Source of the DNA: Leifsonia shinshuensis
GTDB taxonomy: Bacteria > Actinomycetota > Actinomycetes > Actinomycetales > Microbacteriaceae
NCBI RefSeq assembly: GCF_022606355.1
Contig: NZ_JAHHZQ010000001.1
Coordinates: 124,001 to 188,000 of the forward strand
Direction: 5' to 3'
Length of the DNA stretch: 64,000 nt
Shown piece by piece: positions 1 through 64,000 of this stretch (positions are counted from its first letter, which is position 1; every line of letters begins with the position of its first letter). The notes under the pieces are model-generated. The model worked only from the letters and a program-made list of their open reading frames with translations. It was not told the DNA's origin and did no database searches. Position numbers and translations under genes: made by a program.

Positions 1-1
1 G

Positions 2-724
2 TTGCAGGGCACGCCGCGCCGCGCGATCGTGGCGCACCTCGGAATGAGCGGGCAGATCCTGCTCCGCGAACCGGGATGGGAGGAGGCCGGCCTGCTGCGC
101 ATCCGCCTCCACATCGAGACACCCGCGACGCTTCCCGGCGACCACCGCGAGCTCTGGGTGCACTTCGTGGACCAGCGGATCTTCGGCTCGATGGCCGTCG
201 ACAGCCTGGTGCCGACGGCCGACGGCGCTCCGGCCGGCCTCGGCACCGACGAGCCGCTTCTCCCGACCCAGGTCGCACACATCGCCCGCGACCCGCTCGA
301 CCCCGCGTTCGACGATGCGGCGTTCGCCGCCGCCCTCGCGCGTCGCAGCAGCGGGATCAAGCGGGTGCTGCTCGACCAGACCGTCATCAGCGGCATCGGC
401 AACATCTATGCGGACGAGGCGCTCTGGGCCGCGCGCATCCACTACGAACAGCCCGCGTCGTCGCTCAGCCGCGCGAAGGTGCGCACCCTGCTGACGGAGG
501 TGCGGCACGTGCTCGACAAGGCGCTGGCGGAAGGCGGCACGAGCTTCGACGCGCAGTACGTGAACGTGAACGGCAACTCCGGGTACTTCGCACACAGCCT
601 CAACGCCTACGGGCAGGAGGGCAAGCCCTGCCCGCGCTGCGGGACGCCGATCGTGCGGGAGCGCTTCATGAACCGCTCGTCGCACTTCTGCCCGCGGTGT
701 CAGCGGGTGCGGGTGGCGCGCTAG
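2..724 (+). CDS. mutM: Formamidopyrimidine-DNA glycosylase, 5'-truncated by the window edge
   Basis: Bifunctional base-excision glycosylase/AP lyase that removes oxidised purines such as 8-oxoguanine. About 240 C-terminal residues are visible. The fragment holds the HLGMSGQ motif (residues 12-18), the helix-two-turn-helix DNA-binding segment (about 117-146, with GIGNIYADEALW) and the C-terminal CxxC...CxxC zinc finger (cysteines near 210, 213, 230 and 233). The catalytic N-terminal Pro-Glu of the family lies off the left edge, so the TTG at position 2 is only an in-frame codon, not a start. A zinc-finger MutM upstream of smc is the usual actinobacterial arrangement. Nei-type glycosylases share the fold, but the motifs and location favour MutM. 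Confidence 0.93.
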   Translation: MQGTPRRAIVAHLGMSGQILLREPGWEEAGLLRIRLHIETPATLPGDHRELWVHFVDQRIFGSMAVDSLVPTADGAPAGLGTDEPLLPTQVAHIARDPLDPAFDDAAFAAALARRSSGIKRVLLDQTVISGIGNIYADEALWAARIHYEQPASSLSRAKVRTLLTEVRHVLDKALAEGGTSFDAQYVNVNGNSGYFAHSLNAYGQEGKPCPRCGTPIVRERFMNRSSHFCPRCQRVRVAR

Positions 725-752
725 CCGAAGCCGACCGCGGTGCGGGCGGTGC

Positions 753-1823
753 TCACCCCACCACCTTCTGCCAGTGCCCCGTCAGCGCGTGCAACTGGAA
801 CCCGAACGCGCGGTTGATCGCGAGCATCGGCACGTTCTCGTCGGCGTTCCAGGTCAGCAGCCGGGTGATGTGCGGGGCGTGATCGGCGAGCTCGTGGATG
901 TTCTGCAGCTTCACGAGCGTGCCGAGCCGGTGGCCGCGGTGCGGCACGGCGACCAGCGTGTCGTACTGCTCCGCCTTGTCCCCGTCGGCGGGCACCGCGA
1001 TCTCGGTGTACGCCGCGAGCTCGCCTGACGCGATGTGCTGCGCCGCGGTGACCAGCAGCGGTTCGCCGCGTTCCGCCAGTTCGCGTTCCTGGGCGCGCAC
1101 GCGGTCGCCCGTCCAGGCTTCGCGGTCGAGGGCGATGCCGCTCTGCGGAACGTCGATCGTCATCCGCGCCTTCAGCGCCGCGAACCGTTCGAGCAGGTCG
1201 TCGGGAGCGTGGCCCAGCCAGGACACGGCCCGATAGCCGGTCGCCGACGCCGCCGTGCTCGCCAGGCCGGCCTCCCGCGCCCGGGGGAGCGGGAGCAGCA
1301 GCTCGCTCGACCGCTCGACCTGACCGAGACGGTAGCCGTGCCGCAGCGCGAAGCGGACGTCGGGCGACTCCGAGGGGAGGCCGGCGGAGCCCGAGGGCGC
1401 ACGGACGACCGAGACGCTGTCGCCGAGGGTGCGGGCCGGATGCTCGGTGTAGGCGCTCACGACGCGCCGCCCGCCCTCGGCCGCCAGCTCCTCGCCCGCG
1501 GCCAGCAGTGCTGAGCCGATGCCGCGGCCGCGGACCGCAGGGGCCACGTCGATCAGCAGGGAGACGGTCTCGGCCGCCTCGTCGAGCGGGAATTCCGCCT
1601 GCACTCGCCCGACGACCACACCGTCCTCGATCGCCACCAGCAGGATCTTCTCCTGGTACTCCTGCGCGCGGAACGACGCCAGCGCCTCCTCTGCCGTCTC
1701 GACGAAGTCGTCGGCCTCCCAGAGGGCGACGCTGATCCCGTTGAGCACGCCGACGAGCTCTTCGAACACCGCGGATTCCGGTGTTCCGAGTGCGGAAGGA
1801 GGAGTCAGCCGCTCGATGCGCAC
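753..1823 (-). CDS. Tandem GNAT-family N-acetyltransferase
   Basis: About 356 residues, twice the length of one GNAT domain. The N-terminal half has an acetyl-CoA-binding motif of the R-G-x-G-I/G type (VRGRGIGSALL), and the C-terminal half repeats it in looser form (HRGHRLGTLVKLQN) before a typical asparagine-rich end (NADENVPMLAINRAFGF). The two-domain layout recalls mycothiol synthase MshD, but nothing ties it to mycothiol and the acceptor is unknown. I prefer the GTG at 1823 because GGGAGG lies 5 nt upstream; the frame stays open to a GTG at 1847. It is convergent with mutM and divergent from livK. It probably acetylates a small molecule; the function beyond the family is unassigned. Confidence 0.8.
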   Translation of the reverse strand: MRIERLTPPSALGTPESAVFEELVGVLNGISVALWEADDFVETAEEALASFRAQEYQEKILLVAIEDGVVVGRVQAEFPLDEAAETVSLLIDVAPAVRGRGIGSALLAAGEELAAEGGRRVVSAYTEHPARTLGDSVSVVRAPSGSAGLPSESPDVRFALRHGYRLGQVERSSELLLPLPRAREAGLASTAASATGYRAVSWLGHAPDDLLERFAALKARMTIDVPQSGIALDREAWTGDRVRAQERELAERGEPLLVTAAQHIASGELAAYTEIAVPADGDKAEQYDTLVAVPHRGHRLGTLVKLQNIHELADHAPHITRLLTWNADENVPMLAINRAFGFQLHALTGHWQKVVG

Positions 1824-1939
1824 CGCCACCTCCCGACGTCGAACCACTCACCATAACCCCGTTTCAGAGCCCTGTGAAGTGCGTCCGTCCGTTTGGTTTC
1901 GATCGTGTAAATCTGGGCGGAAATGGCGGGTGCAAATGC

Positions 1940-1970
1940 TTGCGGCGCATGTAGTCTCAGCACACATATT
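1940..1970 (+). promoter_or_regulatory. Possible livK promoter
   Basis: TTGCGG at 1940-1945 is followed 18-19 bp later by ACATAT/CATATT at 1964-1970, in the 206-bp divergent gap between the acetyltransferase gene and livK. The match to a housekeeping promoter is moderate. The rest of the gap shows nothing else I can name. Confidence 0.35.
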
Positions 1971-2029
1971 CGTGGTGCGACGAGGCAATCACGCCGCGTT
2001 CGACACGGATTCACGTCGAGAGGCAGAAG

Positions 2030-3250
2030 ATGCTAGGAAAGAAAGTCACGATCGGTGCGGCTGTTGCAGCGTCCGTCGCACTGTTCCTCGTGGGATGTGC
2101 CAACCAGCCTTCCACGGGAGGTTCCACCAGCTCCAACTCGAAGGTGAACATCCCGGCGATCACCTCCGTGAACACGCCCAAAGACGCCGTGCTCCCCGCC
2201 GGTGACGGCAAAGCCACCTGCCCGGCGGGCCTGACCATCGCGTACGTGGGCGCCGAGACCGGCCCCAACGCCCAGCTCGGCATCAACATCTACAACGGCG
2301 TCCAGCTGGCCATCAACGAGCACAACGCCGCCAACAAGGGCTGCCAGGTCGGCTTCAAGAAGTTCGACACGGAGGGCGACCCGAACAAGGCGACCGGCCC
2401 GGTCACTCAGGCGGTCAACGAGGCCGACATCATCGGCGTCGTCGGCCTTCCGTTCTCCGGCGAGTCGAAGGCGACCGGCAACATCTTCGAGCAGCAGGGC
2501 CTGGTGCACATCACCCCGTCGGCCACGAACCCCGGCCTGACCCAGAACGGCTGGAAGACCTTCTTCCGCGGCCTGGGCAACGACGCGGTGCAGGGCCCGG
2601 CGGCGGCGAAGTTCCTGACCGACAAGCTGCAGGCCAAGAAGGTCTACCTGGTCCAGGACGACTCCGACTACGGCATCGGCCTCGGCACGACCACCTCGAA
2701 GGCGCTCGGCAGCGCGCTCGTGGGCACCGACAAGGTGACCACCGGCCAGAAGGACTTCTCCGCGGTGATCTCGAAGATCATCAACGCGAAGCCGGACGCG
2801 GTCTACTACTCGGGCTACTACGCCGAGGGCGCTCCGTTCGACCAGCAGTTGGTCAACAAGGGCTACACGGGCACGTTCGTCGGCCCCGACGGCGTGAAGG
2901 ACGACCAGTTCATCAAGCTGGCCGGTGACGCGTCCAGCAACGCGTACTTCACCTGCCCCTGCATCCCGGGCGAGCTGATCCCGACGTTCGAGTCCGACTA
3001 CAAGAAGCTCGCGAGCGCCGAGCCCGGCACGTACTCGATCGAGGGCTACGACGCCACCACGGTTCTGCTCTCCGGCATCGACAAGGGCAAGACCACCCGC
3101 GCCGACCTGGTCGACTGGGTCAAGAACTACGACGCCGACGGCCTGAGCAAGCACTACAAGTGGGACTCCACCGGTGAGCTCCAGGCGCCGACCGTCTACG
3201 GGTACAAGGTCGAGAACGGCAAGATCGTTCCGATCGGAACCATCGGATAG
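2030..3250 (+). CDS. livK: Branched-chain amino-acid ABC transporter, substrate-binding lipoprotein
   Basis: Extracytoplasmic solute-binding protein (406 aa) that captures branched-chain amino acids or related amides and delivers them to LivHM. The N-terminus is a lipoprotein signal: basic start, hydrophobic run and lipobox L20-V21-G22-C23, followed by a Ser/Thr/Asn-rich linker to about residue 60. The rest is a type I periplasmic-binding fold of the Leu/Ile/Val class (ETGPNAQLGINIYNGVQLA, GVVGLPFSGESKATG, YYSGYYAEGAPFDQQL). It is first in livKHMGF and separated from livH by a perfect hairpin terminator, which should make it the most abundant subunit. The true substrate cannot be read from sequence; urea and amide transporters look similar. 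Confidence 0.92.
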   Translation: MLGKKVTIGAAVAASVALFLVGCANQPSTGGSTSSNSKVNIPAITSVNTPKDAVLPAGDGKATCPAGLTIAYVGAETGPNAQLGINIYNGVQLAINEHNAANKGCQVGFKKFDTEGDPNKATGPVTQAVNEADIIGVVGLPFSGESKATGNIFEQQGLVHITPSATNPGLTQNGWKTFFRGLGNDAVQGPAAAKFLTDKLQAKKVYLVQDDSDYGIGLGTTTSKALGSALVGTDKVTTGQKDFSAVISKIINAKPDAVYYSGYYAEGAPFDQQLVNKGYTGTFVGPDGVKDDQFIKLAGDASSNAYFTCPCIPGELIPTFESDYKKLASAEPGTYSIEGYDATTVLLSGIDKGKTTRADLVDWVKNYDADGLSKHYKWDSTGELQAPTVYGYKVENGKIVPIGTIG

Positions 3251-3263
3251 CGCGACACGCGAA

Positions 3264-3301
3264 GGTGCCGCGGGCCACCGTGGCCCGCGGCACCTTTGTT
3301 T
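3264..3301 (+). terminator. Intrinsic terminator/attenuator between livK and livH
   Basis: A perfect 14-bp stem (3264-3277 with 3281-3294) with a 3-nt loop is followed at once by TTTGTTT. It lies 13 bp after the livK stop and 62 bp before livH. In binding-protein operons such a structure usually stops most transcripts and lets the binding protein be made in excess. Confidence 0.85.
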
Positions 3302-3362
3302 CGACTCTCATAAGAACTGAGCCGGACCAACGACGATCCGGCACTGAACCCTGGAAGTTCGT

Positions 3363-4373
3363 ATGCTCGAAACCCTCGTCCTCGTCCATCCCGTCCTCGA
3401 CAACTCCTGGATCAACTTCGATGTCAACGCGCTCGTCCAGAACTTCTGGAGCGCGACCTTCGACGGCCTCACGTTCGGCGCCATCTACGGCCTGATCGCC
3501 GTCGGCTACACGCTCGTCTACGGCGTGCTCAACCTGATCAACTTCGCCCACTCCGAGGTGTTCATCGTCGGTGCGTACGGCGTGGTCATCACGCTCACCT
3601 CGCTCGGTTTCGGCCCGAGCGCACCGAACCTGAGTCCGGCGGCGATCATCGGCGACCTCCTACTTGCTTTGATCGTCGGTATGGCGGCTTCGGCCTTCAC
3701 CGCGTGGGTGCTCGAACGCGTGGCCTATCGACCTCTGCGAAAACGGAACGCGCCACGCCTGGTGTTCCTCATCACCGCGATCGGCGCCTCGTTCACGATC
3801 CAGTACCTGATCTTCCTGATCCGCGGGGCCAACGCGGAGCCGGCGGTGACGATGTTCGTCGCCACTCCGGTCTTCAACGTGTTCGGCACGATCGTGTACA
3901 GCCAGTCGCTGATCATCGTGATCGCCTCCGTGGCTCTGATGATCATCACCGACTGGTTCATCCGCCGCACCCGCACCGGCCGCGGGATCCGCGCGGTCGC
4001 GCAGGACGCCGACACGGCGACGCTGATGGGCGTGAACAAGGAGCGGATCATCCAGATCACCTTCATCACCGGCGGTATCCTCGCCGGCGCGGCCGCTCTG
4101 TTCTACGTGATGCTGGTGCCGTCCGGCGTCATCTACAACGGCGGCTTCATCCTCGGCGTCAAGGCCTTCGCGGCGGCGGTGCTCGGCGGAATCGGCAACG
4201 TGCGCGGTGCCCTGCTCGGCGGTCTCCTGCTGGGCGTCATCGGCAACTACGGCCAGATCCTGCTGGGCGACTCGCAGTGGACGGACGTCGTGGCCTTCGT
4301 GGTGCTGGTGCTCGTGCTGTTGATCAAGCCGACGGGCATCCTCGGCACCTCCCTCGGAAGGAGCCGCGCATGA
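3363..4373 (+). CDS. livH: Branched-chain amino-acid ABC transporter permease LivH
   Basis: Integral membrane subunit (336 aa) of the liv importer. After a non-conserved N-terminus of about 35 residues it shows the family signature GLTFGAIYGLIAVGYTLVYG and NLINFAHSEVFIVGAYG, several transmembrane helices, and the loop RAVAQDADTATLMGVN that contacts the ATPase. The C-terminal ALLGG/LLLG helices are typical. The stop overlaps the livM start (ATGA at 4370-4373), so translation is probably coupled. The start is the ATG at 3363. Confidence 0.93.
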   Translation: MLETLVLVHPVLDNSWINFDVNALVQNFWSATFDGLTFGAIYGLIAVGYTLVYGVLNLINFAHSEVFIVGAYGVVITLTSLGFGPSAPNLSPAAIIGDLLLALIVGMAASAFTAWVLERVAYRPLRKRNAPRLVFLITAIGASFTIQYLIFLIRGANAEPAVTMFVATPVFNVFGTIVYSQSLIIVIASVALMIITDWFIRRTRTGRGIRAVAQDADTATLMGVNKERIIQITFITGGILAGAAALFYVMLVPSGVIYNGGFILGVKAFAAAVLGGIGNVRGALLGGLLLGVIGNYGQILLGDSQWTDVVAFVVLVLVLLIKPTGILGTSLGRSRA

Positions 4374-5530
4374 GCACGACCGAAGGGCCCAAGGTCCTGC
4401 CCGACGGACGGTCGGAGCAGGCGGGAGATGCGCTGGAGGCTGCGCGCGCCGCGCGGAAGAAGGGGCCGCTGCAGCCGCTCCGCGACTACTGGAACGGGCT
4501 CCCGCGCGCCGTGCAGTGGGCGTGGCTGCTCATCGTCGTCGCCCTCGCGTACGCGCTGCCGTACCTGAACTTCTTCCCGCTCACCACCGAACCCGGCAAC
4601 GACTGGCCGCTCGCGTGCTTCGCGATGGCGACCTACGGACTGATCGCCGTCGGCCTCAACGTCGTCGTCGGCTACGCCGGGCTCCTCGACCTCGGCTACG
4701 TCGCCTTCTTCGCGGTCGGCTCGTACACGGCGGCCATGCTGACCAGCCCGGACTCGCCGTTCCTCAAGATCCCGTACCTCTGGACCATCCCGGTCGCCAT
4801 GGCGATCACGATGACCTTCGGCGTGATCCTGGGCGTGCCGACGTTGCGGCTGCGCGGCGACTACCTGGCGATCGTCACACTCGGGTTCGGTGAGATCGTA
4901 CGCATCCTCGCGACGATCATCCCGGCGATGAAGGGCCAGGTCGGCTTCCAGAACGTCGGTCACCCGCCGGGCGAGACCGCCAAGGGGGTCCCGATCTTCT
5001 CGAACTCCAACGGCGTGCCCTGGTACTGGCTCACGGTGACGATCATCATCGTCATCCTGCTGCTGGTGGGCAACCTGGAGCGCAGCCGCGTGGGCCGCGC
5101 CTGGATCGCCATCCGGGAGGACGAGGACGCCGCCGAGATCATGGGCGTGCCCACCTTCAAGTACAAGGTGTGGGCGTTCGCGATCGGAGCCGGCGTCGGA
5201 GGTCTCTCGGGTGCGCTCTTCGCCGGCCAGGTCGGCTTCGTGAACAATCAGAAGTTCGACGTGCAGACCTCGATCCTGTTCCTGGCGGCCGTCGTCCTCG
5301 GTGGTGCCGGCAACAAGGTCGGAGCGATGATCGGTGGCGCGATCGTGGCGTACATCCCGCTGAGATTCACGGCGATCGCCGACTACAAGTACCTGATCTT
5401 CGGGGTCGCGCTGGTGGTCATCATGATCTTCCGCTCGCAGGGCCTGTTCCCGGCGCGGCAGAAGCTGCTGGCCTACGGCAGACAGGCCTACCGAAGAGTG
5501 GCCGAGTCGGCGAAGGGGGGAGCGCGATGA
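4370..5530 (+). CDS. livM: Branched-chain amino-acid ABC transporter permease LivM
   Basis: Second membrane subunit (386 aa). A hydrophilic N-terminal extension of about 45 residues precedes the membrane core with the LivM hallmarks [46 protein letters not shown] and the ATPase-contact loop [14 protein letters not shown]. The start is set by the ATGA overlap with livH and by the AAGGAG-like stretch just upstream; the frame stays open further 5' but that region is inside livH. Its own stop overlaps the livG start (ATGA at 5527-5530). The whole operon is tightly coupled. Confidence 0.92.
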
Positions 5531-6438
5531 CCGACGAGACCACCACGGAACCGGACGAGGAGCCGACGCTCGGCGCCAACGAAGAGGAGCTCGAAGCCGC
5601 AGGCGTGGACCTGGACGTCGCCGAAGCCGCGGCTCCCGACCGGGAGATCGCGGTCGAGGTCGGCGAGAACATCGTGGAGGTGCGCAACCTCACGGTGAAG
5701 TTCGGCGGCCTCCTCGCCCTCGACGATGTCTCGTTCGACATCCGCCGCGGTGAGATCCTCGGACTGATCGGGCCGAACGGCGCGGGCAAGACGACGTGCT
5801 TCAACGCGATGACCGGGGTCTACAAGCCGACCAGCGGCGACGTGCTGCTGGAGGGCCAGTCGATCAAGGGCCAGAAGCAGCACAGGATCACGCGGCTCGG
5901 GCTGGCACGCACCTTCCAGAACATCCGCCTCTTCGGCGAGATGACGGCGCTGGAGAACGTCGTCGTCGGTCTCGACGCTCGGCACAGGACCTCGGTTCCC
6001 GGCGCGCTGCTGCGGCTGCCGCGGCACACGCGCGAGGAGAAGTCCGCCATCGAGCGTGGGATGGCGCTGCTCGAGTTCGTCGGCATCGCCGATCACGCCG
6101 CCGACCTCTCCCGGTCGTTGCCGTACGGCTCGCAGCGCCGGCTGGAGATCGCGCGCGCGCTCGCGACCGACCCCAAGGTGCTCTGCCTGGACGAGCCGGC
6201 CGCGGGCTTCAACCCGGCGGAGAAGGAAGACCTGATGGAGCTCATCAGGACGATCCGGGCCGACGGGTACACCGTCCTCCTCATCGAACACGACATGAAG
6301 CTGGTCATGGGCGTGACGGATCGCATCGTGGTGCTGGAGTTCGGCCGCAAGCTGGCCGACGACGTGCCGCAGGAGATCCGCAACGACCCGCGCGTGATCG
6401 CCGCCTACCTCGGGGAGCCCGAAGATGACGTTGCTTGA
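5527..6438 (+). CDS. livG: Branched-chain amino-acid ABC transporter ATP-binding protein LivG
   Basis: Cytoplasmic ATPase (303 aa). The ABC core starts near residue 54 ([21 protein letters not shown]) with Walker [10 protein letters not shown], the Q-loop in [11 protein letters not shown], a signature-like [16 protein letters not shown], Walker [11 protein letters not shown] and switch His in [10 protein letters not shown]. The C-terminal stretch [11 protein letters not shown] is diagnostic of LivG. Unusually, about 50 acidic, low-complexity residues precede the core (rich in Glu/Asp/Ala). The signature motif is YGSQRR rather than LSGGQ, as is normal for LivG. It overlaps livF by 14 nt. Confidence 0.93.
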
Positions 6439-7138
6439 ACTGAAGAACATCAGCGTCTCCTACGGGCGCATCGAGGCGATCCACGACATGTCCTTCTCCG
6501 TGGAGGAGGGCGAGATCGTCAGCCTCATCGGTGCGAACGGGGCGGGCAAGTCGACCACGATGAAGACCATCTCGGGCATCCTGAACCCGTCGGCGGGCTC
6601 CATCCTGTTCGACGGCCAGGACATCACCAAGATGAAGGCCCACATCCGCGTGATCCGCGGCATCTCGCAGGCGCCGGAGGGCCGAGGGATCTTCCCGGGC
6701 ATGACGGTGATGGAGAACCTCGACATGGGGGCCTTCGGCCGCAAGGACCGCTCCAACATGGGTCCCGACTTCGAGCGCGTCTTCTCGCTGTTCCCACGGC
6801 TCGCCGAGCGCAAGACGCAGGTCGGCGGCACGATGTCCGGCGGCGAGCAGCAGATGCTCGCCATCGGCCGCGCGCTGATGTCGAACCCGCGCCTGCTGCT
6901 GCTCGACGAGCCGTCCATGGGGCTCGCGCCGCAGTTCATCCGGCAGATCTTCTCGATCATCACGGAGATCAACCAGCAGGGCACGACGGTGCTGCTGGTC
7001 GAGCAGAACGCGAACCAGGCGCTCGCCCGTGCGCACCGTGCGTTCGTGCTGGAGACCGGGAGCATCACGCGATCGGGAACCGGCCGCGAGCTGCTCTCCG
7101 ACCCCGCCATCAAGGAGGCCTACCTCGGCGTAGGCTGA
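6425..7138 (+). CDS. livF: Branched-chain amino-acid ABC transporter ATP-binding protein LivF
   Basis: Second ATPase of the importer (237 aa, standard length). Walker A GANGAGKST, Q-loop in ISQAPEGRGIFPGMTVMENL, signature MSGGEQQMLAIGRALM, Walker B LLLLDEPSMGLAP and switch-region VEQNANQALARAHRAFVLETG are all present; EGRGIFP and the ending KEAYLGVG are typical LivF features. It is the last gene of the operon, followed by a long hairpin before smc. Confidence 0.94.
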   Translation: MTLLELKNISVSYGRIEAIHDMSFSVEEGEIVSLIGANGAGKSTTMKTISGILNPSAGSILFDGQDITKMKAHIRVIRGISQAPEGRGIFPGMTVMENLDMGAFGRKDRSNMGPDFERVFSLFPRLAERKTQVGGTMSGGEQQMLAIGRALMSNPRLLLLDEPSMGLAPQFIRQIFSIITEINQQGTTVLLVEQNANQALARAHRAFVLETGSITRSGTGRELLSDPAIKEAYLGVG

Positions 7139-7162
7139 CGTCTCCTCCGCTCGTCGCCCCGT

Positions 7163-7219
7163 CGAGGGGCACGTCGTTGTGACTCTTCGCGCCGAAAAGT
7201 GACAACGACGTGCCCCTCG
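7163..7219. repeat. Long inverted repeat between livF and smc
   Basis: Two 22-nt arms (7163-7184 and 7198-7219) pair with one mismatch (7181/7201); an inner 4-bp stem (7186-7189 with 7193-7196) leaves a 3-nt loop. The arms read GGGGCACGTCGTTGTGACT on one side and the complement on the other. There is no T-run, so it is not a classical intrinsic terminator, but it could terminate or stabilise livF mRNA. It may belong to a dispersed palindromic family; no second copy was seen in this window. Confidence 0.75.
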
Positions 7220-7247
7220 GCTGCGTAGTGGGAGGTGAGAGGTCGGG

Positions 7248-7253
7248 TAGATT
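7248..7253 (+). promoter_or_regulatory. -10 element of a leaderless smc promoter
   Basis: TAGATT ends 7 nt before the GTG at 7261, the spacing expected when transcription starts at the start codon itself. No Shine-Dalgarno sequence lies at a useful distance. Confidence 0.55.
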
Positions 7254-7260
7254 CACCTGC

Positions 7261-10200
7261 GTGTATTTGAAGAGTCTGACGCTCAAGGGCTTCAAGTCGT
7301 TCGCCACGCCGACGACTTTCGCCTTCGAGCCGGGCGTGACCTGCGTCGTCGGCCCGAACGGGTCCGGCAAGTCGAACGTGGTCGACGCGCTCGCCTGGGT
7401 GATGGGCGAGCAGGGCGCCAAGACGCTTCGCGGCGGCAAGATGGAGGATGTAATCTTCGCCGGGACCTCCACCCGGGGCCCGCTCGGCCGTGCAGAGGTC
7501 CAACTCACCATCGACAACACCGACGGCGCTCTGCCGATCGAGTACACCGAGGTCACGATCTCGCGCACGCTGTTCCGCAACGGCGGAAGCGAGTACGCGA
7601 TCAACGGCCAGTCGTGCCGGCTGCTCGACGTGCAGGAGCTGCTCAGCGACTCCGGCCTCGGCCGCGAGATGCATGTCATCGTCGGCCAGGGACAGCTCGA
7701 CGCCGTGCTGCGCGCGACCCCGGAGGAGCGCCGTGGCTTCATCGAGGAGGCCGCAGGCATCCTCAAGCACCGCCGCCGCAAAGAGAAGACCCTCCGCAAG
7801 CTGGAGGCGATGCAGACCAACCTGACCCGCCTGAGCGACCTCGCGGGTGAGGTGCGCCGGCAGCTGAAGCCGCTCGGGCACCAGGCCGAGATCGCGCGGG
7901 AGGCGCAGTCCATCGCCGCGATCGTCCGCGACGCGAGGGCGCGCCTGCTCGCCGACGAGGTCGTCACCCTGCGACGTTCGCTCGACGGCCACACGCGCTC
8001 CGAGACCGAGCGGCACAGCGAGCAGATCGTGCTGCAGGAGCAGCTCGAGCAGAAGCAGCTGCGTCGCACGCGGCTGGAGCAGGCCCAGGTCGGCGACGCC
8101 GTCGACGTCGCGCGCAGCACGGCGTTCGCGCTCGAGCAGGCGCAGGACCGCCTCCGCAGCCTGTACACCCTGGCGACACAGCGGCTCGCACTGCTCGGGA
8201 GCCAGGCGGAGTCGACCGACGACGGGCCGCGGGTCAGCCCGCAGATGGTGCAGGACGCCGCCGACGAGGTCGAGCGACTGGGCGCCGCGGTCGTCGATGC
8301 CGAGGCCGCGTGGCAGGCCGCGCAGGCGGGCACGCGTGCCGCCCGTGCCCGACTCGACTCCGTCGACGAGGAGATCGCCGCTCAGAGCGCGCTGGTCTCC
8401 AAGCACGATCTGGAGATCAGCAAGCTGAACGGCCAGGCGGAGGCGGCCGCGCAGCGCCTGGCAGCGGTTCGCGGCGAAGTGCTGCGCCAGCAGAACGCCC
8501 TCGACGCCGCGACCGAGCGGCGCGAGAAGGCGCGCTCGGAGTTCGCGGCGCGCGAGGCGGACGCCGAGGTCGCCGACCCGGGCGAGAACAGCCTCGACGA
8601 GGCGTACGAGCTCGCCCAGGCAGACGTGTTCGAGGCCGAGGGCCTCATCGAGAAGCTGCGCGAGGACCTCCACGTGCTCGAGCGCGAGCGTGACGCCCTC
8701 GCCGCCCGCACGTCCGCGCTGTCGCTGGCGCTCGACCAGAAGGATGGCTCCGCCGCGCTGGTGGCCGCCCGCTTGGCGGGCGTCCGCGGGCTGGTCGCCG
8801 AGCACCTCCGAGTGCACCCCGGTTTCGAGGCGGCGGTCGCCGCTGCGCTCGGCACGCTGGCCGATGCCGTGCTCGCGGACAGCAGGAGCCACGCGTTCGA
8901 CGCGGTCGCCCACGCCGCCTCCGACGACCTGGGCCGAGTGGAGGTGGTGGTCGCCGACGCTCCGGCTCCCGAGGTGGATCTCGGCGGCATCGCCGGCGTC
9001 GTGCCGGCCGGCTCGGTGATCGATGCGCCGTCGGGCGTGCGGGGTCTGCTCGCCTTCACCGCGATCGCCGACGACCTCGCGGCCGCGCGCACCGCGGCCG
9101 AGGCGTTCCGCGCCCGCGGGCTCGGTGGCCCGGTCACGCTCATCACGCGCGCGGGAGACGTGCTCACCGACTTCGTGCTGCGGGGCGGTTCCGGCGCGAA
9201 GCAGAGCCGCATCGAGCTCTTCGCCGAGCGGGACGCCGCCCAGGACCGGTTGGGCGAGGTGACCTCCCTGATCGACAGGGCGCGGTTCGCGCTGGCCGAG
9301 CAGCGCGGAGTCGTGCAGGTGGCCAAGGAGCAGTCGCAGGCGGCCCTGTCCGCCCTGCGCGAGTTCGACGCGAAGCTTGCGGCGCAGACCGAGCAGCTCA
9401 ACCGGCTACGGGTTCAGTCGGAGGCCGCCGAGGCGGAGTTCGAGCGGCTGAGCCGTGCGCTCGAGCAGGCTGCCGAGCGGGTGGCCGATGCCGAGAGGGC
9501 GGCGGAGTCGGCGAAGACGGAGCTGGAGACGGCCCGGTCGCGGCCGCGGCCCATCCTGGACGTCTCCGCCCGCGATGCCCTGTCGCTGGAGCTGGAGGCC
9601 GCCCGCGAGTCCGAGGTGGAGTCCCGCTTGGGCGTCGAGACGGCCAAGGAGCGCGTGCGTGCCGAGCAGGCGCGCGGCGAGGCGCTCTCCCGTCAGCTGG
9701 AGGCCGAGCGGGCCGCCGCAGAGGAGGCCGCCCGTCGGGCCGTGATCCGGCGGCGCCAGCTCGACGCGGCGCAGGGCGTCGTCGACGCGCTGCCTGCCGT
9801 GCTCGCGTCCGCCGACCGCTCTGTGGCGCAGGCGCGCGTGGAGCTGGCGACCGCGGAGGCGCAGCGGGCGAGTCAGAACGAGGAGCTCGCGGCGGTGCGC
9901 CGCGAGGAGTCCGCGATCCGGGAGCGCCTGCACGCGATCACGGAGGCCGTGCACGGGCTGGAGCTGCAGATCTACGAGAAGAAGCTGCACCTTTCCAGCC
10001 TTCTCGAGCGTGCGGGCAGCGAGCTCGGGCTGGTGGAGGACGTGCTGGTCGCCGAGTACGGTCCTGAGGTCCTGATCCCTGTCGAACGGCCGGTGGGCGA
10101 CCACGCCGACGACTCCGGCTCCGATACGGCAGGCGACGAGCCGCAGGGCGTCCCGTTCGTCCGTGAGCAGCAGCAGAAGCGCCTGGCCGCGGCGGAGCGC

Positions 10201-10836
10201 AAGCTCGCGCAGCTCGGGCGCGTGAATCCGCTGGCGCTCGAGGAGTTCGCCGCGCTGGAGCAGCGGCACAAGTTCCTCACCGAGCAGCTGACCGACCTCA
10301 CCAACACGCGCAAAGACCTGGTGACGATCATCGAGGAGATCGACGAGAAGATGCAGTCCATCTTCGAGTCGGCCTTCGCGGACACCGAAGCGGCCTTCGA
10401 GCGGGTGTTCCCGATCCTGTTCCCCGGCGGCGCCGGTCATATCGCCTTGACCAACCCCGACGACCTCCTCACCACGGGCATCGAGGTCTCGGTCAAGCCG
10501 GCCGGCAAGAAGATCGAGCGGCTCTCGCTGCTCTCCGGTGGCGAGCGCTCGCTCGCGGCCGTGGCCCTGCTGATCGCGATCTTCAAAGCGCGGCCCAGCC
10601 CGTTCTACATCATGGACGAGGTGGAGGCCGCGCTCGACGACGCCAACCTGGGGCGCCTGCTGACGATCTTCGAAGACCTGCGCGAGAACAGCCAGCTCAT
10701 CGTGATCACGCACCAGAAGCGCACCATGGAGATCGCCGACGCCCTCTACGGCGTCTCGATGCGCCAGGACGGCGTCTCGGCGGTCGTCGGCCAGCGCGTC
10801 GCGCAAGAGCGGGAGCAGGAGCAGGCGTCGGCCTGA
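7261..10836 (+). CDS. smc: Chromosome segregation ATPase SMC (condensin)
   Basis: Structural maintenance of chromosomes protein (1191 aa, normal length) that with ScpA/ScpB compacts and segregates the nucleoid. The N-terminal ATPase half has Walker A GPNGSGKSN at 31-39; two long Glu/Ala/Arg-rich coiled-coil arms flank a hinge around residues 500-660; the C-terminal half has the signature LSGGERS near 1090 and Walker B FYIMDEVEAALDD near 1114, with D-loop and the switch His in VITHQKRTM. The GTG at 7261 starts the conserved VYLKSLTLKGFKSF; an upstream in-frame extension would run through the inverted repeat and is not conserved. No scpAB is in the window. It converges on a CHAD gene with 13 bp between stops. 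Confidence 0.96.
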   Translation: MYLKSLTLKGFKSFATPTTFAFEPGVTCVVGPNGSGKSNVVDALAWVMGEQGAKTLRGGKMEDVIFAGTSTRGPLGRAEVQLTIDNTDGALPIEYTEVTISRTLFRNGGSEYAINGQSCRLLDVQELLSDSGLGREMHVIVGQGQLDAVLRATPEERRGFIEEAAGILKHRRRKEKTLRKLEAMQTNLTRLSDLAGEVRRQLKPLGHQAEIAREAQSIAAIVRDARARLLADEVVTLRRSLDGHTRSETERHSEQIVLQEQLEQKQLRRTRLEQAQVGDAVDVARSTAFALEQAQDRLRSLYTLATQRLALLGSQAESTDDGPRVSPQMVQDAADEVERLGAAVVDAEAAWQAAQAGTRAARARLDSVDEEIAAQSALVSKHDLEISKLNGQAEAAAQRLAAVRGEVLRQQNALDAATERREKARSEFAAREADAEVADPGENSLDEAYELAQADVFEAEGLIEKLREDLHVLERERDALAARTSALSLALDQKDGSAALVAARLAGVRGLVAEHLRVHPGFEAAVAAALGTLADAVLADSRSHAFDAVAHAASDDLGRVEVVVADAPAPEVDLGGIAGVVPAGSVIDAPSGVRGLLAFTAIADDLAAARTAAEAFRARGLGGPVTLITRAGDVLTDFVLRGGSGAKQSRIELFAERDAAQDRLGEVTSLIDRARFALAEQRGVVQVAKEQSQAALSALREFDAKLAAQTEQLNRLRVQSEAAEAEFERLSRALEQAAERVADAERAAESAKTELETARSRPRPILDVSARDALSLELEAARESEVESRLGVETAKERVRAEQARGEALSRQLEAERAAAEEAARRAVIRRRQLDAAQGVVDALPAVLASADRSVAQARVELATAEAQRASQNEELAAVRREESAIRERLHAITEAVHGLELQIYEKKLHLSSLLERAGSELGLVEDVLVAEYGPEVLIPVERPVGDHADDSGSDTAGDEPQGVPFVREQQQKRLAAAERKLAQLGRVNPLALEEFAALEQRHKFLTEQLTDLTNTRKDLVTIIEEIDEKMQSIFESAFADTEAAFERVFPILFPGGAGHIALTNPDDLLTTGIEVSVKPAGKKIERLSLLSGGERSLAAVALLIAIFKARPSPFYIMDEVEAALDDANLGRLLTIFEDLRENSQLIVITHQKRTMEIADALYGVSMRQDGVSAVVGQRVAQEREQEQASA

Positions 10837-10849
10837 CCCGCCGACCGGC

Positions 10850-11620
10850 TCAGAACTCGATCGCCGCCAGCTTCTCGTCGAGGCCCTCGAGTGCTTCTGC
10901 CGCGCGCCGCTCGCAGCGCATGGCGAGGCCGACGTGACCGTGCTCCCGCAACTGGTGCGCCAGCAGGAGGTCGTCGCGGTTGTCTCCCAGCGCGTCCTGC
11001 GCGGCCTTCGCGGCGGCGGCGAGCCGCACGGCAGGGCGACCGAGCTCGTCGGTGACCGCTTCGGCGGCGTAACGGACCTTGCGTGCGGCCTTGCGCGTGG
11101 CGTGCCGGTCGTCGAGGCTGTCGCCGCGGGGGAGGTGCACAGTGCGCACCGCCTTCTTCAGCCCGCGGTTCCTGACCCGGTCGGGATGCGCCCGCCCGTG
11201 CGCGCTCAGCGGCGGCTCTGCGGCGAACATCTGCAGGTCGGCGAGCAGCACCCGGACGGTCCGGCCGTGCAGATGGTCGATGAGCGACGCCCGTTCGCGC
11301 GCGTGCGCCGCGCGTGTCTGCGCCACCTCGGCGGACACGACGTCGATCACCGCGACATCGTCGTCGGCCTCCAGCAGGTCCTCCAGCGAGTCCGCCTTCA
11401 CCTCGAGGTCGCGCACGGTGCCGAGACGGTCGCCCAGCAGCTTCAGCCGGGAGCGCATCCGCGTCTGCGCATCCCTGTCGAACGCTGCGCGGTACACCTG
11501 CAGCACGCTGCGGAGGCGGCGCACGCGGATGCGCGCCTGGTGAACGGCGTCCTCCCCGTCGCTCTCGATCGCGACGAGCTGCTCGGCGAGCTCGGCCGAC
11601 ACCGCCACGAGGGAGAACAT
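10850..11620 (-). CDS. CHAD-domain protein
   Basis: A 256-aa all-helical, Arg/Ala/His-rich protein matching the CHAD (conserved histidine alpha-helical) family: the pattern EDAVHQARIRVRRLRSVLQVYR at residues 23-44 is the family's opening motif, and H/R/K-rich repeats recur (HATRKAARKVRYAAEAV near 195). CHAD domains bind inorganic polyphosphate and often localise to polyphosphate granules; no CYTH phosphatase domain is attached here. Start ATG at 11620, before which a TACGGT box sits 6 nt upstream, suggesting leaderless expression. Divergent from ftsY with 30 bp between starts; convergent with smc. The physiological role is unknown. Confidence 0.85.
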   Translation of the reverse strand: MFSLVAVSAELAEQLVAIESDGEDAVHQARIRVRRLRSVLQVYRAAFDRDAQTRMRSRLKLLGDRLGTVRDLEVKADSLEDLLEADDDVAVIDVVSAEVAQTRAAHARERASLIDHLHGRTVRVLLADLQMFAAEPPLSAHGRAHPDRVRNRGLKKAVRTVHLPRGDSLDDRHATRKAARKVRYAAEAVTDELGRPAVRLAAAAKAAQDALGDNRDDLLLAHQLREHGHVGLAMRCERRAAEALEGLDEKLAAIEF

Positions 11621-11626
11621 GCGGCC

Positions 11627-11643
11627 ACCGTACCAACTAGTCT
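11627..11643. promoter_or_regulatory. Divergent leaderless promoters of the CHAD gene and ftsY
   Basis: On the minus strand TACGGT (11627-11632) ends 6 nt before the CHAD ATG. On the plus strand TAGTCT (11638-11643) ends 7 nt before the ftsY ATG. The 30-bp gap has no room for a Shine-Dalgarno-bearing leader on either side, so both genes are probably leaderless. Confidence 0.5.
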
Positions 11644-11650
11644 GAGTGTC

Positions 11651-12526
11651 ATGGCAGATCGCACCCCCTGGTCTCTGTCGGGCGCCCTGCGCGGGCTGTT
11701 CGCCAAGAAGACCATCGACGAGACCACCTGGGACGATCTGGAGGCGGCGCTGATCACCGCCGACTTCGGTCCGGACGTCACCGAGGCGGTCGTCGACGAT
11801 CTGCGCGCCAAGGTGGACCGGTACCACACCACCGACCCAGCCGACCTCCAGCGTATGCTGCGCGAGACGATGGAGGAGCGGCTCTCCAAGCTCGACACGA
11901 CGCTCAAGCTCAGCGAGCGTCCCGCGATCGTGCTCGTGGTCGGCGTGAACGGCGTCGGCAAGACGACGACCATCGGCAAGTTCGCGAAGTTCCTGCGCAC
12001 CTACGACCGCTCGGTGGTCGTCGGTGCTGCCGACACCTTCCGCGCCGCCGCGGTCGAGCAGCTGGCGACCTGGGCCGAGCGCGCAGGCGCCGACATCGTC
12101 CGCCCGCAGCAGCAGGGCCAGGACCCCGCCTCCGTGGCGTTCCAGACGGTCGAGAAGGCAAAACGCGACGGCACCGAGATCGTCATCATCGACACGGCCG
12201 GCCGGCTCCAGACCAAAGGCGGCCTGATGGACGAACTCTCCAAGATCAAGCGCGTCGTCGAGAAGCAGGCGCCGATCGCGGAGGTTCTGCTGGTCCTCGA
12301 CGCGACCACCGGTCAGAACGGCCTGGCGCAGGCGGAGGCCTTCCTGGAGCACGCGGGCGTGACGGGGCTGGTCCTGACCAAGCTCGACGGCTCGGCCAAG
12401 GGCGGCTTCGTCCTCGCCGTGCAGGAGCGCACCGGACTTCCGATCAAGCTCATCGGCCAGGGCGAGGGGATCAACGATCTGACCGGCTTCACCCCGCACG
12501 TATTCGCTCAGCAGCTGGTCGGCTAG
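11651..12526 (+). CDS. ftsY: Signal recognition particle receptor FtsY
   Basis: SRP receptor GTPase (291 aa) that docks Ffh-ribosome complexes at the membrane. It has a short N domain (residues 1-90) and the G domain with G1 GVNGVGKTTT (about 98-107), DTFRAAAVEQL, G3 DTAGRLQTKGGLMDEL, G4 TKLDGSAKGG and the closing GEGINDLTGFTPHVFAQQLVG. The long acidic A domain of enterobacterial FtsY is absent, as in many Gram-positives. Start is the ATG at 11651; upstream extension runs antisense to the CHAD gene. Followed after 7 bp by a small unknown gene, then ffh. Confidence 0.96.
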   Translation: MADRTPWSLSGALRGLFAKKTIDETTWDDLEAALITADFGPDVTEAVVDDLRAKVDRYHTTDPADLQRMLRETMEERLSKLDTTLKLSERPAIVLVVGVNGVGKTTTIGKFAKFLRTYDRSVVVGAADTFRAAAVEQLATWAERAGADIVRPQQQGQDPASVAFQTVEKAKRDGTEIVIIDTAGRLQTKGGLMDELSKIKRVVEKQAPIAEVLLVLDATTGQNGLAQAEAFLEHAGVTGLVLTKLDGSAKGGFVLAVQERTGLPIKLIGQGEGINDLTGFTPHVFAQQLVG

Positions 12527-12533
12527 GAGGGGC

Positions 12534-13034
12534 ATGGCCATCGAGCACGACTACTTCGGCGTCATCGACGAGACCGCGTCCGGCGGCCTCGCCTGGAGCG
12601 ACACCGTCGAGCTCGCGGACCAGGCCGTGGAGGTGCAGCTGCTCGCCGACGACGAGTCGGCGGTCGGCGAGTACGCCCTCGACGCGGCCGCCGCGCTCAT
12701 CCAGGCGCTGGAAGGCTTCGATTCGCGGGCCAGGGACGCGCTCATCGCCGAGCTGAGCTCGCGGCAGTCGGCGACGACCAACTACATCGACGAGCATGTG
12801 GACAAGCTGGGGGAGTCGCTGCTCGACCTGTTGGTCTACAACTCCGGCGACATCGCGATCGACGTGCTGCGGTCGCTGCAGCTGCTCGCCGTGACGGTGC
12901 AGGCCGACCAGGCAGGAGAGGACGAGGTCTTCGCGACGTTCGACTACTCGATCAGCCCCGACGAGACGGATGCCATCCTGACGGTGTCGTTCGATGTGCG
13001 CGGTGACGTCGTCGCCGTCGACACGCAGAACTGA
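12534..13034 (+). CDS. Small acidic conserved hypothetical (possibly DUF2004)
   Basis: A 166-aa acidic protein (many Asp/Glu, few Lys) without signal peptide or membrane helix. It begins with a mixed beta segment (HDYFGVIDETASGGLAWSDTVEL) and ends in a beta-rich half (DEVFATFDYSISPDETDAILTVSFDV). The overall pattern resembles the DUF2004 family seen next to ftsY in related actinobacteria, but I recognise it only by general similarity. The start ATG at 12534 has TAGGAGGGGC just upstream and lies 7 bp after ftsY, so it is probably cotranscribed with it. No function can be given. Confidence 0.75.
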   Translation: MAIEHDYFGVIDETASGGLAWSDTVELADQAVEVQLLADDESAVGEYALDAAAALIQALEGFDSRARDALIAELSSRQSATTNYIDEHVDKLGESLLDLLVYNSGDIAIDVLRSLQLLAVTVQADQAGEDEVFATFDYSISPDETDAILTVSFDVRGDVVAVDTQN

Positions 13035-13083
13035 CCCGGTACGCGCACGGCGAAGGCTCGGCGGGACGCCAGTCAAGGCCCGG

Positions 13084-13089
13084 TAGACT
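13084..13089 (+). promoter_or_regulatory. -10 element upstream of ffh
   Basis: TAGACT ends 9 nt before the ffh ATG in a 64-bp gap. The same TAGACTT string stands at the same place before trmD and DUF2469, which supports a real leaderless or near-leaderless promoter. Confidence 0.5.
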
Positions 13090-13098
13090 TGTCCGATC

Positions 13099-14667
13099 AT
13101 GGCTACTTTCGGCTCGCTGTCCGACCGTTTGACGGACACCTTCAAGAACCTCCGCACCAAGGGCAAGCTCACGCCGTCCGACGTGGACGGCACGGTGCGC
13201 GAGATCCGCCGCGCGCTGCTCGACGCGGATGTCGCCCTCGACGTCGTCAAGGACTTCACGGGAAAGGTGCGCGAGCGCGCCCTGTCGGACGAGGTCAACA
13301 AGGCGCTCAACCCGGCCCAGCAGGTCGTGCAGATCGTCAACGAGGAACTCGTCGGCATCCTCGGCGGCCAGCAGCGCCGACTGCAGTTCGCCAAGAAGCC
13401 GCCGACGGTCATCATGCTCGCCGGCCTGCAGGGCGCGGGCAAGACCACGCTCGCGGGCAAGCTCGGCAAATGGCTGGCGAAGGACGGCCACACGCCGCTC
13501 CTGGTCGCGGCCGACCTCCAGCGTCCGAACGCCGTGAACCAGCTCCAGATCGTCGGCGAGCAGGCCGGCGTCCCGGTGTACGCGCCCGAGCCGGGCAACG
13601 GTGTCGGCAACCCCGTGAAGGTGGCCAAGGACGCCCTGAAGTTCGCCGAGACCAAGCAGTACGACACGGTCGTCATCGACACCGCAGGCCGCCTCGGCGT
13701 CGACGCGGAGCTCATGAAGCAGGCGGCCGACATCCGCAAGGCGACGGAGCCCGACGAGGTGCTGTTCGTGATCGATGCCATGATCGGTCAGGACGCGGTC
13801 GCCACGGCCAAGGCGTTCCAAGACGGCGTCGACTTCACCGGTGTCGTCCTGTCCAAGCTCGACGGCGACGCCCGGGGTGGCGCTGCCCTCTCCGTCGCCT
13901 CGATCACCGGCCGACCGATCATCTTCGCCTCCACCGGTGAGGGCCTGGACGACTTCGAGCCGTTCCACCCCGACCGCATGGCCTCCCGCATCCTCGACCT
14001 CGGTGACATCCTCACCCTCATCGAGCAGGCGCAGCAGGCGTTCGACGAAGAAGAGGCGCGCAAGGTCGCCGAGAAGTTCGCGACCGACAGCTTCACCCTC
14101 GACGACTTCCTCAAGCAGATGCAGCAGCTGCGCAACATGGGATCCATCAAGAAGATGATGGGGATGCTCCCGGGCGCCGGCCAGATGAAGCAGCAGCTCG
14201 ACAACTTCGACGAGCGCGAGATCGTGCGCACCGAGGCGATCATCCAGTCGATGACCACGGCGGAGCGCACCACGCCCAAGCTGCTCAACGGCTCTCGCCG
14301 GCTGCGCATCGCGAAGGGCTCCGGAACCACGGTCACCGAGGTGAATCAGCTCGTCAACCGCTTCGAGCAGGCGGCCAAGATGATGAAGACGGTCGCCAAG
14401 GGCGGTGTTCCCAACGTTCCGGGCATGGGGCCGATCCCCGGCGCCGGCTACGCGGGACGCGGCAAGCAGCAGGCCAAGAAGAAGGGGTCCCGCTCCGGCA
14501 ACCCCGCCAAGCGTGCGGCCGAGAACGCGGCGATCGCCTCGGGCGTGAAGCCCGGAGCGACGAACACGCCCGCGGGCAGCGGGTTCGGCATCGCAGGCGG
14601 CAAGCCCCCTGCAGGCGGCCCGACCGACGAAGAGATGGCCGCCCTCCAGCGCTTCATGGGTCGCTGA
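13099..14667 (+). CDS. ffh: Signal recognition particle protein Ffh
   Basis: SRP54 homologue (522 aa) that with 4.5S/SRP RNA targets membrane and secreted proteins cotranslationally. N domain 1-90; G domain with G1 GLQGAGKTT near 108-117, the insertion-box motif ADLQRPNAVNQL, DTAGRLGVDAELM, SKLDGDARGGAAL and GEGLDDFEPFHPDRMASRILDLGD; methionine-rich M domain about 300-440 (MGSIKKMMGMLPGAGQMK, SRRLRIAKGSG). The last 80 or so residues are a Gly/Ala/Lys-rich tail that makes it longer than the 450 aa of E. coli Ffh, common in actinobacteria. No SRP RNA gene was recognised nearby. The next gene is convergent. Confidence 0.97.
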   Translation: MATFGSLSDRLTDTFKNLRTKGKLTPSDVDGTVREIRRALLDADVALDVVKDFTGKVRERALSDEVNKALNPAQQVVQIVNEELVGILGGQQRRLQFAKKPPTVIMLAGLQGAGKTTLAGKLGKWLAKDGHTPLLVAADLQRPNAVNQLQIVGEQAGVPVYAPEPGNGVGNPVKVAKDALKFAETKQYDTVVIDTAGRLGVDAELMKQAADIRKATEPDEVLFVIDAMIGQDAVATAKAFQDGVDFTGVVLSKLDGDARGGAALSVASITGRPIIFASTGEGLDDFEPFHPDRMASRILDLGDILTLIEQAQQAFDEEEARKVAEKFATDSFTLDDFLKQMQQLRNMGSIKKMMGMLPGAGQMKQQLDNFDEREIVRTEAIIQSMTTAERTTPKLLNGSRRLRIAKGSGTTVTEVNQLVNRFEQAAKMMKTVAKGGVPNVPGMGPIPGAGYAGRGKQQAKKKGSRSGNPAKRAAENAAIASGVKPGATNTPAGSGFGIAGGKPPAGGPTDEEMAALQRFMGR

Positions 14668-14694
14668 TCCCCGCGATCACTCACGTCTGAGCGG

Positions 14695-15387
14695 CTAGGA
14701 GGTCACGCCGAGCGGCGCGAGCCGGTCCTCGATGGTCGTGGCGACGATGCGCTCGCCGGCGGCGTTCGGGTGGATGCCGTCGGCCTGCACGAGCTCGGGA
14801 TGTCTCGCGAGGGGATAGCCGATGTCGAGGAAGGTCCCTCCGACGTCCGTCACGGCCTCCTGAACGATCCCGTCGACGGTCGCCACCGTGGCCGGGGGCT
14901 TGTCGGCCCCCCAGACGGCCGTGATCCCGATGATGTGTGCGCGGGGGAAGGTGTCGTGGAGCTCGCCGAGCAGCTCGTCTGCGGACGACGCGACGAGCGC
15001 CGGGTCTTGTCCGCGGTCGTTGCGGGTGGCCGCGATCAGGATGTAGTCGGGGTGAAGACCGAGAGCCGTGTCCACCTGCTGACGGTAGGTGTCGCCGTTC
15101 CAGCCCGGCTTGACGAAGCCGGAGCCCGAGACGGCGAGGTTCGTCAGCGTCCAGCCGTGCTGCGCGGCGATGAGGGCGGGCCAAGCCTCGTCCGGGCGGA
15201 CTCCTTTGCCGAACGCGATCGAGTCCCCGATGGCGACCACTTGCGGTTTCGCGCGCCCGGCCGGTGCCGCCGCGGCAGTGCCCTCCGCAGCGACCGGGCG
15301 CGCAGGCGCGGCAGCGGAACAGCCGGCGAGGGCGATGGCTGCCGCGGCGACCGCCAGGAGCGCGATCAGGCGGGAACGGGTGGGCAC
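14695..15387 (-). CDS. SGNH/GDSL-hydrolase lipoprotein 1
   Basis: A 230-aa predicted lipoprotein: signal peptide with lipobox L20-A21-G22-C23, an Ala/Pro-rich spacer to about 45, then an SGNH hydrolase domain. Block I is GDSIAFG (Ser nucleophile), the oxyanion Gly sits in VSGSG, block III Asn in AATRND and block V is DGIHPN with the Asp-x-x-His pair. Such enzymes are esterases, often acting on cell-wall acetyl groups, but the substrate is unknown. The GTG start at 15387 has TACCCT 6 nt upstream, suggesting leaderless transcription separate from the next copy. It is one of three tandem paralogues and convergent with ffh. Confidence 0.85.
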   Translation of the reverse strand: MPTRSRLIALLAVAAAAIALAGCSAAAPARPVAAEGTAAAAPAGRAKPQVVAIGDSIAFGKGVRPDEAWPALIAAQHGWTLTNLAVSGSGFVKPGWNGDTYRQQVDTALGLHPDYILIAATRNDRGQDPALVASSADELLGELHDTFPRAHIIGITAVWGADKPPATVATVDGIVQEAVTDVGGTFLDIGYPLARHPELVQADGIHPNAAGERIVATTIEDRLAPLGVTS

Positions 15388-15460
15388 GCAGCGAGGGTAG
15401 ACCGCGGAGACTGACAGATCGCTGTGCGCAGTTCCCGGGCGTGTCGTGCCCGGCGCGCCG

Positions 15461-16198
15461 TCAGCCGGATGCGGGGCGAGGTCTGATCTCGGCCTTCGCG
15501 ATCGCGTCGGACACGGCCTCGCCGAGTAGTGCTTGTCCGGCGGTGTTCGGGTGGATGCCGTCGGGCTGCATGAGGTCGGCGCGGCCGAGGAAGGTCTGGC
15601 CGATGGAGAGCCAGTGGCCTCCGACTCCGAGCACGGCGCCCTTGAGGGCGTCGTCCATCACTCGCGCCACCGCCGGCGCAGCCGTGGCGCCCCAGACCGC
15701 CCCCATTCCGATGATGGTCGTGTCCGGCAGTGCGGTCGCCATCCTGTCGATCGCGGCGCGCGTCGCCGTGATGACCGTGCCGGGCGCTGTCTGCGCGGTC
15801 GCGGCGTCGTTGATCGTCGCGGCGACGATGACGATCTGAGGCCGAAGCCGGATGACCGCGCTCACCTGGTCGTCGAAACGGTGGGAGTTGACGCCCGGCC
15901 GTGTGAAGCCGGCCCCGCTCTCGGCGAAGTCGGTCAGGTTCCAGCCGAGCCTGGCCGCCGCGATGAGCGGCCAGGCGTCTGTGGCCGGCACTCCCAGCCC
16001 GATGGCGATGGAGTCGCCGATGACGGCGGCGGTCGGCAGCTCCGAGCCCGGTACCGCGTCGCGCGAGGAGGTCGGCCGCGACGTGGCCGGAGGGTCGTAG
16101 ACCGTCGTGGAGCATCCGGCCAGGAGGAGCGCTGCGGCCGCAGCGACCGAGACGAGGGCGACGCGGAGACGGGAGGGCCGCACGGCGCGAGTCGTCAC
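15461..16198 (-). CDS. SGNH/GDSL-hydrolase lipoprotein 2
   Basis: A 245-aa paralogue of the neighbouring genes. Basic N-terminus, hydrophobic run and lipobox LAGC near residue 25, a Thr/Ser/Pro linker, then GDSIAIG (block I), ESGAGF, AATINDA (block III) and DGIHPN (block V), so the catalytic Ser, Gly, Asn, Asp and His are all kept. The GTG start at 16198 overlaps the stop of copy 3 (GTGA at 16195-16198), so the two are translationally coupled. Likely an outer-face esterase; the substrate is unknown. Confidence 0.85.
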   Translation of the reverse strand: MTTRAVRPSRLRVALVSVAAAAALLLAGCSTTVYDPPATSRPTSSRDAVPGSELPTAAVIGDSIAIGLGVPATDAWPLIAAARLGWNLTDFAESGAGFTRPGVNSHRFDDQVSAVIRLRPQIVIVAATINDAATAQTAPGTVITATRAAIDRMATALPDTTIIGMGAVWGATAAPAVARVMDDALKGAVLGVGGHWLSIGQTFLGRADLMQPDGIHPNTAGQALLGEAVSDAIAKAEIRPRPASG

Positions 16199-16872
16199 GC
16201 CAGCCCGTCGATGCGGGACAGGAACGCGGACGCGATCGCCTGCTGGCCTTCGAGGGTGGGATGCTCGCCATCGTCTTGCACGAGGCCCGCTTGACCCCGA
16301 TACGGCTGCCCGAGATCGATCCATTTGCCCCCTGCCGCGGTGATCGCGGTGCGCAGGGCGTCGTTCAGGGGAGCGAGGTCGTTGTCGCTGGCCTCGCCGG
16401 TGAGCGCGTTGTACCCGACGAGGTGGGCCTTCGGCAGGGCGTCGCTGAGGCGTTCGACGGCTGCGGCCATCGCCTTCGCCACGGTCGCGGTGTCCTGCCC
16501 GAGGTCGTTGTCGGAGGCGCCGATCAGCACGACGTCGGCCTTCGCGGCGATGGCCTGGTCGATCTGCCCGTTGAAGTCCTGGTTGCTCGCGCCCACCGCG
16601 ATGAACCCGGCGCCCGGCTCGCTGAAGTTCTCGAGCCCCCAGCGTCGGTCGACCGCGACGAGCGCCGGCCACGCATCGAACGGCTCCAGGCCCATCCCCG
16701 ACTCGATCGAGTCGCCGACGATCGCGACGACGGGGTGTCTGCCGCCCTTGACGGCGGAGCCGAGGGCAAGCCCGGGGCTCGAGGACGTGGCGCACCCGCT
16801 CAGGGCGAGCGTCCCGAGCAGCAGGGCAGCCAGGGCGGTTGCGGCTGTGGCGAGGGGCCGGTGGTGGAGCAT
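16195..16872 (-). CDS. SGNH/GDSL-hydrolase lipoprotein 3
   Basis: First gene of the minus-strand SGNH trio (225 aa). Lipobox LSGC near residues 24-27 follows a long hydrophobic signal segment. Motifs are GDSIESG (block I), EPGAGF, GASDND (block III) and DGEHPT (block V): the catalytic Asp-x-x-His is kept but the following Asn of copies 1 and 2 is Thr. Conserved sequence outside the active site (for example LIGASDNDLGQDTATVAKAM) is clearly related to copy 1. TAGGCT ends 7 nt before the ATG, suggesting a leaderless promoter inside the 23-bp gap after the ligase gene and that gene's 3' end. Confidence 0.85.
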   Translation of the reverse strand: MLHHRPLATAATALAALLLGTLALSGCATSSSPGLALGSAVKGGRHPVVAIVGDSIESGMGLEPFDAWPALVAVDRRWGLENFSEPGAGFIAVGASNQDFNGQIDQAIAAKADVVLIGASDNDLGQDTATVAKAMAAAVERLSDALPKAHLVGYNALTGEASDNDLAPLNDALRTAITAAGGKWIDLGQPYRGQAGLVQDDGEHPTLEGQQAIASAFLSRIDGLA

Positions 16873-16879
16873 GTCTCAG

Positions 16880-16885
16880 AGCCTA
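16880..16885 (-). promoter_or_regulatory. -10 element of the SGNH lipoprotein operon
   Basis: On the minus strand TAGGCT ends 7 nt before the ATG of SGNH copy 3; there is no Shine-Dalgarno sequence, so a leaderless start is likely. Confidence 0.45.
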
Positions 16886-16895
16886 GAGGACCAGT

Positions 16896-18101
16896 CTATG
16901 GATGGCCTATGCGACCCTGGGATGCCGCTGCGCCGGAGTCGCCCGGAAGCGGACTCCGCGGGTGCGATCGGTCGAGCCCGGTGCGCAGCTCGTGCGTGAG
17001 CGAGCTGACGACGGCCTGCAGGCTGCCGCCGTTGGCGTCGGCGACGGCCAGCTGCCGTTGATAGCTCGCGCCGGCGCTCAGCACATCGGCCACGGACGCG
17101 AGCTCGGCCGCGCAGCCGAGGCGCTCCGCCGTCTCGGCGAGCTCGTCCACCAGTTCGAGCAGGCAGTCGCGCACGTGTCGCTCGGAACCGTCCGGCGCGA
17201 CGATGATCTCCGCGTCCAACCCGTAGCGCGCGGCGCGCCACTTGTTCTCGCGCACGAACCACGGCTGCAGGGTGACCGGCTCGATGCCCTGGTCGAGGTC
17301 GCCCGACATCCGGTCGGTCAGGCAGTGGATGAGCGCGGCGACGGCGCCCACCTCGTCGGCGGTCGAGAGGCCGTCGCAGGCGCGCATCTCGACCGTGCCC
17401 CATCGCGGCGAGGGCCGGATGTCCCAGCGCACTTCGCTGTGGTCCTCGACGACACCGGTGGTGACCAGGTCCTGCACGTACTCCTCGTAGTTCGCCCACG
17501 TGCCGAACTGCCACGGGAGGCCAGCGGTGGGGAGCTGCTGGAACATCAGGGCCCGGTTCGAGGCGTAGCCCGTGCGGGCGCCCGCCCAGAACGGACTCGA
17601 TGCGCTCAGCGCCTGCAGGTGCGGGTAGTACGTCAACAGGCCGTTCACGATCGGCAGAGCCTTGTCGCGCTCGTCGATGCCGACGTGAACGTGGATGCCC
17701 CAGATCATCATCTGCCTGCCCCACCACTGAGTGCGGTCGAGAAGCCGGTCGTAGCGCTCGTTGGGGGTGATCTTCTGGTCGTACCACTGGGCGAACGGAT
17801 GCGTTCCCGCGCACATCAGCTCGACGCCCAGCGGGTCGGTGACCTCCCGGGTGAGACCGATGAGCTCCTGGAGGTCGGCGATCGCCGCGGGCACCGTGCG
17901 GTGCACGCGGCTGACGAGCTCGACGGTGTTCAGCAGCAGTTCGTGCGTGATCTGCGGGTGCTCCCGGCCGTCCGGCGTCCCGAGCTCGCGCAGGACGTCG
18001 TCGGCGATCTGCACCAGGTCGCCGCTGGAGGCGTCCACGAGCGCCAGCTCCCACTCGATCCCGACCGTCGAGCGTTCGGACTCTGCGAAGAGGATCTGCA
18101 T
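16896..18101 (-). CDS. YbdK-type carboxylate-amine ligase (glutamate-cysteine ligase 2 family)
   Basis: A 401-aa ATP-dependent ligase of the GCS2/YbdK family, often annotated as glutamate-cysteine ligase. Visible family motifs are STVGIEWELALVD at the N-terminus (metal/substrate glutamate), ELLLNTVELVSRVHRTV, CAGTHPFAQWYDQKITPNERY, IWGIHVHVGI (His pair) and VEMRACDGLSTADE. The biological substrate is unsettled for many actinobacterial members; the organism probably uses mycothiol, so glutathione synthesis should not be assumed. Start ATG at 18101 with GGGA a few nt upstream; a longer frame to 18212 would run over the rpsP promoter. It reads away from rpsP. Confidence 0.85.
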   Translation of the reverse strand: MQILFAESERSTVGIEWELALVDASSGDLVQIADDVLRELGTPDGREHPQITHELLLNTVELVSRVHRTVPAAIADLQELIGLTREVTDPLGVELMCAGTHPFAQWYDQKITPNERYDRLLDRTQWWGRQMMIWGIHVHVGIDERDKALPIVNGLLTYYPHLQALSASSPFWAGARTGYASNRALMFQQLPTAGLPWQFGTWANYEEYVQDLVTTGVVEDHSEVRWDIRPSPRWGTVEMRACDGLSTADEVGAVAALIHCLTDRMSGDLDQGIEPVTLQPWFVRENKWRAARYGLDAEIIVAPDGSERHVRDCLLELVDELAETAERLGCAAELASVADVLSAGASYQRQLAVADANGGSLQAVVSSLTHELRTGLDRSHPRSPLPGDSGAAASQGRIGHP

Positions 18102-18146
18102 CCGGGTGGTCCCATCCGTCCGATAGCCGACTGCGCCGATTGTTAC

Positions 18147-18175
18147 TTGCGGGCGCTTTTCTGACAGAATAGCTA
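18147..18175 (+). promoter_or_regulatory. rpsP operon promoter
   Basis: TTGCGG (18147-18152), a 17-bp spacer and TAGCTA (18170-18175) form a good housekeeping promoter about 150 bp before rpsP. The leader between about 18183 and 18322 holds an imperfect CTGCCG...CGGCAG stem; no known riboswitch was recognised. Confidence 0.55.
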
Positions 18176-18322
18176 GTTGAGTTCGACGTGCCCGACCCTC
18201 TATCCGGCACATCGGACGAACAATAGACCTCCTGCCGCGTGTGCCCCCACGCCCACGGCAGTCAGTTCGACAACGAATCCACCGGTGCCCTGCGGGGTTC
18301 CGGACGTCTACACAGGAGAATT

Positions 18323-18817
18323 GTGGCTGTCAAAATCCGTCTGAAGCGCCTCGGCAAGATCCGCGCTCCGTACTACCGCATCGTCGTGGCCGACTCGCGC
18401 ACCAAGCGCGACGGTCGCGTCATCGAGGAGATTGGTCTCTACCACCCGACCGAGGAGCCCTCGCGCATCGAGGTCGACTCGGACCGCGCGCAGTACTGGC
18501 TCAGCGTCGGCGCCCAGCCGTCCGAGCAGGTGCTCGTGCTCCTCAAGCTCACCGGCGACTGGGGCAAGTTCAAGGGTGACAAGAACGCCGTCTCGACCGT
18601 GAAGACCGCTGACGAGAAGGTCGCGTTCGTCGCCGACGAGAAGAAGAAGCCGGTCCTCAAGCCCAAGAAGGACGAGAAGCCGGCCGAGGTCGCCGCTGAG
18701 GCGGAGGCCGTCGTCGAGGCCGAGGTCGAGGCGGAGGAGGCCGAAGAGGCCGAGGTCGTCGCCGAGGCCGAAGAGATCACTGAAGAGGCCGCAGAGGCCG
18801 ACGGCGAGAAGGCGTAA
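18323..18817 (+). CDS. rpsP: 30S ribosomal protein S16 with a long acidic tail
   Basis: Small-subunit protein (164 aa). Residues 1-80 are a standard S16 ([49 protein letters not shown]). After residue 95 comes a Lys-rich piece and then an extreme Glu/Ala/Val tail of about 55 residues, so the protein is about twice the E. coli length. Acidic tails on S16 occur in actinobacteria, but this one is long. The GTG at 18323 has CAGGAGAA 5 nt upstream and starts exactly at the conserved N-terminus. First gene of rpsP-khpA-rimM. Confidence 0.95.
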
Positions 18818-18821
18818 CACC

Positions 18822-19052
18822 TTGCTCGCACCCGCGCTCACGCACCTGGTCAAAGGCATCGTCGACCACCCGGACGACGTGCATGTGGTGGCCAAGGGCT
18901 CCCCGCGTGGCGAGGTCCTCGAGGTTCGTGTGAACCCCGAGGACCTCGGCCGGGTCATCGGCCGTTCCGGCCGTACGGCCAAGGCGCTCCGCACGCTCGT
19001 GGCCGCGCTGGCCGACGGTCGCCGCGTTCGCGTCGACGTCGTCGACGACTGA
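18822..19052 (+). CDS. khpA: KH-domain RNA-binding protein KhpA
   Basis: A 76-aa single KH-domain protein with the GxxG loop in VIGRSGRTAKALRTLV. KhpA pairs with KhpB/Jag in other Gram-positives and binds structured RNA, affecting cell division and length; it is encoded after rpsP across actinobacteria and firmicutes. The TTG at 18822, 4 bp after the rpsP stop, gives the full conserved N-terminus (LAPALTHLVKGIVDHPDDV). It ends 1 bp before rimM. Confidence 0.9.
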   Translation: MLAPALTHLVKGIVDHPDDVHVVAKGSPRGEVLEVRVNPEDLGRVIGRSGRTAKALRTLVAALADGRRVRVDVVDD

Positions 19053-19053
19053 G

Positions 19054-19767
19054 GTGGCCGAGCACAAGCTGCCCCGCAAGGAGGTCGCTCCGCGGCCGGA
19101 TCAGACCGAGCTGCGTGTCGGCCGGCTGACCAAGGCACACGGTCTCAAGGGCGCGATCAAGGTCGAGCTCTACACCGACGAGCCGGAGCGTCGGTTCGTG
19201 CCAGGAGCGGTGTTCACGCTCCAAGTGCCCACCGCCTCCAAATGGCACGGCAAGACGATCGAGCTCAGCGAGCTGCGGTGGTACAACGGTCACCCGGTCG
19301 CCTTCTTCGTGGGCGTGGACGACCGCACCGAGGCCGAGACGCTCGTCAAGGCGATCCTGTGGGTGAGCCAGGACGCCCGTCAGCTCCCCGAGGAGGAGGA
19401 CGCCTGGTACGACCACCAGCTGGTCGGCCTCAGCGCGCGTCGTGACGGCGTCGAGGTGGGCACGATCGCCCGCGTCGAGCACCTCCCCGCCCAGGACCTG
19501 CTGGTCGTCCGCACGGCCGACGGCGAGGTCCTGGTGCCGTTCGTCTCGGCGATCGTGCCCGAGGTCGATCTGGCGACAGGAACCGTCACGCTCACGCCGC
19601 CCGCGGGACTCTTCGAGGAGATCCCGGACGACGACGAGCCTGCGTCCACGGAAGCTCCGGCCGACGCAGAGCCGGTCGACGCAGAGCCGGCCGACGCAGA
19701 GCCGGCCGACGCAGACGCCCAGGGGACGGCGGGCGCCCCGACCCAGGCGGAGAACGGCGAAGGCTGA
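19054..19767 (+). CDS. rimM: Ribosome maturation factor RimM with repetitive acidic tail
   Basis: 16S rRNA-processing factor for 30S head assembly that binds S19. RimM N domain (LRVGRLTKAHGLKGAIKVELYTDEP, residues 21-45) and PRC-barrel C domain (DAWYDHQLVGLSARRDG, VEHLPAQDLLVVRT, VPFVSAIVPEVD) are complete by about residue 185. The last 45 or so residues are Asp/Glu/Ala/Pro rich and include a 5-residue unit (D-A-E-P-x) repeated three times. Start GTG at 19054, 1 bp after khpA; a later start would lose part of an unconserved N-terminus only. The PIN gene follows 4 bp later. Confidence 0.93.
   Translation: MAEHKLPRKEVAPRPDQTELRVGRLTKAHGLKGAIKVELYTDEPERRFVPGAVFTLQVPTASKWHGKTIELSELRWYNGHPVAFFVGVDDRTEAETLVKAILWVSQDARQLPEEEDAWYDHQLVGLSARRDGVEVGTIARVEHLPAQDLLVVRTADGEVLVPFVSAIVPEVDLATGTVTLTPPAGLFEEIPDDDEPASTEAPADAEPVDAEPADAEPADADAQGTAGAPTQAENGEG
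19663..19716 (+). repeat. 15-bp tandem repeat in the rimM tail
   Basis: Three full copies and one partial copy of a 15-bp unit (GACGCAGAGCCGGYC) in frame encode the Asp-Ala-Glu-Pro-x repeats of the RimM tail. Copies two and three are identical, which makes length variation between strains likely. Confidence 0.85.
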
Positions 19768-19771
19768 CGCC

Positions 19772-20167
19772 ATGACCGCCTACGTGATCGACGCCTCCGC
19801 AGCAATCGAGCTCGCGGAAGCCGGCTACGTCCCGGCGGTGGGCGACTCGCTCCTCGCGCCGACACTGCTGCGGTCGGAGGTCCTGGCCGACCTGCGCCGC
19901 GAAGTCGCCTCGGGTGCGCGCGACGAGCGTGCGGCGCTCGCGCTGATCGGGGCGGTGGATCGGCTTCCGGTCCGACTCCTCGGTGACCGCGTCCTGCGCA
20001 AGACGGCGTGGCGGCTCGCGGGCGAGCTCGGCTGGCCGGACACCCTGGCGGCCGAGTACGTCGCGCTGACGGTCCTCCACGGGGACGCGCTTGTGACCGA
20101 CGTCTCCGAGCGGTATGCCGGCGCGCCTGTCGCTCTGCGCACCGGAGCCGACCTCCTGCGCTCCTGA
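19772..20167 (+). CDS. Orphan PIN-domain protein (putative ribonuclease)
   Basis: A 131-aa PIN-domain protein of VapC size. The acidic metal-binding residues are present: D7 in VIDASAAIE, E36 in LLRSEVLADL, D90 in GWPDTLAAEYVALT and D110 in ALVTDV. PIN domains are Mg-dependent RNases and most VapC toxins sit after a VapB antitoxin, but here the gene directly upstream is rimM (4-bp gap) and the next is a convergent regulator, so there is no antitoxin candidate. It may be a domesticated VapC or act in RNA processing with its ribosome-biogenesis neighbours. The start ATG at 19772 coincides with the canonical PIN N-terminus. The family is sure; the role is not. Confidence 0.85.
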   Translation: MTAYVIDASAAIELAEAGYVPAVGDSLLAPTLLRSEVLADLRREVASGARDERAALALIGAVDRLPVRLLGDRVLRKTAWRLAGELGWPDTLAAEYVALTVLHGDALVTDVSERYAGAPVALRTGADLLRS

Positions 20168-20173
20168 CGCGGG

Positions 20174-20848
20174 TCAGCGCGCGGCCGTCCCGACGATCGC
20201 GAGCCCGCGAGCGCGGAGCAGCCGCGCGTCGGCGTCCAGGGCGGCCTGGAGCCGCTCGTGGGTGCCCACGATATGCCGGTGGATGCTCTCCGCCGCCGCG
20301 TCCGCGTCCCGGGCAGCGACCTGATCGACGATCGTGCGGTGCTCCTCCCACGCGGTGCGCCGGGCCTCCGGCGTACGCACTTCGAGCCAGCGCGTCCGCG
20401 CGAGTCTGGTCATCGCCGACGCCACCGTGTCGGCGAAGAAGTGGTTGCCGCTGAGCTCGGCCAGTCGTACATGGAAGTCGGCCCCCGCCCCGATCGCGTC
20501 CTCGTTGGGGCGATCCGGATCGAAGGAACCGAGTGCGTCCCGGAGCGCACTGAGGGCGTCGTCCGAGGCGCGCGCCACGCTGAGCCGCACCCCGGCGGAC
20601 TCGACGGCGTCCCGCAGTTCGCTGAGCCGGGCGATCTCGCCGAGGTCGATGGGGGAGACCTCCCACGCGCGTCCGTCCCGTCGCACCAGGCCTTCTGCCT
20701 CGAGTCGCATCAGGGCGGCGCGCAGCGGGGTGCGGGAGGCGCCGAGCTCGGCCTCCAGACCGCGCTCGGTGATCCGCGAGCCGGGGACGCGATCCAGGTC
20801 GAGGATCCCGGACCGGAGTCGCTCGTAGACGTGGGACTGCTCTGCCAT
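20174..20848 (-). CDS. GntR/FadR-type transcriptional regulator
   Basis: A 224-aa regulator. The N-terminal winged helix-turn-helix (about residues 8-70) has the GntR pattern VYERLRSGILDLDRVPGSRITERGLEAELGASRTPLRAALMRLEAEGLV; the rest is an all-helical FCD ligand domain with metal/ligand residues (DFHVRLAELSGNHFF, HRTIVDQVAARDADAA, HRHIVGTHERL). Start ATG at 20848 with AAAGGAG 4 nt upstream; the open frame continues to 20869 into the operator. It is divergent from the MFS gene with only 47 bp between starts, so it almost certainly controls that transporter and itself. The effector is probably a small carboxylate transported by the MFS protein. Confidence 0.9.
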   Translation of the reverse strand: MAEQSHVYERLRSGILDLDRVPGSRITERGLEAELGASRTPLRAALMRLEAEGLVRRDGRAWEVSPIDLGEIARLSELRDAVESAGVRLSVARASDDALSALRDALGSFDPDRPNEDAIGAGADFHVRLAELSGNHFFADTVASAMTRLARTRWLEVRTPEARRTAWEEHRTIVDQVAARDADAAAESIHRHIVGTHERLQAALDADARLLRARGLAIVGTAAR

Positions 20849-20857
20849 CTCGCTCCT

Positions 20858-20893
20858 TTGGTATACCAAGCCGGTATACCGCTAAGGTGTACC
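20858..20893. promoter_or_regulatory. Triple operator of the GntR regulator over the MFS promoter
   Basis: Three copies of GGTATACC/GGTATACC/GGTGTACC start at 20860, 20873 and 20886, exactly 13 bp apart. The first is embedded in the perfect palindrome TTGGTATACCAA (20858-20869), which fits the TGGT-n-ACCA type site of FadR-subfamily GntR proteins. A -10 hexamer TAAGGT (20883-20888) ends 7 nt before the MFS ATG, and TTGGTA (20858-20863) lies 19 bp upstream of it, so the array covers the whole promoter. Confidence 0.7.
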
Positions 20894-20895
20894 GC

Positions 20896-22125
20896 ATGAG
20901 CGATCGTACGCGAGAAGACACCCGGAAAGTCAGAAACCCTCGGCCGTGGTTGATGCTCGCGCTCGGCGTCGCCGGGCAGGCGAGCTCGACGGTCTTCGTC
21001 TCCACGCCCGCCTTCCTCATCCCGCTGCTGCACACCGAGCGCGGGCTCAGCCTGGCGCAGGCCGGCCTGCTGGCGTCCGCGCCCACCCTGGGCCTGGTGC
21101 TCGCCCTCATCGCCTGGGGAGCGCTGAGCGACCGCATCGGGGAGCGTTGGGTCATCGCGGCCGGGCTGGCTCTGACGGCCGCGGCTGCGGTCGCGGCGAT
21201 GTTCGTGTCGTCCTATGTCGCCCTCGGCGCGCTCTTCCTCGTGGGAGGCATGGCGGCGGCCAGCCCCAACGCGGCGAGCGGCCGGGTCGTCATCGGCTGG
21301 TTCGCCAAAGAGCGGCGCGGGCTGGCGATGGGCATCCGCCAGATGTGCCAGCCGCTCGGTGTCGCCGTGGCGGCGATCAGCGTGCCGCTGCTGGCGGCCT
21401 CCGGCGGGATCGCGGCGGCACTCGCGGTGCCCGCCGTGCTCTGCGGCGTATCGGCGGTGCTCTGCGCGATCGGCATCGTCGATCCGCCACGCCCGCCGCG
21501 CAGGGCCGCTGACGGCGAGACGGCCCACCCGCACGCGACCTGGCGTCCGTACCGGGAGACCTCGCTGCTGTGGCGCATCCACGCCGTCTCGATGCTGCTC
21601 GTGGTGCCCCAGTTCACCGTGTCCACGTTCGGCCTGGTCTGGCTCGTCACCGAGCTGCACTTCAGCTCCCTCGCCGCCGGCATCGTGATCGGGGTCAGCC
21701 AGTTCGCCGGCGCCATCGGCCGTATCGGGATCGGCGTCCTGAGCGACCGGGTGGGCAGCCACCTGGTCCCGTTGCGCTGGGTGTCGGTCGCGGCGGTGGC
21801 CGTCATGCTGCTGATGGGGGTGGCGTCGGCGCTGGGCTCGGTCGCCGCCGCGGTCATCCTCATCGCGGCAGCGGTCGTGACCGTGGCCGACAACGGCCTC
21901 GCCTACACGTCGGTGGCGGAGATCGCGGGGCCGTTCTGGTCGGGCCGCGCGCTCGGGGCGCAGAACACCGGGCAGTTCCTTGCGGCATCGATCGTGGGCC
22001 CGGCGGTCGGGGCGCTCATCGGCTGGGTCGGCTTCCCGCTGGCGTTCGCCGCCGTGGCTGTGTGCCCGGCGATCGCGGCTCCGCTCGTGCCGCGCGACCG
22101 GGAGCTGTCCGTCGTCCCCGAATAG
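20896..22125 (+). CDS. Major facilitator superfamily transporter
   Basis: A 409-aa membrane protein with about 12 transmembrane segments and the MFS motif A variant [14 protein letters not shown] between helices 2 and 3, repeated as [15 protein letters not shown] in the second half; [16 protein letters not shown] follows helix 5. It is probably a proton-coupled transporter of a small organic solute; the substrate cannot be read. The ATG at 20896 is preferred because a -10 box lies 7 nt before it; an in-frame GTG at 20887 lies inside the operator. It is controlled by the divergent GntR-type gene. The gntR-MFS pair interrupts the otherwise conserved rimM-trmD order. Confidence 0.88.
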
Positions 22126-22128
22126 ACT
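22123..22128 (+). promoter_or_regulatory. -10 element of a leaderless trmD promoter
   Basis: TAGACT overlaps the stop codon of the MFS gene and ends 7 nt before the trmD ATG, so trmD probably has its own leaderless transcript despite following the MFS gene closely. Confidence 0.5.
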
Positions 22129-22135
22129 TCCCTCC

Positions 22136-22819
22136 ATGCGCATCGACATCGTCACGATCTTCCCGACCTTCTTCGATGTGCTCGACATCTCGTTGCTCGG
22201 CAAGGCCCGGCAGGCGGGGATCATCCAGCTCGGCGTGCACGACCTCCGCGACAGCACGCACGACCGGCACCGCACCGTCGATGACACGCCCTACGGCGGC
22301 GGTGCCGGAATGGTCATGAAGCCGGAGCCCTGGGGGGAGGCGCTCGACGGCATCCTGACGGGCTCCGACGACCCGCTGCTGATCTTCCCGTCGCCCGCCG
22401 GAGACGTCTTCACGCAGGCGATGGCGCGCGAGCTCTCCACCGAGTCGCACCTGGTCTTCGGCTGCGGGCGTTACGAGGGCATCGACCAGCGGGTGTTCGA
22501 CGAGTACTCCGCGCGTGGCCGGGTGCGCCTCGTGAGCGTTGGCGACTACGTGCTCAACGGCGGGGAGGTCGCCACGATGGCCATGATCGAGGCGATCGGG
22601 CGGCTCATCCCCGGTGTCGTCGGCAACCCCGAGAGCCTGGTGCAGGAGTCGCACGAGGACGGCCTGCTCGAGTATCCCTCGTACACCAAGCCCGCGCAGT
22701 GGCGCGGCCACGACGTCCCGCCCGTGCTGCTCTCCGGCAACCACGGGGCGATCGAGGCGTGGCGACGGGAGCAGTCGCTCGCGCGCACCGCCCGCGTGCG
22801 CCCCGACCTCCTGCCGTAG
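22136..22819 (+). CDS. trmD: tRNA (guanine-N1)-methyltransferase
   Basis: SPOUT-class enzyme that makes m1G37 in tRNAs and so prevents frameshifting (227 aa, standard). Motifs: [71 protein letters not shown] (knot region) and [15 protein letters not shown]. The start is the ATG at 22136, 10 bp after the MFS stop. It is convergent with map. Confidence 0.97.
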
Positions 22820-22862
22820 CGCGCCCTTCCCTAGGGGCACGCCGCACGCCGATCGCGACCGA

Positions 22863-23627
22863 TCAGGGCGCGCTGAGGACGAGGGGGCCGTTCTCGGTGA
22901 TCGCGACGGTGTGTTCGGAGTGTGCGCCGCGGGAGCCGTCGGCGGACCGCAGCGTCCAGCCGTCGGGGTCGGTGAAGATCTCGTCCGTCGTCTCCAGGAA
23001 CCACGGCTCGATCGCGATCACCAGCCCGGGACGGAGTGGGAACCCGCGTCCGGCGCGGCCGTCGTTGGGGATGTGCGGGTCGCCGTGCATCGTGCGCCCG
23101 ACGCCGTGACCGCCGAACTGCGTGTTGACGGCATAGCCCTCGGCGTGCGCCACAGCGGCGATCGCCGCGGAGATGTCGCCGACGCGGCCGCCCGGCTGGG
23201 CTGCGGCGATGCCGGCTGTCAGCGCGCGGCGAGTCGTCTCGATGAGGCGCAGATCCTCGTCGCGCGCGGATCCCACGACCAGGCTCACGGCCGAGTCGGC
23301 CACCCAGCCGTCGACGCTCGCGGCGAAGTCGAGGCTCAGGAGGTCGCCGTCGCGAAGGCGGTAGTCGTGGGGGAGCCCGTGCAGGACCGCGTCGTTCACC
23401 GAGGTGCAGATCACCTTGCCGAACGGGCTGGCGCCGAACGAGGGGTGGTAGTCGATGTAGCACGACTCTGCGCCGCGCGTGCGGATCAGATCGTGCGCGA
23501 GGGCGTCGAGCTCCAGGAGGTTGACGCCCACCCGCGCAGCCGCCGCGGTCTCGGCGAGCACGTCGGCGACGAATCGGCCCGCCGGCCGCATCTGCTCGAT
23601 CTCGGCAGGTGTCCTCAGCTCGATCAC
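22863..23627 (-). CDS. map: Type I methionine aminopeptidase
   Basis: Removes N-terminal Met from nascent proteins (254 aa). Pita-bread fold landmarks are visible: first-shell His in DYHPSFGASPFGKVICTSVNDAVLHGLP, metal Asp in LLSLDFAASVDGWVADSAVS, GHGVGRTMHGDPHIPN and catalytic Glu in AIEPWF and HSEHTVAI. The GTG at 23627 has a GAGAGGAC stretch 4 nt upstream and starts the conserved VIELRTPAEIEQMRPAGR; the frame stays open upstream but is antisense to the next gene. It lies between trmD and a small membrane-protein gene, both on the other strand. Actinobacteria often have two map genes; a second one is not in the window. Confidence 0.95.
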   Translation of the reverse strand: MIELRTPAEIEQMRPAGRFVADVLAETAAAARVGVNLLELDALAHDLIRTRGAESCYIDYHPSFGASPFGKVICTSVNDAVLHGLPHDYRLRDGDLLSLDFAASVDGWVADSAVSLVVGSARDEDLRLIETTRRALTAGIAAAQPGGRVGDISAAIAAVAHAEGYAVNTQFGGHGVGRTMHGDPHIPNDGRAGRGFPLRPGLVIAIEPWFLETTDEIFTDPDGWTLRSADGSRGAHSEHTVAITENGPLVLSAP

Positions 23628-23783
23628 GTGTGTCCTCTCTCTGCTCCCGGAGCCCAGTCTTCCATGTCCGCCCGGGTGCCGGCCCGCGAGCGGGGTCCTC
23701 GGCCGGAATCCTCCGCCGGCCGCACAGTCCGCCCGTGGCGAACCCGCAGCCGCCGCACAGCCGCGCGAGGCTACGCTGAACGC

Positions 23784-24293
23784 GTGATCATCCGCAAGGC
23801 GTTCTACTGGTGGTTTTTCCCGTCCGCCGTGGTGCTGCCCGTGTGGCTGCTGATCGGCTGGGCGGCGTTCCACCAGGGCAGCGGCTGGACGTTCCTCGGC
23901 CTCCTGGTGCTGTGCCCGATCCTGTTCGTGGCGCTCCTCGCGATCGGGGGCATCGTGATGGCGCGCAAGAGCGTCCGCGACGCGCGTGCCGTGTCCTGGT
24001 ACGACACCGGCCTGCTCGTGGGCTGGAGCGCCTCGATCATCGCGTTCGGCTTCTTCCCGCCCGGGCTGACCGGCTGGCTCGCCGTCCTCGGCGTCCTGTT
24101 CTTCCTTGCCTTGTTCTGGGTGGGGCTCTGGGAGCTCGTGACCGAGACGCGCGATCGCGTCCAGGTCTCGTACGCCGCCTACCAGCGCGCCGCCGGCCCG
24201 GAGCAGGTCGATCGTCCGCAGAGCATGCCGGCCGACGACGATGCCGACGTCATCATCATCGAGGAGCGCCGCGAGGACCGCCCCTCCAGCTGA
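23784..24293 (+). CDS. Small integral membrane protein, unknown function
   Basis: A 169-aa protein with about four transmembrane helices (roughly residues 12-30, 38-58, 72-90 and 92-112), an Arg/Lys-bearing loop after helix 2 (MARKSVRDARA) and a hydrophilic acidic C-terminal tail with a VIIIEERRED stretch. I do not recognise a family. The GTG at 23784 is preferred because TACGCT ends 6 nt upstream (leaderless pattern) and the hydrophobic domain starts right after; the upstream extension of the frame is antisense to map. It lies just before the rplS promoter, on the same strand. Confidence 0.72.
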   Translation: MIIRKAFYWWFFPSAVVLPVWLLIGWAAFHQGSGWTFLGLLVLCPILFVALLAIGGIVMARKSVRDARAVSWYDTGLLVGWSASIIAFGFFPPGLTGWLAVLGVLFFLALFWVGLWELVTETRDRVQVSYAAYQRAAGPEQVDRPQSMPADDDADVIIIEERREDRPSS

Positions 24294-24314
24294 GCGCCGT
24301 CGTCGCGACGCGCT

Positions 24315-24494
24315 TTGGCAATCGGGCCGCGCGCATGGCAGAATAGACCTTCGTGCCGCCGCCAGGCTCTGCCGCAGGGGAGCCAGCATCTTGAGCGCGC
24401 ACACCCAATCGAATCCCGGCCGTGCCGTCTGTCATCCAGCGCGCGGCCCCGAGTCCGTCCCCGACCTGCCGGCGGGTACAGAGAGCGAACAGCA
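24315..24494 (+). promoter_or_regulatory. rplS promoter and 150-nt leader
   Basis: TTGGCA (24315-24320), an 18-bp spacer and CAGAAT (24339-24344) form a plausible promoter. The transcript would carry a leader of about 145 nt before rplS, long for this genome where many genes are leaderless. It is GC-rich with possible stems but matches no riboswitch I know; ribosomal-protein autoregulation is the natural guess. Confidence 0.45.
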
Positions 24495-24842
24495 ATGCAC
24501 ATCCTCGATCAGGTGGACGCCGCGTCCCTCAAGCAGGACATCCCCGCGTTCCGCGCCGGCGACACCGTCAAGGTGCACGTCAACATCATCGAGGGCAGCC
24601 GCTCTCGTATCCAGGTCTTCCAGGGCGTCGTGATCGGCCGCTCGGGCGAAGGCGTCCGCGAGACCTTCACGGTCCGCAAGGTCAGCTTCCAGGTCGGCGT
24701 CGAGCGTACCTTCCCGGTGCACTCCCCGGTCATCGACCACATCGAGGTCGTCACCCGCGGTGACGTCCGTCGCGCCAAGCTGTACTACCTGCGCGAGCTG
24801 CGCGGCAAGAAGGCGAAGATCAAGGAGAAGCGCGACAACTGA
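24495..24842 (+). CDS. rplS: 50S ribosomal protein L19
   Basis: Large-subunit protein at the subunit interface (115 aa, standard). Conserved: [80 protein letters not shown]. The ATG at 24495 follows a GAGAGCGAACAGCA stretch with a weak Shine-Dalgarno sequence. Followed by a perfect hairpin terminator. Confidence 0.98.
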
Positions 24843-24876
24843 GCGTTTCGCGCGCAACCTCCACTGCGCACACAGC

Positions 24877-24918
24877 ACGGAGCTCCCGGTCCTACACTGG
24901 ACCGGGAGCTCCGTCGTT
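24877..24918 (+). terminator. Terminator after rplS
   Basis: A perfect 16-bp stem (24877-24892 with 24899-24914) with a 6-nt loop TACACT, followed by CGTTGTG. The U-tract is poor, but the stem is very stable and it is well placed between rplS and lepB. Confidence 0.75.
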
Positions 24919-24952
24919 GTGAGCGGCCGGGAACGAGACGTAAGGCGAGCGA

Positions 24953-25687
24953 ATGACGGATGAGACGCTGCCGAGCCGCTCGGCCGGGCGGGCGCGTAGC
25001 CGCCGAGGCGTCCTGCTGTTCCTCCGCGACGTGCTCGTGGTCGTCGTGATCGCCCTGCTGGTCGCCTTCCTGATCAAGACCTTCGTCGTGCGCTCCTTCT
25101 ACATCCCCTCCGGGTCGATGGAGAACACGCTTCAGATCAACGATAAGATCCTCGTCAACGAGCTCCAGCCGTCGGTGTTCGGCCTCAGCCGGGGCGATGT
25201 GGTCGTCTTCCGCGATCCGGGAAGCTGGCTGCCGCCGTCGCCGCCCGTGGTCCGCAATCCGCTGGCCCAGGCGACCGACACCGCCCTCACCTTCGTCGGG
25301 CTGTCCGCGTCCGACAGCGACGATCACCTGGTCAAGCGGATCATCGGGCTGCCGGGCGACCACGTCGTCTGCTGCGACACGGCCGGACGGATCACGGTGA
25401 ACGGCACGCCGATCGTCGAGCCGTACATCCAGATCCCACCGGGGCAGAAGGACGCGGCCACGCTCACCTTCGACGTCACGGTGCCATCCGGGCGTCTCTG
25501 GGTCATGGGCGACAACCGCTACAACTCGCAGGATTCCTCGCGCAACCAGGCCCTGCCGGGTCACGGCTTCGTGCCGCTCGACCACGTCGTCGGCCGTGCG
25601 GTGGTGATCAGCTGGCCGGTGGGCAGATGGTCCTGGTTGGACGACTATCCTGAAGCCTTCCGGGATGTGAAGGAGAACCGGCAATGA
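24953..25687 (+). CDS. lepB: Signal peptidase I
   Basis: Membrane-bound serine protease that cleaves Sec/Tat signal peptides (244 aa). A basic N-terminus is followed by one transmembrane anchor (about residues 21-43), then box B FYIPSGSMENTL with nucleophile Ser55, box D HLVKRIIGLPGD with the general-base Lys, and box E VMGDNRYNSQDSS. An insertion around residues 90-118 separates B and D. Start ATG at 24953. Its stop overlaps the rnhB start (ATGATGA at 25681-25687), so the two are coupled. Confidence 0.95.
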   Translation: MTDETLPSRSAGRARSRRGVLLFLRDVLVVVVIALLVAFLIKTFVVRSFYIPSGSMENTLQINDKILVNELQPSVFGLSRGDVVVFRDPGSWLPPSPPVVRNPLAQATDTALTFVGLSASDSDDHLVKRIIGLPGDHVVCCDTAGRITVNGTPIVEPYIQIPPGQKDAATLTFDVTVPSGRLWVMGDNRYNSQDSSRNQALPGHGFVPLDHVVGRAVVISWPVGRWSWLDDYPEAFRDVKENRQ

Positions 25688-26349
25688 TGACCCCGGTCAC
25701 GCCGTCGCTGCGCTTCGAGAAGGCGCTCTACCGCGACGGGGTCACGTCGATCGTCGCCGTGGACGAGGTGGGGCGCGGCGCTCTCGCCGGTCCGGTCGCC
25801 GTCGGCATGGTGGTCATCGACACCGGGGTCAAGCGCATCCCTCCGGGGCTGCGCGACTCGAAGCTGCTCCCGGAGCCCGTGCGCGAGGCGCTCGAGCCGG
25901 CGTGCCGACGCTGGTCGCTCTTCCACGCCGTGGGGCTGGCCTCGGCAGCGGAGGTCGACTCGCTCGGCATCATGCGCTGCCTGGGACTCGCCGGCGCCCG
26001 CGCCCTCGAGAGCCTCGAGGAGCAGGGGGCGCAGGTCCGCGAGAGCACGCTCATCCTGGACGGCAACTACGACTACCTGAATCCGGCGCTGCTGCGCCCC
26101 GCGCGGGTTGTGACGCGCATCAAGGCCGACCGGGACTGCGCGTCGGTCGCCGCCGCCTCCGTGATCGCCAAGGTGCATCGCGACAGGCTCATGATCCAGC
26201 ACGACGAGCAGTACCCGGGGTACGGCTGGGTGAGCAACAAGGGCTACTCGACCCCGGAGCACTTCGCGGCGATCGCATCGCTCGGCCCCAGCGCGCTGCA
26301 CAGACTGACGTGGTTGAAGGACCTCCAGACACTCGACATGCCGATTTAG
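25684..26349 (+). CDS. rnhB: Ribonuclease HII
   Basis: Endonuclease that removes RNA from RNA-DNA hybrids, including single ribonucleotides (221 aa). The active-site motif VDEVGRGALAGPVAVGMV carries the Asp-Glu pair; further acidic residues sit in LILDGNYDYL and KADRDCASVAAASVIAKVHRD. GYGWVSNKGYSTPEH is the typical C-terminal block. It starts inside the end of lepB, and the start is unambiguous. Confidence 0.96.
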   Translation: MMTPVTPSLRFEKALYRDGVTSIVAVDEVGRGALAGPVAVGMVVIDTGVKRIPPGLRDSKLLPEPVREALEPACRRWSLFHAVGLASAAEVDSLGIMRCLGLAGARALESLEEQGAQVRESTLILDGNYDYLNPALLRPARVVTRIKADRDCASVAAASVIAKVHRDRLMIQHDEQYPGYGWVSNKGYSTPEHFAAIASLGPSALHRLTWLKDLQTLDMPI

Positions 26350-26363
26350 GGTCGCGGGCGGCT

Positions 26364-26369
26364 TAGACT
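26364..26369 (+). promoter_or_regulatory. -10 element upstream of the DUF2469 gene
   Basis: TAGACT ends 9 nt before the ATG at 26379, the same TAGACTT context as before ffh and trmD; a leaderless or near-leaderless start is likely. Confidence 0.45.
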
Positions 26370-26378
26370 TGACGAACG

Positions 26379-26702
26379 ATGGATGAGGACGAGTTCGACG
26401 ACTACGACCGCGAGGTCGAGCTGGCTTTGTATCGCGAATACCGGGACGTCGTCTCGCAGTTCAAGTACGTGATCGAGACCGAGCGCCGCTTCTACCTCGC
26501 GAACGAGGTGGAGTTCGTGCGGCGAGACACGGAGCACGACTTCTACTTCGAGCTCACGATGAACGATGTCTGGGTGTGGGACGTCTACCGCGCCGATCGC
26601 TTCGTCAAGTCGGTTCGCGTGCTGACGTTCAAAGACGTCAACATCGAGGAGCTCTCGAGCAAGGAGTTCGAGCTCCCGAAGGAACTCGCGCTCGACGAGT
26701 AA
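26379..26702 (+). CDS. Conserved actinobacterial hypothetical (DUF2469)
   Basis: A 107-aa acidic soluble protein, nearly invariant across actinobacteria at this position (between rnhB and yraN). Recognisable blocks: DYDREVELALYREYRDVVSQFKYVIETERRFYLANEVE and EHDFYFELTMNDVWVWDVYRADRFVKSVRVLTFKDVNIEEL. It belongs to DUF2469; the mycobacterial relative next to rnhB is also uncharacterised. The strong Glu/Asp/Tyr content and lack of signal peptide suggest a cytoplasmic role. Its conservation argues for an important function that cannot be named. Confidence 0.92.
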   Translation: MDEDEFDDYDREVELALYREYRDVVSQFKYVIETERRFYLANEVEFVRRDTEHDFYFELTMNDVWVWDVYRADRFVKSVRVLTFKDVNIEELSSKEFELPKELALDE

Positions 26703-26803
26703 GCGTTTCCTCCACAGCGCCCTGATTCGCTGATCTCTCCACAGATTTCCGCTCGGCGTCTCGCGCCCGTTCCTCCCCGGCCAGGCTGGTCGCGGGAGGA
26801 CAC

Positions 26804-27160
26804 ATGGCAGAGAAGGACCGACTGGGTCGGGAGGGCGAGTCGCTGGCGGCGCGCTGGTTGGAGGATCGCGGCTTCACGGTGGTGGAGCGCAATTGGCGCT
26901 GCGCAGCGGGTGAACTCGACCTGATCGTCCGGCGCGCGCGGACGACGGTGTTCGTCGAGGTCAAGACGCGCAGCTCGATCGCGTACGGGCATCCGTTCGA
27001 GGCGATCACCGCGGCGAAAGCCGCGCGGTTGCGCCGGCTCGCGGCCGAATGGTGCAGGGCTCACGGCCCGGTGCCGGGCGACACGCGGATCGACGCCATC
27101 GCGGTGCTCGTCGCGCGCGGGGCGGAGCCGTCGATCGAGCACCTGTCGGGGGTGGCGTGA
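26804..27160 (+). CDS. YraN-family (UPF0102) putative nuclease
   Basis: A 118-aa protein of the UPF0102/YraN family with a predicted Holliday-junction-resolvase-like fold: GREGESLAARWLEDRGFTVVERNWR, then GELDLIVRR and FVEVKTRSS (the E...D...ExK nuclease core). The biochemical role is not established. The ATG at 26804 has GGGAGGA 5 nt upstream. It is the first gene of yraN-yifB-(small frame)-dprA, each overlapping the next by TGATG. The family is very often next to yifB and dprA, which links it to DNA uptake or recombination. Confidence 0.9.
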   Translation: MAEKDRLGREGESLAARWLEDRGFTVVERNWRCAAGELDLIVRRARTTVFVEVKTRSSIAYGHPFEAITAAKAARLRRLAAEWCRAHGPVPGDTRIDAIAVLVARGAEPSIEHLSGVA

Positions 27161-28701
27161 TGGCCGTAGCACGCACCTTCGCCGTCGCCCTGACCGGTGT
27201 CCGCGGCGACGTCGTCGAGGTCGAAGCCGACATCTCGGCCGGCCTTCCCGCCTTCGTGCTGATCGGGCTGCCCGACGCCGCCCTCGGGGAGTCGCGCAAA
27301 CGCGTGTCGGCGGCGGCGTCGAACGCCGGCTGCGCTCTCACCCAGCGCAAGCTCACCGTGAACCTGTCGCCCGCGTCCCTCCGCAAGCAGGGTTCGGGGT
27401 TCGACCTGGCGATCGCCGTCGCCGCTCTGGCGGCGTCGGGGGAGATCCCGGCTGAGGCCGCCGCGGGCGCGGTGCACCTCGGGGAGCTCGGGCTCGACGG
27501 GCGGCTGCGCCCGGTTCCCGGCATCCTCCCGTCGGTCCTCGCGGCGCGCGACGCGGGCTTTCGCCGGGTGCTCGTGCCGAGCGCGAACGCCGAGGAGGCG
27601 GGGCTCGTGGGCGGCATCGAAGTGGTGCCCGTCGTAGGGCTGCGCGCTGCCGCGATCCTGCACGGCGCCGAGCTCGACCCGGTCGATGAGGAGCCCGTCC
27701 CGCTGTCCGATGATGTTGCTCGTTCCGGGCCAGAGCCCGACATGGTGGACGTCTCGGGAAATGACGAAGCGGTCGACGCGTTCGTCGTGGCGGCGGCCGG
27801 CGGCCACAACGTGTCGATGGTCGGTCCGCCCGGGGCGGGCAAGACCATGCTCGCGCGTCGGCTGCCGTCGCTGCTGCCCGACCTGACCGCGGAGCAGGCT
27901 CTGGAGTCGACGTCGATCCGCTCCCTCGCGGGCAGGGGAGTCGGAGGCGTGCTCGTGCATCGGCCACCGTTCGAATCCCCGCACCACACGGCTTCGGCCG
28001 TCGCCCTCGTCGGCGGCGGAACCACGCGGCTCGTGCCGGGAGCGATCGTCCGGGCGACCAACGGCGTCCTCTTCCTCGACGAGGCGGCCGAGTTCCCCGC
28101 CAGTGTGCTGGACGCCCTCCGCCAGCCGCTGGAATCGGGCGGGATCACGATCCACCGGGCGAGCGGCACCGCGGCCTTCCCGGCGCGCTTCCAACTCGTG
28201 CTCGCCTCGAACCCGTGCCCGTGCGGCCGGTACGGATCGGCCGACGAGGAGTGCAGCTGCACGCCGATCGCACGCCGCCGCTACTTCGCGCGACTGTCCG
28301 GCCCGCTGCTCGACCGCATCGACCTCCACCTGACCGTGCGCCGCCTCGGCCTCGGCGCGCTACGCACGTCGACGGACGACGGGGCCCCCGCGCGCTCGAG
28401 CGCGATGCTCCGTGAGCGTGTCGTCCAGGCGCGGGCGGCAGCGGCGGAGCGCCTCGCCGGAACCGGCTGGAGCACCAACGCCGAGGCGGCGGGCCCATGG
28501 CTGCGCTCCGCACCGCGTCGCGTCCCTCCTGCCGCCCGCGCCGCACTCGACCGCGCGCTCGAGCGCGGCGGTGTCACCATGCGCGGCTACGACCGCGTCC
28601 TCCGCGTGGCCTGGACGCTGGCCGACCTCGACGGGGCGGCAAGCCCCACCGCCGACCAGGTGGGCCGCGCGCTGTACCTGCGACGAGGGGTGGGGGCGTG
28701 A
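27160..28701 (+). CDS. YifB/ComM-family Mg chelatase-like AAA+ ATPase
   Basis: A 513-aa protein: N-terminal Lon-like S5 domain (1-170, with VEADISAGLPAFVLIGLPDAALGESRKRV and NLSPASLRKQGSGFDLAIA), then an AAA+ core with Walker A GPPGAGKTM (about 223), Walker B VLFLDEAAEF (about 304) and sensor residues, the NPCPCGRYG...CSC cysteine block, and a helical C-terminal Mg-chelatase-like domain. ComM is a branch-migration helicase in natural transformation of Gram-negatives; the actinobacterial role is inferred. Start ATG at 27160 overlaps the yraN stop. The last 44 residues recur, diverged, 360 nt downstream. Confidence 0.93.
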   Translation: MAVARTFAVALTGVRGDVVEVEADISAGLPAFVLIGLPDAALGESRKRVSAAASNAGCALTQRKLTVNLSPASLRKQGSGFDLAIAVAALAASGEIPAEAAAGAVHLGELGLDGRLRPVPGILPSVLAARDAGFRRVLVPSANAEEAGLVGGIEVVPVVGLRAAAILHGAELDPVDEEPVPLSDDVARSGPEPDMVDVSGNDEAVDAFVVAAAGGHNVSMVGPPGAGKTMLARRLPSLLPDLTAEQALESTSIRSLAGRGVGGVLVHRPPFESPHHTASAVALVGGGTTRLVPGAIVRATNGVLFLDEAAEFPASVLDALRQPLESGGITIHRASGTAAFPARFQLVLASNPCPCGRYGSADEECSCTPIARRRYFARLSGPLLDRIDLHLTVRRLGLGALRTSTDDGAPARSSAMLRERVVQARAAAAERLAGTGWSTNAEAAGPWLRSAPRRVPPAARAALDRALERGGVTMRGYDRVLRVAWTLADLDGAASPTADQVGRALYLRRGVGA

Positions 28702-28823
28702 TGGGGGAGTGTGGACGGATTCGGGTGTTCGTGCCTCGCGGAGTCGATCGCTCGGGTGGGGTGATGGGGGAGTGTGGACGGATTCGGGTGTTCGTGCCTC
28801 GCGGAGTAGATCGCTCGGGTGGG
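28698..28823 (+). repeat. 63-bp tandem repeat between yifB and dprA
   Basis: Two adjacent copies, 28698-28760 and 28761-28823, differ at a single base (TCG versus TAG context near 28744 and 28808). The unit begins GTGATGGGGGAGTGTGG and straddles the yifB stop codon. The period is a multiple of three, so it repeats in frame. Only two copies are present and there are no spacers, so it is not a CRISPR. Confidence 0.95.
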
Positions 28824-29060
28824 GTGGCTGGGGTGCTCGGGGTTGTCGGGGTCGTGCCGGCGTTGGCGGCGCTGACAGTTCTGGCACTCGCGGCGGGTGC
28901 GTGGGGACGCACTCCGGCGCCTGGAGGACGCTCTGTGCGCGGCGTTGACCGTGGACACTGCTTCGTGTGGACGCCCGCCGTCCTCGACCGCACAGAGACC
29001 TCCACCGCCGACCGCGCGCGTCGCGCGCTGTCGCGGCGGCGAGGGGTGGTGGCGTTCTGA
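28701..29060 (+). CDS. Small frame with 21-residue repeats, one membrane helix and a YifB-like tail
   Basis: A 119-codon frame fills the whole gap between yifB and dprA, overlapping both by TGATG (ATG at 28701 in the yifB stop; stop at 29058-29060 in the dprA start). Residues 1-42 are two in-frame copies of a 21-residue unit (containing RIRVFVPRGVDRSGG), 43-71 form a hydrophobic Ala/Val/Leu/Gly segment that could be a membrane helix, and the last 45 residues (28923-29060) align without gaps to the last 44 of YifB, 22 of 44 identical. It has no recognisable whole-length family. It could be a real small coupled gene, a decayed duplicate of the yifB end, or an insertion flanked by that duplicate. 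Coding status is uncertain. Confidence 0.4.
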   Translation: MGECGRIRVFVPRGVDRSGGVMGECGRIRVFVPRGVDRSGGVAGVLGVVGVVPALAALTVLALAAGAWGRTPAPGGRSVRGVDRGHCFVWTPAVLDRTETSTADRARRALSRRRGVVAF

Positions 29061-30121
29061 TGGTCGACAACATCCGGCTCCCGGGACTCTCCTCGCGCGA
29101 ACTCGGTGCGATCATCGACGCGGTCGCGCCCGGCGACGCGTATCCGGACGAGGGGTCGGCGGTCACCGCCGTCGCTCGTGCTGCTCTTTCTGCGGCGTGC
29201 GAGCCCGGGGACACCGACGCGGTGGCGCTCGTCGCCGCACTCGGCGCGCTGCGCACCCTGCGCGCCGTGATGGACGACACGTCGCCGCAGGCCGTCCGAG
29301 GCGCGCTGGAGTCGGAGGCCGCGCCTGTCATCCCTTCCGCATCCCGCCTCCGCGACGCGCTGGCGCGGTGGCGCACACGGCTCCCGGCGGGTCCACTGTG
29401 GACACCCCTGGCACGTGGTGCGCGCATAGGCGCGCGTTTCGTGACACCGGAGCACCCGCTCTGGCCCGAGTCCCTCGACGATCTCCACGTCGGAGCGCCG
29501 CTGGCTCTGTGGCTGCGAGGAGATCCTGCGCGTCTCCGGACGCTGTCGCGCTCGATTGCGCTCGTCGGCGCACGAGCGGCGAGCGGCTACGGCGAGCACG
29601 TCGCGCTGGAGAGCGCCGCCGGTCTGAGCGACCGTGGCTTCGCGATCGTCTCGGGCGGTGCGTACGGCGTGGACGCGGCGGCGCACCGAGCGGCGCTCGC
29701 GAGCGACCAGGTGACGGTCGCGTTCCTCGCGGGCGGCATCGACCGCCTCTATCCCGCGGGCAACGACGACCTGCTCAAGCGGGTCGCCCGTGACGGCCTG
29801 CTGATCGCGGAACTGCCTCCTGGCTCGACACCGACGCGCTGGCGGTTCCTGATGCGCAACAGGCTCATCGCCGCGTCGAGCAGCGCGACGGTCGTCGTCG
29901 AAGCGGGTGCGCGCTCCGGTTCCCTGAACACCGCGGGCCATGCCGCCCAGCTGGGTCGCCCGTTGGGCGCCGTGCCGGGCCCCATCACCTCCAAGGCATC
30001 GGAGGGCTGCCACCGCCTCATCCGCGAGTACGCGGCGACCTGCGTGACGACGCCGGACGAGATGGCGGAGCTCGCGGAGTCGATCGGTGCAGGCCTCGGT
30101 GCGGGGGCCGACGGAGGTTAG
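29060..30121 (+). CDS. dprA: DNA-processing protein DprA
   Basis: Single-stranded-DNA-binding RecA loader for transformation and recombination (353 aa). The Rossmann-like core is complete: [114 protein letters not shown] and [11 protein letters not shown]. The N-terminal 100 residues are a divergent SAM-like region. Start ATG at 29060 starts the conserved [22 protein letters not shown]. It is the last gene of yraN-yifB-dprA. Confidence 0.93.
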
Positions 30122-30293
30122 GCGTTCGTTCGCCGGGCAAGTCGACCTGGCGCCTTCGGGTGGCACGGTCGACCAGAACGACCAGCCAGGTACGTTCTGC
30201 GGGAGGGGCTCCGCAGGCCGCGCGCCCGTCGTTTCCGGCCCGTACCGGAGCGCCGCGGCATCGCGTCGGCCTCCGATGGCGGAAGGTGGGGGA

Positions 30294-31352
30294 GTGGACC
30301 TGAAGGACGCGATCGACGGCTACGTGCGCCATCTCGCGATCGAGCGCGGATACTCGGCGCAGACGGTGCGCGCGTACAGGTCCGACCTCGCCCAGCTGGA
30401 GGGGTTCGCTCGCACTCGACAGGTGACCACCACGGAGCAATTGACGCTCGACCTGTTCCGGGACTGGCTCTGGGACGGCGCGCAGCGTCAGCTCGCGAAG
30501 GCGACCCTCGCCCGCCATTCCGCGGCTGCCCGCGGCTTCAGCTCCTGGACCGCCCGCCAGCCGGGACGGCGTGACTCGAACCTCGACGGCGGTGCAGACC
30601 GCGCCTCGGGTCCACGTGGTCCCAGCCTGGAAGCCGCCGCCGCACGCGGTGCGGGACAGCGCGACCCGAACGTCGGCAGCGGCGCCGGACGCGACCCGGA
30701 GCGCCGACCGCCGGCCGTCGGAGCCCCCGATCCCGCAGCGCGCCTGCGGGCACCGAAAGCGGACAAGCACCTGCCGCGTGTCATCACGCGCGAGCAGATC
30801 GACGGTCTCCTCTCGGCGCTCGGCGAACGTGCGGAGAGCGGCGAGCCGGCCGCTGTGCGAGATGTGGCCGTCATCGAGCTGCTCTACGCGGCGGGGATCC
30901 GGGTGAGCGAGCTCACCGGGCTCGACGTCGACGACGTGGATCTCGAGCGGCTCACGCTGCGCGTCGTCGGAAAGGGGAGCAAGGAGCGGGTGGTGCCGTT
31001 CGGCGTTCCCGCCCTGCGCGCGGTTCAGCGGTACCTCTCCACCGCTCGCCCCGCTCTCGTCACCGAGCGGTCGGGGCCCGCGCTCCTGCTCGGGGCACGC
31101 GGCGGCCGTCTCGGAACGCGGGCCGTCTACCAACTCGTGGCCGCACTCCTGGCGGACCTTCCGGGCGGCGGCCCGGCCGGGCCGCATACGCTGCGCCACA
31201 CGGCGGCGACGCACCTGCTCGACGGGGGAGCGGACCTCCGCGCGGTGCAGGAGATCCTCGGTCACGCGAGTCTCGGCACGACCCAGATCTACACGCATGT
31301 CTCCACGGAACGGCTCAAGGAGACCTACCGCATCGCCCACCCCCGCGCCTGA
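30294..31352 (+). CDS. xerC: Tyrosine recombinase XerC with an unusual linker insertion
   Basis: Site-specific recombinase that with XerD resolves chromosome dimers at dif. N-terminal SAM-like core-binding domain (about 1-85: [26 protein letters not shown]), catalytic domain from about 165 with Arg in [13 protein letters not shown], Lys in [29 protein letters not shown] and the Tyr of IYTH. About 60 Gly/Ala/Arg/Pro-rich residues (about 87-150) lie between the two domains, making it 352 aa instead of about 300. The GTG at 30294 has GGAAGG 7 nt upstream; an ATG at 30276 is the alternative. It overlaps the convergent M23 gene by 28 bp. Confidence 0.92.
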
Positions 31353-32002
31353 CGGTCGATCGACCCGCCGGTCCGCAACGGCAGCAGCACCGAGCGAGGC
31401 ACCCGGTCGAAGAAGAGCAACGGGGACACGTACTCGCCGTCGATGCGCACCCCGACGTGGAGGCAGCTGTCCGAGCAATGTGCGCCGGTGCCGACGACGC
31501 CGAGCACGGCCCCGCGGGTCACCGAGTCGCCCGCCTTCAACCCCTCCGCGGCCAGCGGCTCGTACGACGACAGGACGCCGGAACCGTGATCGAGGGTGAG
31601 CACCGGCCGATCGACGACGACGCCGGCGAAGTGCACGGTCGCGTCCGACGGCGCGACGACGACGCTGCTGGTCGCGGCAGCCAGGTCGATGCCCCGATGG
31701 CCTGCGGCGTAGGGGGAGGGCGGCGCCGCATACGCCTGCACGACACGCGGTGGGGTCACCGGCCACTGCCACCGCGGGGCGGCAGCACCGATCGCACGCC
31801 GCTCGCCGGAGCCTGTCCGCCCGAACCCCGCCACGGCCCCCGGATCCTCGGTGGGAGCCGCCGAAGCCAGGGCACCCACGGGCGACGCTGCCACCGCTGG
31901 GCTCACCATGACGCTCGCTCCTGCTGGCATCAGCAGCGCGACGACTACGACGACCACCGCCATCGCGCAGATCACCGACGTGCGTCTGCCCCTACGTCTC
32001 AC
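31325..32002 (-). CDS. Secreted M23-peptidase-like protein
   Basis: About 225 residues: basic N-terminus and one hydrophobic segment ([15 protein letters not shown]) as signal/anchor, an Ala-rich linker, and an M23/LytM domain with HRGIDLAA (first Zn ligands) and [10 protein letters not shown] in place of the usual HLHF, so the first His of the HxH pair is Cys. Actinobacterial relatives often have this cysteine-containing variant; it may be inactive as a peptidase or act through an altered site. The start is uncertain: GTG at 32002 or 32005 lies within a GGAGGTGGTG string, and the frame is open to 32179. Position next to rpsB matches M. tuberculosis. Confidence 0.72.
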
Positions 32003-32275
32003 CACCTCCGGCCATCCGTCCGAACGCCGAACCCGCTCGCCTACCACCAGCACCCGTTCACCCGCATCTCGCCGCCTCCGCCCTCCGGTCCGAGCCTCGA
32101 TCCCTCTCGTCCACCCTGCCCGGCCCAGCGCGCTTGCGTGGCCCGCTCTCTCGATCCGTGGACGACGGCGGGGCGCCACGTGCGGTGGAGGACTCTTCTG
32201 CGCGCCCGGATTGCGGCGTACCGTGTGCTACGCCGCGACCCGTTCGCTCGCGCGCGATAACCGAAGAGGGATGTC

Positions 32276-33781
32276 ATGACTGATCAACGCAGCACCACGC
32301 CCGAGGGCGCAGAGCACGTTCCCCAGCCCACGGCGGCGATGAGACGGAAGGTCGTCGGCCTGGCGACCGCGGCAGCGGTCGGCGGGTTCCTGTTCGGTTT
32401 CGACTCGTCGGTCATCAACGGAGCCGTCGACTCCATCCAGCACCACTTCGCGCTCAACGCGTTCGTGACCGGGTTCATCGTCGCTGTCGCCCTTCTGGGC
32501 TGTGCGGTGGGCGCCTACTTCGCCGGTCGGCTCGCCGACCGATGGGGACGGATCCGGGTGATGCTCATCGGCGCCGTCCTGTTCCTGGCGAGCTCGATCG
32601 GAGCAGGGCTCTCATTCTCGGTCTGGGACCTCGGCTTCTGGCGCATCATCGGAGGTCTCGGCATCGGCATCGCGTCGGTCGTCGCACCGGCGTACATCGC
32701 CGAGATCGCGCCGAAGCAGCGGCGCGGAGGGCTCGCATCGCTGCAGCAGCTCGCCATCACCGTCGGTATCTTCGTCGCCCTGCTCTCCGACGCGCTGCTG
32801 GCCGGCGCTGCGGGCGCAGCCGCCAACCAGCTCTGGTTCGGGTTGGAGGCCTGGCGGTGGATGTTCCTGGTCGGGGTCATCCCCTCTCTCGTCTACGGGA
32901 TCCTGGCGCTCGTCCTGCCCGAGTCGCCCCGCTATCTGCTGGCGACCGGCAAGCACGATCAGGCGCGCGCGATCTTCGTCACCCTGGTGCCGGAGGAGGA
33001 CGTCGACCGACAGGTGCGCGACATCGAGCAGGCGATCGAGCAGGACAAGGACGCGGCCAGGGGGACCCTGCGCGGCAACAGGTTCGGGCTGAAACCCATC
33101 GTCTGGATCGGCATCATCCTGTCGGTGTTCCAGCAGTTCGTCGGCATCAACGTGATCTTCTACTACTCGACGACGCTCTGGAAGGCGGTCGGCTTCACAG
33201 AGAGCAATTCCCTGCTGATCACCGTGATCACCTCCGTGACCAACGTGGTCGTGACGATCGTGGCCATCCTGCTGGTGGACCGCGTCGGACGGCGGCCGAT
33301 CCTGCTCACCGGGTCGGTCGGCATGGCGCTGTCGTTGGGAGTGATGGCGCTGTCGTTCAGCTTCGCCTCCAAATCGGGAGGCGAAGTGTCGCTGCCGAAC
33401 CCGTGGGGTCCGATCGCCCTGGTCGCCGCGAACCTCTTCGTGATCTTCTTCGGCGCCTCGTGGGGGCCGCTGGTGTGGGTGCTGCTGGGCGAGATCTTCC
33501 CGCCGCGCATCCGCGGCGCGGCGCTCGGCGTCGCAGCCTCGGCCCAGTGGATCGCGAACTTCCTGGTGACGGTGTCGTTCCCGCCGATGTCGGACTTCTC
33601 GCTGCCGTTCACGTACGGGCTGTACGCGGTGTTCGCGGCGCTCTCCTTCTTCTTCGTCTTCTTCAAAGTGCCGGAGACGAACGGCATGGCGCTCGAGCAC
33701 GCCGAGACCCTGTTCGCCAATGCGGGCCGAAACCGCGGACCCCAGGTGCGCTCGTCGGGAGATACAGTCCCGCGCGCCTGA
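32276..33781 (+). CDS. Sugar:proton symporter (MFS, sugar porter family)
   Basis: A 501-aa transporter with 12 predicted helices. Sugar-porter signatures are clear: GGFLFGFDSSVINGA in helix 1, GRLADRWGRIRVM, RIIGGLGIGIASVVAPAYIAEIAPKQRRG (PESPRYL further on), QQFVGINVIFYYSTTLW in helix 7, DRVGRRPILL and VPETNG near the end. Most relatives import glucose, xylose, arabinose or galactose by H+ symport; the substrate here is open. Start ATG at 32276 follows GAGGGATGTC. It is a lone gene between the M23 and rpsB genes, and the 273 bp upstream show no other feature. Confidence 0.92.
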   Translation: MTDQRSTTPEGAEHVPQPTAAMRRKVVGLATAAAVGGFLFGFDSSVINGAVDSIQHHFALNAFVTGFIVAVALLGCAVGAYFAGRLADRWGRIRVMLIGAVLFLASSIGAGLSFSVWDLGFWRIIGGLGIGIASVVAPAYIAEIAPKQRRGGLASLQQLAITVGIFVALLSDALLAGAAGAAANQLWFGLEAWRWMFLVGVIPSLVYGILALVLPESPRYLLATGKHDQARAIFVTLVPEEDVDRQVRDIEQAIEQDKDAARGTLRGNRFGLKPIVWIGIILSVFQQFVGINVIFYYSTTLWKAVGFTESNSLLITVITSVTNVVVTIVAILLVDRVGRRPILLTGSVGMALSLGVMALSFSFASKSGGEVSLPNPWGPIALVAANLFVIFFGASWGPLVWVLLGEIFPPRIRGAALGVAASAQWIANFLVTVSFPPMSDFSLPFTYGLYAVFAALSFFFVFFKVPETNGMALEHAETLFANAGRNRGPQVRSSGDTVPRA

Positions 33782-33799
33782 AACCACGCGGTCCGCAAC

Positions 33800-33834
33800 G
33801 ATCCGGACACGCCCGCGATCCCGGACACGCCCGC
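33800..33834 (+). repeat. 17/18-bp tandem repeat downstream of the sugar transporter
   Basis: GATCCGGACACGCCCGC (33800-33816) and GATCCCGGACACGCCCGC (33817-33834) are adjacent copies differing by one inserted C, with a partial third copy (GATCCCGGTGGGCGC). They lie between the symporter stop and the rpsB promoter region. Confidence 0.75.
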
Positions 33835-33859
33835 GATCCCGGTGGGCGCGCGATCCTGA

Positions 33860-34093
33860 TAAGCTGTTCCCTGCACTCCGCACGTCGGAGTGACTACGCG
33901 TGTCCGACACGCCCTCTTCGCAGGGCGGGCGCGTCTCCACCGGTCTCCTGATCATCCACCACGGTTCTCCGTGCGGGTGCGCGGGTGCGGAGCAGCGCAG
34001 GGCACCAGGCGCGACGGTCGGCCGACCGTCGCGGGACAACCGAGAGTCGCGACCCCGCCCCAGGGCCGGGCGCGCAAGACAAGGAGAACGGCA
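33860..34093 (+). promoter_or_regulatory. rpsB promoter region and long structured leader
   Basis: A -10-like TAAGCT lies at 33860-33865 (no convincing -35 seen), so the leader would be about 220 nt. It holds a 7-bp stem with a 5-nt loop (33874-33880 with 33886-33892) and a perfect 22-bp palindrome (34011-34032, centre CGG/CCG), then AAGGAGA before rpsB. Long leaders of rpsB-tsf are sites of S2 autoregulation in other bacteria. A short frame starting with GTG at 33900 was judged not to be a gene. Confidence 0.5.
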
Positions 34094-34972
34094 ATGGCCG
34101 TCGTCACCATGCGCCAGCTGCTCGACAGCGGCGTCCACTTCGGACACCAGACCCGCCGCTGGAACCCGAAGATGAAGCGCTTCATCCTCACCGAGCGTTC
34201 CGGCAGCTACATCATCGATCTGCAGCAGTCGCTCGCGTACATCGACAAGACCTACGAGTTCGTGCGCGAGACCGTCGCCCACGGCGGCACCATCCTCTTC
34301 GTCGGCACCAAGAAGCAGGCTCAGCAGGCGATCGCCGAGCAGGCGACCCGCGTGGGCCAGCCCTACGTGAACCAGCGCTGGCTGGGTGGTCTGCTGACCA
34401 ACTTCCAGACCGTGTCCAAGCGCCTCGCGCGTATGAAGGAGCTCGAGGAGCTCGACTTCGAGGGCACCACCAGCGGCTTCACCAAGAAGGAGCTGCTGAT
34501 CAAGAAGCGCGAGCTCGACAAGCTGCACAAGTCGCTCGGCGGCATCCGCAACCTGTCGAAGACCCCGAGCGCGATCTGGGTCGTCGACACCAAGAAGGAG
34601 CACCTCGCGATCGACGAGGCGAAGAAGCTGGGCATCCCGGTCATCGCCATCCTCGACACGAACTGCGACCCGGACGAGGTCCAGTACCCGATCCCGGGCA
34701 ACGACGACGCCATCCGTTCGGTCACGCTCCTCACCCGCATCGTCGCCGACGCCGCGGCCGAGGGCCTCATCCAGCGTCACCAGAAGCCGGAGGAGGGCTC
34801 CGAGCAGGCCGAGCCGCTCGCCGAGTGGGAGCAGGAGCTCCTCGCCCAGCCGAGCGAAGAGGTCCAGTCCTCCGCCGAGAACGAGAAGGCGGCCGACGCC
34901 GACCTCGCCGAGGCCAAGGCGGACTCCGCCGAGGTCGTCGCCGAGGGCGAAGCCGACGCCGAGGCCAAGTAA
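34094..34972 (+). CDS. rpsB: 30S ribosomal protein S2 with acidic tail
   Basis: S2 (292 aa). The canonical region is [129 protein letters not shown]. The last 60 or so residues are Glu/Ala rich, as in S16 and RimM here. ATG at 34094 with AAGGAGA 6 nt upstream. Followed by tsf after 40 bp. Confidence 0.97.
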
Positions 34973-35012
34973 CCAACTTCCCAACTTCTAGTCAGAAGGT
35001 TCCAGTCAGAAC

Positions 35013-35843
35013 ATGGCAAACATCAGCATCGCTGACATCAAGGCCCTGCGCGAGCAGCTCGGCACCGGCATGGTCGACACCAAGAAGGCCCTCGAGGAGG
35101 CCGGTGGCGACATCGAGAAGGCCACCGAGATCCTGCGCCTGAAGGGTGCGAAGGGCAACGCCAAGCGCGCCGACCGCTCCACCTCCGAGGGCCTCGTGGC
35201 CGCGAAGGACAACGGCAACGGCACCGCGACGATGATCGAGCTCGCGTGCGAGACCGACTTCGTGGCGAAGGGCGAGAAGTTCATCGCCCTGGCCGAGAAG
35301 GTGCTCGACGCGGCCGCCGCCGCGGGCGCGACCACCGTCGAGGAGGCGCTTGCCGCTCCCGTCGGCTCGCAGACCGTCGCCGAGCTCATCGGCGACGAGG
35401 CTGCGATCCTCGGCGAGAAGGTGGAGCTCCGCCGCATCGCCGTCGTCTCGGGCGAGAGCTTCGCGATCTACCTGCACAAGACCTCCAAAGACCTGCCGCC
35501 GCAGGTCGGCGTGGTCGTCGGCTACGCCGGCGGCGACGCGGAGACCGCCCGCAGCATCGCGCAGCACATCTCGTTCGCCAACCCGACCTACCTCACCCGC
35601 GAGGATGTCCCGGCCGACGAGGTCGAGAACGAGCGTCGCATCGTCGAGGAGATCTCGCGCAACGAGGGCAAGCCGGAGGCCGCGCTCCCGAAGATCATCG
35701 AGGGTCGCCTCGGCGCCTACTTCAAGCAGGTCGCCCTGCTCGAGCAGGAGTACGCCCGCGACAACAAGCTGACCATCGCGCAGGTCCTCAAGGACTCGGG
35801 TCTGACCGTCTCGGGCTTCGCCCGCTTCAAGGTCGGCGCCTGA
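35013..35843 (+). CDS. tsf: Elongation factor Ts
   Basis: Nucleotide-exchange factor for EF-Tu (276 aa). The N-terminal UBA-like region has IKALREQLGTGMVDTKKALEEAGGDIEKATEILRLKGA; the Tdvnf-like core motif is ELACETDFVAKGEKF; C-terminal LEQEYARDNKLTIAQVLKDSG. A Shine-Dalgarno stretch (GAAGGTTCC) lies before the ATG at 35013. The gene ends just before a strong terminator. Confidence 0.97.
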   Translation: MANISIADIKALREQLGTGMVDTKKALEEAGGDIEKATEILRLKGAKGNAKRADRSTSEGLVAAKDNGNGTATMIELACETDFVAKGEKFIALAEKVLDAAAAAGATTVEEALAAPVGSQTVAELIGDEAAILGEKVELRRIAVVSGESFAIYLHKTSKDLPPQVGVVVGYAGGDAETARSIAQHISFANPTYLTREDVPADEVENERRIVEEISRNEGKPEAALPKIIEGRLGAYFKQVALLEQEYARDNKLTIAQVLKDSGLTVSGFARFKVGA

Positions 35844-35853
35844 CCCAGACATG

Positions 35854-35893
35854 AAGGAGTCCGGATCGTGAATCACGATCCGGACTCCTTTTC
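35854..35893 (+). terminator. Terminator of the rpsB-tsf operon
   Basis: A perfect 17-bp stem (35854-35870 with 35874-35890), 3-nt loop AAT and a short T-run (35889-35892, then CTGTG). It is a textbook intrinsic terminator 10 bp after tsf; being symmetrical it could also work from the other side. Confidence 0.9.
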
Positions 35894-35910
35894 TGTGCGC
35901 ACGCGAACTG

Positions 35911-35938
35911 TTCACGCGCCGCACGCACGCATTAGCGT
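35911..35938 (+). promoter_or_regulatory. pyrH promoter
   Basis: TTCACG (35911-35916), a 16-bp spacer and TAGCGT (35933-35938) lie just after the tsf terminator and 31 bp before the pyrH ATG, which has GGAAGGA within the leader. Confidence 0.5.
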
Positions 35939-35969
35939 TAACGAAACACACGGAAGGACTCGTACACGT

Positions 35970-36683
35970 ATGTCGGCATCCACTCAGAGACGCAGGGTCC
36001 TCCTCAAACTCTCCGGCGAGGCGTTCGGCGGCGGCCAGCTCGGCGTGAACCCCGACATCGTCAGCAGCATCGCCCGGGAGATCGCCCAGGCGGCGACGGA
36101 CGTCGAGATCGCGATCGTCGTCGGCGGAGGGAACTTCTTCCGCGGTGCCGAGCTCTCGCAGCGCGGCATGGACCGTGGACGCGCCGACTACATGGGCATG
36201 CTGGGCACAGTGATGAACTCGCTCGCCCTGCAGGACTTCCTCGAGCAGGCCGGTGCTGCGACGCGCGTACAGTCCGCCATCGCGATGACCCAGGTGGCCG
36301 AGCCGTACATCCCCCGTCGCGCGGAGCGGCACCTCGAGAAAGGCCGGGTCGTCATCTTCGGGGCGGGCGCCGGGCTGCCGTACTTCTCGACCGACACGGT
36401 CGCGGCCCAGCGGGCGCTGGAGATCAGCGCCGACGTCGTCCTGGTCGCCAAGAACGGCGTCGACGGGATGTACGACGCCGACCCGCGCACCAATCCGGAT
36501 GCGCGCAAGATCGACCAGATCAGCCACCAGGACGCCCTCCAGCAGGGTCTCAAGGCCGTCGACTCGACCGCGCTCAGTCTCTGCATGGACAACGGGATGC
36601 CGATGCGCATCTTCGGCATCGAGCCGGCGGGCAACGTGACGGCCGCGCTGCTCGGCGCCGAGATCGGCACACTGCTCGGCTGA
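35970..36683 (+). CDS. pyrH: UMP kinase
   Basis: Amino-acid-kinase-fold enzyme that phosphorylates UMP to UDP (237 aa). [17 protein letters not shown] (ATP site), [39 protein letters not shown] and [39 protein letters not shown] are present. The ATG at 35970 has GGAAGGAC about 10 nt upstream; a longer frame from 35868 would run through the terminator. It has its own promoter after the tsf terminator. Confidence 0.96.
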
Positions 36684-36801
36684 GCGGCGTCCACCGCGCG
36701 TCGACCGCACGTCGACCGGCTCCGGGTGGCGGCCGACAGCATGCTGCCGTCAGCGGGTGGCCGGCGGCCGCCTGTGCACGGGCCGCCAGGCGCGCTGGCC
36801 C

Positions 36802-36807
36802 TAGACT
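36802..36807 (+). promoter_or_regulatory. -10 element of the frr promoter
   Basis: TAGACT at 36802-36807, 32 nt before the frr GTG, leaves room for a short leader with AAGGAG 5 nt from the start; no convincing -35 is seen. Confidence 0.4.
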
Positions 36808-36839
36808 AGACACCGACTCACCGATCTGAAGGAGAAACC

Positions 36840-37394
36840 GTGATCGCCGATGTGATTTCCGACGCCCGCCAGCGCATGAGCAAGACCGTGGACGCGGCGA
36901 GGGACGACTTCGGCACGGTGAGCGCCGGGCGCGCGAACCCCGCCCTCTTCCAGAAGGTGCTCGTCGACTACTACGGCTCACCGACGCCGCTCGCACAGCT
37001 GGCCGGCCTCCAGAACCCGGAAGCGCGCGTCCTGCTCGTCACGCCGTACGACAAGTCCGCGCTCAAGGACATCGAGAAGGCGATCGTCGCCATGCCGAAC
37101 CTCTCGGCGAACGTCGGGAACGACGGCGAGATCGTGCGGGTCACGCTGCCCGAGCTCACGGAGGACCGACGCAAGGAGTTCGTCAAGATCGTCCGCGGCA
37201 AGGGCGAGGACGCCAAGGTCGCGATCCGCAACATCCGACGCAAGGCGAAGGACGAGCTGGACGCGCTGAAGGGCGAGGTCGGGGATGATGAAGTGGCTCG
37301 CGGCGAGAAGGAGCTCGAGACTCTCACCCGGTCCCACGTCGACGCCGTCGACGAGGCCCTGAAGCGCAAGGAAGCCGAGCTCCTCGAGGTCTGA
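36840..37394 (+). CDS. frr: Ribosome recycling factor
   Basis: Splits post-termination ribosomes together with EF-G (184 aa, standard). [86 protein letters not shown] are typical. The GTG at 36840 has GGAG 5 nt upstream. The cdsA start follows the stop directly (TGAATG), so the two genes are coupled. Confidence 0.97.
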
Positions 37395-38393
37395 ATGAGC
37401 GAGGGGAGCAGCCCCGGCGCGCCCCGCACGCCGGAGCCGGGCAGGCGGGGGAAGGCGGCGGCACGGGCGGAGCTCCGCGCGCAGGTGCAGGCCACCCGCG
37501 CCGACTTCGAGCGTCAGGTGCTGGCCAGGAAGGCCCAGCTCGACGCGACGAACGAACGGATCGCCGCGCGGACCGGCCGTAACCTCATCCTGGCGATCCT
37601 GATCGGCCTGGGGGCCGGCGCGCTCCTCATCCTGAGCCTCATCTTCATCAAGGAGCTGTTCTTGGTGTTCGGGGCCGCGATGATCGGATTCGCCGCCTTC
37701 GAGCTCACGCAGGCGTTCCGTGGAGCCGGGCGACGTGTCCCGCGCATCCCGACCGTGGTCGCCGCCGTCGCTATCGTGCCGGCCACGTTCTGGTTCCACG
37801 CGGGCGGCCAGCTGGTCGCACTGGCCGCGGGCATTCTGCTGGTGGTCGTGTGGCGGCTGGTGGAGGAGGCGGCTCTTCCCGCCAAGCGCGCGGGAGGAGT
37901 GGCACTGACGCGGGATCTGGCGTGGAGCGTGCTCGTGCAGATGTACGTGACACTCCTCGGGTCGTTCGCGATCCTCCTGCTCGCCGAGGACGGCGGCGAA
38001 TGGTGGGTGCTCGCCTTCCTGATCGTGGTCGTGGCCGTCGACACGGGAGCGTACGCGAGCGGCCTGTCGTGGGGCCGGCATCCGATGGCGCCGACGATCA
38101 GTCCGAAGAAGACCTGGGAGGGCTTCGCGGGCGCGGCCGTCGCCGCGGTGGTGGCCGGTGTCCTCCTCTCACTCTTCATGATCGGCGAGACGTGGTGGTT
38201 CGGCGTCGTGTTCGGTCTGGTCGCCCTGCTCACGGCCACGGCAGGTGACCTCGCGGAGTCGCTGATCAAGCGCGATCTGGGCATCAAGGACATGAGCTCC
38301 TGGCTGCCGGGCCACGGCGGATTCCTCGACCGGCTCGACTCGATCCTGCCGTCTGCGGCGGCCACCTACGTGCTGTTCCTCATCTTCACCTGA
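37395..38393 (+). CDS. cdsA: Phosphatidate cytidylyltransferase (CDP-diacylglycerol synthase)
   Basis: Membrane enzyme making CDP-diacylglycerol, the precursor of cardiolipin and phosphatidylinositol (332 aa). An N-terminal cytosolic extension of about 55 charged residues precedes about eight membrane helices. The family signature is complete near the C-terminus: SLIKRDLGIKDMSSWLPGHGGFLDRLDS. GRHPMAPTISPKKTWEGFAG is the other conserved block. Start ATG at 37395 immediately after frr. The next gene follows after 12 bp. Confidence 0.95.
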   Translation: MSEGSSPGAPRTPEPGRRGKAAARAELRAQVQATRADFERQVLARKAQLDATNERIAARTGRNLILAILIGLGAGALLILSLIFIKELFLVFGAAMIGFAAFELTQAFRGAGRRVPRIPTVVAAVAIVPATFWFHAGGQLVALAAGILLVVVWRLVEEAALPAKRAGGVALTRDLAWSVLVQMYVTLLGSFAILLLAEDGGEWWVLAFLIVVVAVDTGAYASGLSWGRHPMAPTISPKKTWEGFAGAAVAAVVAGVLLSLFMIGETWWFGVVFGLVALLTATAGDLAESLIKRDLGIKDMSSWLPGHGGFLDRLDSILPSAAATYVLFLIFT

Positions 38394-38405
38394 CAGAATG
38401 TCCCG

Positions 38406-38954
38406 GTGAGCACCTTTCCCCGGAGCCCCAAGTCGAAGCTCGGATACGACGTCGACCAGGTGGACGAGTTCCTCGTCAGCGCCCGCGTCGCCTATGACGC
38501 CGACGCTTCTTCGCAGGCGTCCCTGACCGCCGCCGACATCCGCCACACGGCCTTCTCGATGGCCAAGGGCGGCTATTCGACCTCGCACGTGGATGCCGCC
38601 CTGGAGCGGCTGGAGGACGCCTTCGCGGCTCGCGAGCGCGAGGCCGCCCGCGGCGCTGTCAGCGATGCCGAGTGGTTCGAGCAGGCGCGTACGACTGCGC
38701 AGGCGATCCTCGACCGTCTCGAGCGGCCCATCGGCCACCGCTTCCAGAGGGTCAGCTTCCTGACCCTCGGGTACAACCGCCATGACGTCGATCGTTTCGC
38801 CGGCAGGCTGGTCAAGTACTTCCAGGACGGGCGGCCGATGAGCGTCGAGGAGGTGCGCACCGTGACGTTCCGCGAACAGCGCGGGGGGTACCGGGAGGCG
38901 CAGGTGGATCTCCTCCTGGACAGCGTCACAGACGTGATGCTCGCGGTCCGCTGA
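38406..38954 (+). CDS. Protein with four DivIVA-like motifs
   Basis: A 182-aa soluble protein built from four copies of the short DivIVA-domain motif (aromatic...GY...VD..L): KSKLGYDVDQVDEFL (about 9-23), MAKGGYSTSHVDAAL, FLTLGYNRHDVDRFA and REQRGGYREAQVDLLL. No long coiled coil follows, unlike Wag31/DivIVA, so it may bind membrane curvature or partner DivIVA proteins without forming a scaffold. The start is the GTG at 38406, just 12 bp after cdsA; CAGAAT 5 nt upstream could be a -10 box. Polar growth in this phylum depends on DivIVA proteins, which makes its position next to phospholipid synthesis suggestive. Confidence 0.82.
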   Translation: MSTFPRSPKSKLGYDVDQVDEFLVSARVAYDADASSQASLTAADIRHTAFSMAKGGYSTSHVDAALERLEDAFAAREREAARGAVSDAEWFEQARTTAQAILDRLERPIGHRFQRVSFLTLGYNRHDVDRFAGRLVKYFQDGRPMSVEEVRTVTFREQRGGYREAQVDLLLDSVTDVMLAVR

Positions 38955-38987
38955 GCCTGGTCATTAGCTGAAGATGGGTGTCTCTCC

Positions 38988-39016
38988 TTGGAAAGTCGTG
39001 AATTGTTCGTTATGGT
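38988..39016 (+). promoter_or_regulatory. Promoter of the secreted lysozyme-like gene
   Basis: TTGGAA (38988-38993), a 17-bp spacer and TATGGT (39011-39016) form one of the best promoters in the window; the -10 ends 9 nt before the GTG at 39026, so the transcript is probably leaderless. Confidence 0.6.
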
Positions 39017-39025
39017 CTTGTGATC

Positions 39026-39727
39026 GTGGGTAGACGAGAAGCAGCAGAAATCGTTCCGCTGACCCCTGCCAACCCGGTCGGAGTCGCATTCCGGCGTTCG
39101 CGACGCCCTCACATCCGGTCGCGTGCGGCCATCTGGGGGTTCGCCTTCACCGCCGCCGTCGGCTTCGCGTTGGTCAACGTGGTCGACCCGTATTCGGGCA
39201 GCGCGGCCACCCCGGCCTACGCGGACTCCCTGCAGAACATCGACCAGACCTCCCGCTACGGAGACGCGCCGGTGCAGAGCCTGACGGCTCCCGACGCCTC
39301 TGCGACCACGGTCACGCGCGATGTGCTCGGCGTGAAGCCGAAGCCCACTCCGACCCCCACGCCGACGCCGACCAAGACGGCGTCGAGCGGCAGCAGCAGC
39401 GGCGGCTCGAGCGCCCCTTCGGCGCCCGTTCCCGACCCGGGGACGGCGAAGGCCATCGCGTACCAGATGGTGCAGCAGCGCGGCTGGGGTGACGACCAGT
39501 ACAGCTGCCTCGTCGCGCTTTGGAACCGGGAGTCGGGCTGGCGCGTGAACGCGTCGAACCCCAGCGGCGCCTACGGCATCCCGCAGGCCCTTCCCGGCAG
39601 CAAGATGGGCCCGGGCTGGCAGACGGACGCCACCGTGCAGATCTCGTGGGGCCTCGGCTACATCGCCGGCCGGTACACGAACCCCTGCGGCGCTTGGGGC
39701 CACTCCCAGTCCTCGGGCTGGTACTGA
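39026..39727 (+). CDS. Secreted/anchored lysozyme-like (transglycosylase-type) protein
   Basis: About 233 residues. An N-terminal basic region leads to one hydrophobic segment (AIWGFAFTAAVGFALVNVV, about 35-55), then a Ser/Thr-rich linker with a Pro-Thr repeat (PTPTPTPTPTK) and Ser/Gly run, then a C-terminal domain (about 140-233) of the lysozyme-like/transglycosylase class: QYSCLVALWNRESGWRVNASNPSGAYGIPQALPGSKM, with catalytic-type Glu in NRESGW. Such domains cut peptidoglycan glycan strands. A GTG at 39020 is an alternative start. Start choice at 39026 follows the leaderless promoter. Confidence 0.8.
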   Translation: MGRREAAEIVPLTPANPVGVAFRRSRRPHIRSRAAIWGFAFTAAVGFALVNVVDPYSGSAATPAYADSLQNIDQTSRYGDAPVQSLTAPDASATTVTRDVLGVKPKPTPTPTPTPTKTASSGSSSGGSSAPSAPVPDPGTAKAIAYQMVQQRGWGDDQYSCLVALWNRESGWRVNASNPSGAYGIPQALPGSKMGPGWQTDATVQISWGLGYIAGRYTNPCGAWGHSQSSGWY

Positions 39728-39782
39728 GCGGCACTCTGCGGCCCTGCGCCGCGAGGCCACCAGCCCTGCATAGACTGGGGGA

Positions 39783-40082
39783 GTGCCCCGCAGCAACCGT
39801 CCCCGCCGCCGCCATGGCGAGCAGCGTGAGGAGGAGCAGGACGGCTTCGACCGCCTGCTGGCGGGCTGGAAGCGTGTCGAGGTGCGTCGCGGCGTCGAAT
39901 GGAACGTTCAGCCCGTGTCCGCACTGCAGGCGCAGAAGAGCTACGTCTGCCCGGGATGCGGACGCGAGATCGGCCCAGGGGTAGCCCACCTGGTCACGTG
40001 GCGCGCCGATGGGGTGCTCGGCGACTCGGCGGACCTCGCCGCGCGGCGCCACTGGCACACGGCGTGCTGGAAGACCGCGTGA
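39783..40082 (+). CDS. Small zinc-finger-like protein
   Basis: A 99-aa protein with a basic, Arg-rich N-terminus and a C-terminal cysteine/histidine cluster: CPGC at about 56-59, then GPGVAHLVTW and RRHWHTACW, i.e. C-x2-C...H...H-x-H-x2-C, which could bind one zinc and resembles an HNH-like fold without clear catalytic residues. I do not recognise a named family. TAGACT ends 5 nt before the GTG at 39783, again pointing to a leaderless start. It is followed closely by a hydrolase gene. Confidence 0.7.
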   Translation: MPRSNRPRRRHGEQREEEQDGFDRLLAGWKRVEVRRGVEWNVQPVSALQAQKSYVCPGCGREIGPGVAHLVTWRADGVLGDSADLAARRHWHTACWKTA

Positions 40083-40104
40083 GCGGATGAAGGAGACCAC
40101 CGAA

Positions 40105-40833
40105 GTGACGGACGCACCGACGGAGATCCGCGGCGGCATCGAGCTGCCGGCGCGCCGGGAAGACATCGAGCTGCGCACCAGAGACGGCCTCACGCTCGTC
40201 GGCGAGCTCGCGAGCCCGTTGGAGCGCGAGCCGGTGGCGACACTGGTCACCCTGCACCCGCTGCCCACGGGCGGCGGCTTCATGGACTCGCACATCCTGC
40301 GCAAGGCGGCCGGCCGGTTGCCGGCACTGGCCGACATCGCCGTGCTGCGCTTCAACACGCGAGGCACGTCGTCCCCGCGCGGCCGCAGCCAGGGGCAGTT
40401 CGACCACGGCATCGGCGAGCGCTACGACGTGGAGGCGGCGATGGACTTCGTGGCCGAGCGCGGCCTCCCGCACCCGTGGCTCCTCGGCTGGTCGTTCGGC
40501 ACCGAGCTCGCGCTCATGTACGGCCGGGAGTGTCCCGTCGACGGCGTCATCCTGCTCTCACCCCCGTTGCACCGTGCCAAGCCCGAGCATCTCGCCGCCT
40601 GGGCCGGCGACGAGCGGCCCATCGTCGCGCTCATCCCCGAGCACGACGACTACCTGAAGCCTGCGGAGGCCGCTGAACGGTTCCGCCCGCTGCCGCAGAT
40701 CCAGCTGGTGGACGTGGAGGGCGGCAAGCACCTCTGGGTGGGCGAGAACCAGACACGTCGGGTGCTCGACGAGATCGTCGAACGGCTGAACCCGGCCGCT
40801 CTGCCGCTGCCCACGCAGTGGCCGCCCGCCTGA
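40105..40833 (+). CDS. Alpha/beta hydrolase
   Basis: A 242-aa soluble alpha/beta hydrolase of the small dienelactone-hydrolase-like type. The nucleophile elbow is GWSFG (G-x-S-x-G), the acid is in PEHDDYLKP and the His in GGKHLWVGE, spaced as expected; LHPLPTGGG near residue 50 forms the oxyanion region. No signal peptide. The GTG at 40105 has AAGGAG 9 nt upstream and is preferred over the ATG at 40087. It lies 22 bp after the zinc-finger gene, so probably in the same transcript. The substrate is unknown. Confidence 0.82.
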   Translation: MTDAPTEIRGGIELPARREDIELRTRDGLTLVGELASPLEREPVATLVTLHPLPTGGGFMDSHILRKAAGRLPALADIAVLRFNTRGTSSPRGRSQGQFDHGIGERYDVEAAMDFVAERGLPHPWLLGWSFGTELALMYGRECPVDGVILLSPPLHRAKPEHLAAWAGDERPIVALIPEHDDYLKPAEAAERFRPLPQIQLVDVEGGKHLWVGENQTRRVLDEIVERLNPAALPLPTQWPPA

Positions 40834-40878
40834 ACCGCTGAGGACGACACCCGCTACGATTCAGAGCAGGGGGTCATC

Positions 40879-41316
40879 GTGAACAGTGGAGTTCTGCGGC
40901 CGTCGGCGATCGCCGCGGCGGTCGTCGCTGCGGCAATGCTCATGGCGGGCTGCACCTCGGGTTCCGTCCCGGCACTGGAGCGCGCGGCGGAACCGGCCGA
41001 TGCGTTGCCGGGCGACCTGACCGGCTTCAGTGGGTTCGACCCGGAGACTGCTCGGCACATCGCGTCCAAGGACGGCGTGGAGTACTACCTGGCGAAGCAG
41101 AGCGGCGACATCGACCTCGTGAACGGTGTGTGCCTGGTGCTGACGACGGCGACCGAGCCGCTCCAGTGGGCGTCGTCGTGCGGTGCCGGCGACTGGTTCA
41201 CTTTGGAGTGGGCGCCCGGCACGGTCAATGCGGAGTTCTTCCGGCACGGCGTCACCGCCGGCGATGTGAAACCCGGTTGGACTCAGGTGTCCGAGAACGT
41301 CATCGTAGAGGGGTGA
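40879..41316 (+). CDS. Small lipoprotein, unknown function
   Basis: A 145-aa predicted lipoprotein: hydrophobic signal with lipobox MLMAGC (Cys25), then a soluble domain of about 120 residues with two further Cys (CLVLTT and SCGAGDW) that could form a disulfide. FDPETARHIASKDGVEYYLAKQSGDIDLVNGVCLV is the most ordered-looking stretch. I do not recognise a family. Start GTG at 40879, after GCAGGGGG. It is convergent with the permease gene. Confidence 0.72.
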   Translation: MNSGVLRPSAIAAAVVAAAMLMAGCTSGSVPALERAAEPADALPGDLTGFSGFDPETARHIASKDGVEYYLAKQSGDIDLVNGVCLVLTTATEPLQWASSCGAGDWFTLEWAPGTVNAEFFRHGVTAGDVKPGWTQVSENVIVEG

Positions 41317-41363
41317 ACGCTCCTCGTCGGTCGTACTGAACCGGCAGCTCCCGCGAACGCCCT

Positions 41364-42401
41364 CTACAGCTCGTTCTGGCGGGGGATGATCACCTGCTTG
41401 ATGATGAGCAGGATCGCCGCGGCGAACGGGATCGCGACGAGGGCTCCGAGGATGCCCAGGAGGGTTCCGCCGGCGAGGGCGGCCACCACGACCAGGGCGC
41501 CGGGGACGGACACCGCTCGATTCATGATGCGCGGGCTGAGGAAGTATGCCTCCACCTGCATGTAGGCGAGGTAGTAGATGGCCGCGGCGATCGCGGTCGG
41601 CGGTCCGGAGAGGAAGCAGACGGCGACGATGATCACCGAACCGGTGATCGTTCCGACGAGCGGGATCAGAGAGAAGAAGAACGCGATCGACGCGAGCAGG
41701 ATCGGGAACTTCGCGCCGATGATCGTCAGGAAGACCGCGCTGAGGACGCCGTTCACCAGGGCGAGCGACACCTGACCCATCACGTACTTGCCGACGGAGT
41801 CGGTGATCTGGTCGCCGAGGTCGGCGAAGCGCGAGCGACGGGAGGCCGGCACGAGCTGGTATGCGGCGCGCTTGATGCTGGGCAGCGAGGCCGTGAAGTA
41901 GATCGTCAGGATGACCACGATGATCGCGCCGAAGGCGCCCTGCACGATCCCGATGCCCGTCTGCAGCACCTTCGAGGTGATGTCGGGGAGGTTCTTCTGC
42001 AGCCAGTCGGTGACCGCGTTGATGTTCTGCTGGTTGACGATCGTCGGGAACTGATGCTGGAGACTGAGGAACCAGGACTCGGCCCCACCGTTGTTGACCC
42101 AGTTGATGGTGTTGTTGACGAGCTGGCTGGCCTGGCCGACCGCGACGGGCACGATCGCCCAGATGAGCGCGACGAACAGGCCGAGGATGACGACGAGCGT
42201 CAGGACGAGGGCCAGCCAGCGGGGGAACTTGCGCCGTTCGAGGAACGAGATCGACGGCTCGATCCCCAGCGCCAGGAACAGCGCGGCACCGATGTAGGTG
42301 ATGATCGTGGCCAGGCTGACGATCGACGTGAGGATGAGATAGCCGAGCCCCACACCGAGTGTGCCGATCAACCCCACGCGGAACGCGTTCTGGATCTTCA
42401 C
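41364..42401 (-). CDS. AI-2E-family (UPF0118/PerM-like) membrane protein
   Basis: A 345-aa polytopic membrane protein with about eight helices. The N-terminal two helix pairs (LGVGLGYLILTSIVSLATIITYIGAALFLALGIEPSISFLERRKFPRWLALVL), a soluble middle (residues 90-150) and the C-terminal GxIPxxG-like helix ASIAFFFSLIPLVGTITGSVI with a conserved Pro-Arg motif (YFLSPRIMNRAVSVPGALVVVAALAGG) match the AI-2E/YdiK/PerM family, whose members have been linked to sodium/proton exchange or peptide export; AI-2 transport should not be assumed. The GTG at 42401 with GGAGGGGGA 4 nt upstream is preferred to 42416. It lies downstream of, and on the same strand as, the giant coiled-coil gene. Confidence 0.88.
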   Translation of the reverse strand: MKIQNAFRVGLIGTLGVGLGYLILTSIVSLATIITYIGAALFLALGIEPSISFLERRKFPRWLALVLTLVVILGLFVALIWAIVPVAVGQASQLVNNTINWVNNGGAESWFLSLQHQFPTIVNQQNINAVTDWLQKNLPDITSKVLQTGIGIVQGAFGAIIVVILTIYFTASLPSIKRAAYQLVPASRRSRFADLGDQITDSVGKYVMGQVSLALVNGVLSAVFLTIIGAKFPILLASIAFFFSLIPLVGTITGSVIIVAVCFLSGPPTAIAAAIYYLAYMQVEAYFLSPRIMNRAVSVPGALVVVAALAGGTLLGILGALVAIPFAAAILLIIKQVIIPRQNEL

Positions 42402-42442
42402 TGAGTCCCCCTCCACAGCCGGTCGCCTCCGCCGGCCGGAGG

Positions 42443-45400
42443 TCAGTCGTCGGCCGACACCTTGTCTGCCGCCTGGAGCATACCCCTCAGGTTCTCGAAG
42501 TATCCGGCCACGGCCTCGCGCTCAATCCTAATCTGGGAAAGACGCTCCTCCGCGTCGGCGACCAGGCGTTGCGTGCGCTCCTCCGCCTCCTCGATGAGCG
42601 CGTCAGCGCGTTCCTGGGCCTCGCGAACGATACCCGCGGCCGCCTTCTCGGCCTCCTTGCGTGCCGACTTCACCGTCTCGCGGGCCTCGGCGTCGAACAT
42701 CTCGGCCTCGGTGCGGGCCTGAGCGGTCCGCTTGACCGCGTCGGCGAGCTGCGTGTTGGCCTCGTCGAGGTACTTCTGGGTCTGGGCGACGGCCTCCTGG
42801 TGATGGCCGAGGTATTCCTTCTCGGCCTCGTCACGCCGGGCGCGGAGCTCGACATCGAGGTCGATCCGCGCCTGCTCGATCTCGTGGGTGCGCTTGTCGA
42901 GCTCGGCCATCGTGGCGGTGCGGAGTGCCGTGAGCTCGGCGTCGAGCGCGGCACGCGCGGTGGCGTCCTCCTGGTCGAAGGCGGCCTGCTGCTCGGCCAG
43001 CTCCGCGTCGAGCGCCGTTCGAGCCTCCGCCGACTCGCGGGCGATCTCGGCACGGGCCTTCGCGGTCTCGGCGTCGAGGGCCACCCGCGCCCGCTCGGTC
43101 TCCTCCGCGAGAGTCACCCGGGTCAGCTCCGCCTCCCGCTCGAGCTCGAGACGCTGCTGCTCGCGCTCGTTCTTCAGCTCCTGCTCGGTGGTTGCCCGCT
43201 GGTCCGCGAGCTCTGCGGTCGTGCGCTTCACCTCGGCGGCGAGCGTGCTCCGCGTCTGCTCACGGTCGTCGGCGAGACGGGATCGGGTCTCCTCCTCCTC
43301 AGCGGCGAGAGCGGACTTCGTCTGCTCGACCTCGGCTGCGAGGGCGGACTTGGTGGTGGTGACCTCGGTCTCGAGAGCGGACTTCGTCTGCTCGACCTCG
43401 GCTGCGAGGGCGGACTTGGTGGTGGTGACCTCGGTCTCGAGGGCGGATCTGGTCTGCTCGACCTCCGCGGCCAGTGCAGACTTCGTCTGCTCGACCTCCG
43501 CCGCCAGGGCTGTCCTGGTGGTGACGACCTGGGTCTCGAGCGCTGAGAGGGTCTGCTCCTTCTCAGTCGCCAGACGCACGGCGGTCTGTTCGACGTCGGC
43601 GGCGAGCTGGGCACGCGTGGTGGCGACCTCTGCGGCGAGGGCGCTGCGTTCGGTCGCGAGCTCTTCGGTGAGGGCGGTGCGCGCCTCGCCGATCTCCGCG
43701 GCGAGATCGGCCCGGAGACGCTTGGCCTCGGTATCGAGTTCCTTGCGCTGCGCGTCCACCTCGGCGGCGAGCTCGGAACGAGTGGCCTCGACTTCGGCGG
43801 CGAGAGCGGCCTGGGTCGTCTCGACCTCGGAGGCGAGGTCGGCGCGGGTCGACTCGACTTCGGCGGCGAGTGCCGCCTGGGTGGTCTCGACCTCGGTCGC
43901 GAGCTCGGCCCGCGCGGTCTCGACCTCCTTAGCGAGCGCGGAGCGGGTCTTCTCGACCTCCTTCGCCAGCGAGGCCTGGGTGCGCTTGACGTCGGCGGCG
44001 AGGGCGGCCTGCGTGCTCTCGACCTCCGCCGCGAGATCGGCACGCGTGGTCTCGACGGTGTCGGCGAGCTCCGCTGCCGTGCGCTCCCGGTCGGCGGCGA
44101 GCTGGGCGCGGGTGTTCTCGACCTGGGTCGCGATCTCATTGGCTGTGCGGTCGCGGTCGGCGGCGAGGGTGGCCGCGGTCGAGATGCGGTCGGCCTCCAG
44201 CCCTGCTCGGGTCTCCGTCGACTCGCGCTCGAGGGTCGTGCGGGTCTGGAGGACTTCGTCGGCGAGCTCCTTCCTGGTGCGCTCCACCTCGTCGGCGAGA
44301 GCGGAGCGCGTCGTCGTGACGTCGGTCTCGAGCTGTGAGCGCGCGGCCGTCACATCGGCCTCCAGCTGCGATCTGGTCGTGGTGACCTCGTCCGAGAGGG
44401 CGGACTTGGTGCGGGTCACCTCGTCGGCCAGCTCGCTCGTGGTGCGTGCGACCTCGTCGGCCAGCGCCGACTTCGTCGAAGTCACCTCGTCGGCCAGGCG
44501 CGCCCTGGTCTGCTCGACCTCTGCGGCCAGTGCGCTCGTGGTCTGCTCGACCTCGGCCGCGAGGGAGGTCGTCGTCCGCTCGACGTCGTCCGCCAGCTTC
44601 TGCCGTGCCGTGGCGTCCTCGTGCTGGAGGTCTGCGCGCGTCTGGGCGGCCTCGGCCGCAAGGGCGGCGCGCTGGCGCTCCACCTCGTCGGCGAGCTCGG
44701 CACGGGCCTGCGCCATTTCGGCAGCGAGCGCGTCGCGCGCCGCGGTCTGCTCGGCCGCGAGCCGGTCAGCGGTTTCTGCGACCTTCTTGTCGAGCTCCAG
44801 CCGGGTCTGGGCCGACTCGCGCTCGAAGGCGGCGCGGTCGCCGGCGAGCGCGTTCTCGAGCTCGCTGCGGCGGGCCGCGATGGTGCGGTCGAGCTCGGCG
44901 GTCTCCGCCCGGGCGGCCTCGGCCTCGCGGAGGGCGACGGCCTTCAGCTCCGCGGCCTCCCGGTCGGCCTCGGCGCGGACCGCCGCGGCCTCGCGCTTGC
45001 TCGTCGCGCGCAGCTCGGCGGCCTCGGTGGCGACGGCCCCGCGGATGGCGGCGGCCTCGCGCATGGCGTCGGTGAGGAGCGTCTCCTTGTCGGCGCGGGT
45101 GCGCGCGAGCAGCTCCGCAGACTCGATCTGGGCGTCCTCCAGCGCGGTCGTCGCACGCGCCTGCGCGTCGGCCAGCACCCGCTCCGCCTGCAGCGCCGCT
45201 GTCTTCTTGATCTTCTCGACTTCGGCGGCGACCCCGGAACGCAGCTTCTCCGCGTCGATGTCGGCTTGGGCGATCAGCCGGGTCGACTGCTCCTCGGCGA
45301 CGCGGAGGGTGTTCTCGAGCTTGGTCCCGAGGCCCGAGTAGGTGGGGCTGCCGACCTCTTCGATCTCGGCGTTGAGCTCGTCGATCCGCAGCTGGAGGCG

Positions 45401-45538
45401 CTTGATCTCCTTGGTCTGGTCGGCCGACTGCGTGTTGGACTTGATCAGCTCGCGCCGGAGCTCCTGGACGGCCTTGTCCACTTCGTCCTTGTCGTAGCCG
45501 CGGAAGACCTGGGTGAAGTTGGATTCGTCGGTGGCCAC
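42443..45538 (-). CDS. Giant DivIVA-headed hendecad coiled-coil protein
   Basis: A 1031-aa, very Glu/Ala/Thr-rich soluble protein. Residues 7-30 (FTQVFRGYDKDEVDKAVQEL) are a DivIVA-type membrane-targeting head; 40-215 is a heptad/hendecad mixed coiled coil; 216-875 is exactly 60 uninterrupted 11-residue repeats with consensus L-A-A-E-V-E-x-T-R/K-x-A, with Leu (or Ile/Phe) at position 1 of every repeat; 876-1031 is a further alpha-helical tail ending EAVAGYFENLRGMLQAADKVSADD. No membrane helix or enzymatic domain. Hendecad periodicity suggests a straight or right-handed coiled coil near 100 nm long. Streptomyces Scy/FilP are the nearest analogues I know, but their repeats differ. Start ATG at 45538 with CAGGAG 6 nt upstream. 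Likely a polar scaffold or filament. Confidence 0.9.
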   Translation of the reverse strand: MATDESNFTQVFRGYDKDEVDKAVQELRRELIKSNTQSADQTKEIKRLQLRIDELNAEIEEVGSPTYSGLGTKLENTLRVAEEQSTRLIAQADIDAEKLRSGVAAEVEKIKKTAALQAERVLADAQARATTALEDAQIESAELLARTRADKETLLTDAMREAAAIRGAVATEAAELRATSKREAAAVRAEADREAAELKAVALREAEAARAETAELDRTIAARRSELENALAGDRAAFERESAQTRLELDKKVAETADRLAAEQTAARDALAAEMAQARAELADEVERQRAALAAEAAQTRADLQHEDATARQKLADDVERTTTSLAAEVEQTTSALAAEVEQTRARLADEVTSTKSALADEVARTTSELADEVTRTKSALSDEVTTTRSQLEADVTAARSQLETDVTTTRSALADEVERTRKELADEVLQTRTTLERESTETRAGLEADRISTAATLAADRDRTANEIATQVENTRAQLAADRERTAAELADTVETTRADLAAEVESTQAALAADVKRTQASLAKEVEKTRSALAKEVETARAELATEVETTQAALAAEVESTRADLASEVETTQAALAAEVEATRSELAAEVDAQRKELDTEAKRLRADLAAEIGEARTALTEELATERSALAAEVATTRAQLAADVEQTAVRLATEKEQTLSALETQVVTTRTALAAEVEQTKSALAAEVEQTRSALETEVTTTKSALAAEVEQTKSALETEVTTTKSALAAEVEQTKSALAAEEEETRSRLADDREQTRSTLAAEVKRTTAELADQRATTEQELKNEREQQRLELEREAELTRVTLAEETERARVALDAETAKARAEIARESAEARTALDAELAEQQAAFDQEDATARAALDAELTALRTATMAELDKRTHEIEQARIDLDVELRARRDEAEKEYLGHHQEAVAQTQKYLDEANTQLADAVKRTAQARTEAEMFDAEARETVKSARKEAEKAAAGIVREAQERADALIEEAEERTQRLVADAEERLSQIRIEREAVAGYFENLRGMLQAADKVSADD
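42914..44893 (-). repeat. 33-bp (11-codon) repeat array, 60 copies
   Basis: Encodes residues 216-875 of the coiled-coil protein as 60 consecutive 11-codon units without a single insertion or deletion. Copies are mostly 60-90% similar at protein level, with consensus LAAEVEQTKSA around units 43-48. Confidence 0.95.
43310..43441 (-). repeat. 66-bp direct duplication inside the hendecad array
   Basis: Units 45-46 and 47-48 (residues 700-721 and 722-743) encode identical protein and are almost identical in DNA, including the neighbouring GCTGCGAGGGCGGACTTGG tract. This is the signature of a recent double-unit duplication, so the array is still changing length. Confidence 0.85.
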
Positions 45539-45724
45539 TGTGTTACTCCTGAAGGGGATTCCGGGTGAGCGAGCCGCGCGCGCGCCGCATCGATCCTACA
45601 TTTCGTCGCCCGTACCCGCATGGGGGACTGCGTGAGCGCGCAGACAACGGTTAGATGCCTCTCAGGGTGCTCCACTATCGTTGTGTGACTGTGCCCGCCC
45701 CCCACCGGCACATGAGGAGTCTGT

Positions 45725-47599
45725 TTGCGTTTCGTACTGGCCATCGTCGCGTTCGTGGTCGCCGCCGTCATGATCGTGGCCGGCATCGCCCAGCGCACGA
45801 TCTTCGCACCCCCCTCGCAGATCGCCGTGTCGGCGACCGTCGGCGGCGACGCGCGCTACGTCGTGATCGACAGCGCGGTGCTCAACGCCCATCCCGGGCA
45901 GCAGACGCTGTCCGTGGCGGGGGCGCCGGACGCCAAGACGCAGATGGTCGCCTACGGCCGCACCGCCGACGTGAAGTCGTGGCTCGGAGACCAGAAGTAC
46001 GCCGCCGTCTCCTACCGCGCCGACACCGGCGACCTCACGGTGAAGACGGTCACCCCCAAGGCCTCCAGCGACACCGGCTCGACCGACGGCTCCACCGCGA
46101 CACCCGCTCCGACGGAGACTCCGGCTCCGACGGCCGACTCCGGCTCGACGACGGCCGCCACGCCCGGCCCAGACCCCGCCGGCTCCGATCTCTGGCTGGA
46201 GGAGTACGACGGCCTGGACGCCCAGACCACCAAGATGAACGTGCCGAGCGGTGTGAGCGTCATCGTGGCGAGCGACGGCACGAAGCCGGCGCCGAACAAG
46301 ATCCTGCTGACCTGGCCGGTCGACACGAGCACGCCGTGGGCGTTCCCGCTCATCATCGGCGGCCTCGTGCTGCTGGTCATCGGCATCGCGCTGTACCTGT
46401 GGGGCCTGTACACCCACCGCAAGTCCCGCGGACCCCGACGCAAGAGCGGACCCAAGATGCCCAAGCTCCCCAAAGCTCCGAAGTACAAGCCCACGGCCTC
46501 CATTGAGGCGACCCCGCGCGGCCGTCGCGCGAGCCGTCGCACCCGGGCGATGGTGCCGGCGCTGCTCGCCGGCGTGCTCGCACTGACGGGAGTCGGGGCC
46601 GGCGCCGCGTTCGCGGACGGCCCGACCGGCACTCCGACGCCGACGACCACGAGCGCGCCGAAGGGCGACAACCAGCTGCCGCCCGCTGTGACCGTTCCGC
46701 AGCTCGAGCGCATCGTCAAGCGGATCTCGGTCGCGGCGGCCAACGCCGACGCCAAGAACGACCCGGCGCTCGCGAAGCTCCGGTTCACCGGCCCCGCGCT
46801 CCAGCTGCGCGAAGCCAACTACGCGATCCGCGCCAAGAAGGCCGACCAGCCCGCACTCCCGGCCATCCCGGCCGGCCCCCTCGAGCTGTCGCTCCCGCAG
46901 GCCACCGACAGCTGGCCGCGCACGGTCACGGCTGTGCTCAAGCTGCCGAACGACGCGGAAGGCAAGGCGCAGGCCCCGCTCGCGCTCGCGCTCGTGCAGC
47001 AGACGCCGCGCGACAACTACATGGTGGAGTACGCGATCGCCCTCGAGCCGAACGTCAAGGTGCCGAACCTCGCGCCCGCCAGCATCGGCGCTGCGGTCGT
47101 ACCGCCGGACTCCAAGCTGCTCAAGGTGCAGCCCAACGAGATCGCCGCCGCTTACGGCGACATCCTCCTCAACGGCGACAAGAGCAAGTGGCTGTCGAGC
47201 TTCGACCTGACAGACGACAAGCTCGTCGCCCAGGTCGGCGCGACGTGGAAGCAGCAGGAGCAGGCCCGCCTCGCGCAGCAGTTCGGCAACACCTCGTCGC
47301 TCACCTTCACGAGCCGGCAAGGCACCGGACCGGTGATCTCGATGGCGACCAACGACTCGGGGGCCATCGTCTGGGTGAACCCGGAGGAGGTGCAGCTGCA
47401 CAAGGTCCAGGAGGCCGGCGCACAGGTGATCGCGGGAGCGACCACCGCCGCGCTGAGCGGCGTCGCCCAGTCCAACACCGGGATCGAGTCGGTGTACGGC
47501 TACCAGCTCGCGTTCTACGTGCCGCCGGCCGGCTCGTCGGACAAGGTACGCCTGCTGGGCTTCTCGCAGGGGCTGGTGTCCGCGCGCGAGGTGCAGTAG
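45725..47599 (+). CDS. Large conserved membrane protein with two exterior domains, unknown
   Basis: A 624-aa protein with a signal-anchor (residues 3-22), an exterior domain (about 30-115 folded, then a Thr/Ser/Ala/Pro-rich linker to 150), a second helix (205-229), a strongly basic cytosolic loop (230-275, rich in Lys/Arg/Pro), a third helix (276-297) and a large second exterior domain to the end. No catalytic motif is visible. I recall similar proteins in Microbacteriaceae but can give no reliable name; a glycosyltransferase label should be treated with caution. Start TTG at 45725, with GAGGAGTCTG upstream. It is divergent from the coiled-coil gene (186-bp gap). Confidence 0.75.
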   Translation: MRFVLAIVAFVVAAVMIVAGIAQRTIFAPPSQIAVSATVGGDARYVVIDSAVLNAHPGQQTLSVAGAPDAKTQMVAYGRTADVKSWLGDQKYAAVSYRADTGDLTVKTVTPKASSDTGSTDGSTATPAPTETPAPTADSGSTTAATPGPDPAGSDLWLEEYDGLDAQTTKMNVPSGVSVIVASDGTKPAPNKILLTWPVDTSTPWAFPLIIGGLVLLVIGIALYLWGLYTHRKSRGPRRKSGPKMPKLPKAPKYKPTASIEATPRGRRASRRTRAMVPALLAGVLALTGVGAGAAFADGPTGTPTPTTTSAPKGDNQLPPAVTVPQLERIVKRISVAAANADAKNDPALAKLRFTGPALQLREANYAIRAKKADQPALPAIPAGPLELSLPQATDSWPRTVTAVLKLPNDAEGKAQAPLALALVQQTPRDNYMVEYAIALEPNVKVPNLAPASIGAAVVPPDSKLLKVQPNEIAAAYGDILLNGDKSKWLSSFDLTDDKLVAQVGATWKQQEQARLAQQFGNTSSLTFTSRQGTGPVISMATNDSGAIVWVNPEEVQLHKVQEAGAQVIAGATTAALSGVAQSNTGIESVYGYQLAFYVPPAGSSDKVRLLGFSQGLVSAREVQ

Positions 47600-47691
47600 C
47601 CCGCAGCGCGGGGCGCAGTGGCCCGCAGCGCCGTATCCTGTTAACTCGTTCGGACGCGTAGTCCGCGAACCGTCAGCCTCAGGAGAACCGC

Positions 47692-48657
47692 ATGAGCCAG
47701 ATCCCGCCCACCCCGACCAACCTCCGCGGCGCTGTGGACCTGAGCGGCCTGGTCAACCGGCCGCAGGCCCCCGCGGGCGCCACTGCCGATGCGGCGGTGC
47801 CGGGGGAGGCGATCCAGCTCCCCAGCCTGTTCTTCCAGGGGACGGACGCGAACTTCAACGACTTCATCGACCTGTCGATGCGGGTGCCCGTCGTCGTCGC
47901 ACTGTCGGCCTCGTGGGCCGACCCCGACCGGCGGCTGGCGACCGTGCTCGACACGGTCACCTCCGACCTCGCCGGCCGGGTCGTGCTGGTGCAGGTCGAC
48001 GTGGACGCGAACCCGCAGCTCGTGCAGGCGTTCCAAGCGCAGTCCGTGCCGGTGGTCGCCGGGATCGTGGCCGGGCGGCCCGTGCAGCTGTTCGCCGGCG
48101 CGATTCCCGAAGACCAGGTCAGGGACGTCGTGGCGCAGCTCCTCGAGCTCGCCGCGCAGAACGGCGTCACGGGGACGGCCAAGGTCGACGCGGCGACGGG
48201 CGAGGCGCCGGAGGGCGAGGCCGCAGAGCCCGAACCCGAACCGCTGCCGCCGCTGCACGCGGAGGCCTACGAGGCGATCGACCGCGGCGACTACCCGGCG
48301 GCCATCGCCGCCTACAAGACCGCGATCGCACAGGATCCGCGCGACACGATGGCGATCGCCGGACTCGCCCAGGTGAGCCTGCTCGACCGTCTCGCGGGCC
48401 GCACGATCGACGAGATCCGCACGGCGGCCGCCGCCGATCCCTCCGACCGCGAGGCGCAGCTCGCCGTCGCCGACCTCGACCTCTCCGGCGGGCACGTCGA
48501 CGACGCGTTCGACCGGCTGCTGACACTGTTCCCCACGCTGGACGCCGCAGGCAAGGAAGCGGTGAGGGCACGCATCCTGGAGTATTTCGAGATCGTCGGT
48601 GTGGAAGACCCCCGGGTGGGCAAGGCCAGGGCTAGGCTGGCGTCGCTGCTCTACTGA
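47692..48657 (+). CDS. Thioredoxin-fold/TPR protein lacking the CxxC (CnoX/YbbN-like)
   Basis: A 321-aa soluble protein. Residues about 45-155 are a thioredoxin fold (VPVVVALSASWADPDRRLATVLDTV, VLVQVDVDANPQLVQAFQAQSVPVVAGIVAGRPVQLFAGA), where the active-site CxxC is replaced by SWADP, so it cannot act as a reductase. Residues about 175-321 are TPR-like helical repeats (YEAIDRGDYPAAIAAYKTAIAQDPRD). The architecture matches YbbN/CnoX, a chaperedoxin that holds oxidised clients for GroEL and DnaK. Start ATG at 47692, with AGGAGAAC upstream. The redox-dead variant suggests pure holdase or scaffold work. Confidence 0.85.
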   Translation: MSQIPPTPTNLRGAVDLSGLVNRPQAPAGATADAAVPGEAIQLPSLFFQGTDANFNDFIDLSMRVPVVVALSASWADPDRRLATVLDTVTSDLAGRVVLVQVDVDANPQLVQAFQAQSVPVVAGIVAGRPVQLFAGAIPEDQVRDVVAQLLELAAQNGVTGTAKVDAATGEAPEGEAAEPEPEPLPPLHAEAYEAIDRGDYPAAIAAYKTAIAQDPRDTMAIAGLAQVSLLDRLAGRTIDEIRTAAAADPSDREAQLAVADLDLSGGHVDDAFDRLLTLFPTLDAAGKEAVRARILEYFEIVGVEDPRVGKARARLASLLY

Positions 48658-48733
48658 CCCGGGCCCTCCACTTGTCGGAGGGGTCGGCGCGCTCGTGGGC
48701 GGCTGACACCCCACTCGCCCGGAAGGCAGGCGC

Positions 48734-49522
48734 ATGTCCCGTGTGCTCGTCGTCGGCGGAACCGGCCTGGCCGGACGCGCCGTCGCTGCAGAGGCCGTGG
48801 AGCGCGGCCACCACGTGATCGTCGCGGCCCGGCGGATCCCGGACGACGACTCGGAAAGCTATGTCGTCGGCGCCGACTACGTGACCGTCGACCTCGTGTC
48901 CGGCGACGGCCTCGAGGAGGCCGTCGACGGCGTCGACGCGGTCGTCGACGCGAGCAATGCGGCCGGGCGGCGCGCGTCGCACGTGTTCGCGCACGGGTCG
49001 CGCAACCTCCTGCACACCGCAGCACGTTTCGGCGTCGGCCAGGCCGTGCTCCTCTCCGTGGCCGGCATCGACGGTGCGCGGTATCCGTACTACCGGGCGA
49101 AGCTGGTGCAGGAGCGCACGTATCTGGACTCTCCGCTGGAGACCAGGATCGTGCGGGCGACGCAGTTCCACGACTTCGTGACCGCGATCTTCGAGCGTGG
49201 CCGTCGGTTCGGGATTCTGATGTCGCCGGCCGCAACGCGATTCCAGCCCATCGCCGTGTCCGATGTGGCGCGTGTGCTCGTCGACGCGGTCGAGGGGGCG
49301 GGTGAGCCGGACTCGGTGCGCACCGTGGGCGGCCCGCGCGTGGAGTCCGCGCGTGCGCTCGCCCGGCAGTGGAAGCGCGCCTGCGGCACGCGCCGCCCGA
49401 TCCTCTCCGTTCGGCTCGGCGGCCCGCTGGGCTCGGCGTGGCGCTCCGGGCGCAACCTCGCGCCGGAGCACGCGGTCGAGGGGCAGGGCTATTCGGCTTG
49501 GCTCAACGACGTGGCGGTCTGA
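48734..49522 (+). CDS. NAD(P)-binding NmrA-like/atypical short-chain reductase
   Basis: A 262-aa protein with an N-terminal Rossmann motif VLVVGGTGLAGRAVAAEAVERGHHVIVAARR (GGxGxxG) and a CSAAGID-type region (LLSVAGIDGARYPYYRAKLVQERTYLDSPLETRIVRATQFHDF), as in NmrA/complex I NDUFA9-like proteins. The Tyr-x-x-x-Lys appears as YYRAK. It probably binds NADP(H); a reaction is not known. Start ATG at 48734 after GGAAGGCAGGC. Followed by convergent glgB. Confidence 0.85.
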   Translation: MSRVLVVGGTGLAGRAVAAEAVERGHHVIVAARRIPDDDSESYVVGADYVTVDLVSGDGLEEAVDGVDAVVDASNAAGRRASHVFAHGSRNLLHTAARFGVGQAVLLSVAGIDGARYPYYRAKLVQERTYLDSPLETRIVRATQFHDFVTAIFERGRRFGILMSPAATRFQPIAVSDVARVLVDAVEGAGEPDSVRTVGGPRVESARALARQWKRACGTRRPILSVRLGGPLGSAWRSGRNLAPEHAVEGQGYSAWLNDVAV

Positions 49523-49537
49523 CGGCCTTCCCCCGGT

Positions 49538-51745
49538 TCATCGACGCGGGCGGAGATACAGCGCGCCCAGCGGCGGCAGCGTCAGCACCGCGGAGGCCGG
49601 GCGGCCCATCCACGGCTCGTCGTGTGCCGTCACTCCGCCGAAGTTGCCCACTCCCGAACCGCCGAAGTCGCTCGCGTCGGTGTTGAGCAGCTCCTCCCAC
49701 TCACCGGCGAACGGCAGGCCGACGCGGTAGCCCTCGTGCGGGTTGCCGGAGAAGTTGAGCAGCACCACGATCGGCGAGCCGTCGCGGTCTTTGCGCAGGA
49801 AGGCCAGCACGTTGCCTGCGGCGTCCGAGCCGTCGAGCCACTCGAAACCGGCCGGGTCGTTGTCGAGCGACCAGAGCTGCGGGTTGTCCCGGTAGACGGC
49901 GTTCAGCTGCGCCACGAGGTTCCAGAGTCCACGATGGCTCGGCTGGTCGAGCATCCACCAGTCGAGGCCGCGCTCCTCGCTCCACTCGGAGTACTGCCCG
50001 AACTCCTGACCCATGAAGAGCAGCTGCTTGCCCGGGTGCGCCCACATGAACGACAGGAACGCCCGCACGTTCGCCAGCTGCTGCCAGTGATCTCCCGGCA
50101 TCTTGCCGATGAGGGATCCTTTGCCGTGCACGACCTCGTCGTGACTGATCGGCAGCAGGAAGTTCTCGCTCCACGCGTATACGAACGAGAACGTGATCTC
50201 GCTGTGGTGGTAGCTGCGCCACATCGGGTCCTCGTGGATGTACTGGAGTGCGTCGTGCATCCAGCCCATGTTCCACTTGAGCCCGAACCCGAGCCCGCCC
50301 GAGGAGGTCGGCGCGGTGACGCCGGCGTAGCTGGTCGACTCCTCCGCGATCATCACGGTGCCGGGGTTGCGCTTGTACGAGGTCGCGGTGACCTCTTGCA
50401 GGAAGCCGATGGCCTCCAGGTTCTCGCGGCCGCCGTGGATGTTGGGCTCCCACTCGCCGTCGTTGCGCGAGTAGTCGAGGTACAGCATCGATGCCACGGC
50501 GTCGACCCGGAGCCCGTCGATGTGGAACTCCTCGAGCCAGAACAGCGCGTTGGCGACGAGGAAGTTGCGCACCTGCGAGTTGCCGTAGTCGAAGATGTAG
50601 GTTCCCCAGTCTTTGTGCTCGCCGCGGCGGGGATCGGGGTGCTCGTACAGCGGCTGCCCGTCGAAGCGGGCGAGCGCCCAATCGTCTTTCGGGAAGTGGC
50701 CGGGCACCCAGTCGAGGAGGACGCCGATGCCGGCCTGGTGCAGCCGGTCGATCAGGTACTTGAGGTCGTCGGGGGAGCCGAACCGGCTGGTCGGCGCGTA
50801 GTAGCCGGTGACCTGGTAGCCCCACGAGCCGCCGAACGGATGCTCGGCGAGCGGGAGGAACTCCACGTGGGTGTAGCCCAGCGCACCGAGGTAGTCGATG
50901 AGCTGGTCGGCGGCCTCCCGATAGCCGAGGCCGGGCCGCCAGCTGCCGAAGTGGAGCTCGTAGACGCTCATCGGCCCGGCGTGCGGATCGGTGGCGGCCC
51001 GACGGCTCATCCACTCGCCGTCCTGCCACCCGTGGCGGCTCACCGTGACGACGGAAGCCGTGTTGGGCGGGGTCTCCGCCGCCTGGGCCATCGGATCGAT
51101 CTTGCGCACCCACTCGCCGTTCGCGCCGAGCAGGTCGAACTTGTAGATGGAGCCCTCACCCAGTCCGGGGACGAACAGCTCCCAGACACCGGAGGCCCCC
51201 ATGTTGCGCATCGCGTGCAGCGTGCCGTCCCAGCCGTTGAAGTCGCCCACGACGCGCACGGCGCGCGCGTGCGGCGCCCAGACGGTGAAGGCGGTGCCGA
51301 GGACGCCGCCCAGGTCGCGCACGTGCGCGCCGAGCGCCGTCCAGAGCTGTTCGTGCCTGCCCTCGCGGATCAGGTGGAGGTCGAGCTCGCCGATCGTCGG
51401 CAGGAAGCGGTAGGGATCGTCGGCCGTCCAGGTGGCCCCTCCGGCGTAACGGGCCTCGATCTCGTAAGCGCCGGGGCCGACGATGTCGACGCCCTGCCAG
51501 ATGCCGTGCGCGAGGTGCGCGAGCTCGATGTGGGCACCCGTCGGCAGGATCGCGAAGACCGCCTCGGCGAGCGGGCGGAGAGCGCGGATGACCGTGATCG
51601 GGTCGTCCACACCGTGCGCGGCGACCTGGTGCTGGCCGAGCACGGAGTGCGGATCGTGGTAGCTGCCGGCCGCGACGGCGTGCAGGACGCCGTCGTCGAT
51701 GGTCGGCAGGTCGACCGCGGCTGCGCCTTCGGGGATCGGGGTCAT
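49538..51745 (-). CDS. glgB: 1,4-alpha-glucan branching enzyme
   Basis: GH13 enzyme (735 aa) that introduces alpha-1,6 branches in glycogen-like glucans. It has an N-terminal CBM48-type region (about 100-230, [22 protein letters not shown]), the (beta/alpha)8 barrel with nucleophile Asp415 in [18 protein letters not shown], the acid Glu in VMIAEEST and [22 protein letters not shown], and an all-beta C domain. It is coupled to glgE by an ATGA overlap at 51742-51745. In this pathway GlgB branches the linear chains made by GlgE from maltose-1-phosphate. The frame continues upstream but that is glgE in another register. Confidence 0.97.
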
Positions 51746-53871
51746 CGTGCGGCCTCCAACGGCTTGACGGTCAGGATGTGCACCGGCTCGGAGAAGGCGT
51801 CGAGGCGCACGTAGTTGTCGGCGCCCCAGGTCCAGCGCTGGCCGGTCACCAGGTCGCGCACCTCGAACTGCGATCCCGGCGCGATGCCGAACGCGGCGAC
51901 GTCGAGGTGCACCAGCGTCTCGCGAACCGAGTGCGGGTCGACGTTGGCGACGACGAGCACGGCGTCGGGCTTGCCGCTGCGCGTGAACTCGCCGGCGAGG
52001 TACTTGGAGTAGACCAGCACGGCGTCGTCCTCGCTCCCGTGCACGCGCAGGTTGCGCAGCTGGCGCAGCGCGGGATGCTCGCTGCGCGCCCGGTTGAGCA
52101 TCGTGAGGTACGGCGCGAGGGAGCGGCCGAGTGCGGCTGCTCTGGCGTAGTCGCGGGGACGGTACTCGTACTTCTCGTTGTCGATGTACTCCTCTGCACC
52201 GGGGCGCGCGACGTTCTCGTACAGCTCGAACCCGGAGTAGACGCCCCAGGTCGGGGCCCCCGTCGCGGCGATCGCCGCGCGGATCTTGAAGGCGGCCGGG
52301 CCGCCGAACTGCAGGTACTCGGTGAGGATGTCCGGCGTGTTCACGAACAGGTTGGGGCGGAGGAAGTCCGGAGTGTCTTCGGCCAGGCCGGTGAGGAACT
52401 CGGCGAGCTCCTCCTTCGTGTTGCGCCAGGTGAAGTAGGTGTACGACTGCTGGAAGCCGGCCTTGGCCAGCGTGTGCAGGAGGGCGGGCCGCGTGAACGC
52501 CTCGGCGAGGAACACCACATCCGGGTCGGTGGCGTTGACCGTGTGGATGAGCCACTCCCAGAAGTGCAGCGGCTTGGTGTGCGGGTTGTCGACGCGGAAG
52601 ATCCGTACGCCGAGGGACATCCAGTACCGCACGATCCGCAGGACCTCGGCGCGCAGCCCGTCGTAGTCGTTGTCGAAGTTGATCGGGTAGATGTCCTGGT
52701 ACTTCTTCGGCGGGTTCTCCGCGTAGGCGATGGTGCCGTCGGGGAGCGTGGTGAACCACTCCGGGTGCTGAGTGACCCACGGGTGGTCGGGGGAGGCCTG
52801 CAGGGCGAGATCGAGGGCGATCTCCAGCCCCGCCTGCTTGGCCTTGCCGAGGAAGAACGCGAAGTCCTTCTCGGTGCCGAGATCCGGGTGGATGGCGTCG
52901 TGCCCGCCGTCGGGACCGCCGATCGCCCACGGCGACCCCGGGTCGTTCTCCCCGGCGTCCAGCGTGTTGTTCGGGCCCTTGCGGAAGGTGCGGCCGATCG
53001 GGTGGATCGGCGGCAGGTACACGACGTCGAAGCCCATGGCCGCGACTTCGGGCAGGCGCTTGGCGGCAGTGCGGAAGGTGCCGGACTGCCAGGAGCCGTC
53101 CGGAAGGCGCTTGGCGCCCTCGGAGCGCGGGAAGAACTCGTACCAGCTGCCGACACCGGCGCGCGTGCGTTCGACGAGCACCGCCCGCGTCGGGGACAGC
53201 GACGGAAGCGCGACGACCGGACGCTCGGCGAGGATGCGCTTGATGCGGTCGTCGACCGCCGCCTGGAACCGCTCGTCGACGCCGCGATCGGCGTCGCCCA
53301 CCACCCGGGCGGCCTCCGACAGATGGCGGCGCTCCGCCGTGGAGCGACGCTTGTCGGCGGCGGCCTTCGTGAGCAGGTCGTGTGCGATCGTCAGCATCAG
53401 CTCGACGTCGATGCCCGCCGGCACCTTGACCTCGGCGTTGTGCCGCCAGGTGGCGTACTCGTCGGCGTAGGCCTGGACGCGATACCGCCAGAGGCCCTCC
53501 TGCTCGAGCTGGACCTCGACCTCCCAGCGGTCGGTTCCCGGCGCGATGGCGCGCATGTGGTGCTCGGTCTGGGTGCCGGACGGGTCGAGCAGGAGCAGGT
53601 CGACGCCGATGCGGTCGTGGCCCTCCCGGAACGCCGTGGCGCGGAAGGGCACGACCTCCCCGCTGAACGCCGACGCCGCCCAGTGCCCTTCATCGACCTG
53701 GGGGGACAGGTCGAGGATGGGGATGCGAGGGAGCAGGGGTTCGTAGTCGACGTCGGCCGGCTCGGCGGCCGGCGCGTCGCTGACGGCCGTCTCGACGGAC
53801 CCCGTCTCGACGGGTGCCTGCACCGGCTCTGCTGCGGCGGCTGATGGTTTGGTCGCTGCGCTCTTTCCCAC
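51742..53871 (-). CDS. glgE: Alpha-1,4-glucan:maltose-1-phosphate maltosyltransferase
   Basis: GH13_3 enzyme (709 aa) that extends alpha-glucan with maltose units from maltose-1-phosphate. Residues 1-45 are an Ala/Pro/Glu-rich tail; then the N domain, insertion and barrel: [22 protein letters not shown], the nucleophile Asp428 in [16 protein letters not shown], acid Glu in [14 protein letters not shown] and the substrate loop TYFTWRNTK. TreS and the maltokinase Pep2 that make maltose-1-phosphate are not in the window. Start GTG at 53871: TACGGT ends 6 nt upstream (leaderless); the frame is open to 53886. First gene of glgE-glgB. Confidence 0.96.
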
Positions 53872-53877
53872 ATGCCG

Positions 53878-53944
53878 ACCGTACACTCATTCACTCACCC
53901 GTCATGAGCCCATTAACACTCCCGTCACGCGCCTCGTTTATGCT
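53878..53944. promoter_or_regulatory. Divergent leaderless promoters of glgE and glgP
   Basis: On the minus strand TACGGT (53878-53883) stands 6 nt before glgE. On the plus strand TATGCT (53939-53944) stands 7 nt before the glgP GTG at 53952. The 80-bp gap between the starts suggests joint control; no operator was recognised. Confidence 0.5.
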
Positions 53945-53951
53945 CGTGCGA

Positions 53952-56519
53952 GTGAAGGCCATCCGTAGATTCACCGTCCGCGCCGTCCTCCCCGAGAACC
54001 TCTCTGCCCTCGAGGAGATCGCGGGAAACCTCCGCTGGTCCTGGCACGAGCCGACCAAGGAGCTGTTCGCCCGCATCTCGCCGGAGCTGTGGCAGGAGGT
54101 CGGGCACGACCCGATCGCCTTGCTCGGCTCCGTCGAGCCCTCGCGGCTCGCCGAGCTCGCGGCGGACCCCGGGTACGTCGACTGGGCCAACCATGTCAGG
54201 GACGAGCTGCGCGCCTACATCCATGACCCGCGCTGGTACCAGTCCCTCGGCGAGTCGGCGCCGGCCTCCATCGCCTACTTCTCTCCCGAGTTCGGGATCG
54301 CGGCGACCCTGCCGCAATACTCTGGCGGCCTCGGCATCCTCGCCGGCGACCACCTGAAGGCCGCGAGCGACCTGGGCGTCCCCCTGGTCGGCGTCGGGCT
54401 CTTCTACCGCTCCGGCTACTTCTCCCAGGCCATCACGCCGGACGGCTGGCAGCTGGAGAGCTATCCGGTGCTCGATCCGGACGGCCTGCCGCTCAGTGTG
54501 CTGCGCGACCCGGACGGCTCTCCGGTGCAGATCACGCTCGCACTGCCCGCCGGGGAGCTGCACGCCCGGGTGTGGCAGGCGGCGGTCGGCCGGGTGCGCC
54601 TGCTGCTGCTGGACACCGACATCCCCGAGAACGACGAGAGCCTGCGCTCGGTCACCGACCGGCTGTACGGGGGCGGCGGCGAGCACCGGCTGCTGCAGGA
54701 GCTGCTGCTCGGCATCGGCGGCGTGCGCGCCGTGAAGGCCTGGGCGGAGCTCACCGGTGCGCCGGCCGCCGAGGTCTTCCACACCAACGAGGGCCACGCC
54801 GGCTTCCTCGGTCTGGAGCGGATCTCCGACCTGATCGGCGAGGGTCTCACGTTCGATGAAGCCCTCCAGGTGGTGCGCGCCGGCACGGTGTTCACCACGC
54901 ACACGCCCGTCCCCGCCGGTATCGATCGGTTCGACCGGCCGCTGGTGGAGCGGTACTTCTCCACCACGCTGTTGCCGGGCGTCGAGGTGGACGAGGTGCT
55001 CGCGCTCGGCGCGGAGGACTACTCGGGCGGCTCCGACGCCGTGTTCAACATGGCGGTCATGGGCCTGCGGCTGGGCCAGCACGCGAACGGCGTCTCCCGA
55101 CTGCACGGGGAGGTCAGCCGGCAGATGTTCGGTGGACTGTTCCCGGGGTTCGACAACCCGGAGGTGCCGATCGACTCGGTCACCAACGGCGTCCATGCTC
55201 CCACCTGGACCGACCCGATGCTGCGGTCGCTGGCCCTGGAGCGTCTCGGCACCGACGACACCACGCACGCCGACTGGGCCAACTCCGGGGCGGTCAGCGA
55301 CCTGGATCTGTGGAGCGTCCGCACCCGGATGCGCGAGCAGCTCGTGCGCGATGCGCGTCGACGGCTCGCGGCGGCGTGGGAGGCGCAGAACCCGGGCGGC
55401 ATCGCGCCGGTCTGGATGAGCGACCTCCTGGACCCGAACGTGCTGACGATCGGCTTCGCCCGGCGCGTGCCGACCTACAAGCGGCTCACGCTGATGCTGC
55501 ACGACCCGCAGCGGCTGCGGAACATCCTCCTGCACCCCGAGCGGCCCGTGCAGTTCGTGATCGCGGGCAAGTCGCACCCGGCGGACGACGAGGGCAAGCG
55601 TCTCATCCAGAAGCTCGTGCAGTTCGCGAGCGAGCCGGAGATCCGGCAGCGCATGGTCTTCCTGCCCGATTACGACATCGGGATGGCCCAGCTGCTGTAC
55701 CCGGGGACCGACGTCTGGTTGAACAACCCGCTGCGACCCCTGGAGGCCTGCGGGACCTCCGGCATGAAGGCGGCCCTCAACGGCGGGCTGAACCTCTCGA
55801 TCCTCGACGGCTGGTGGAACGAGTTCTACGACGGCGAGAACGGCTGGGCCATCCCCTCGGCGGACGCGGCGGGAGACGGTGCCGAGCGCGACGCGTTGGA
55901 GGCCGAGGCGATGTACGACCTGATCGAGCACCAGATCGCCCCGCGCTTCTACGACCGCGACGGCGACGGCGTGCCCGACGCCTGGGTCGCGCAGATCCGC
56001 CACACCCTCTCGACCCTCTCCGCCCCGCTGAGCGCCGAGCGCATGGTGGGCGAGTACGTGGAGCGGCTGTACATGCCCGCGGCCGCCAACGAGAAGCGGC
56101 TGAGCGCCGACGACTACCGCGACGCGCGGGATCTCGCCGCGTGGAAGCAGCGCGTGCGATCGGCGTGGCCCGGCGTGAACGTGGCCCATGTGGACGCCGG
56201 CGGCCTCGACGCCGTGCCGCAGGTCGGCGACCAGCTGCGCGTGCGCGCCCTGGTGCACCTGAACGGCCTCCGACCGGAGGACGTCGAGGTGCAGCTCGTC
56301 TACGGCCGCAGCTACGACAGCGAGGACCTCACGGGCGTGCACTACGAGCGCTTGGAGCTCGAGCACGCGATCCCGGGTGCGGACCCCTCGGTCGCGCTCG
56401 AGTTCGCGGGCGGCGTGACGCTCACCTGGGCCGGCTCCTTCGGCTACACCGTGCGCATCGTCCCGGTCAACGATCTCCTGCTGTCGCCCGCCGAGCTCGG
56501 CCTCGTCGCCTCCGCCTGA
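53952..56519 (+). CDS. glgP: Glycogen/maltodextrin phosphorylase (actinobacterial type)
   Basis: PLP-dependent phosphorylase (855 aa) that releases glucose-1-phosphate from alpha-1,4-glucan ends. It is the GT35 type with DUF3417 N-domain (residues 8-110, LPENLSALEEIAGNLRWSWHEPTKELFARI). Further motifs are AYFSPEFGIAATLPQYSGGLGILAGDHLKAASDLGVPL, EVFHTNEGHAGFLGLERI, TTHTPVPAGIDRF, FARRVPTYKRLTL, and PLP Lys606 in EACGTSGMKAALNG. The start GTG at 53952 follows the -10 TATGCT by 7 nt; ATG 53940 and GTG 53946 are alternatives. Divergent from glgE. It degrades the glucan that GlgE/GlgB make, so synthesis and turnover are next to each other. Confidence 0.95.
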   Translation: MKAIRRFTVRAVLPENLSALEEIAGNLRWSWHEPTKELFARISPELWQEVGHDPIALLGSVEPSRLAELAADPGYVDWANHVRDELRAYIHDPRWYQSLGESAPASIAYFSPEFGIAATLPQYSGGLGILAGDHLKAASDLGVPLVGVGLFYRSGYFSQAITPDGWQLESYPVLDPDGLPLSVLRDPDGSPVQITLALPAGELHARVWQAAVGRVRLLLLDTDIPENDESLRSVTDRLYGGGGEHRLLQELLLGIGGVRAVKAWAELTGAPAAEVFHTNEGHAGFLGLERISDLIGEGLTFDEALQVVRAGTVFTTHTPVPAGIDRFDRPLVERYFSTTLLPGVEVDEVLALGAEDYSGGSDAVFNMAVMGLRLGQHANGVSRLHGEVSRQMFGGLFPGFDNPEVPIDSVTNGVHAPTWTDPMLRSLALERLGTDDTTHADWANSGAVSDLDLWSVRTRMREQLVRDARRRLAAAWEAQNPGGIAPVWMSDLLDPNVLTIGFARRVPTYKRLTLMLHDPQRLRNILLHPERPVQFVIAGKSHPADDEGKRLIQKLVQFASEPEIRQRMVFLPDYDIGMAQLLYPGTDVWLNNPLRPLEACGTSGMKAALNGGLNLSILDGWWNEFYDGENGWAIPSADAAGDGAERDALEAEAMYDLIEHQIAPRFYDRDGDGVPDAWVAQIRHTLSTLSAPLSAERMVGEYVERLYMPAAANEKRLSADDYRDARDLAAWKQRVRSAWPGVNVAHVDAGGLDAVPQVGDQLRVRALVHLNGLRPEDVEVQLVYGRSYDSEDLTGVHYERLELEHAIPGADPSVALEFAGGVTLTWAGSFGYTVRIVPVNDLLLSPAELGLVASA

Positions 56520-56525
56520 GGTGCG

Positions 56526-56558
56526 GGCCCTCCCGCTCAGAAGGCGAGCGGGAGGGCC
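56526..56558. terminator. Bidirectional hairpin between glgP and the convergent membrane gene
   Basis: A perfect 13-bp stem (56526-56538 with 56546-56558) with loop AGAAGGC. Its right arm is inside the last codons of the membrane gene. There is no T-run; function as a terminator for both genes is inferred from position and stability. Confidence 0.55.
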
Positions 56559-57079
56559 ATCAACGCGACGGAGGCGGCGCCCAGCCCGGCTTCGGCGCGG
56601 GCAAGGGCGGGCCGGCCGGATCGCGCGACGATCACCGCCGAGACGCTGGCGAACACCACGGCGGCGGCGACGACGAGTGCGGTGAGCGGGACGGCGTGAC
56701 CGGCGTGCCCGGCCGCAGGGTGAGCCGGTCCGGCGCGGTGACCCGCCGCGATCACGACGAGCCCGGCCATGATCACCGACTGCAGAGCGCGGTGAACGCC
56801 CATGCCCGGCCGGACGCGTGCGCCGGCCGTCACCCCATCGGAGCTGCCGTGGGGGAGTCGTGCGCGCACAGCCGCCGCGATGCCGAGTGCGACGAGCGCC
56901 GCCGTCCAGACGATCGCGGGCACGATCGGGTGCGGCAGCAGCATGGTGTCGGCCATCGCCGCGAGCATGGCCAGCATCCCCAGCCACGCCAGGGCGGAGC
57001 GGCGGTCGGCGCCTCCGGCGACGCAGCATGCTCCCAGCGCGGCCGGGAGCATGCTGCCGAGGTGGAGAGCCTCGATCAT
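56537..57079 (-). CDS. Small membrane protein with His-bearing loop, coupled to amine oxidase
   Basis: A 180-aa protein with about five hydrophobic segments (roughly 8-22, 28-46, 52-72, 100-114, 130-152) and a loop at 114-128 with four His (H114, H120, H125, H128) in a Gly/Ala/Pro context, plus further His at 6, 50, 77 and 96. Met-rich (SMLPAALG, LAMLAAMADTMLLPHP). The His/Met content suggests copper binding or transport. Start ATG at 57079 overlaps the amine-oxidase stop (ATGA at 57076-57079), so it is translated with the enzyme. I do not recognise a family with confidence. Confidence 0.75.
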   Translation of the reverse strand: MIEALHLGSMLPAALGACCVAGGADRRSALAWLGMLAMLAAMADTMLLPHPIVPAIVWTAALVALGIAAAVRARLPHGSSDGVTAGARVRPGMGVHRALQSVIMAGLVVIAAGHRAGPAHPAAGHAGHAVPLTALVVAAAVVFASVSAVIVARSGRPALARAEAGLGAASVALMALPLAF

Positions 57080-59064
57080 CCGTGGTGGTGGGTGTGGTCG
57101 TGGTCGCCGTGCCGGCCGGGAGCACAGTGCGCCGGCGCTTCGGCCGGCACGTTGAGCGCGGGGTTGCGGCCGAAGAAGCCGTACGGCTTGAGCGTGAACT
57201 TCGCGTAGTCCACCGGCATCACCGGCCAGTCCTCGACGCGCGGGAAGTGCGTCGGGCCGAAGGTGTGCCACAGCACGATGTCCTCGCCGTCGAGCGAACG
57301 GTCGGCGGCCATGTAGGCGGGCAGCCCGTCGCCTCCCGGATTCTGATTGACGAACTCGCCGGCGGGGTAGCGCTCGTCGCTGGCGTACTGCGTCACCCAC
57401 AGCTGCTTCGTGGTGAACGTGGCGCGCGCCGTGACCGTGGCCGAGGGGTCGGCCATCAGAGTGGGGTTCTGCTCGGCGTGGAGCACGTAGCCGGTCGGCC
57501 GCCCGAGCCGGTTCGTCTTCTCGGTGTTCACGATGTGCCAGGTGCGGCCGACGGAGGCGTCCGCGTCCCTGGCGCCGTCCGCCTCGCTCGCGATGCGGGT
57601 CACGCGCTTGGTGAAGGCGTTGCCGTAGGGGTTCGTCTCGCTGATCGGGAGACGAACGGCGTCCACCTCCTCCACCGCGTTGGCGAGCCCGTCCACCATC
57701 ATGTCGAGCCGTGCCGAGAACAGGTGCTGGTGGTAGGGCGCGCCCAGGCCCGGGGCGACCTCGCTCGCAGTCGGCGAACCGTCCACGTAGGCCGAGGTGA
57801 ACAGGATACCGGTCAGTTTGGCCTCGCACTCGATGGTGCCGTCGAGGTAGAGGTACCAGTAGAACCCGTAGTCGTAGTTGCCGACGGTGGTGAAGAACGA
57901 GATCACCAGCCGTCGCGAACGGCGCACCTCGTTGGCGGAGGTGAACATGTCGGTGTGCTTCCAGAGCGTCCCGTAGTCCTCCTCATGCATGCAGATCGCG
58001 TTCTCGACCGTCTTGGGGCGGCCGAACTCGTCGGACAGCACGGCGTCGAAGTAGCGGATCTCGCCGAGGCAGTCGCAGCCCAGCGTGAGCGAGTTCGCGA
58101 AGCGGCCGAACAAGTACTCGCCGGTGTCGAAGTAGTTCTGCCAGTACCGCGTGGGCGACGGATCGGCGTACGGCACGACCATCTCTGCGATGGACGCGCG
58201 GTAGATCACCGGGCGGACCTTCCCGCCCTGATCGGGGTCGGCGAACGCGAGGTTGCGCAGGATGAGCCCCTCCCTGGCGTCGAAGCCGAGCGAGAACGAC
58301 CAGTTCGCCCAGGTGACGGCGTCGCCCTCCACTCGGAAGCTCGGTCCCTCCGGCTGGGTGATCGAGATGGGTTTGAGGGTGTCCAGTGGAGCGGGCCGCT
58401 CCGCGGCGAGGTGGAAGTTGCCCGGCTCCTCGGGGACGGGGAGCTCGGCCGCGTCCACGACCTGGGTGACCACGCGGGCGATGACGTCGACGTAGGCGCA
58501 GAGCCCGTCGACAGGATGCGCCCACGGGTGGTCCTCGGCGTGGTCCATCCGGAACGCGAAGACGCGGATGATGCGGCGGCCCTCCTCACCCGGGATGTCG
58601 TAGGAGCCGGGAGAGAGCGGCGCGTACACCACCTGCTCGCTCGTGAGCCCGCGTTTCGCGAGCGCGCTCAGCCAACCGGTGTCGGCTGCCATCACGGAGC
58701 CGATGGCCTCGAACTCCTCCTCGAGGATGGGCACCTGGCCGCGGGAACCATCGACCGGGACCAGGGCGATGACCTCGCCACGGGCCAGCGACACGGCGGC
58801 ATCGATGCTCGCGCCGGTCGCGACATCGAGCAGGAGCACGCGCGCTTCCCGCTCGGGTGCGGGAGCGCTGCTGGCGAGCGCGGCGAGCACATCGGCCTTG
58901 TCCGGCTCCAGGAGGCCGACGTAGACGAAGCGGCTGGTCTCCGTGACGGCGCCCGCGTCGCGCAGGATGTGCGCGGCCGACACGATCTCGGCGGCCGTGA
59001 GGCTCGAGAGCGGTCCCGGGGCGAGCGTCTCGTCAGGGAGGGTCAGGGGCAGTTCGGTGGTCAT
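57076..59064 (-). CDS. tynA: Copper amine oxidase (primary-amine oxidase) with His-rich tail
   Basis: TPQ-dependent, 662 aa, oxidises primary amines to aldehyde, NH3 and H2O2. Expected residues are all in place: TPQ precursor Tyr397 in VGNYDYGFYW, catalytic base Asp313 in YFDTGEYLFG, copper ligands His445 and His447 in PYHQHLF and His606 in FGPTHFPR. Spacings nearly equal those of Arthrobacter globiformis oxidase (D298, Y382, H431, H433, H592). The last 18 residues are unusually His-rich (seven His, ending HGDHDHTHHHG). No signal peptide is visible, so likely cytoplasmic as in Arthrobacter. It follows the permease by 15 bp, with AGGAG overlapping the permease stop. Confidence 0.96.
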   Translation of the reverse strand: MTTELPLTLPDETLAPGPLSSLTAAEIVSAAHILRDAGAVTETSRFVYVGLLEPDKADVLAALASSAPAPEREARVLLLDVATGASIDAAVSLARGEVIALVPVDGSRGQVPILEEEFEAIGSVMAADTGWLSALAKRGLTSEQVVYAPLSPGSYDIPGEEGRRIIRVFAFRMDHAEDHPWAHPVDGLCAYVDVIARVVTQVVDAAELPVPEEPGNFHLAAERPAPLDTLKPISITQPEGPSFRVEGDAVTWANWSFSLGFDAREGLILRNLAFADPDQGGKVRPVIYRASIAEMVVPYADPSPTRYWQNYFDTGEYLFGRFANSLTLGCDCLGEIRYFDAVLSDEFGRPKTVENAICMHEEDYGTLWKHTDMFTSANEVRRSRRLVISFFTTVGNYDYGFYWYLYLDGTIECEAKLTGILFTSAYVDGSPTASEVAPGLGAPYHQHLFSARLDMMVDGLANAVEEVDAVRLPISETNPYGNAFTKRVTRIASEADGARDADASVGRTWHIVNTEKTNRLGRPTGYVLHAEQNPTLMADPSATVTARATFTTKQLWVTQYASDERYPAGEFVNQNPGGDGLPAYMAADRSLDGEDIVLWHTFGPTHFPRVEDWPVMPVDYAKFTLKPYGFFGRNPALNVPAEAPAHCAPGRHGDHDHTHHHG

Positions 59065-59079
59065 AGGTACTCACGTCTC

Positions 59080-60583
59080 CTAGGCGCTGATGGTGTCGAT
59101 GATGTTCTCGTAGGCGTCGCGCTTGGTGCGGCGCAGGACGAGCGCCTGCACCACGCCGATGATCGGGAAGGCGAGCATGGCGGCGAAGAACGCGATGGAG
59201 AGCGGGCCGAGCACCGGGGTGCCCTGCGTGTCCACATCGCCGATGAGGAGGGGGAAGTTGTCGACGATGATGAGCGTGACGCCCACCAGGCCGATGAGGC
59301 CGATGACAGGAGCGACGACGGTGCGCCAGAGCCCTGCGCCCGTCTTCTTCCGGGCGAAGTAGACGATCACGGCCAGGCAGGTCAGGGCCATCAGCACGAC
59401 GATCGCGAGGGTCGCTACGCCGCTGAACCAGGTGAAGACCTGCAGCACCGGATCGAGCCTGAACACGGCGAACGCCGCGATCAGCACGGCCGCCGTCCCC
59501 GTCTGCACCAGGGAGGAGGCGTACGGCGAGGCGTGCTTGCCGTGCACGCGGCCCACGAGGGCCGGGAGCACGCTCGCGTTCGACATCGAGTGCTGGTAGC
59601 GGGTGACCACGTTGTGGAAGGACAGCACACAGGCGAACAGGCTGGTGATCAGCAGCACGTTGACGACCACGCCGCCGACCGACCCGAGGTAGTGCACGGC
59701 CGTGTTCACGATGAACCCGCCGGTGTCCTTCGCCACGACGTCGACGATCCGCGTCGGCCCCCAGCCCATCACCAGCGACCACGAGGCGAACGTGTAGAAC
59801 ACTCCGATCGCGATCACCGCGATGTAGGTGGCGCGCGGGATGGTCTTCTCCGGTTCCTTCGCCTCGTCGCGGAAGATCGCCGTCGACTCGAACCCGATGA
59901 AGCCGGCGAGTGCGAACATCAGGCCGATGCCAGGGGAGCCGGAGAGCACCGTGCTCGGCTGGAACGGCACGGCGGAGAGACCGTCGGCGCCGCCGGTCGC
60001 GATGATGACGACGCTCAGGATCACGACGATGCCCACTTCGGCCACCAACAGCACCCCCAGCACCCGCGAGCTCAGCTCGATGTGCCGGTAGCCGAGGATG
60101 CCCACCAGGGCGACCATCGCCAGCGAGTACAGGTACCAGGGCAGGTCGGGACCGTGCAGTGCGACCACCGACGACTCGAGTGTCGCGCCGAGATAGCCGT
60201 ACACCGCCACCTGCACGGTCGTGTAGGTCAGCAGAGCCAGGTACGCCGCGGCCAGTCCGAGCGGGCGTCCCATCCCGTAGCCGACGTAGGTGAAGAACGC
60301 GCCGGGGCGCGGGATGAATCGGCTCATCGCACTCAGCCCGACGGCGAAGAACAGCAGGATGATCGCCCCGATCGCGAACATGGTGGGCACGCCCGCCCCG
60401 TTGCCGAGCAGGACCGCCACGGGGAAGCCGCCGCCGATCACGGTGAGGGGGGGCCGCGGCGGCGACCACCATGAACACGATCGAGCCGACGCCGAGCCGG
60501 CCAGAGAGCTGGCGCGACGCCCCGGGCCCGCGGATCGCGACCGGGTCGCCGAACAGAGCGTGAGGCTCCTGTGCTGCCGTCAT
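59080..60583 (-). pseudogene. APC-family amine/amino-acid permease, frameshifted in a G7 tract
   Basis: Two frames join to one permease. From the ATG at 60583 (GGAGGA 4 nt upstream) the first 45 or so residues are GRLGVGSIVFMVVAAAAP, then a run of seven C on the minus strand (G7 at 60447-60453 on plus) shifts the frame; the rest (VIGGGFPVAVLLGNGAGVPT ... to 59080) continues in the other register. Removing one base gives a continuous protein of 500 aa, the length of its divergent neighbour, with about 12 helices and APC motifs (AGFIGFESTAIFRDEAKEPEKTIPRATYIAVI). It could be a real inactivation, a phase-variable switch or a sequencing error. Likely imports the amine for the oxidase. Confidence 0.85.
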
Positions 60584-60780
60584 GAGTTCCTCCAGGAATG
60601 GCCGAGTGGGATACGCGGCCCAGTCTCACCACCCGGTGTTGCGCCACCGTTCCGTGCGCGTGAAGACTCCCAGCGCGCGGAATGGGACGGCGCTGTCGCA
60701 TTCGGCGGTCACGCGTCCGTGACGCCACCGAAACGCCGTCGCAACGTGGCGCACGTAGCCTCGCGGACGAGGAGCACACG
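60584..60780. promoter_or_regulatory. Divergent regulatory region between the two amine permeases
   Basis: The 197-bp gap holds a perfect inverted repeat GTCACG-CGTC-CGTGAC (60708-60723) and, further out, TGCGCCAC (near 60639) facing GTGGCGCA (near 60746). These are candidate sites for the IclR-type regulator encoded at the end of the cluster. GGAG at 60771-60774 is the ribosome-binding site of the right-hand permease. Confidence 0.4.
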
Positions 60781-62280
60781 GTGACAGCACAGCCCTACAT
60801 GACGGCCCTGAGCCGGGCGATCGCCGACCCGAAGCCGGTCGACGGCCTCCCTGCGCGGTCGTCGATGGCCGGGCTCGACCGGCGCAGTCTCGGGTTCGTC
60901 GACGTGCTCGCGCAATCCGTCGGGGCGGTCGCGCCGTCGGCGGCGGCAGCCACCTGCCCGTTGCTGGTCGCTGCGCGTGCCGGATCGGGGACACTCGCGG
61001 CGTTCCTGCTTGCGGCGGTGCTGATGGCGCTCGTCGCGTCCGCCGTCAACCAGTTCACGCGGCGGATGGCGGCGACCGGGTCGCTCTACACCTTCGCGGC
61101 GCGCGGTCTCGGGGTGCGGGCGGGCTTCGCCACGAGTGCCGCGATGGTGGTCGGCTACGGCTTCGTCGCCATGTTCGCGCTGCTCGGCGCCGCCCACTAC
61201 GGTCTGACCCTGCTTTCGCACGCGGCTCCGGGCATCGCGGAGTCGCGACCGCTGGTCCTGGCGCTCCTCGTCGCCTTCGGCGCATTGTGCCTGCTGATCC
61301 TCTGGCGCGGCATCCGGCTCTCCACCCGCGTGACGCTGGTCATCGAACTGCTGTCGATCGTCGGCATCCTCGTGCTGATCACCGTGCTGCTCGTGCGCGT
61401 GCCCGGCCCGCTGTCGTGGAACGTCGCGCTGCCCAGGAACATCGGCCTGCCGGAGCTCGCAGCCGGCACGACCGTCGCCGTGACCGCCTTCGTCGGGTTC
61501 GAAAGCGCTGCGACTCTCGGCGTGGAGTCCCGGCGGCCGTTCGCCACCGTCCCGCGCACGATCCGCTGGACCGTCATCGCGGCCGGCGTGCTGTACCTGC
61601 TGTCGGCCTACACCCAGCTGGCCGGCTACGACGCGTTCGGCGGTGAGCTCGCCGCCGCCGAGAACCCGGTCAACGATCTCGCCGCCCGCGCCGGGGTCGA
61701 GTGGATCGGCCTGCTGCTCGACGCGGCGCTGGCGTGCTCCTTCCTGGCCTGTGCCCTCGCCTCCACGACGGCTCTCGCCCGCGTCGTCTTCTCGCTCGGC
61801 CGAGAGGGGATCGCGCCGCGAGCGTTCGGCCGCACGCACCGCCGGCACCGCACGCCGCACGTCGCGCTCGCCGTGGGCATCGCCGTGGAGGTCGCCGTGC
61901 CGGTGGCCCTGGTCGCCACGGGGATGAGCGCCTGGGACGCGATGGGCATCATCGTGGTGTGCGCCGCCGCCGGCTACATGACCGCGTACACGCTGGTGTG
62001 CGTCGCCACCCCGTTCTTCCTGCGGCGGATCGGAGAGCTGACGGCGTGGCCGGCCGTCGCGGCAGGCATCGCCGTATTCGGGCTGGTCGTAGCGCTGGGC
62101 CTCGACCTCTGGCTGGAGGTCTCGGGCACCCGTGCACTCGCGGTCGTGCTGCTGGCCGGGATGGCGCTGATCGCGTCGGCGTTCTACGCGTTCTGCCGGC
62201 GGAGGCGGCCGGAGGCTCTCGCCCGCATCGGGCTCTACGACGAGCCCACGACGGGGGACGTGCTCGGCGGGTCGCCGTGA
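60781..62280 (+). CDS. APC-family amino-acid/amine permease
   Basis: A 499-aa permease with about 12 helices. APC features: GFVDVLAQSVGAVAPSAAAATCPLLVAARAG near the first helix, ATGSLYTFAARGLG, AVTAFVGFESAATLGVESRRPFATVPRTIRWTVIAAG (the family's GFES block) and ALARVVFSLGREGIAPRAFGRTHRRHRTPHVAL. Distant paralogue of the frameshifted permease, only moderately similar. The GTG at 60781 has GGAG 6 nt upstream. It overlaps the IclR gene by 4 nt (GTGA). Likely substrate is an amine or amino acid related to the oxidase. Confidence 0.9.
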   Translation: MTAQPYMTALSRAIADPKPVDGLPARSSMAGLDRRSLGFVDVLAQSVGAVAPSAAAATCPLLVAARAGSGTLAAFLLAAVLMALVASAVNQFTRRMAATGSLYTFAARGLGVRAGFATSAAMVVGYGFVAMFALLGAAHYGLTLLSHAAPGIAESRPLVLALLVAFGALCLLILWRGIRLSTRVTLVIELLSIVGILVLITVLLVRVPGPLSWNVALPRNIGLPELAAGTTVAVTAFVGFESAATLGVESRRPFATVPRTIRWTVIAAGVLYLLSAYTQLAGYDAFGGELAAAENPVNDLAARAGVEWIGLLLDAALACSFLACALASTTALARVVFSLGREGIAPRAFGRTHRRHRTPHVALAVGIAVEVAVPVALVATGMSAWDAMGIIVVCAAAGYMTAYTLVCVATPFFLRRIGELTAWPAVAAGIAVFGLVVALGLDLWLEVSGTRALAVVLLAGMALIASAFYAFCRRRRPEALARIGLYDEPTTGDVLGGSP

Positions 62281-62951
62281 GCGCTGCGCCGGAGCTGAGC
62301 GGGCGCCAGCCGGGCGCCGTGCACAGCGCACTCGCGGTGCTGGAGGAGGTCGCGCGCTCCGGACCGGGCATCACCGCGCAGCAGCTCTCCGCCCGGCTCG
62401 GCCTGCCGCGCGCCACCGCCTATCGGCTGCTCAACCTGCTCGTGCAGGACGAATACCTGGTGCGCATGCCCGACCTCCGCGGTTTCGCGCTCGGCCGCAA
62501 GGTGGCCGAGCTCGCCGACGTGGCGCAGGCGCAGGACGCTGCCGCCAACGCACACCGGGCGGTCGCCGATCTGCGGGCACAGATCCGCGGCGGCGTGCAC
62601 CTCGCCGTCTACCGCGAGGGCCGCGTCGTACCGGTCGATGTCGACCCGGACTTCCCCCTCTCGGACCCGAAGCGCATCGGCAGCGACCTGAGCGTGTCAG
62701 CCCTCGGCCGCCTTCTGCTCGCCGAGCAGGCCGCACGGACGATCCCGTCGCCGACGCGCTATGCGACTCAGGAGGGTGAGCTCACCCCGGGCTTCGGCTG
62801 CCTTGCCGTACCGGTGCGTGACGCCGATGCGCACCTGATCGGTGGTCTCGCCCTCGCGCTGCCCGCCGCACGCCTGGCGGACCGGGACGGTCTGGTCTCG
62901 CTCGTGGCCGGAACGGCGGTGACGTTGGGCGGCCTGCTGCAGCGGCGATGA
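62277..62951 (+). CDS. IclR-family transcriptional regulator
   Basis: A 224-aa regulator. N-terminal winged HTH (about 12-75: AVHSALAVLEEVARSGPGITAQQLSARLGLPRATAYRLLNLLVQDEYLVRM), then a shortened IclR effector domain (GVHLAVYREGRVVPVDV, LSVSALGRLLLAEQA, FGCLAVPVRDADAHLIGGLALALP). IclR regulators typically respond to small aromatic or carboxylate compounds. The GTG at 62277 overlaps the permease stop. It probably controls the divergent permease/amine-oxidase operons, binding in the 197-bp gap. Confidence 0.9.
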   Translation: MSAAPELSGRQPGAVHSALAVLEEVARSGPGITAQQLSARLGLPRATAYRLLNLLVQDEYLVRMPDLRGFALGRKVAELADVAQAQDAAANAHRAVADLRAQIRGGVHLAVYREGRVVPVDVDPDFPLSDPKRIGSDLSVSALGRLLLAEQAARTIPSPTRYATQEGELTPGFGCLAVPVRDADAHLIGGLALALPAARLADRDGLVSLVAGTAVTLGGLLQRR

Positions 62952-62976
62952 CGGCGGTACCGGAATGCTCGGCGTG

Positions 62977-63474
62977 TCAGGCGCCCTCCTTGGCGATCGC
63001 CGCGTAGGTCCCGCCCGTCGCCGCCAGCAGGTCGGCCGGCGCCAGTTCCAGGTCGAGCCCGCGGCGGCCTCCCGAGACGAAGACGGTGTCGAAGAGCTGT
63101 GCAGTCTCGTCGACGACCGTGACATGGCGCGTCTTCTGGCCGATGGGGGAGATTCCGCCCACCACATAGCCGGTGCGGCGCTCGGCCACGGCCGGGTCGG
63201 CCATGACGGCGCGTTTGGCGCCCACCGCGGCGGCGAGGGCCTTGAGGTCGAGCAGCCCGGTCACCGGGACGACGCCGACCATGATGCCCAGCTCGGTGTC
63301 GGCCAACAGGGTCTTGAACACCCGCTCCGGGTCGACTCCGAGCGCCTCGGCGGCCTCCAGACCGTACGAGGGAGCGGCCGGGTCGTGGTCGTACGGGTGC
63401 AGCGTGAACGGGATGCCCGCCGCTGCGAGCGCGGTCGAGGCCGGGGTCCCCACCCCCGCAGAGCGCTTCGCCAT
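62977..63474 (-). CDS. ybaK: YbaK/EbsC-family aminoacyl-tRNA deacylase
   Basis: A 165-aa editing-domain protein of the Cys-tRNA(Pro) deacylase type: HPYDHDPAAPSYGLEAAEALGVDPERVFKTLLAD, with the catalytic-type Lys in FKTLL, then GVVPVTGLLDLKALAAAVGAKRAVMADPAVAERRTGYVVGGISPIGQ and the C-terminal VFVSGGRRGLDLELAPADL. It removes Cys or similar mischarged residues from tRNA(Pro). The ATG at 63474 overlaps the glgX stop by one base (TGATG), so it is coupled to the end of glgX. Convergent with the IclR gene. Confidence 0.9.
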   Translation of the reverse strand: MAKRSAGVGTPASTALAAAGIPFTLHPYDHDPAAPSYGLEAAEALGVDPERVFKTLLADTELGIMVGVVPVTGLLDLKALAAAVGAKRAVMADPAVAERRTGYVVGGISPIGQKTRHVTVVDETAQLFDTVFVSGGRRGLDLELAPADLLAATGGTYAAIAKEGA

Positions 63475-64000
63475 CAGGACGCGACCTCGGCGGTGGTGCC
63501 GGCCGGTGCCTCCACCCGCGGCCCGTTCGCCCGGTACAGCTGCATGGACGTGCCGCCGACCGTGCGGATGGCTCCCGGCTCGAGCTCGACGCCGTCCTCG
63601 GCGATCGGCACCTCCGTGGCGCTGTCCCACAGCAACTGATAGGAGGTGACGCCGGGCGCGACCGGGAGCGACACCTCCACGTCGTCCTCCACGCCGTGCA
63701 CGATGAGCAGCACCCGGTTGAACTCCTCCTTGTCGGGGGTGGAGGCCGCCAGATACTGCAGGGTGCGGTTCTCCGGCGAGTTCCAGTCCTCGTCGTCCAT
63801 GAGCGCGCCGGTGGCGTCGTACCAGTCCATGTGGCTGGCGTTCGGCGTCGTCTGCCCGAACACGGCGAACCTGCTCGGGCGCAGGGCCGGGTTCGCCCGG
63901 CGCAGTTCGAGGAGCCTGCGTGTGGTGTCGAACATCTCACGCTGCTCGCGGGTGCGCAGCCACGACATCCAGGTGAGCTCGCTGTCGTGGCAGTAGGCGT
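63474..64000 (-). CDS. glgX: Glycogen debranching enzyme GlgX, 3' part only
   Basis: The last 175 residues of a GH13 isoamylase-type debranching enzyme. The window edge cuts the N-terminal barrel; the visible part begins with AYCHDSELTWMSWLRTREQ (the end of the barrel, where GlgX has the AYCQDN-type motif) and covers the C-terminal beta domain (RANPALRPSRFAVFGQ, DWNSPENRTLQYLAA, RVLLIVHGVEDDVEVSLP). Cuts alpha-1,6 branches so that GlgP can work on the released chains. An ATG at 63968 lies inside the gene and is not a start. Confidence 0.9.
   Translation of the reverse strand, partial: AYCHDSELTWMSWLRTREQREMFDTTRRLLELRRANPALRPSRFAVFGQTTPNASHMDWYDATGALMDDEDWNSPENRTLQYLAASTPDKEEFNRVLLIVHGVEDDVEVSLPVAPGVTSYQLLWDSATEVPIAEDGVELEPGAIRTVGGTSMQLYRANGPRVEAPAGTTAEVAS

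Follow-up and report, generated by a model that had tools for sequence, protein, structure and literature searches.

A probable FilP-type cytoskeletal rod protein of Leifsonia shinshuensis with a rod lengthened in 11-residue units

Analysis of a 64,000-nucleotide stretch of Leifsonia shinshuensis DNA (the window) identified, on the minus strand at 42443..45538, a gene for a DivIVA-headed rod protein of 1031 amino acids. With a probability of about 0.7, we regard the product as a FilP-type cytoskeletal rod protein whose central rod has been lengthened by unit-wise duplication of 11-residue segments. The reading frame starts with GTG and runs without an internal stop, and the sequence places an AGGAG ribosome-binding site at 45546..45550 (minus strand), 7 nt ahead of the start codon.

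All parts of the protein are encoded on the minus strand. The DivIVA-like head (residues 1-62; 45353..45538) was delimited by the profile match given below and by the AlphaFold model, and it consists of the tip motif F12-R13-G14-Y15-D16 and the first helix, residues 17-62. The head coil is separated from the rod by a break of four residues, G-S-P-T (63-66; 45341..45352), which was placed from the model and from the position of the sole proline of the protein. The conserved N-terminal rod (residues 67-215; 44894..45340) is Ala rich and lies on an 11-residue grid; the head profile, A2, spans residues 1-131, and the AlphaFold model of the same segment (pLDDT 84.6) has a second helix at 67-130. 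It is followed by the hendecad array (residues 216-875; 42914..44893), which was defined by count, spectrum and helical wheel and has the consensus L-A-A-E-V-E-x-T-R-x-A. The conserved C-terminal tail (residues 876-1031; 42446..42913) was defined in alignment A3, has the end motif AGYFENLR, and was modeled over residues 880-1031 as a single helix with a mean pLDDT of 94.8.

The class of the head was established by profile. TIGR03544 (DivI1A) scored the protein at 23.3 bits, above its cut-off of 22, and Pfam DivIVA at 17.2 bits, below its cut-off of 28. A PDB search with profile A2, built from 18 aligned heads, matched Bacillus subtilis DivIVA (2wuj, E 1.8e-4) as well as several chains of GpsB, and the alignments cover the RGYD tip. 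The DivIVA-type head that the earlier note on this DNA had proposed is therefore upheld by both TIGR03544 and the match to 2wuj. Foldseek with the head model returned no match in the PDB and a single one, at E 5.9, in the viral library. According to the available part of PMC9858780, the DivIVA-like superfamily is defined by an N-terminal RGYDxxEVD motif followed by a short heptad dimerizing coil. The rod protein carries this motif as RGYDKDEVD at residues 13-21, and R13, G14, Y15, E19, V20, and D21 are invariant in the 18 aligned rows. The distance from the motif to AEEQS is 68 residues in 51 family loci and 75 in L158, which has 7 extra. At the tip, R13 is preceded by F, M, or L in 51 of 53 rows from the family and by R in two presumed Streptomyces FilPs. 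In B. subtilis DivIVA the matching residue, F17, inserts into the membrane and R18 aids it (PMC3924036 and PMC4285798, available parts). Because actinobacterial DivIVA has a basic residue at that position (PMC4285798, same part), membrane insertion by the tip of the rod protein is only a guess by analogy.

The array was then counted and analyzed for periodicity. Residues 216-875 make up exactly 60 hendecads, with L at position 1 in 56, F in two, and I in two, and with neither insertions nor deletions, so that every number we checked in the earlier description of the array was correct. In 2,000 random reorderings of the residues of the protein, the longest series of L/I/V/M/F spaced 11 residues apart had a mean length of 3.8 and a maximum of 8. 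The power spectrum of these hydrophobic residues peaks at 3.666, with a power of 91.5 at 11/3 versus 0.4 at 3.5 and 0.3 at 51/14; the earlier description of a pure 11-residue repeat rod, unlike Scy, was thus borne out. With 0.15 nm per residue, the conversion that underlies 265 aa equaling 40 nm in the available part of PMC6599971, the array would measure about 99 nm, in agreement with the predicted rod of roughly 100 nm. The array is not clonal, as its 60 units comprise 57 distinct peptides; units 45-46 and 47-48 are nevertheless identical over 66 bp (43310..43441, minus strand), a tandem duplication that is the trace of a recent expansion step.

On a helical wheel, the axial position of the array is L in 93% and L/I/F in 100% of the repeats, V and T lie on opposite sides of this axis, and D/E (88%) and K/R (73%) follow at -65 and +65 degrees. 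By its residues, the pattern is that of a coiled coil. In hendecads, one core residue faces the axis directly and must be small unless the oligomer is larger (PMC9858780, available part). Since Leu occupies the axis in 56 of 60 repeats, the array may well contain more than two strands, as in a dimer of dimers, unlike the Ala-cored Scy. The Leu core is not peculiar to L. shinshuensis, because it also occurs in L208, from another genus, whose wheel is similar (axial L 69%, L/I/V/M/F 83%), and in Agromyces L029 (axial L 65%).

The array is under purifying selection, which is strongest at the core Leu. Compared with that of L007 (94.6% identical), it has a pN of 0.031 and a pS of 0.267, giving a pN/pS of 0.12. 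Values per position were obtained from 37 of the 66 pairs of twelve 944-residue orthologues, pairs with array identity of 75% or less being excluded. Position 1 has the lowest pN/pS (0.072), followed by positions 4 (0.143) and 8 (0.147); the low value at position 8 suggests that the Thr there is probably a core residue, too.

Relatives were sought both with the whole protein and with a short orthologue. With the former, none of 7996 scored candidates passed E 0.001; the short orthologue and its residues 1-215 yielded 51 proteins. The 51 named loci with relatives belong to Leifsonia, Diaminobutyricibacter, Cryobacterium, Compostimonas, Humibacter, Agromyces, Glaciibacter, Microterricola, and a Microbacteriaceae MAG, and orthologues in sister genera have 482-541 aa. 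Exactly one head match was present in each of 28 genomes of the own genus. Across the same bacterial family, 201 of 249 genomes, belonging to 67 of 78 genera, have a head match (E up to 0.001), which leaves 48 genomes without one; ten of the 201 are weaker than 1e-9 (genus codes g2, g46, and g78) and may be other DivIVA relatives. A class-wide draw, which includes genomes of the own family, gave a head match in 179 of 296 genomes.

Among the presumed Streptomyces (g105), the head profile picks, in each of the 28 genomes listed, a frame between 318 and 416 aa long, at about 1e-14 to 1e-12. In L209 and L210 this frame has 332-333 aa (8e-14 and 6e-14) and adjoins a long frame, which itself matches the head profile at 1.5e-4 in L209 and does not appear among the matches listed for L210. 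L210 is presumed to be Streptomyces because NCBIfam names its long frame, of 1298 aa, Scy (NF041483, 2150 bits) and this frame adjoins a methylmalonyl-CoA epimerase gene. Published gene order places FilP beside Scy (PMC9858780 and PMC4255298, available parts), and from this order and the adjacency to Scy we presume the 332-333 aa frames to be FilP. The best head-profile match in presumed Streptomyces is then the presumed FilP, not Scy. In the parts of these papers at hand, FilP is widespread in Actinobacteria (PMC4255298), and micrococcal FilPs and hendecads in both FilP and Scy are reported (PMC9858780); the main text of the latter mentions neither Leifsonia nor Microbacteri. The earlier idea that it is a candidate for an undescribed structural protein is not supported at the level of its class, because its place is in the FilP/Scy group of the DivIVA-like superfamily already published (PMC9858780, available part) and it is widespread in its family. 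It is a longer, unusually regular cousin of FilP, a known polar-growth protein. Among open-licence papers, judged by title, opening of the abstract, or selected passages, we found none that treats the hendecad array or the modulo-11 rule described below.

Beyond what the earlier note had described, the 11-residue grid ties the head to the tail, the distance between them being conserved modulo 11. From VFRGYD to AGYF, this distance is 10 modulo 11 in 52 of 52 rows (the window and the 51 named loci), which have eight distinct lengths from 450 to 1000, and in 20 of 20 own-genus loci, at least four of which are shared with the genomes of the named loci. L/I/V/M/F occupies every position 1 in 17 of these 20 arrays, the exceptions being L088 (one), L095 (two), and L097 (one). 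For other genera, 52 loci from 50 other genus codes were sampled and distances were measured between profile anchors; L178 has no tail anchor, which leaves 51 loci from 49 genus codes. Although the separation between AEEQS and the first tail motif ranges from 151 to 888 residues in these loci, it takes 3 of the 11 values modulo 11, namely, 8 in 33 loci, 4 in 17, and 1 in one. Class 1 is also that of the presumed outgroups L209-L212 and L214, in five of five alignable cases, two of which rest on weak tail matches; L213 could not be aligned at the first tail motif, and L215 and L216 gave no tail match. The register steps 1-8-4 each amount to +7 modulo 11, that is, to one heptad. At a second tail anchor, the 51 loci gave 10 (32), 6 (17), 5 (1), and 3 (1) modulo 11, and the register rule is broken in 1 of the 51, L173, which is 5 residues shorter within the tail.

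The 57 distances analyzed together (from 51 loci, four outgroups, L010, and the window) comprise 49 distinct values and fall into three classes modulo 11, with an entropy of 1.31 versus 3.32 for random values (z -30, which is no probability, as the rows are related); the remaining moduli between 4 and 18 are unremarkable (z -0.5 to 1.9). A head-plus-tail tree requires 49 length changes versus 5 register changes; it is a quick tree of 60 rows in which 13 of 57 inner branches are well supported and several are long. Rod length is correlated with the best period (Spearman 0.92, n=56, with one row, L199, taken from a default start), the long members lying near 11/3, as the addition of pure hendecads to an older FilP rod would predict. 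These data indicated that the rods of relatives differ in length by 11n residues and rarely by a heptad step.

Two accounts of rod length were weighed against these data. The earlier note had suggested a measuring rod, and, in such a ruler, array length would fix a distance, e.g., from the pole to a membrane complex. One head-to-tail distance, 505 residues, is indeed common to 35 of 52 rows, 32 of which are Agromyces or Cryobacterium, and length differences are whole hendecads; on the other side, arrays range from 36 to 66 units across 20 loci of one genus, 49 distinct lengths occur among 57 rows, and on the tree length must have changed at least 49 times. The measuring rod is disfavored by this variation, and we consider it improbable. 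Alternatively, length could be neutral, with slippage at 33-bp repeats adding and removing units and selection only keeping the register, an account that bears on nothing but length and is compatible with a FilP identity. The identical 66-bp duplication, the wide variation among loci, and the joint rise of rod length and best period all speak for neutrality, whereas free drift would not long hold the one length kept in the 32 Agromyces and Cryobacterium rows, and we give this account slightly less than an even chance.

As for identity, the protein resembles Scy, the long coiled-coil organizer of Streptomyces tips, in length (1031 versus 1298 aa in L210), in its many non-heptad repeats, and in superfamily, and Scy is said to be "composed almost entirely of hendecads" (PMC9858780, available part). 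That it is a Scy orthologue is nevertheless very unlikely: NF041483 is absent among its hits at E up to 1, the 51-residue repeat of Scy was not found in its array, its axis is mainly Leu and not Ala, and it keeps the stretch before RGYD that Scy lacks according to the same source. The 482-541 aa orthologues in sister genera, moreover, suggest that the two proteins lengthened separately. A lipid-coating amphipathic helix was also considered, since PF01442 (Apolipoprotein) scores the rod protein at 90 bits, shown against a cut-off of 90. Apolipoproteins and perilipins also have 11-residue repeats, and in apolipoproteins these form a wide lipid-binding nonpolar face. The hydrophobic face of the array, in contrast, is narrow, with L, V, and T within 33 degrees on either side and acidic residues on one flank and basic ones on the other. 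The same model scores Scy at 22.8, an Agromyces orthologue at 40.9, and another Leifsonia orthologue at 85.7 bits; because the score follows hendecad content, the match was not taken as membership and was rejected as a periodicity effect. A lipid coat thus has hardly any claim on this protein, and the FilP-type rod remains our preferred reading.

The rod gene is followed, 26 nt downstream on the same strand, by a gene for an AI-2E-family (PF01594) membrane protein (41364..42416, minus strand; Pfam 185.9 bits). In 50 of the 51 named loci, a gene of this family comes directly after the rod gene in the same orientation, L052 being the one that lacks it. The same order and orientation occur in 48 of 52 other-genus loci, at estimated gaps of -12 to 242 nt; no such gene was found in the available flanks of eight loci outside the bacterial family. 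The wider neighborhood is conserved in the named loci as well. On one side it keeps UMP kinase and frr, both above their NCBIfam cut-offs, a DivIVA-repeat protein, and a likely cdsA, and on the other side two carbohydrate-active genes, presumed from their sequences to be glgB and glgE. Since this neighborhood is also conserved, co-location of the AI-2E-family gene alone is weak evidence of a link to the rod; the tight same-strand spacing is the stronger sign, and the AI-2E-family protein is a probable operon partner. A connection of this protein with mycobacterial PerM and FtsB was considered and dropped, the PerM protein having 10 helices and no homologues outside Actinobacteria in the available part of PMC6872210. 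The term AI-2E is absent from the main text of both PerM papers.

A FilP-type rod of this kind could work as follows. The heads would form pairs, as those of DivIVA/GpsB do, and take up a position at the pole or the subapical membrane with the help of the F-R tip and of the polar DivIVA/Wag31, of which a separate candidate is encoded in the same genome (C1:848664, FREGYDQDEVD). The rods, predicted to be parallel coiled coils with almost no supercoiling and a length of about 145 nm (965 residues at 0.15 nm each), would bundle through contacts along their sides and at their ends to form an elastic scaffold in the subapical region, as Streptomyces FilP does, and the AI-2E-family protein may serve as the membrane partner. 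By analogy with FilP, we infer a polar or subapical scaffolding role. A bolder version is that the two proteins form an undescribed, family-specific membrane-tethered scaffold, in which the rods are four-stranded, Leu-cored hendecad cables whose length is set per species in 11-residue steps, the family being a natural series that differs mainly in length; we offer this as a speculative and rather unlikely extension.

With 49 distinct lengths among 57 rows and three register classes one heptad apart, the rod family constitutes a natural series on which two questions can be put to the test: what oligomer a pure hendecad with a Leu core assembles into, and whether the length of a FilP-type rod affects cell shape or polar growth. 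In addition, the conservation of the AI-2E neighbor makes it a candidate for the membrane partner of a FilP-type protein. In natural proteomes, hendecad coiled coils are under-represented, and AlphaFold has difficulty with them (PMC11676326).

Among known systems, FilP shares with the rod protein a DivIVA-like head and a long helical rod. Streptomyces FilP self-assembles into filaments, is subapical, and forms 37-nm rods with a 60-nm striation, and its loss leads to crooked hyphae (PMC6599971, available part). The rod described here (about 965 residues) is 3 to 4 times as long as the 265-aa coil and 37-nm rod of FilP in that source, and it differs further in its pure hendecad array with axial Leu, its F-R head tip versus R-R in the two presumed FilPs, and its AI-2E gene neighbor in place of Scy. 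Scy (NF041483) shares the superfamily, the length class, and mostly non-heptad repeats. The spectrum of the L210 Scy, however, peaks at 3.642 (51/14), with a power of 51.2 there versus 2.0 at 11/3, the reverse of the array, and its axis is Ala in 48% and L/I/V/M/F in 35% of cases, in contrast to the Leu core of the rod protein. DivIVA, Wag31, and GpsB share the head motif RGYDxxEVD and the profile match, but their coils are short and heptad based. Tetrabrachion is an archaeal surface-layer protein without a DivIVA head. Its stalk, named in PMC11676326, is a long non-canonical coiled coil, as the rod is predicted to be, and the hendecad families of Martinez-Goikoetxea and Lupas (2023, J Struct Biol; e.g., MACH), known here through the available part of PMC11676326, form hendecad coiled coils like the one predicted for the rod protein.

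The heads of the FilP-type rod protein were represented by a profile of 18 sequences covering the RGYD motif region, which was searched against 249 Microbacteriaceae genomes. At E values up to 0.001, no head match was found in 48 of these genomes or in 11 of the 78 genera, and both listed genomes of genera g3, g8, g11, and g16 (two genomes per genus) lacked a match. The absence in the 48 genomes may reflect loss or divergence.

Among the 52 rod-protein loci from other genera of the family, three of the four shortest frames are carried by small genomes (1.6 to 1.8 Mb), namely L171 (g28; 436 aa), L194 (g61; 365 aa), and L178 (g36; 299 aa), the last of which lies close to a contig end. The fourth, at 408 aa, belongs to a 2.9-Mb genome. 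In L158 (g4), the RGYD motif is separated from the AEEQS anchor motif by 75 residues versus 68 in the other 51 loci, and the 7 extra residues in the head coil equal a heptad insertion in size.

The rod gene is separated from the downstream AI-2E-family gene by a 26-nt gap (42417-42442) containing the palindrome CCTCCGGCCGGCGGAGG. Elsewhere in the window, a PolyDIV-type DivIVA-repeat protein of 182 aa (38406-38954, + strand) carries four GY..V motifs and matches TIGR03543 with 218 bits, above the cut-off of that model. Its gene resides in a neighborhood of pyrH, frr, and a likely cdsA, matching a published remark that places PolyDIV genes near the UMP kinase gene (PMC9858780).
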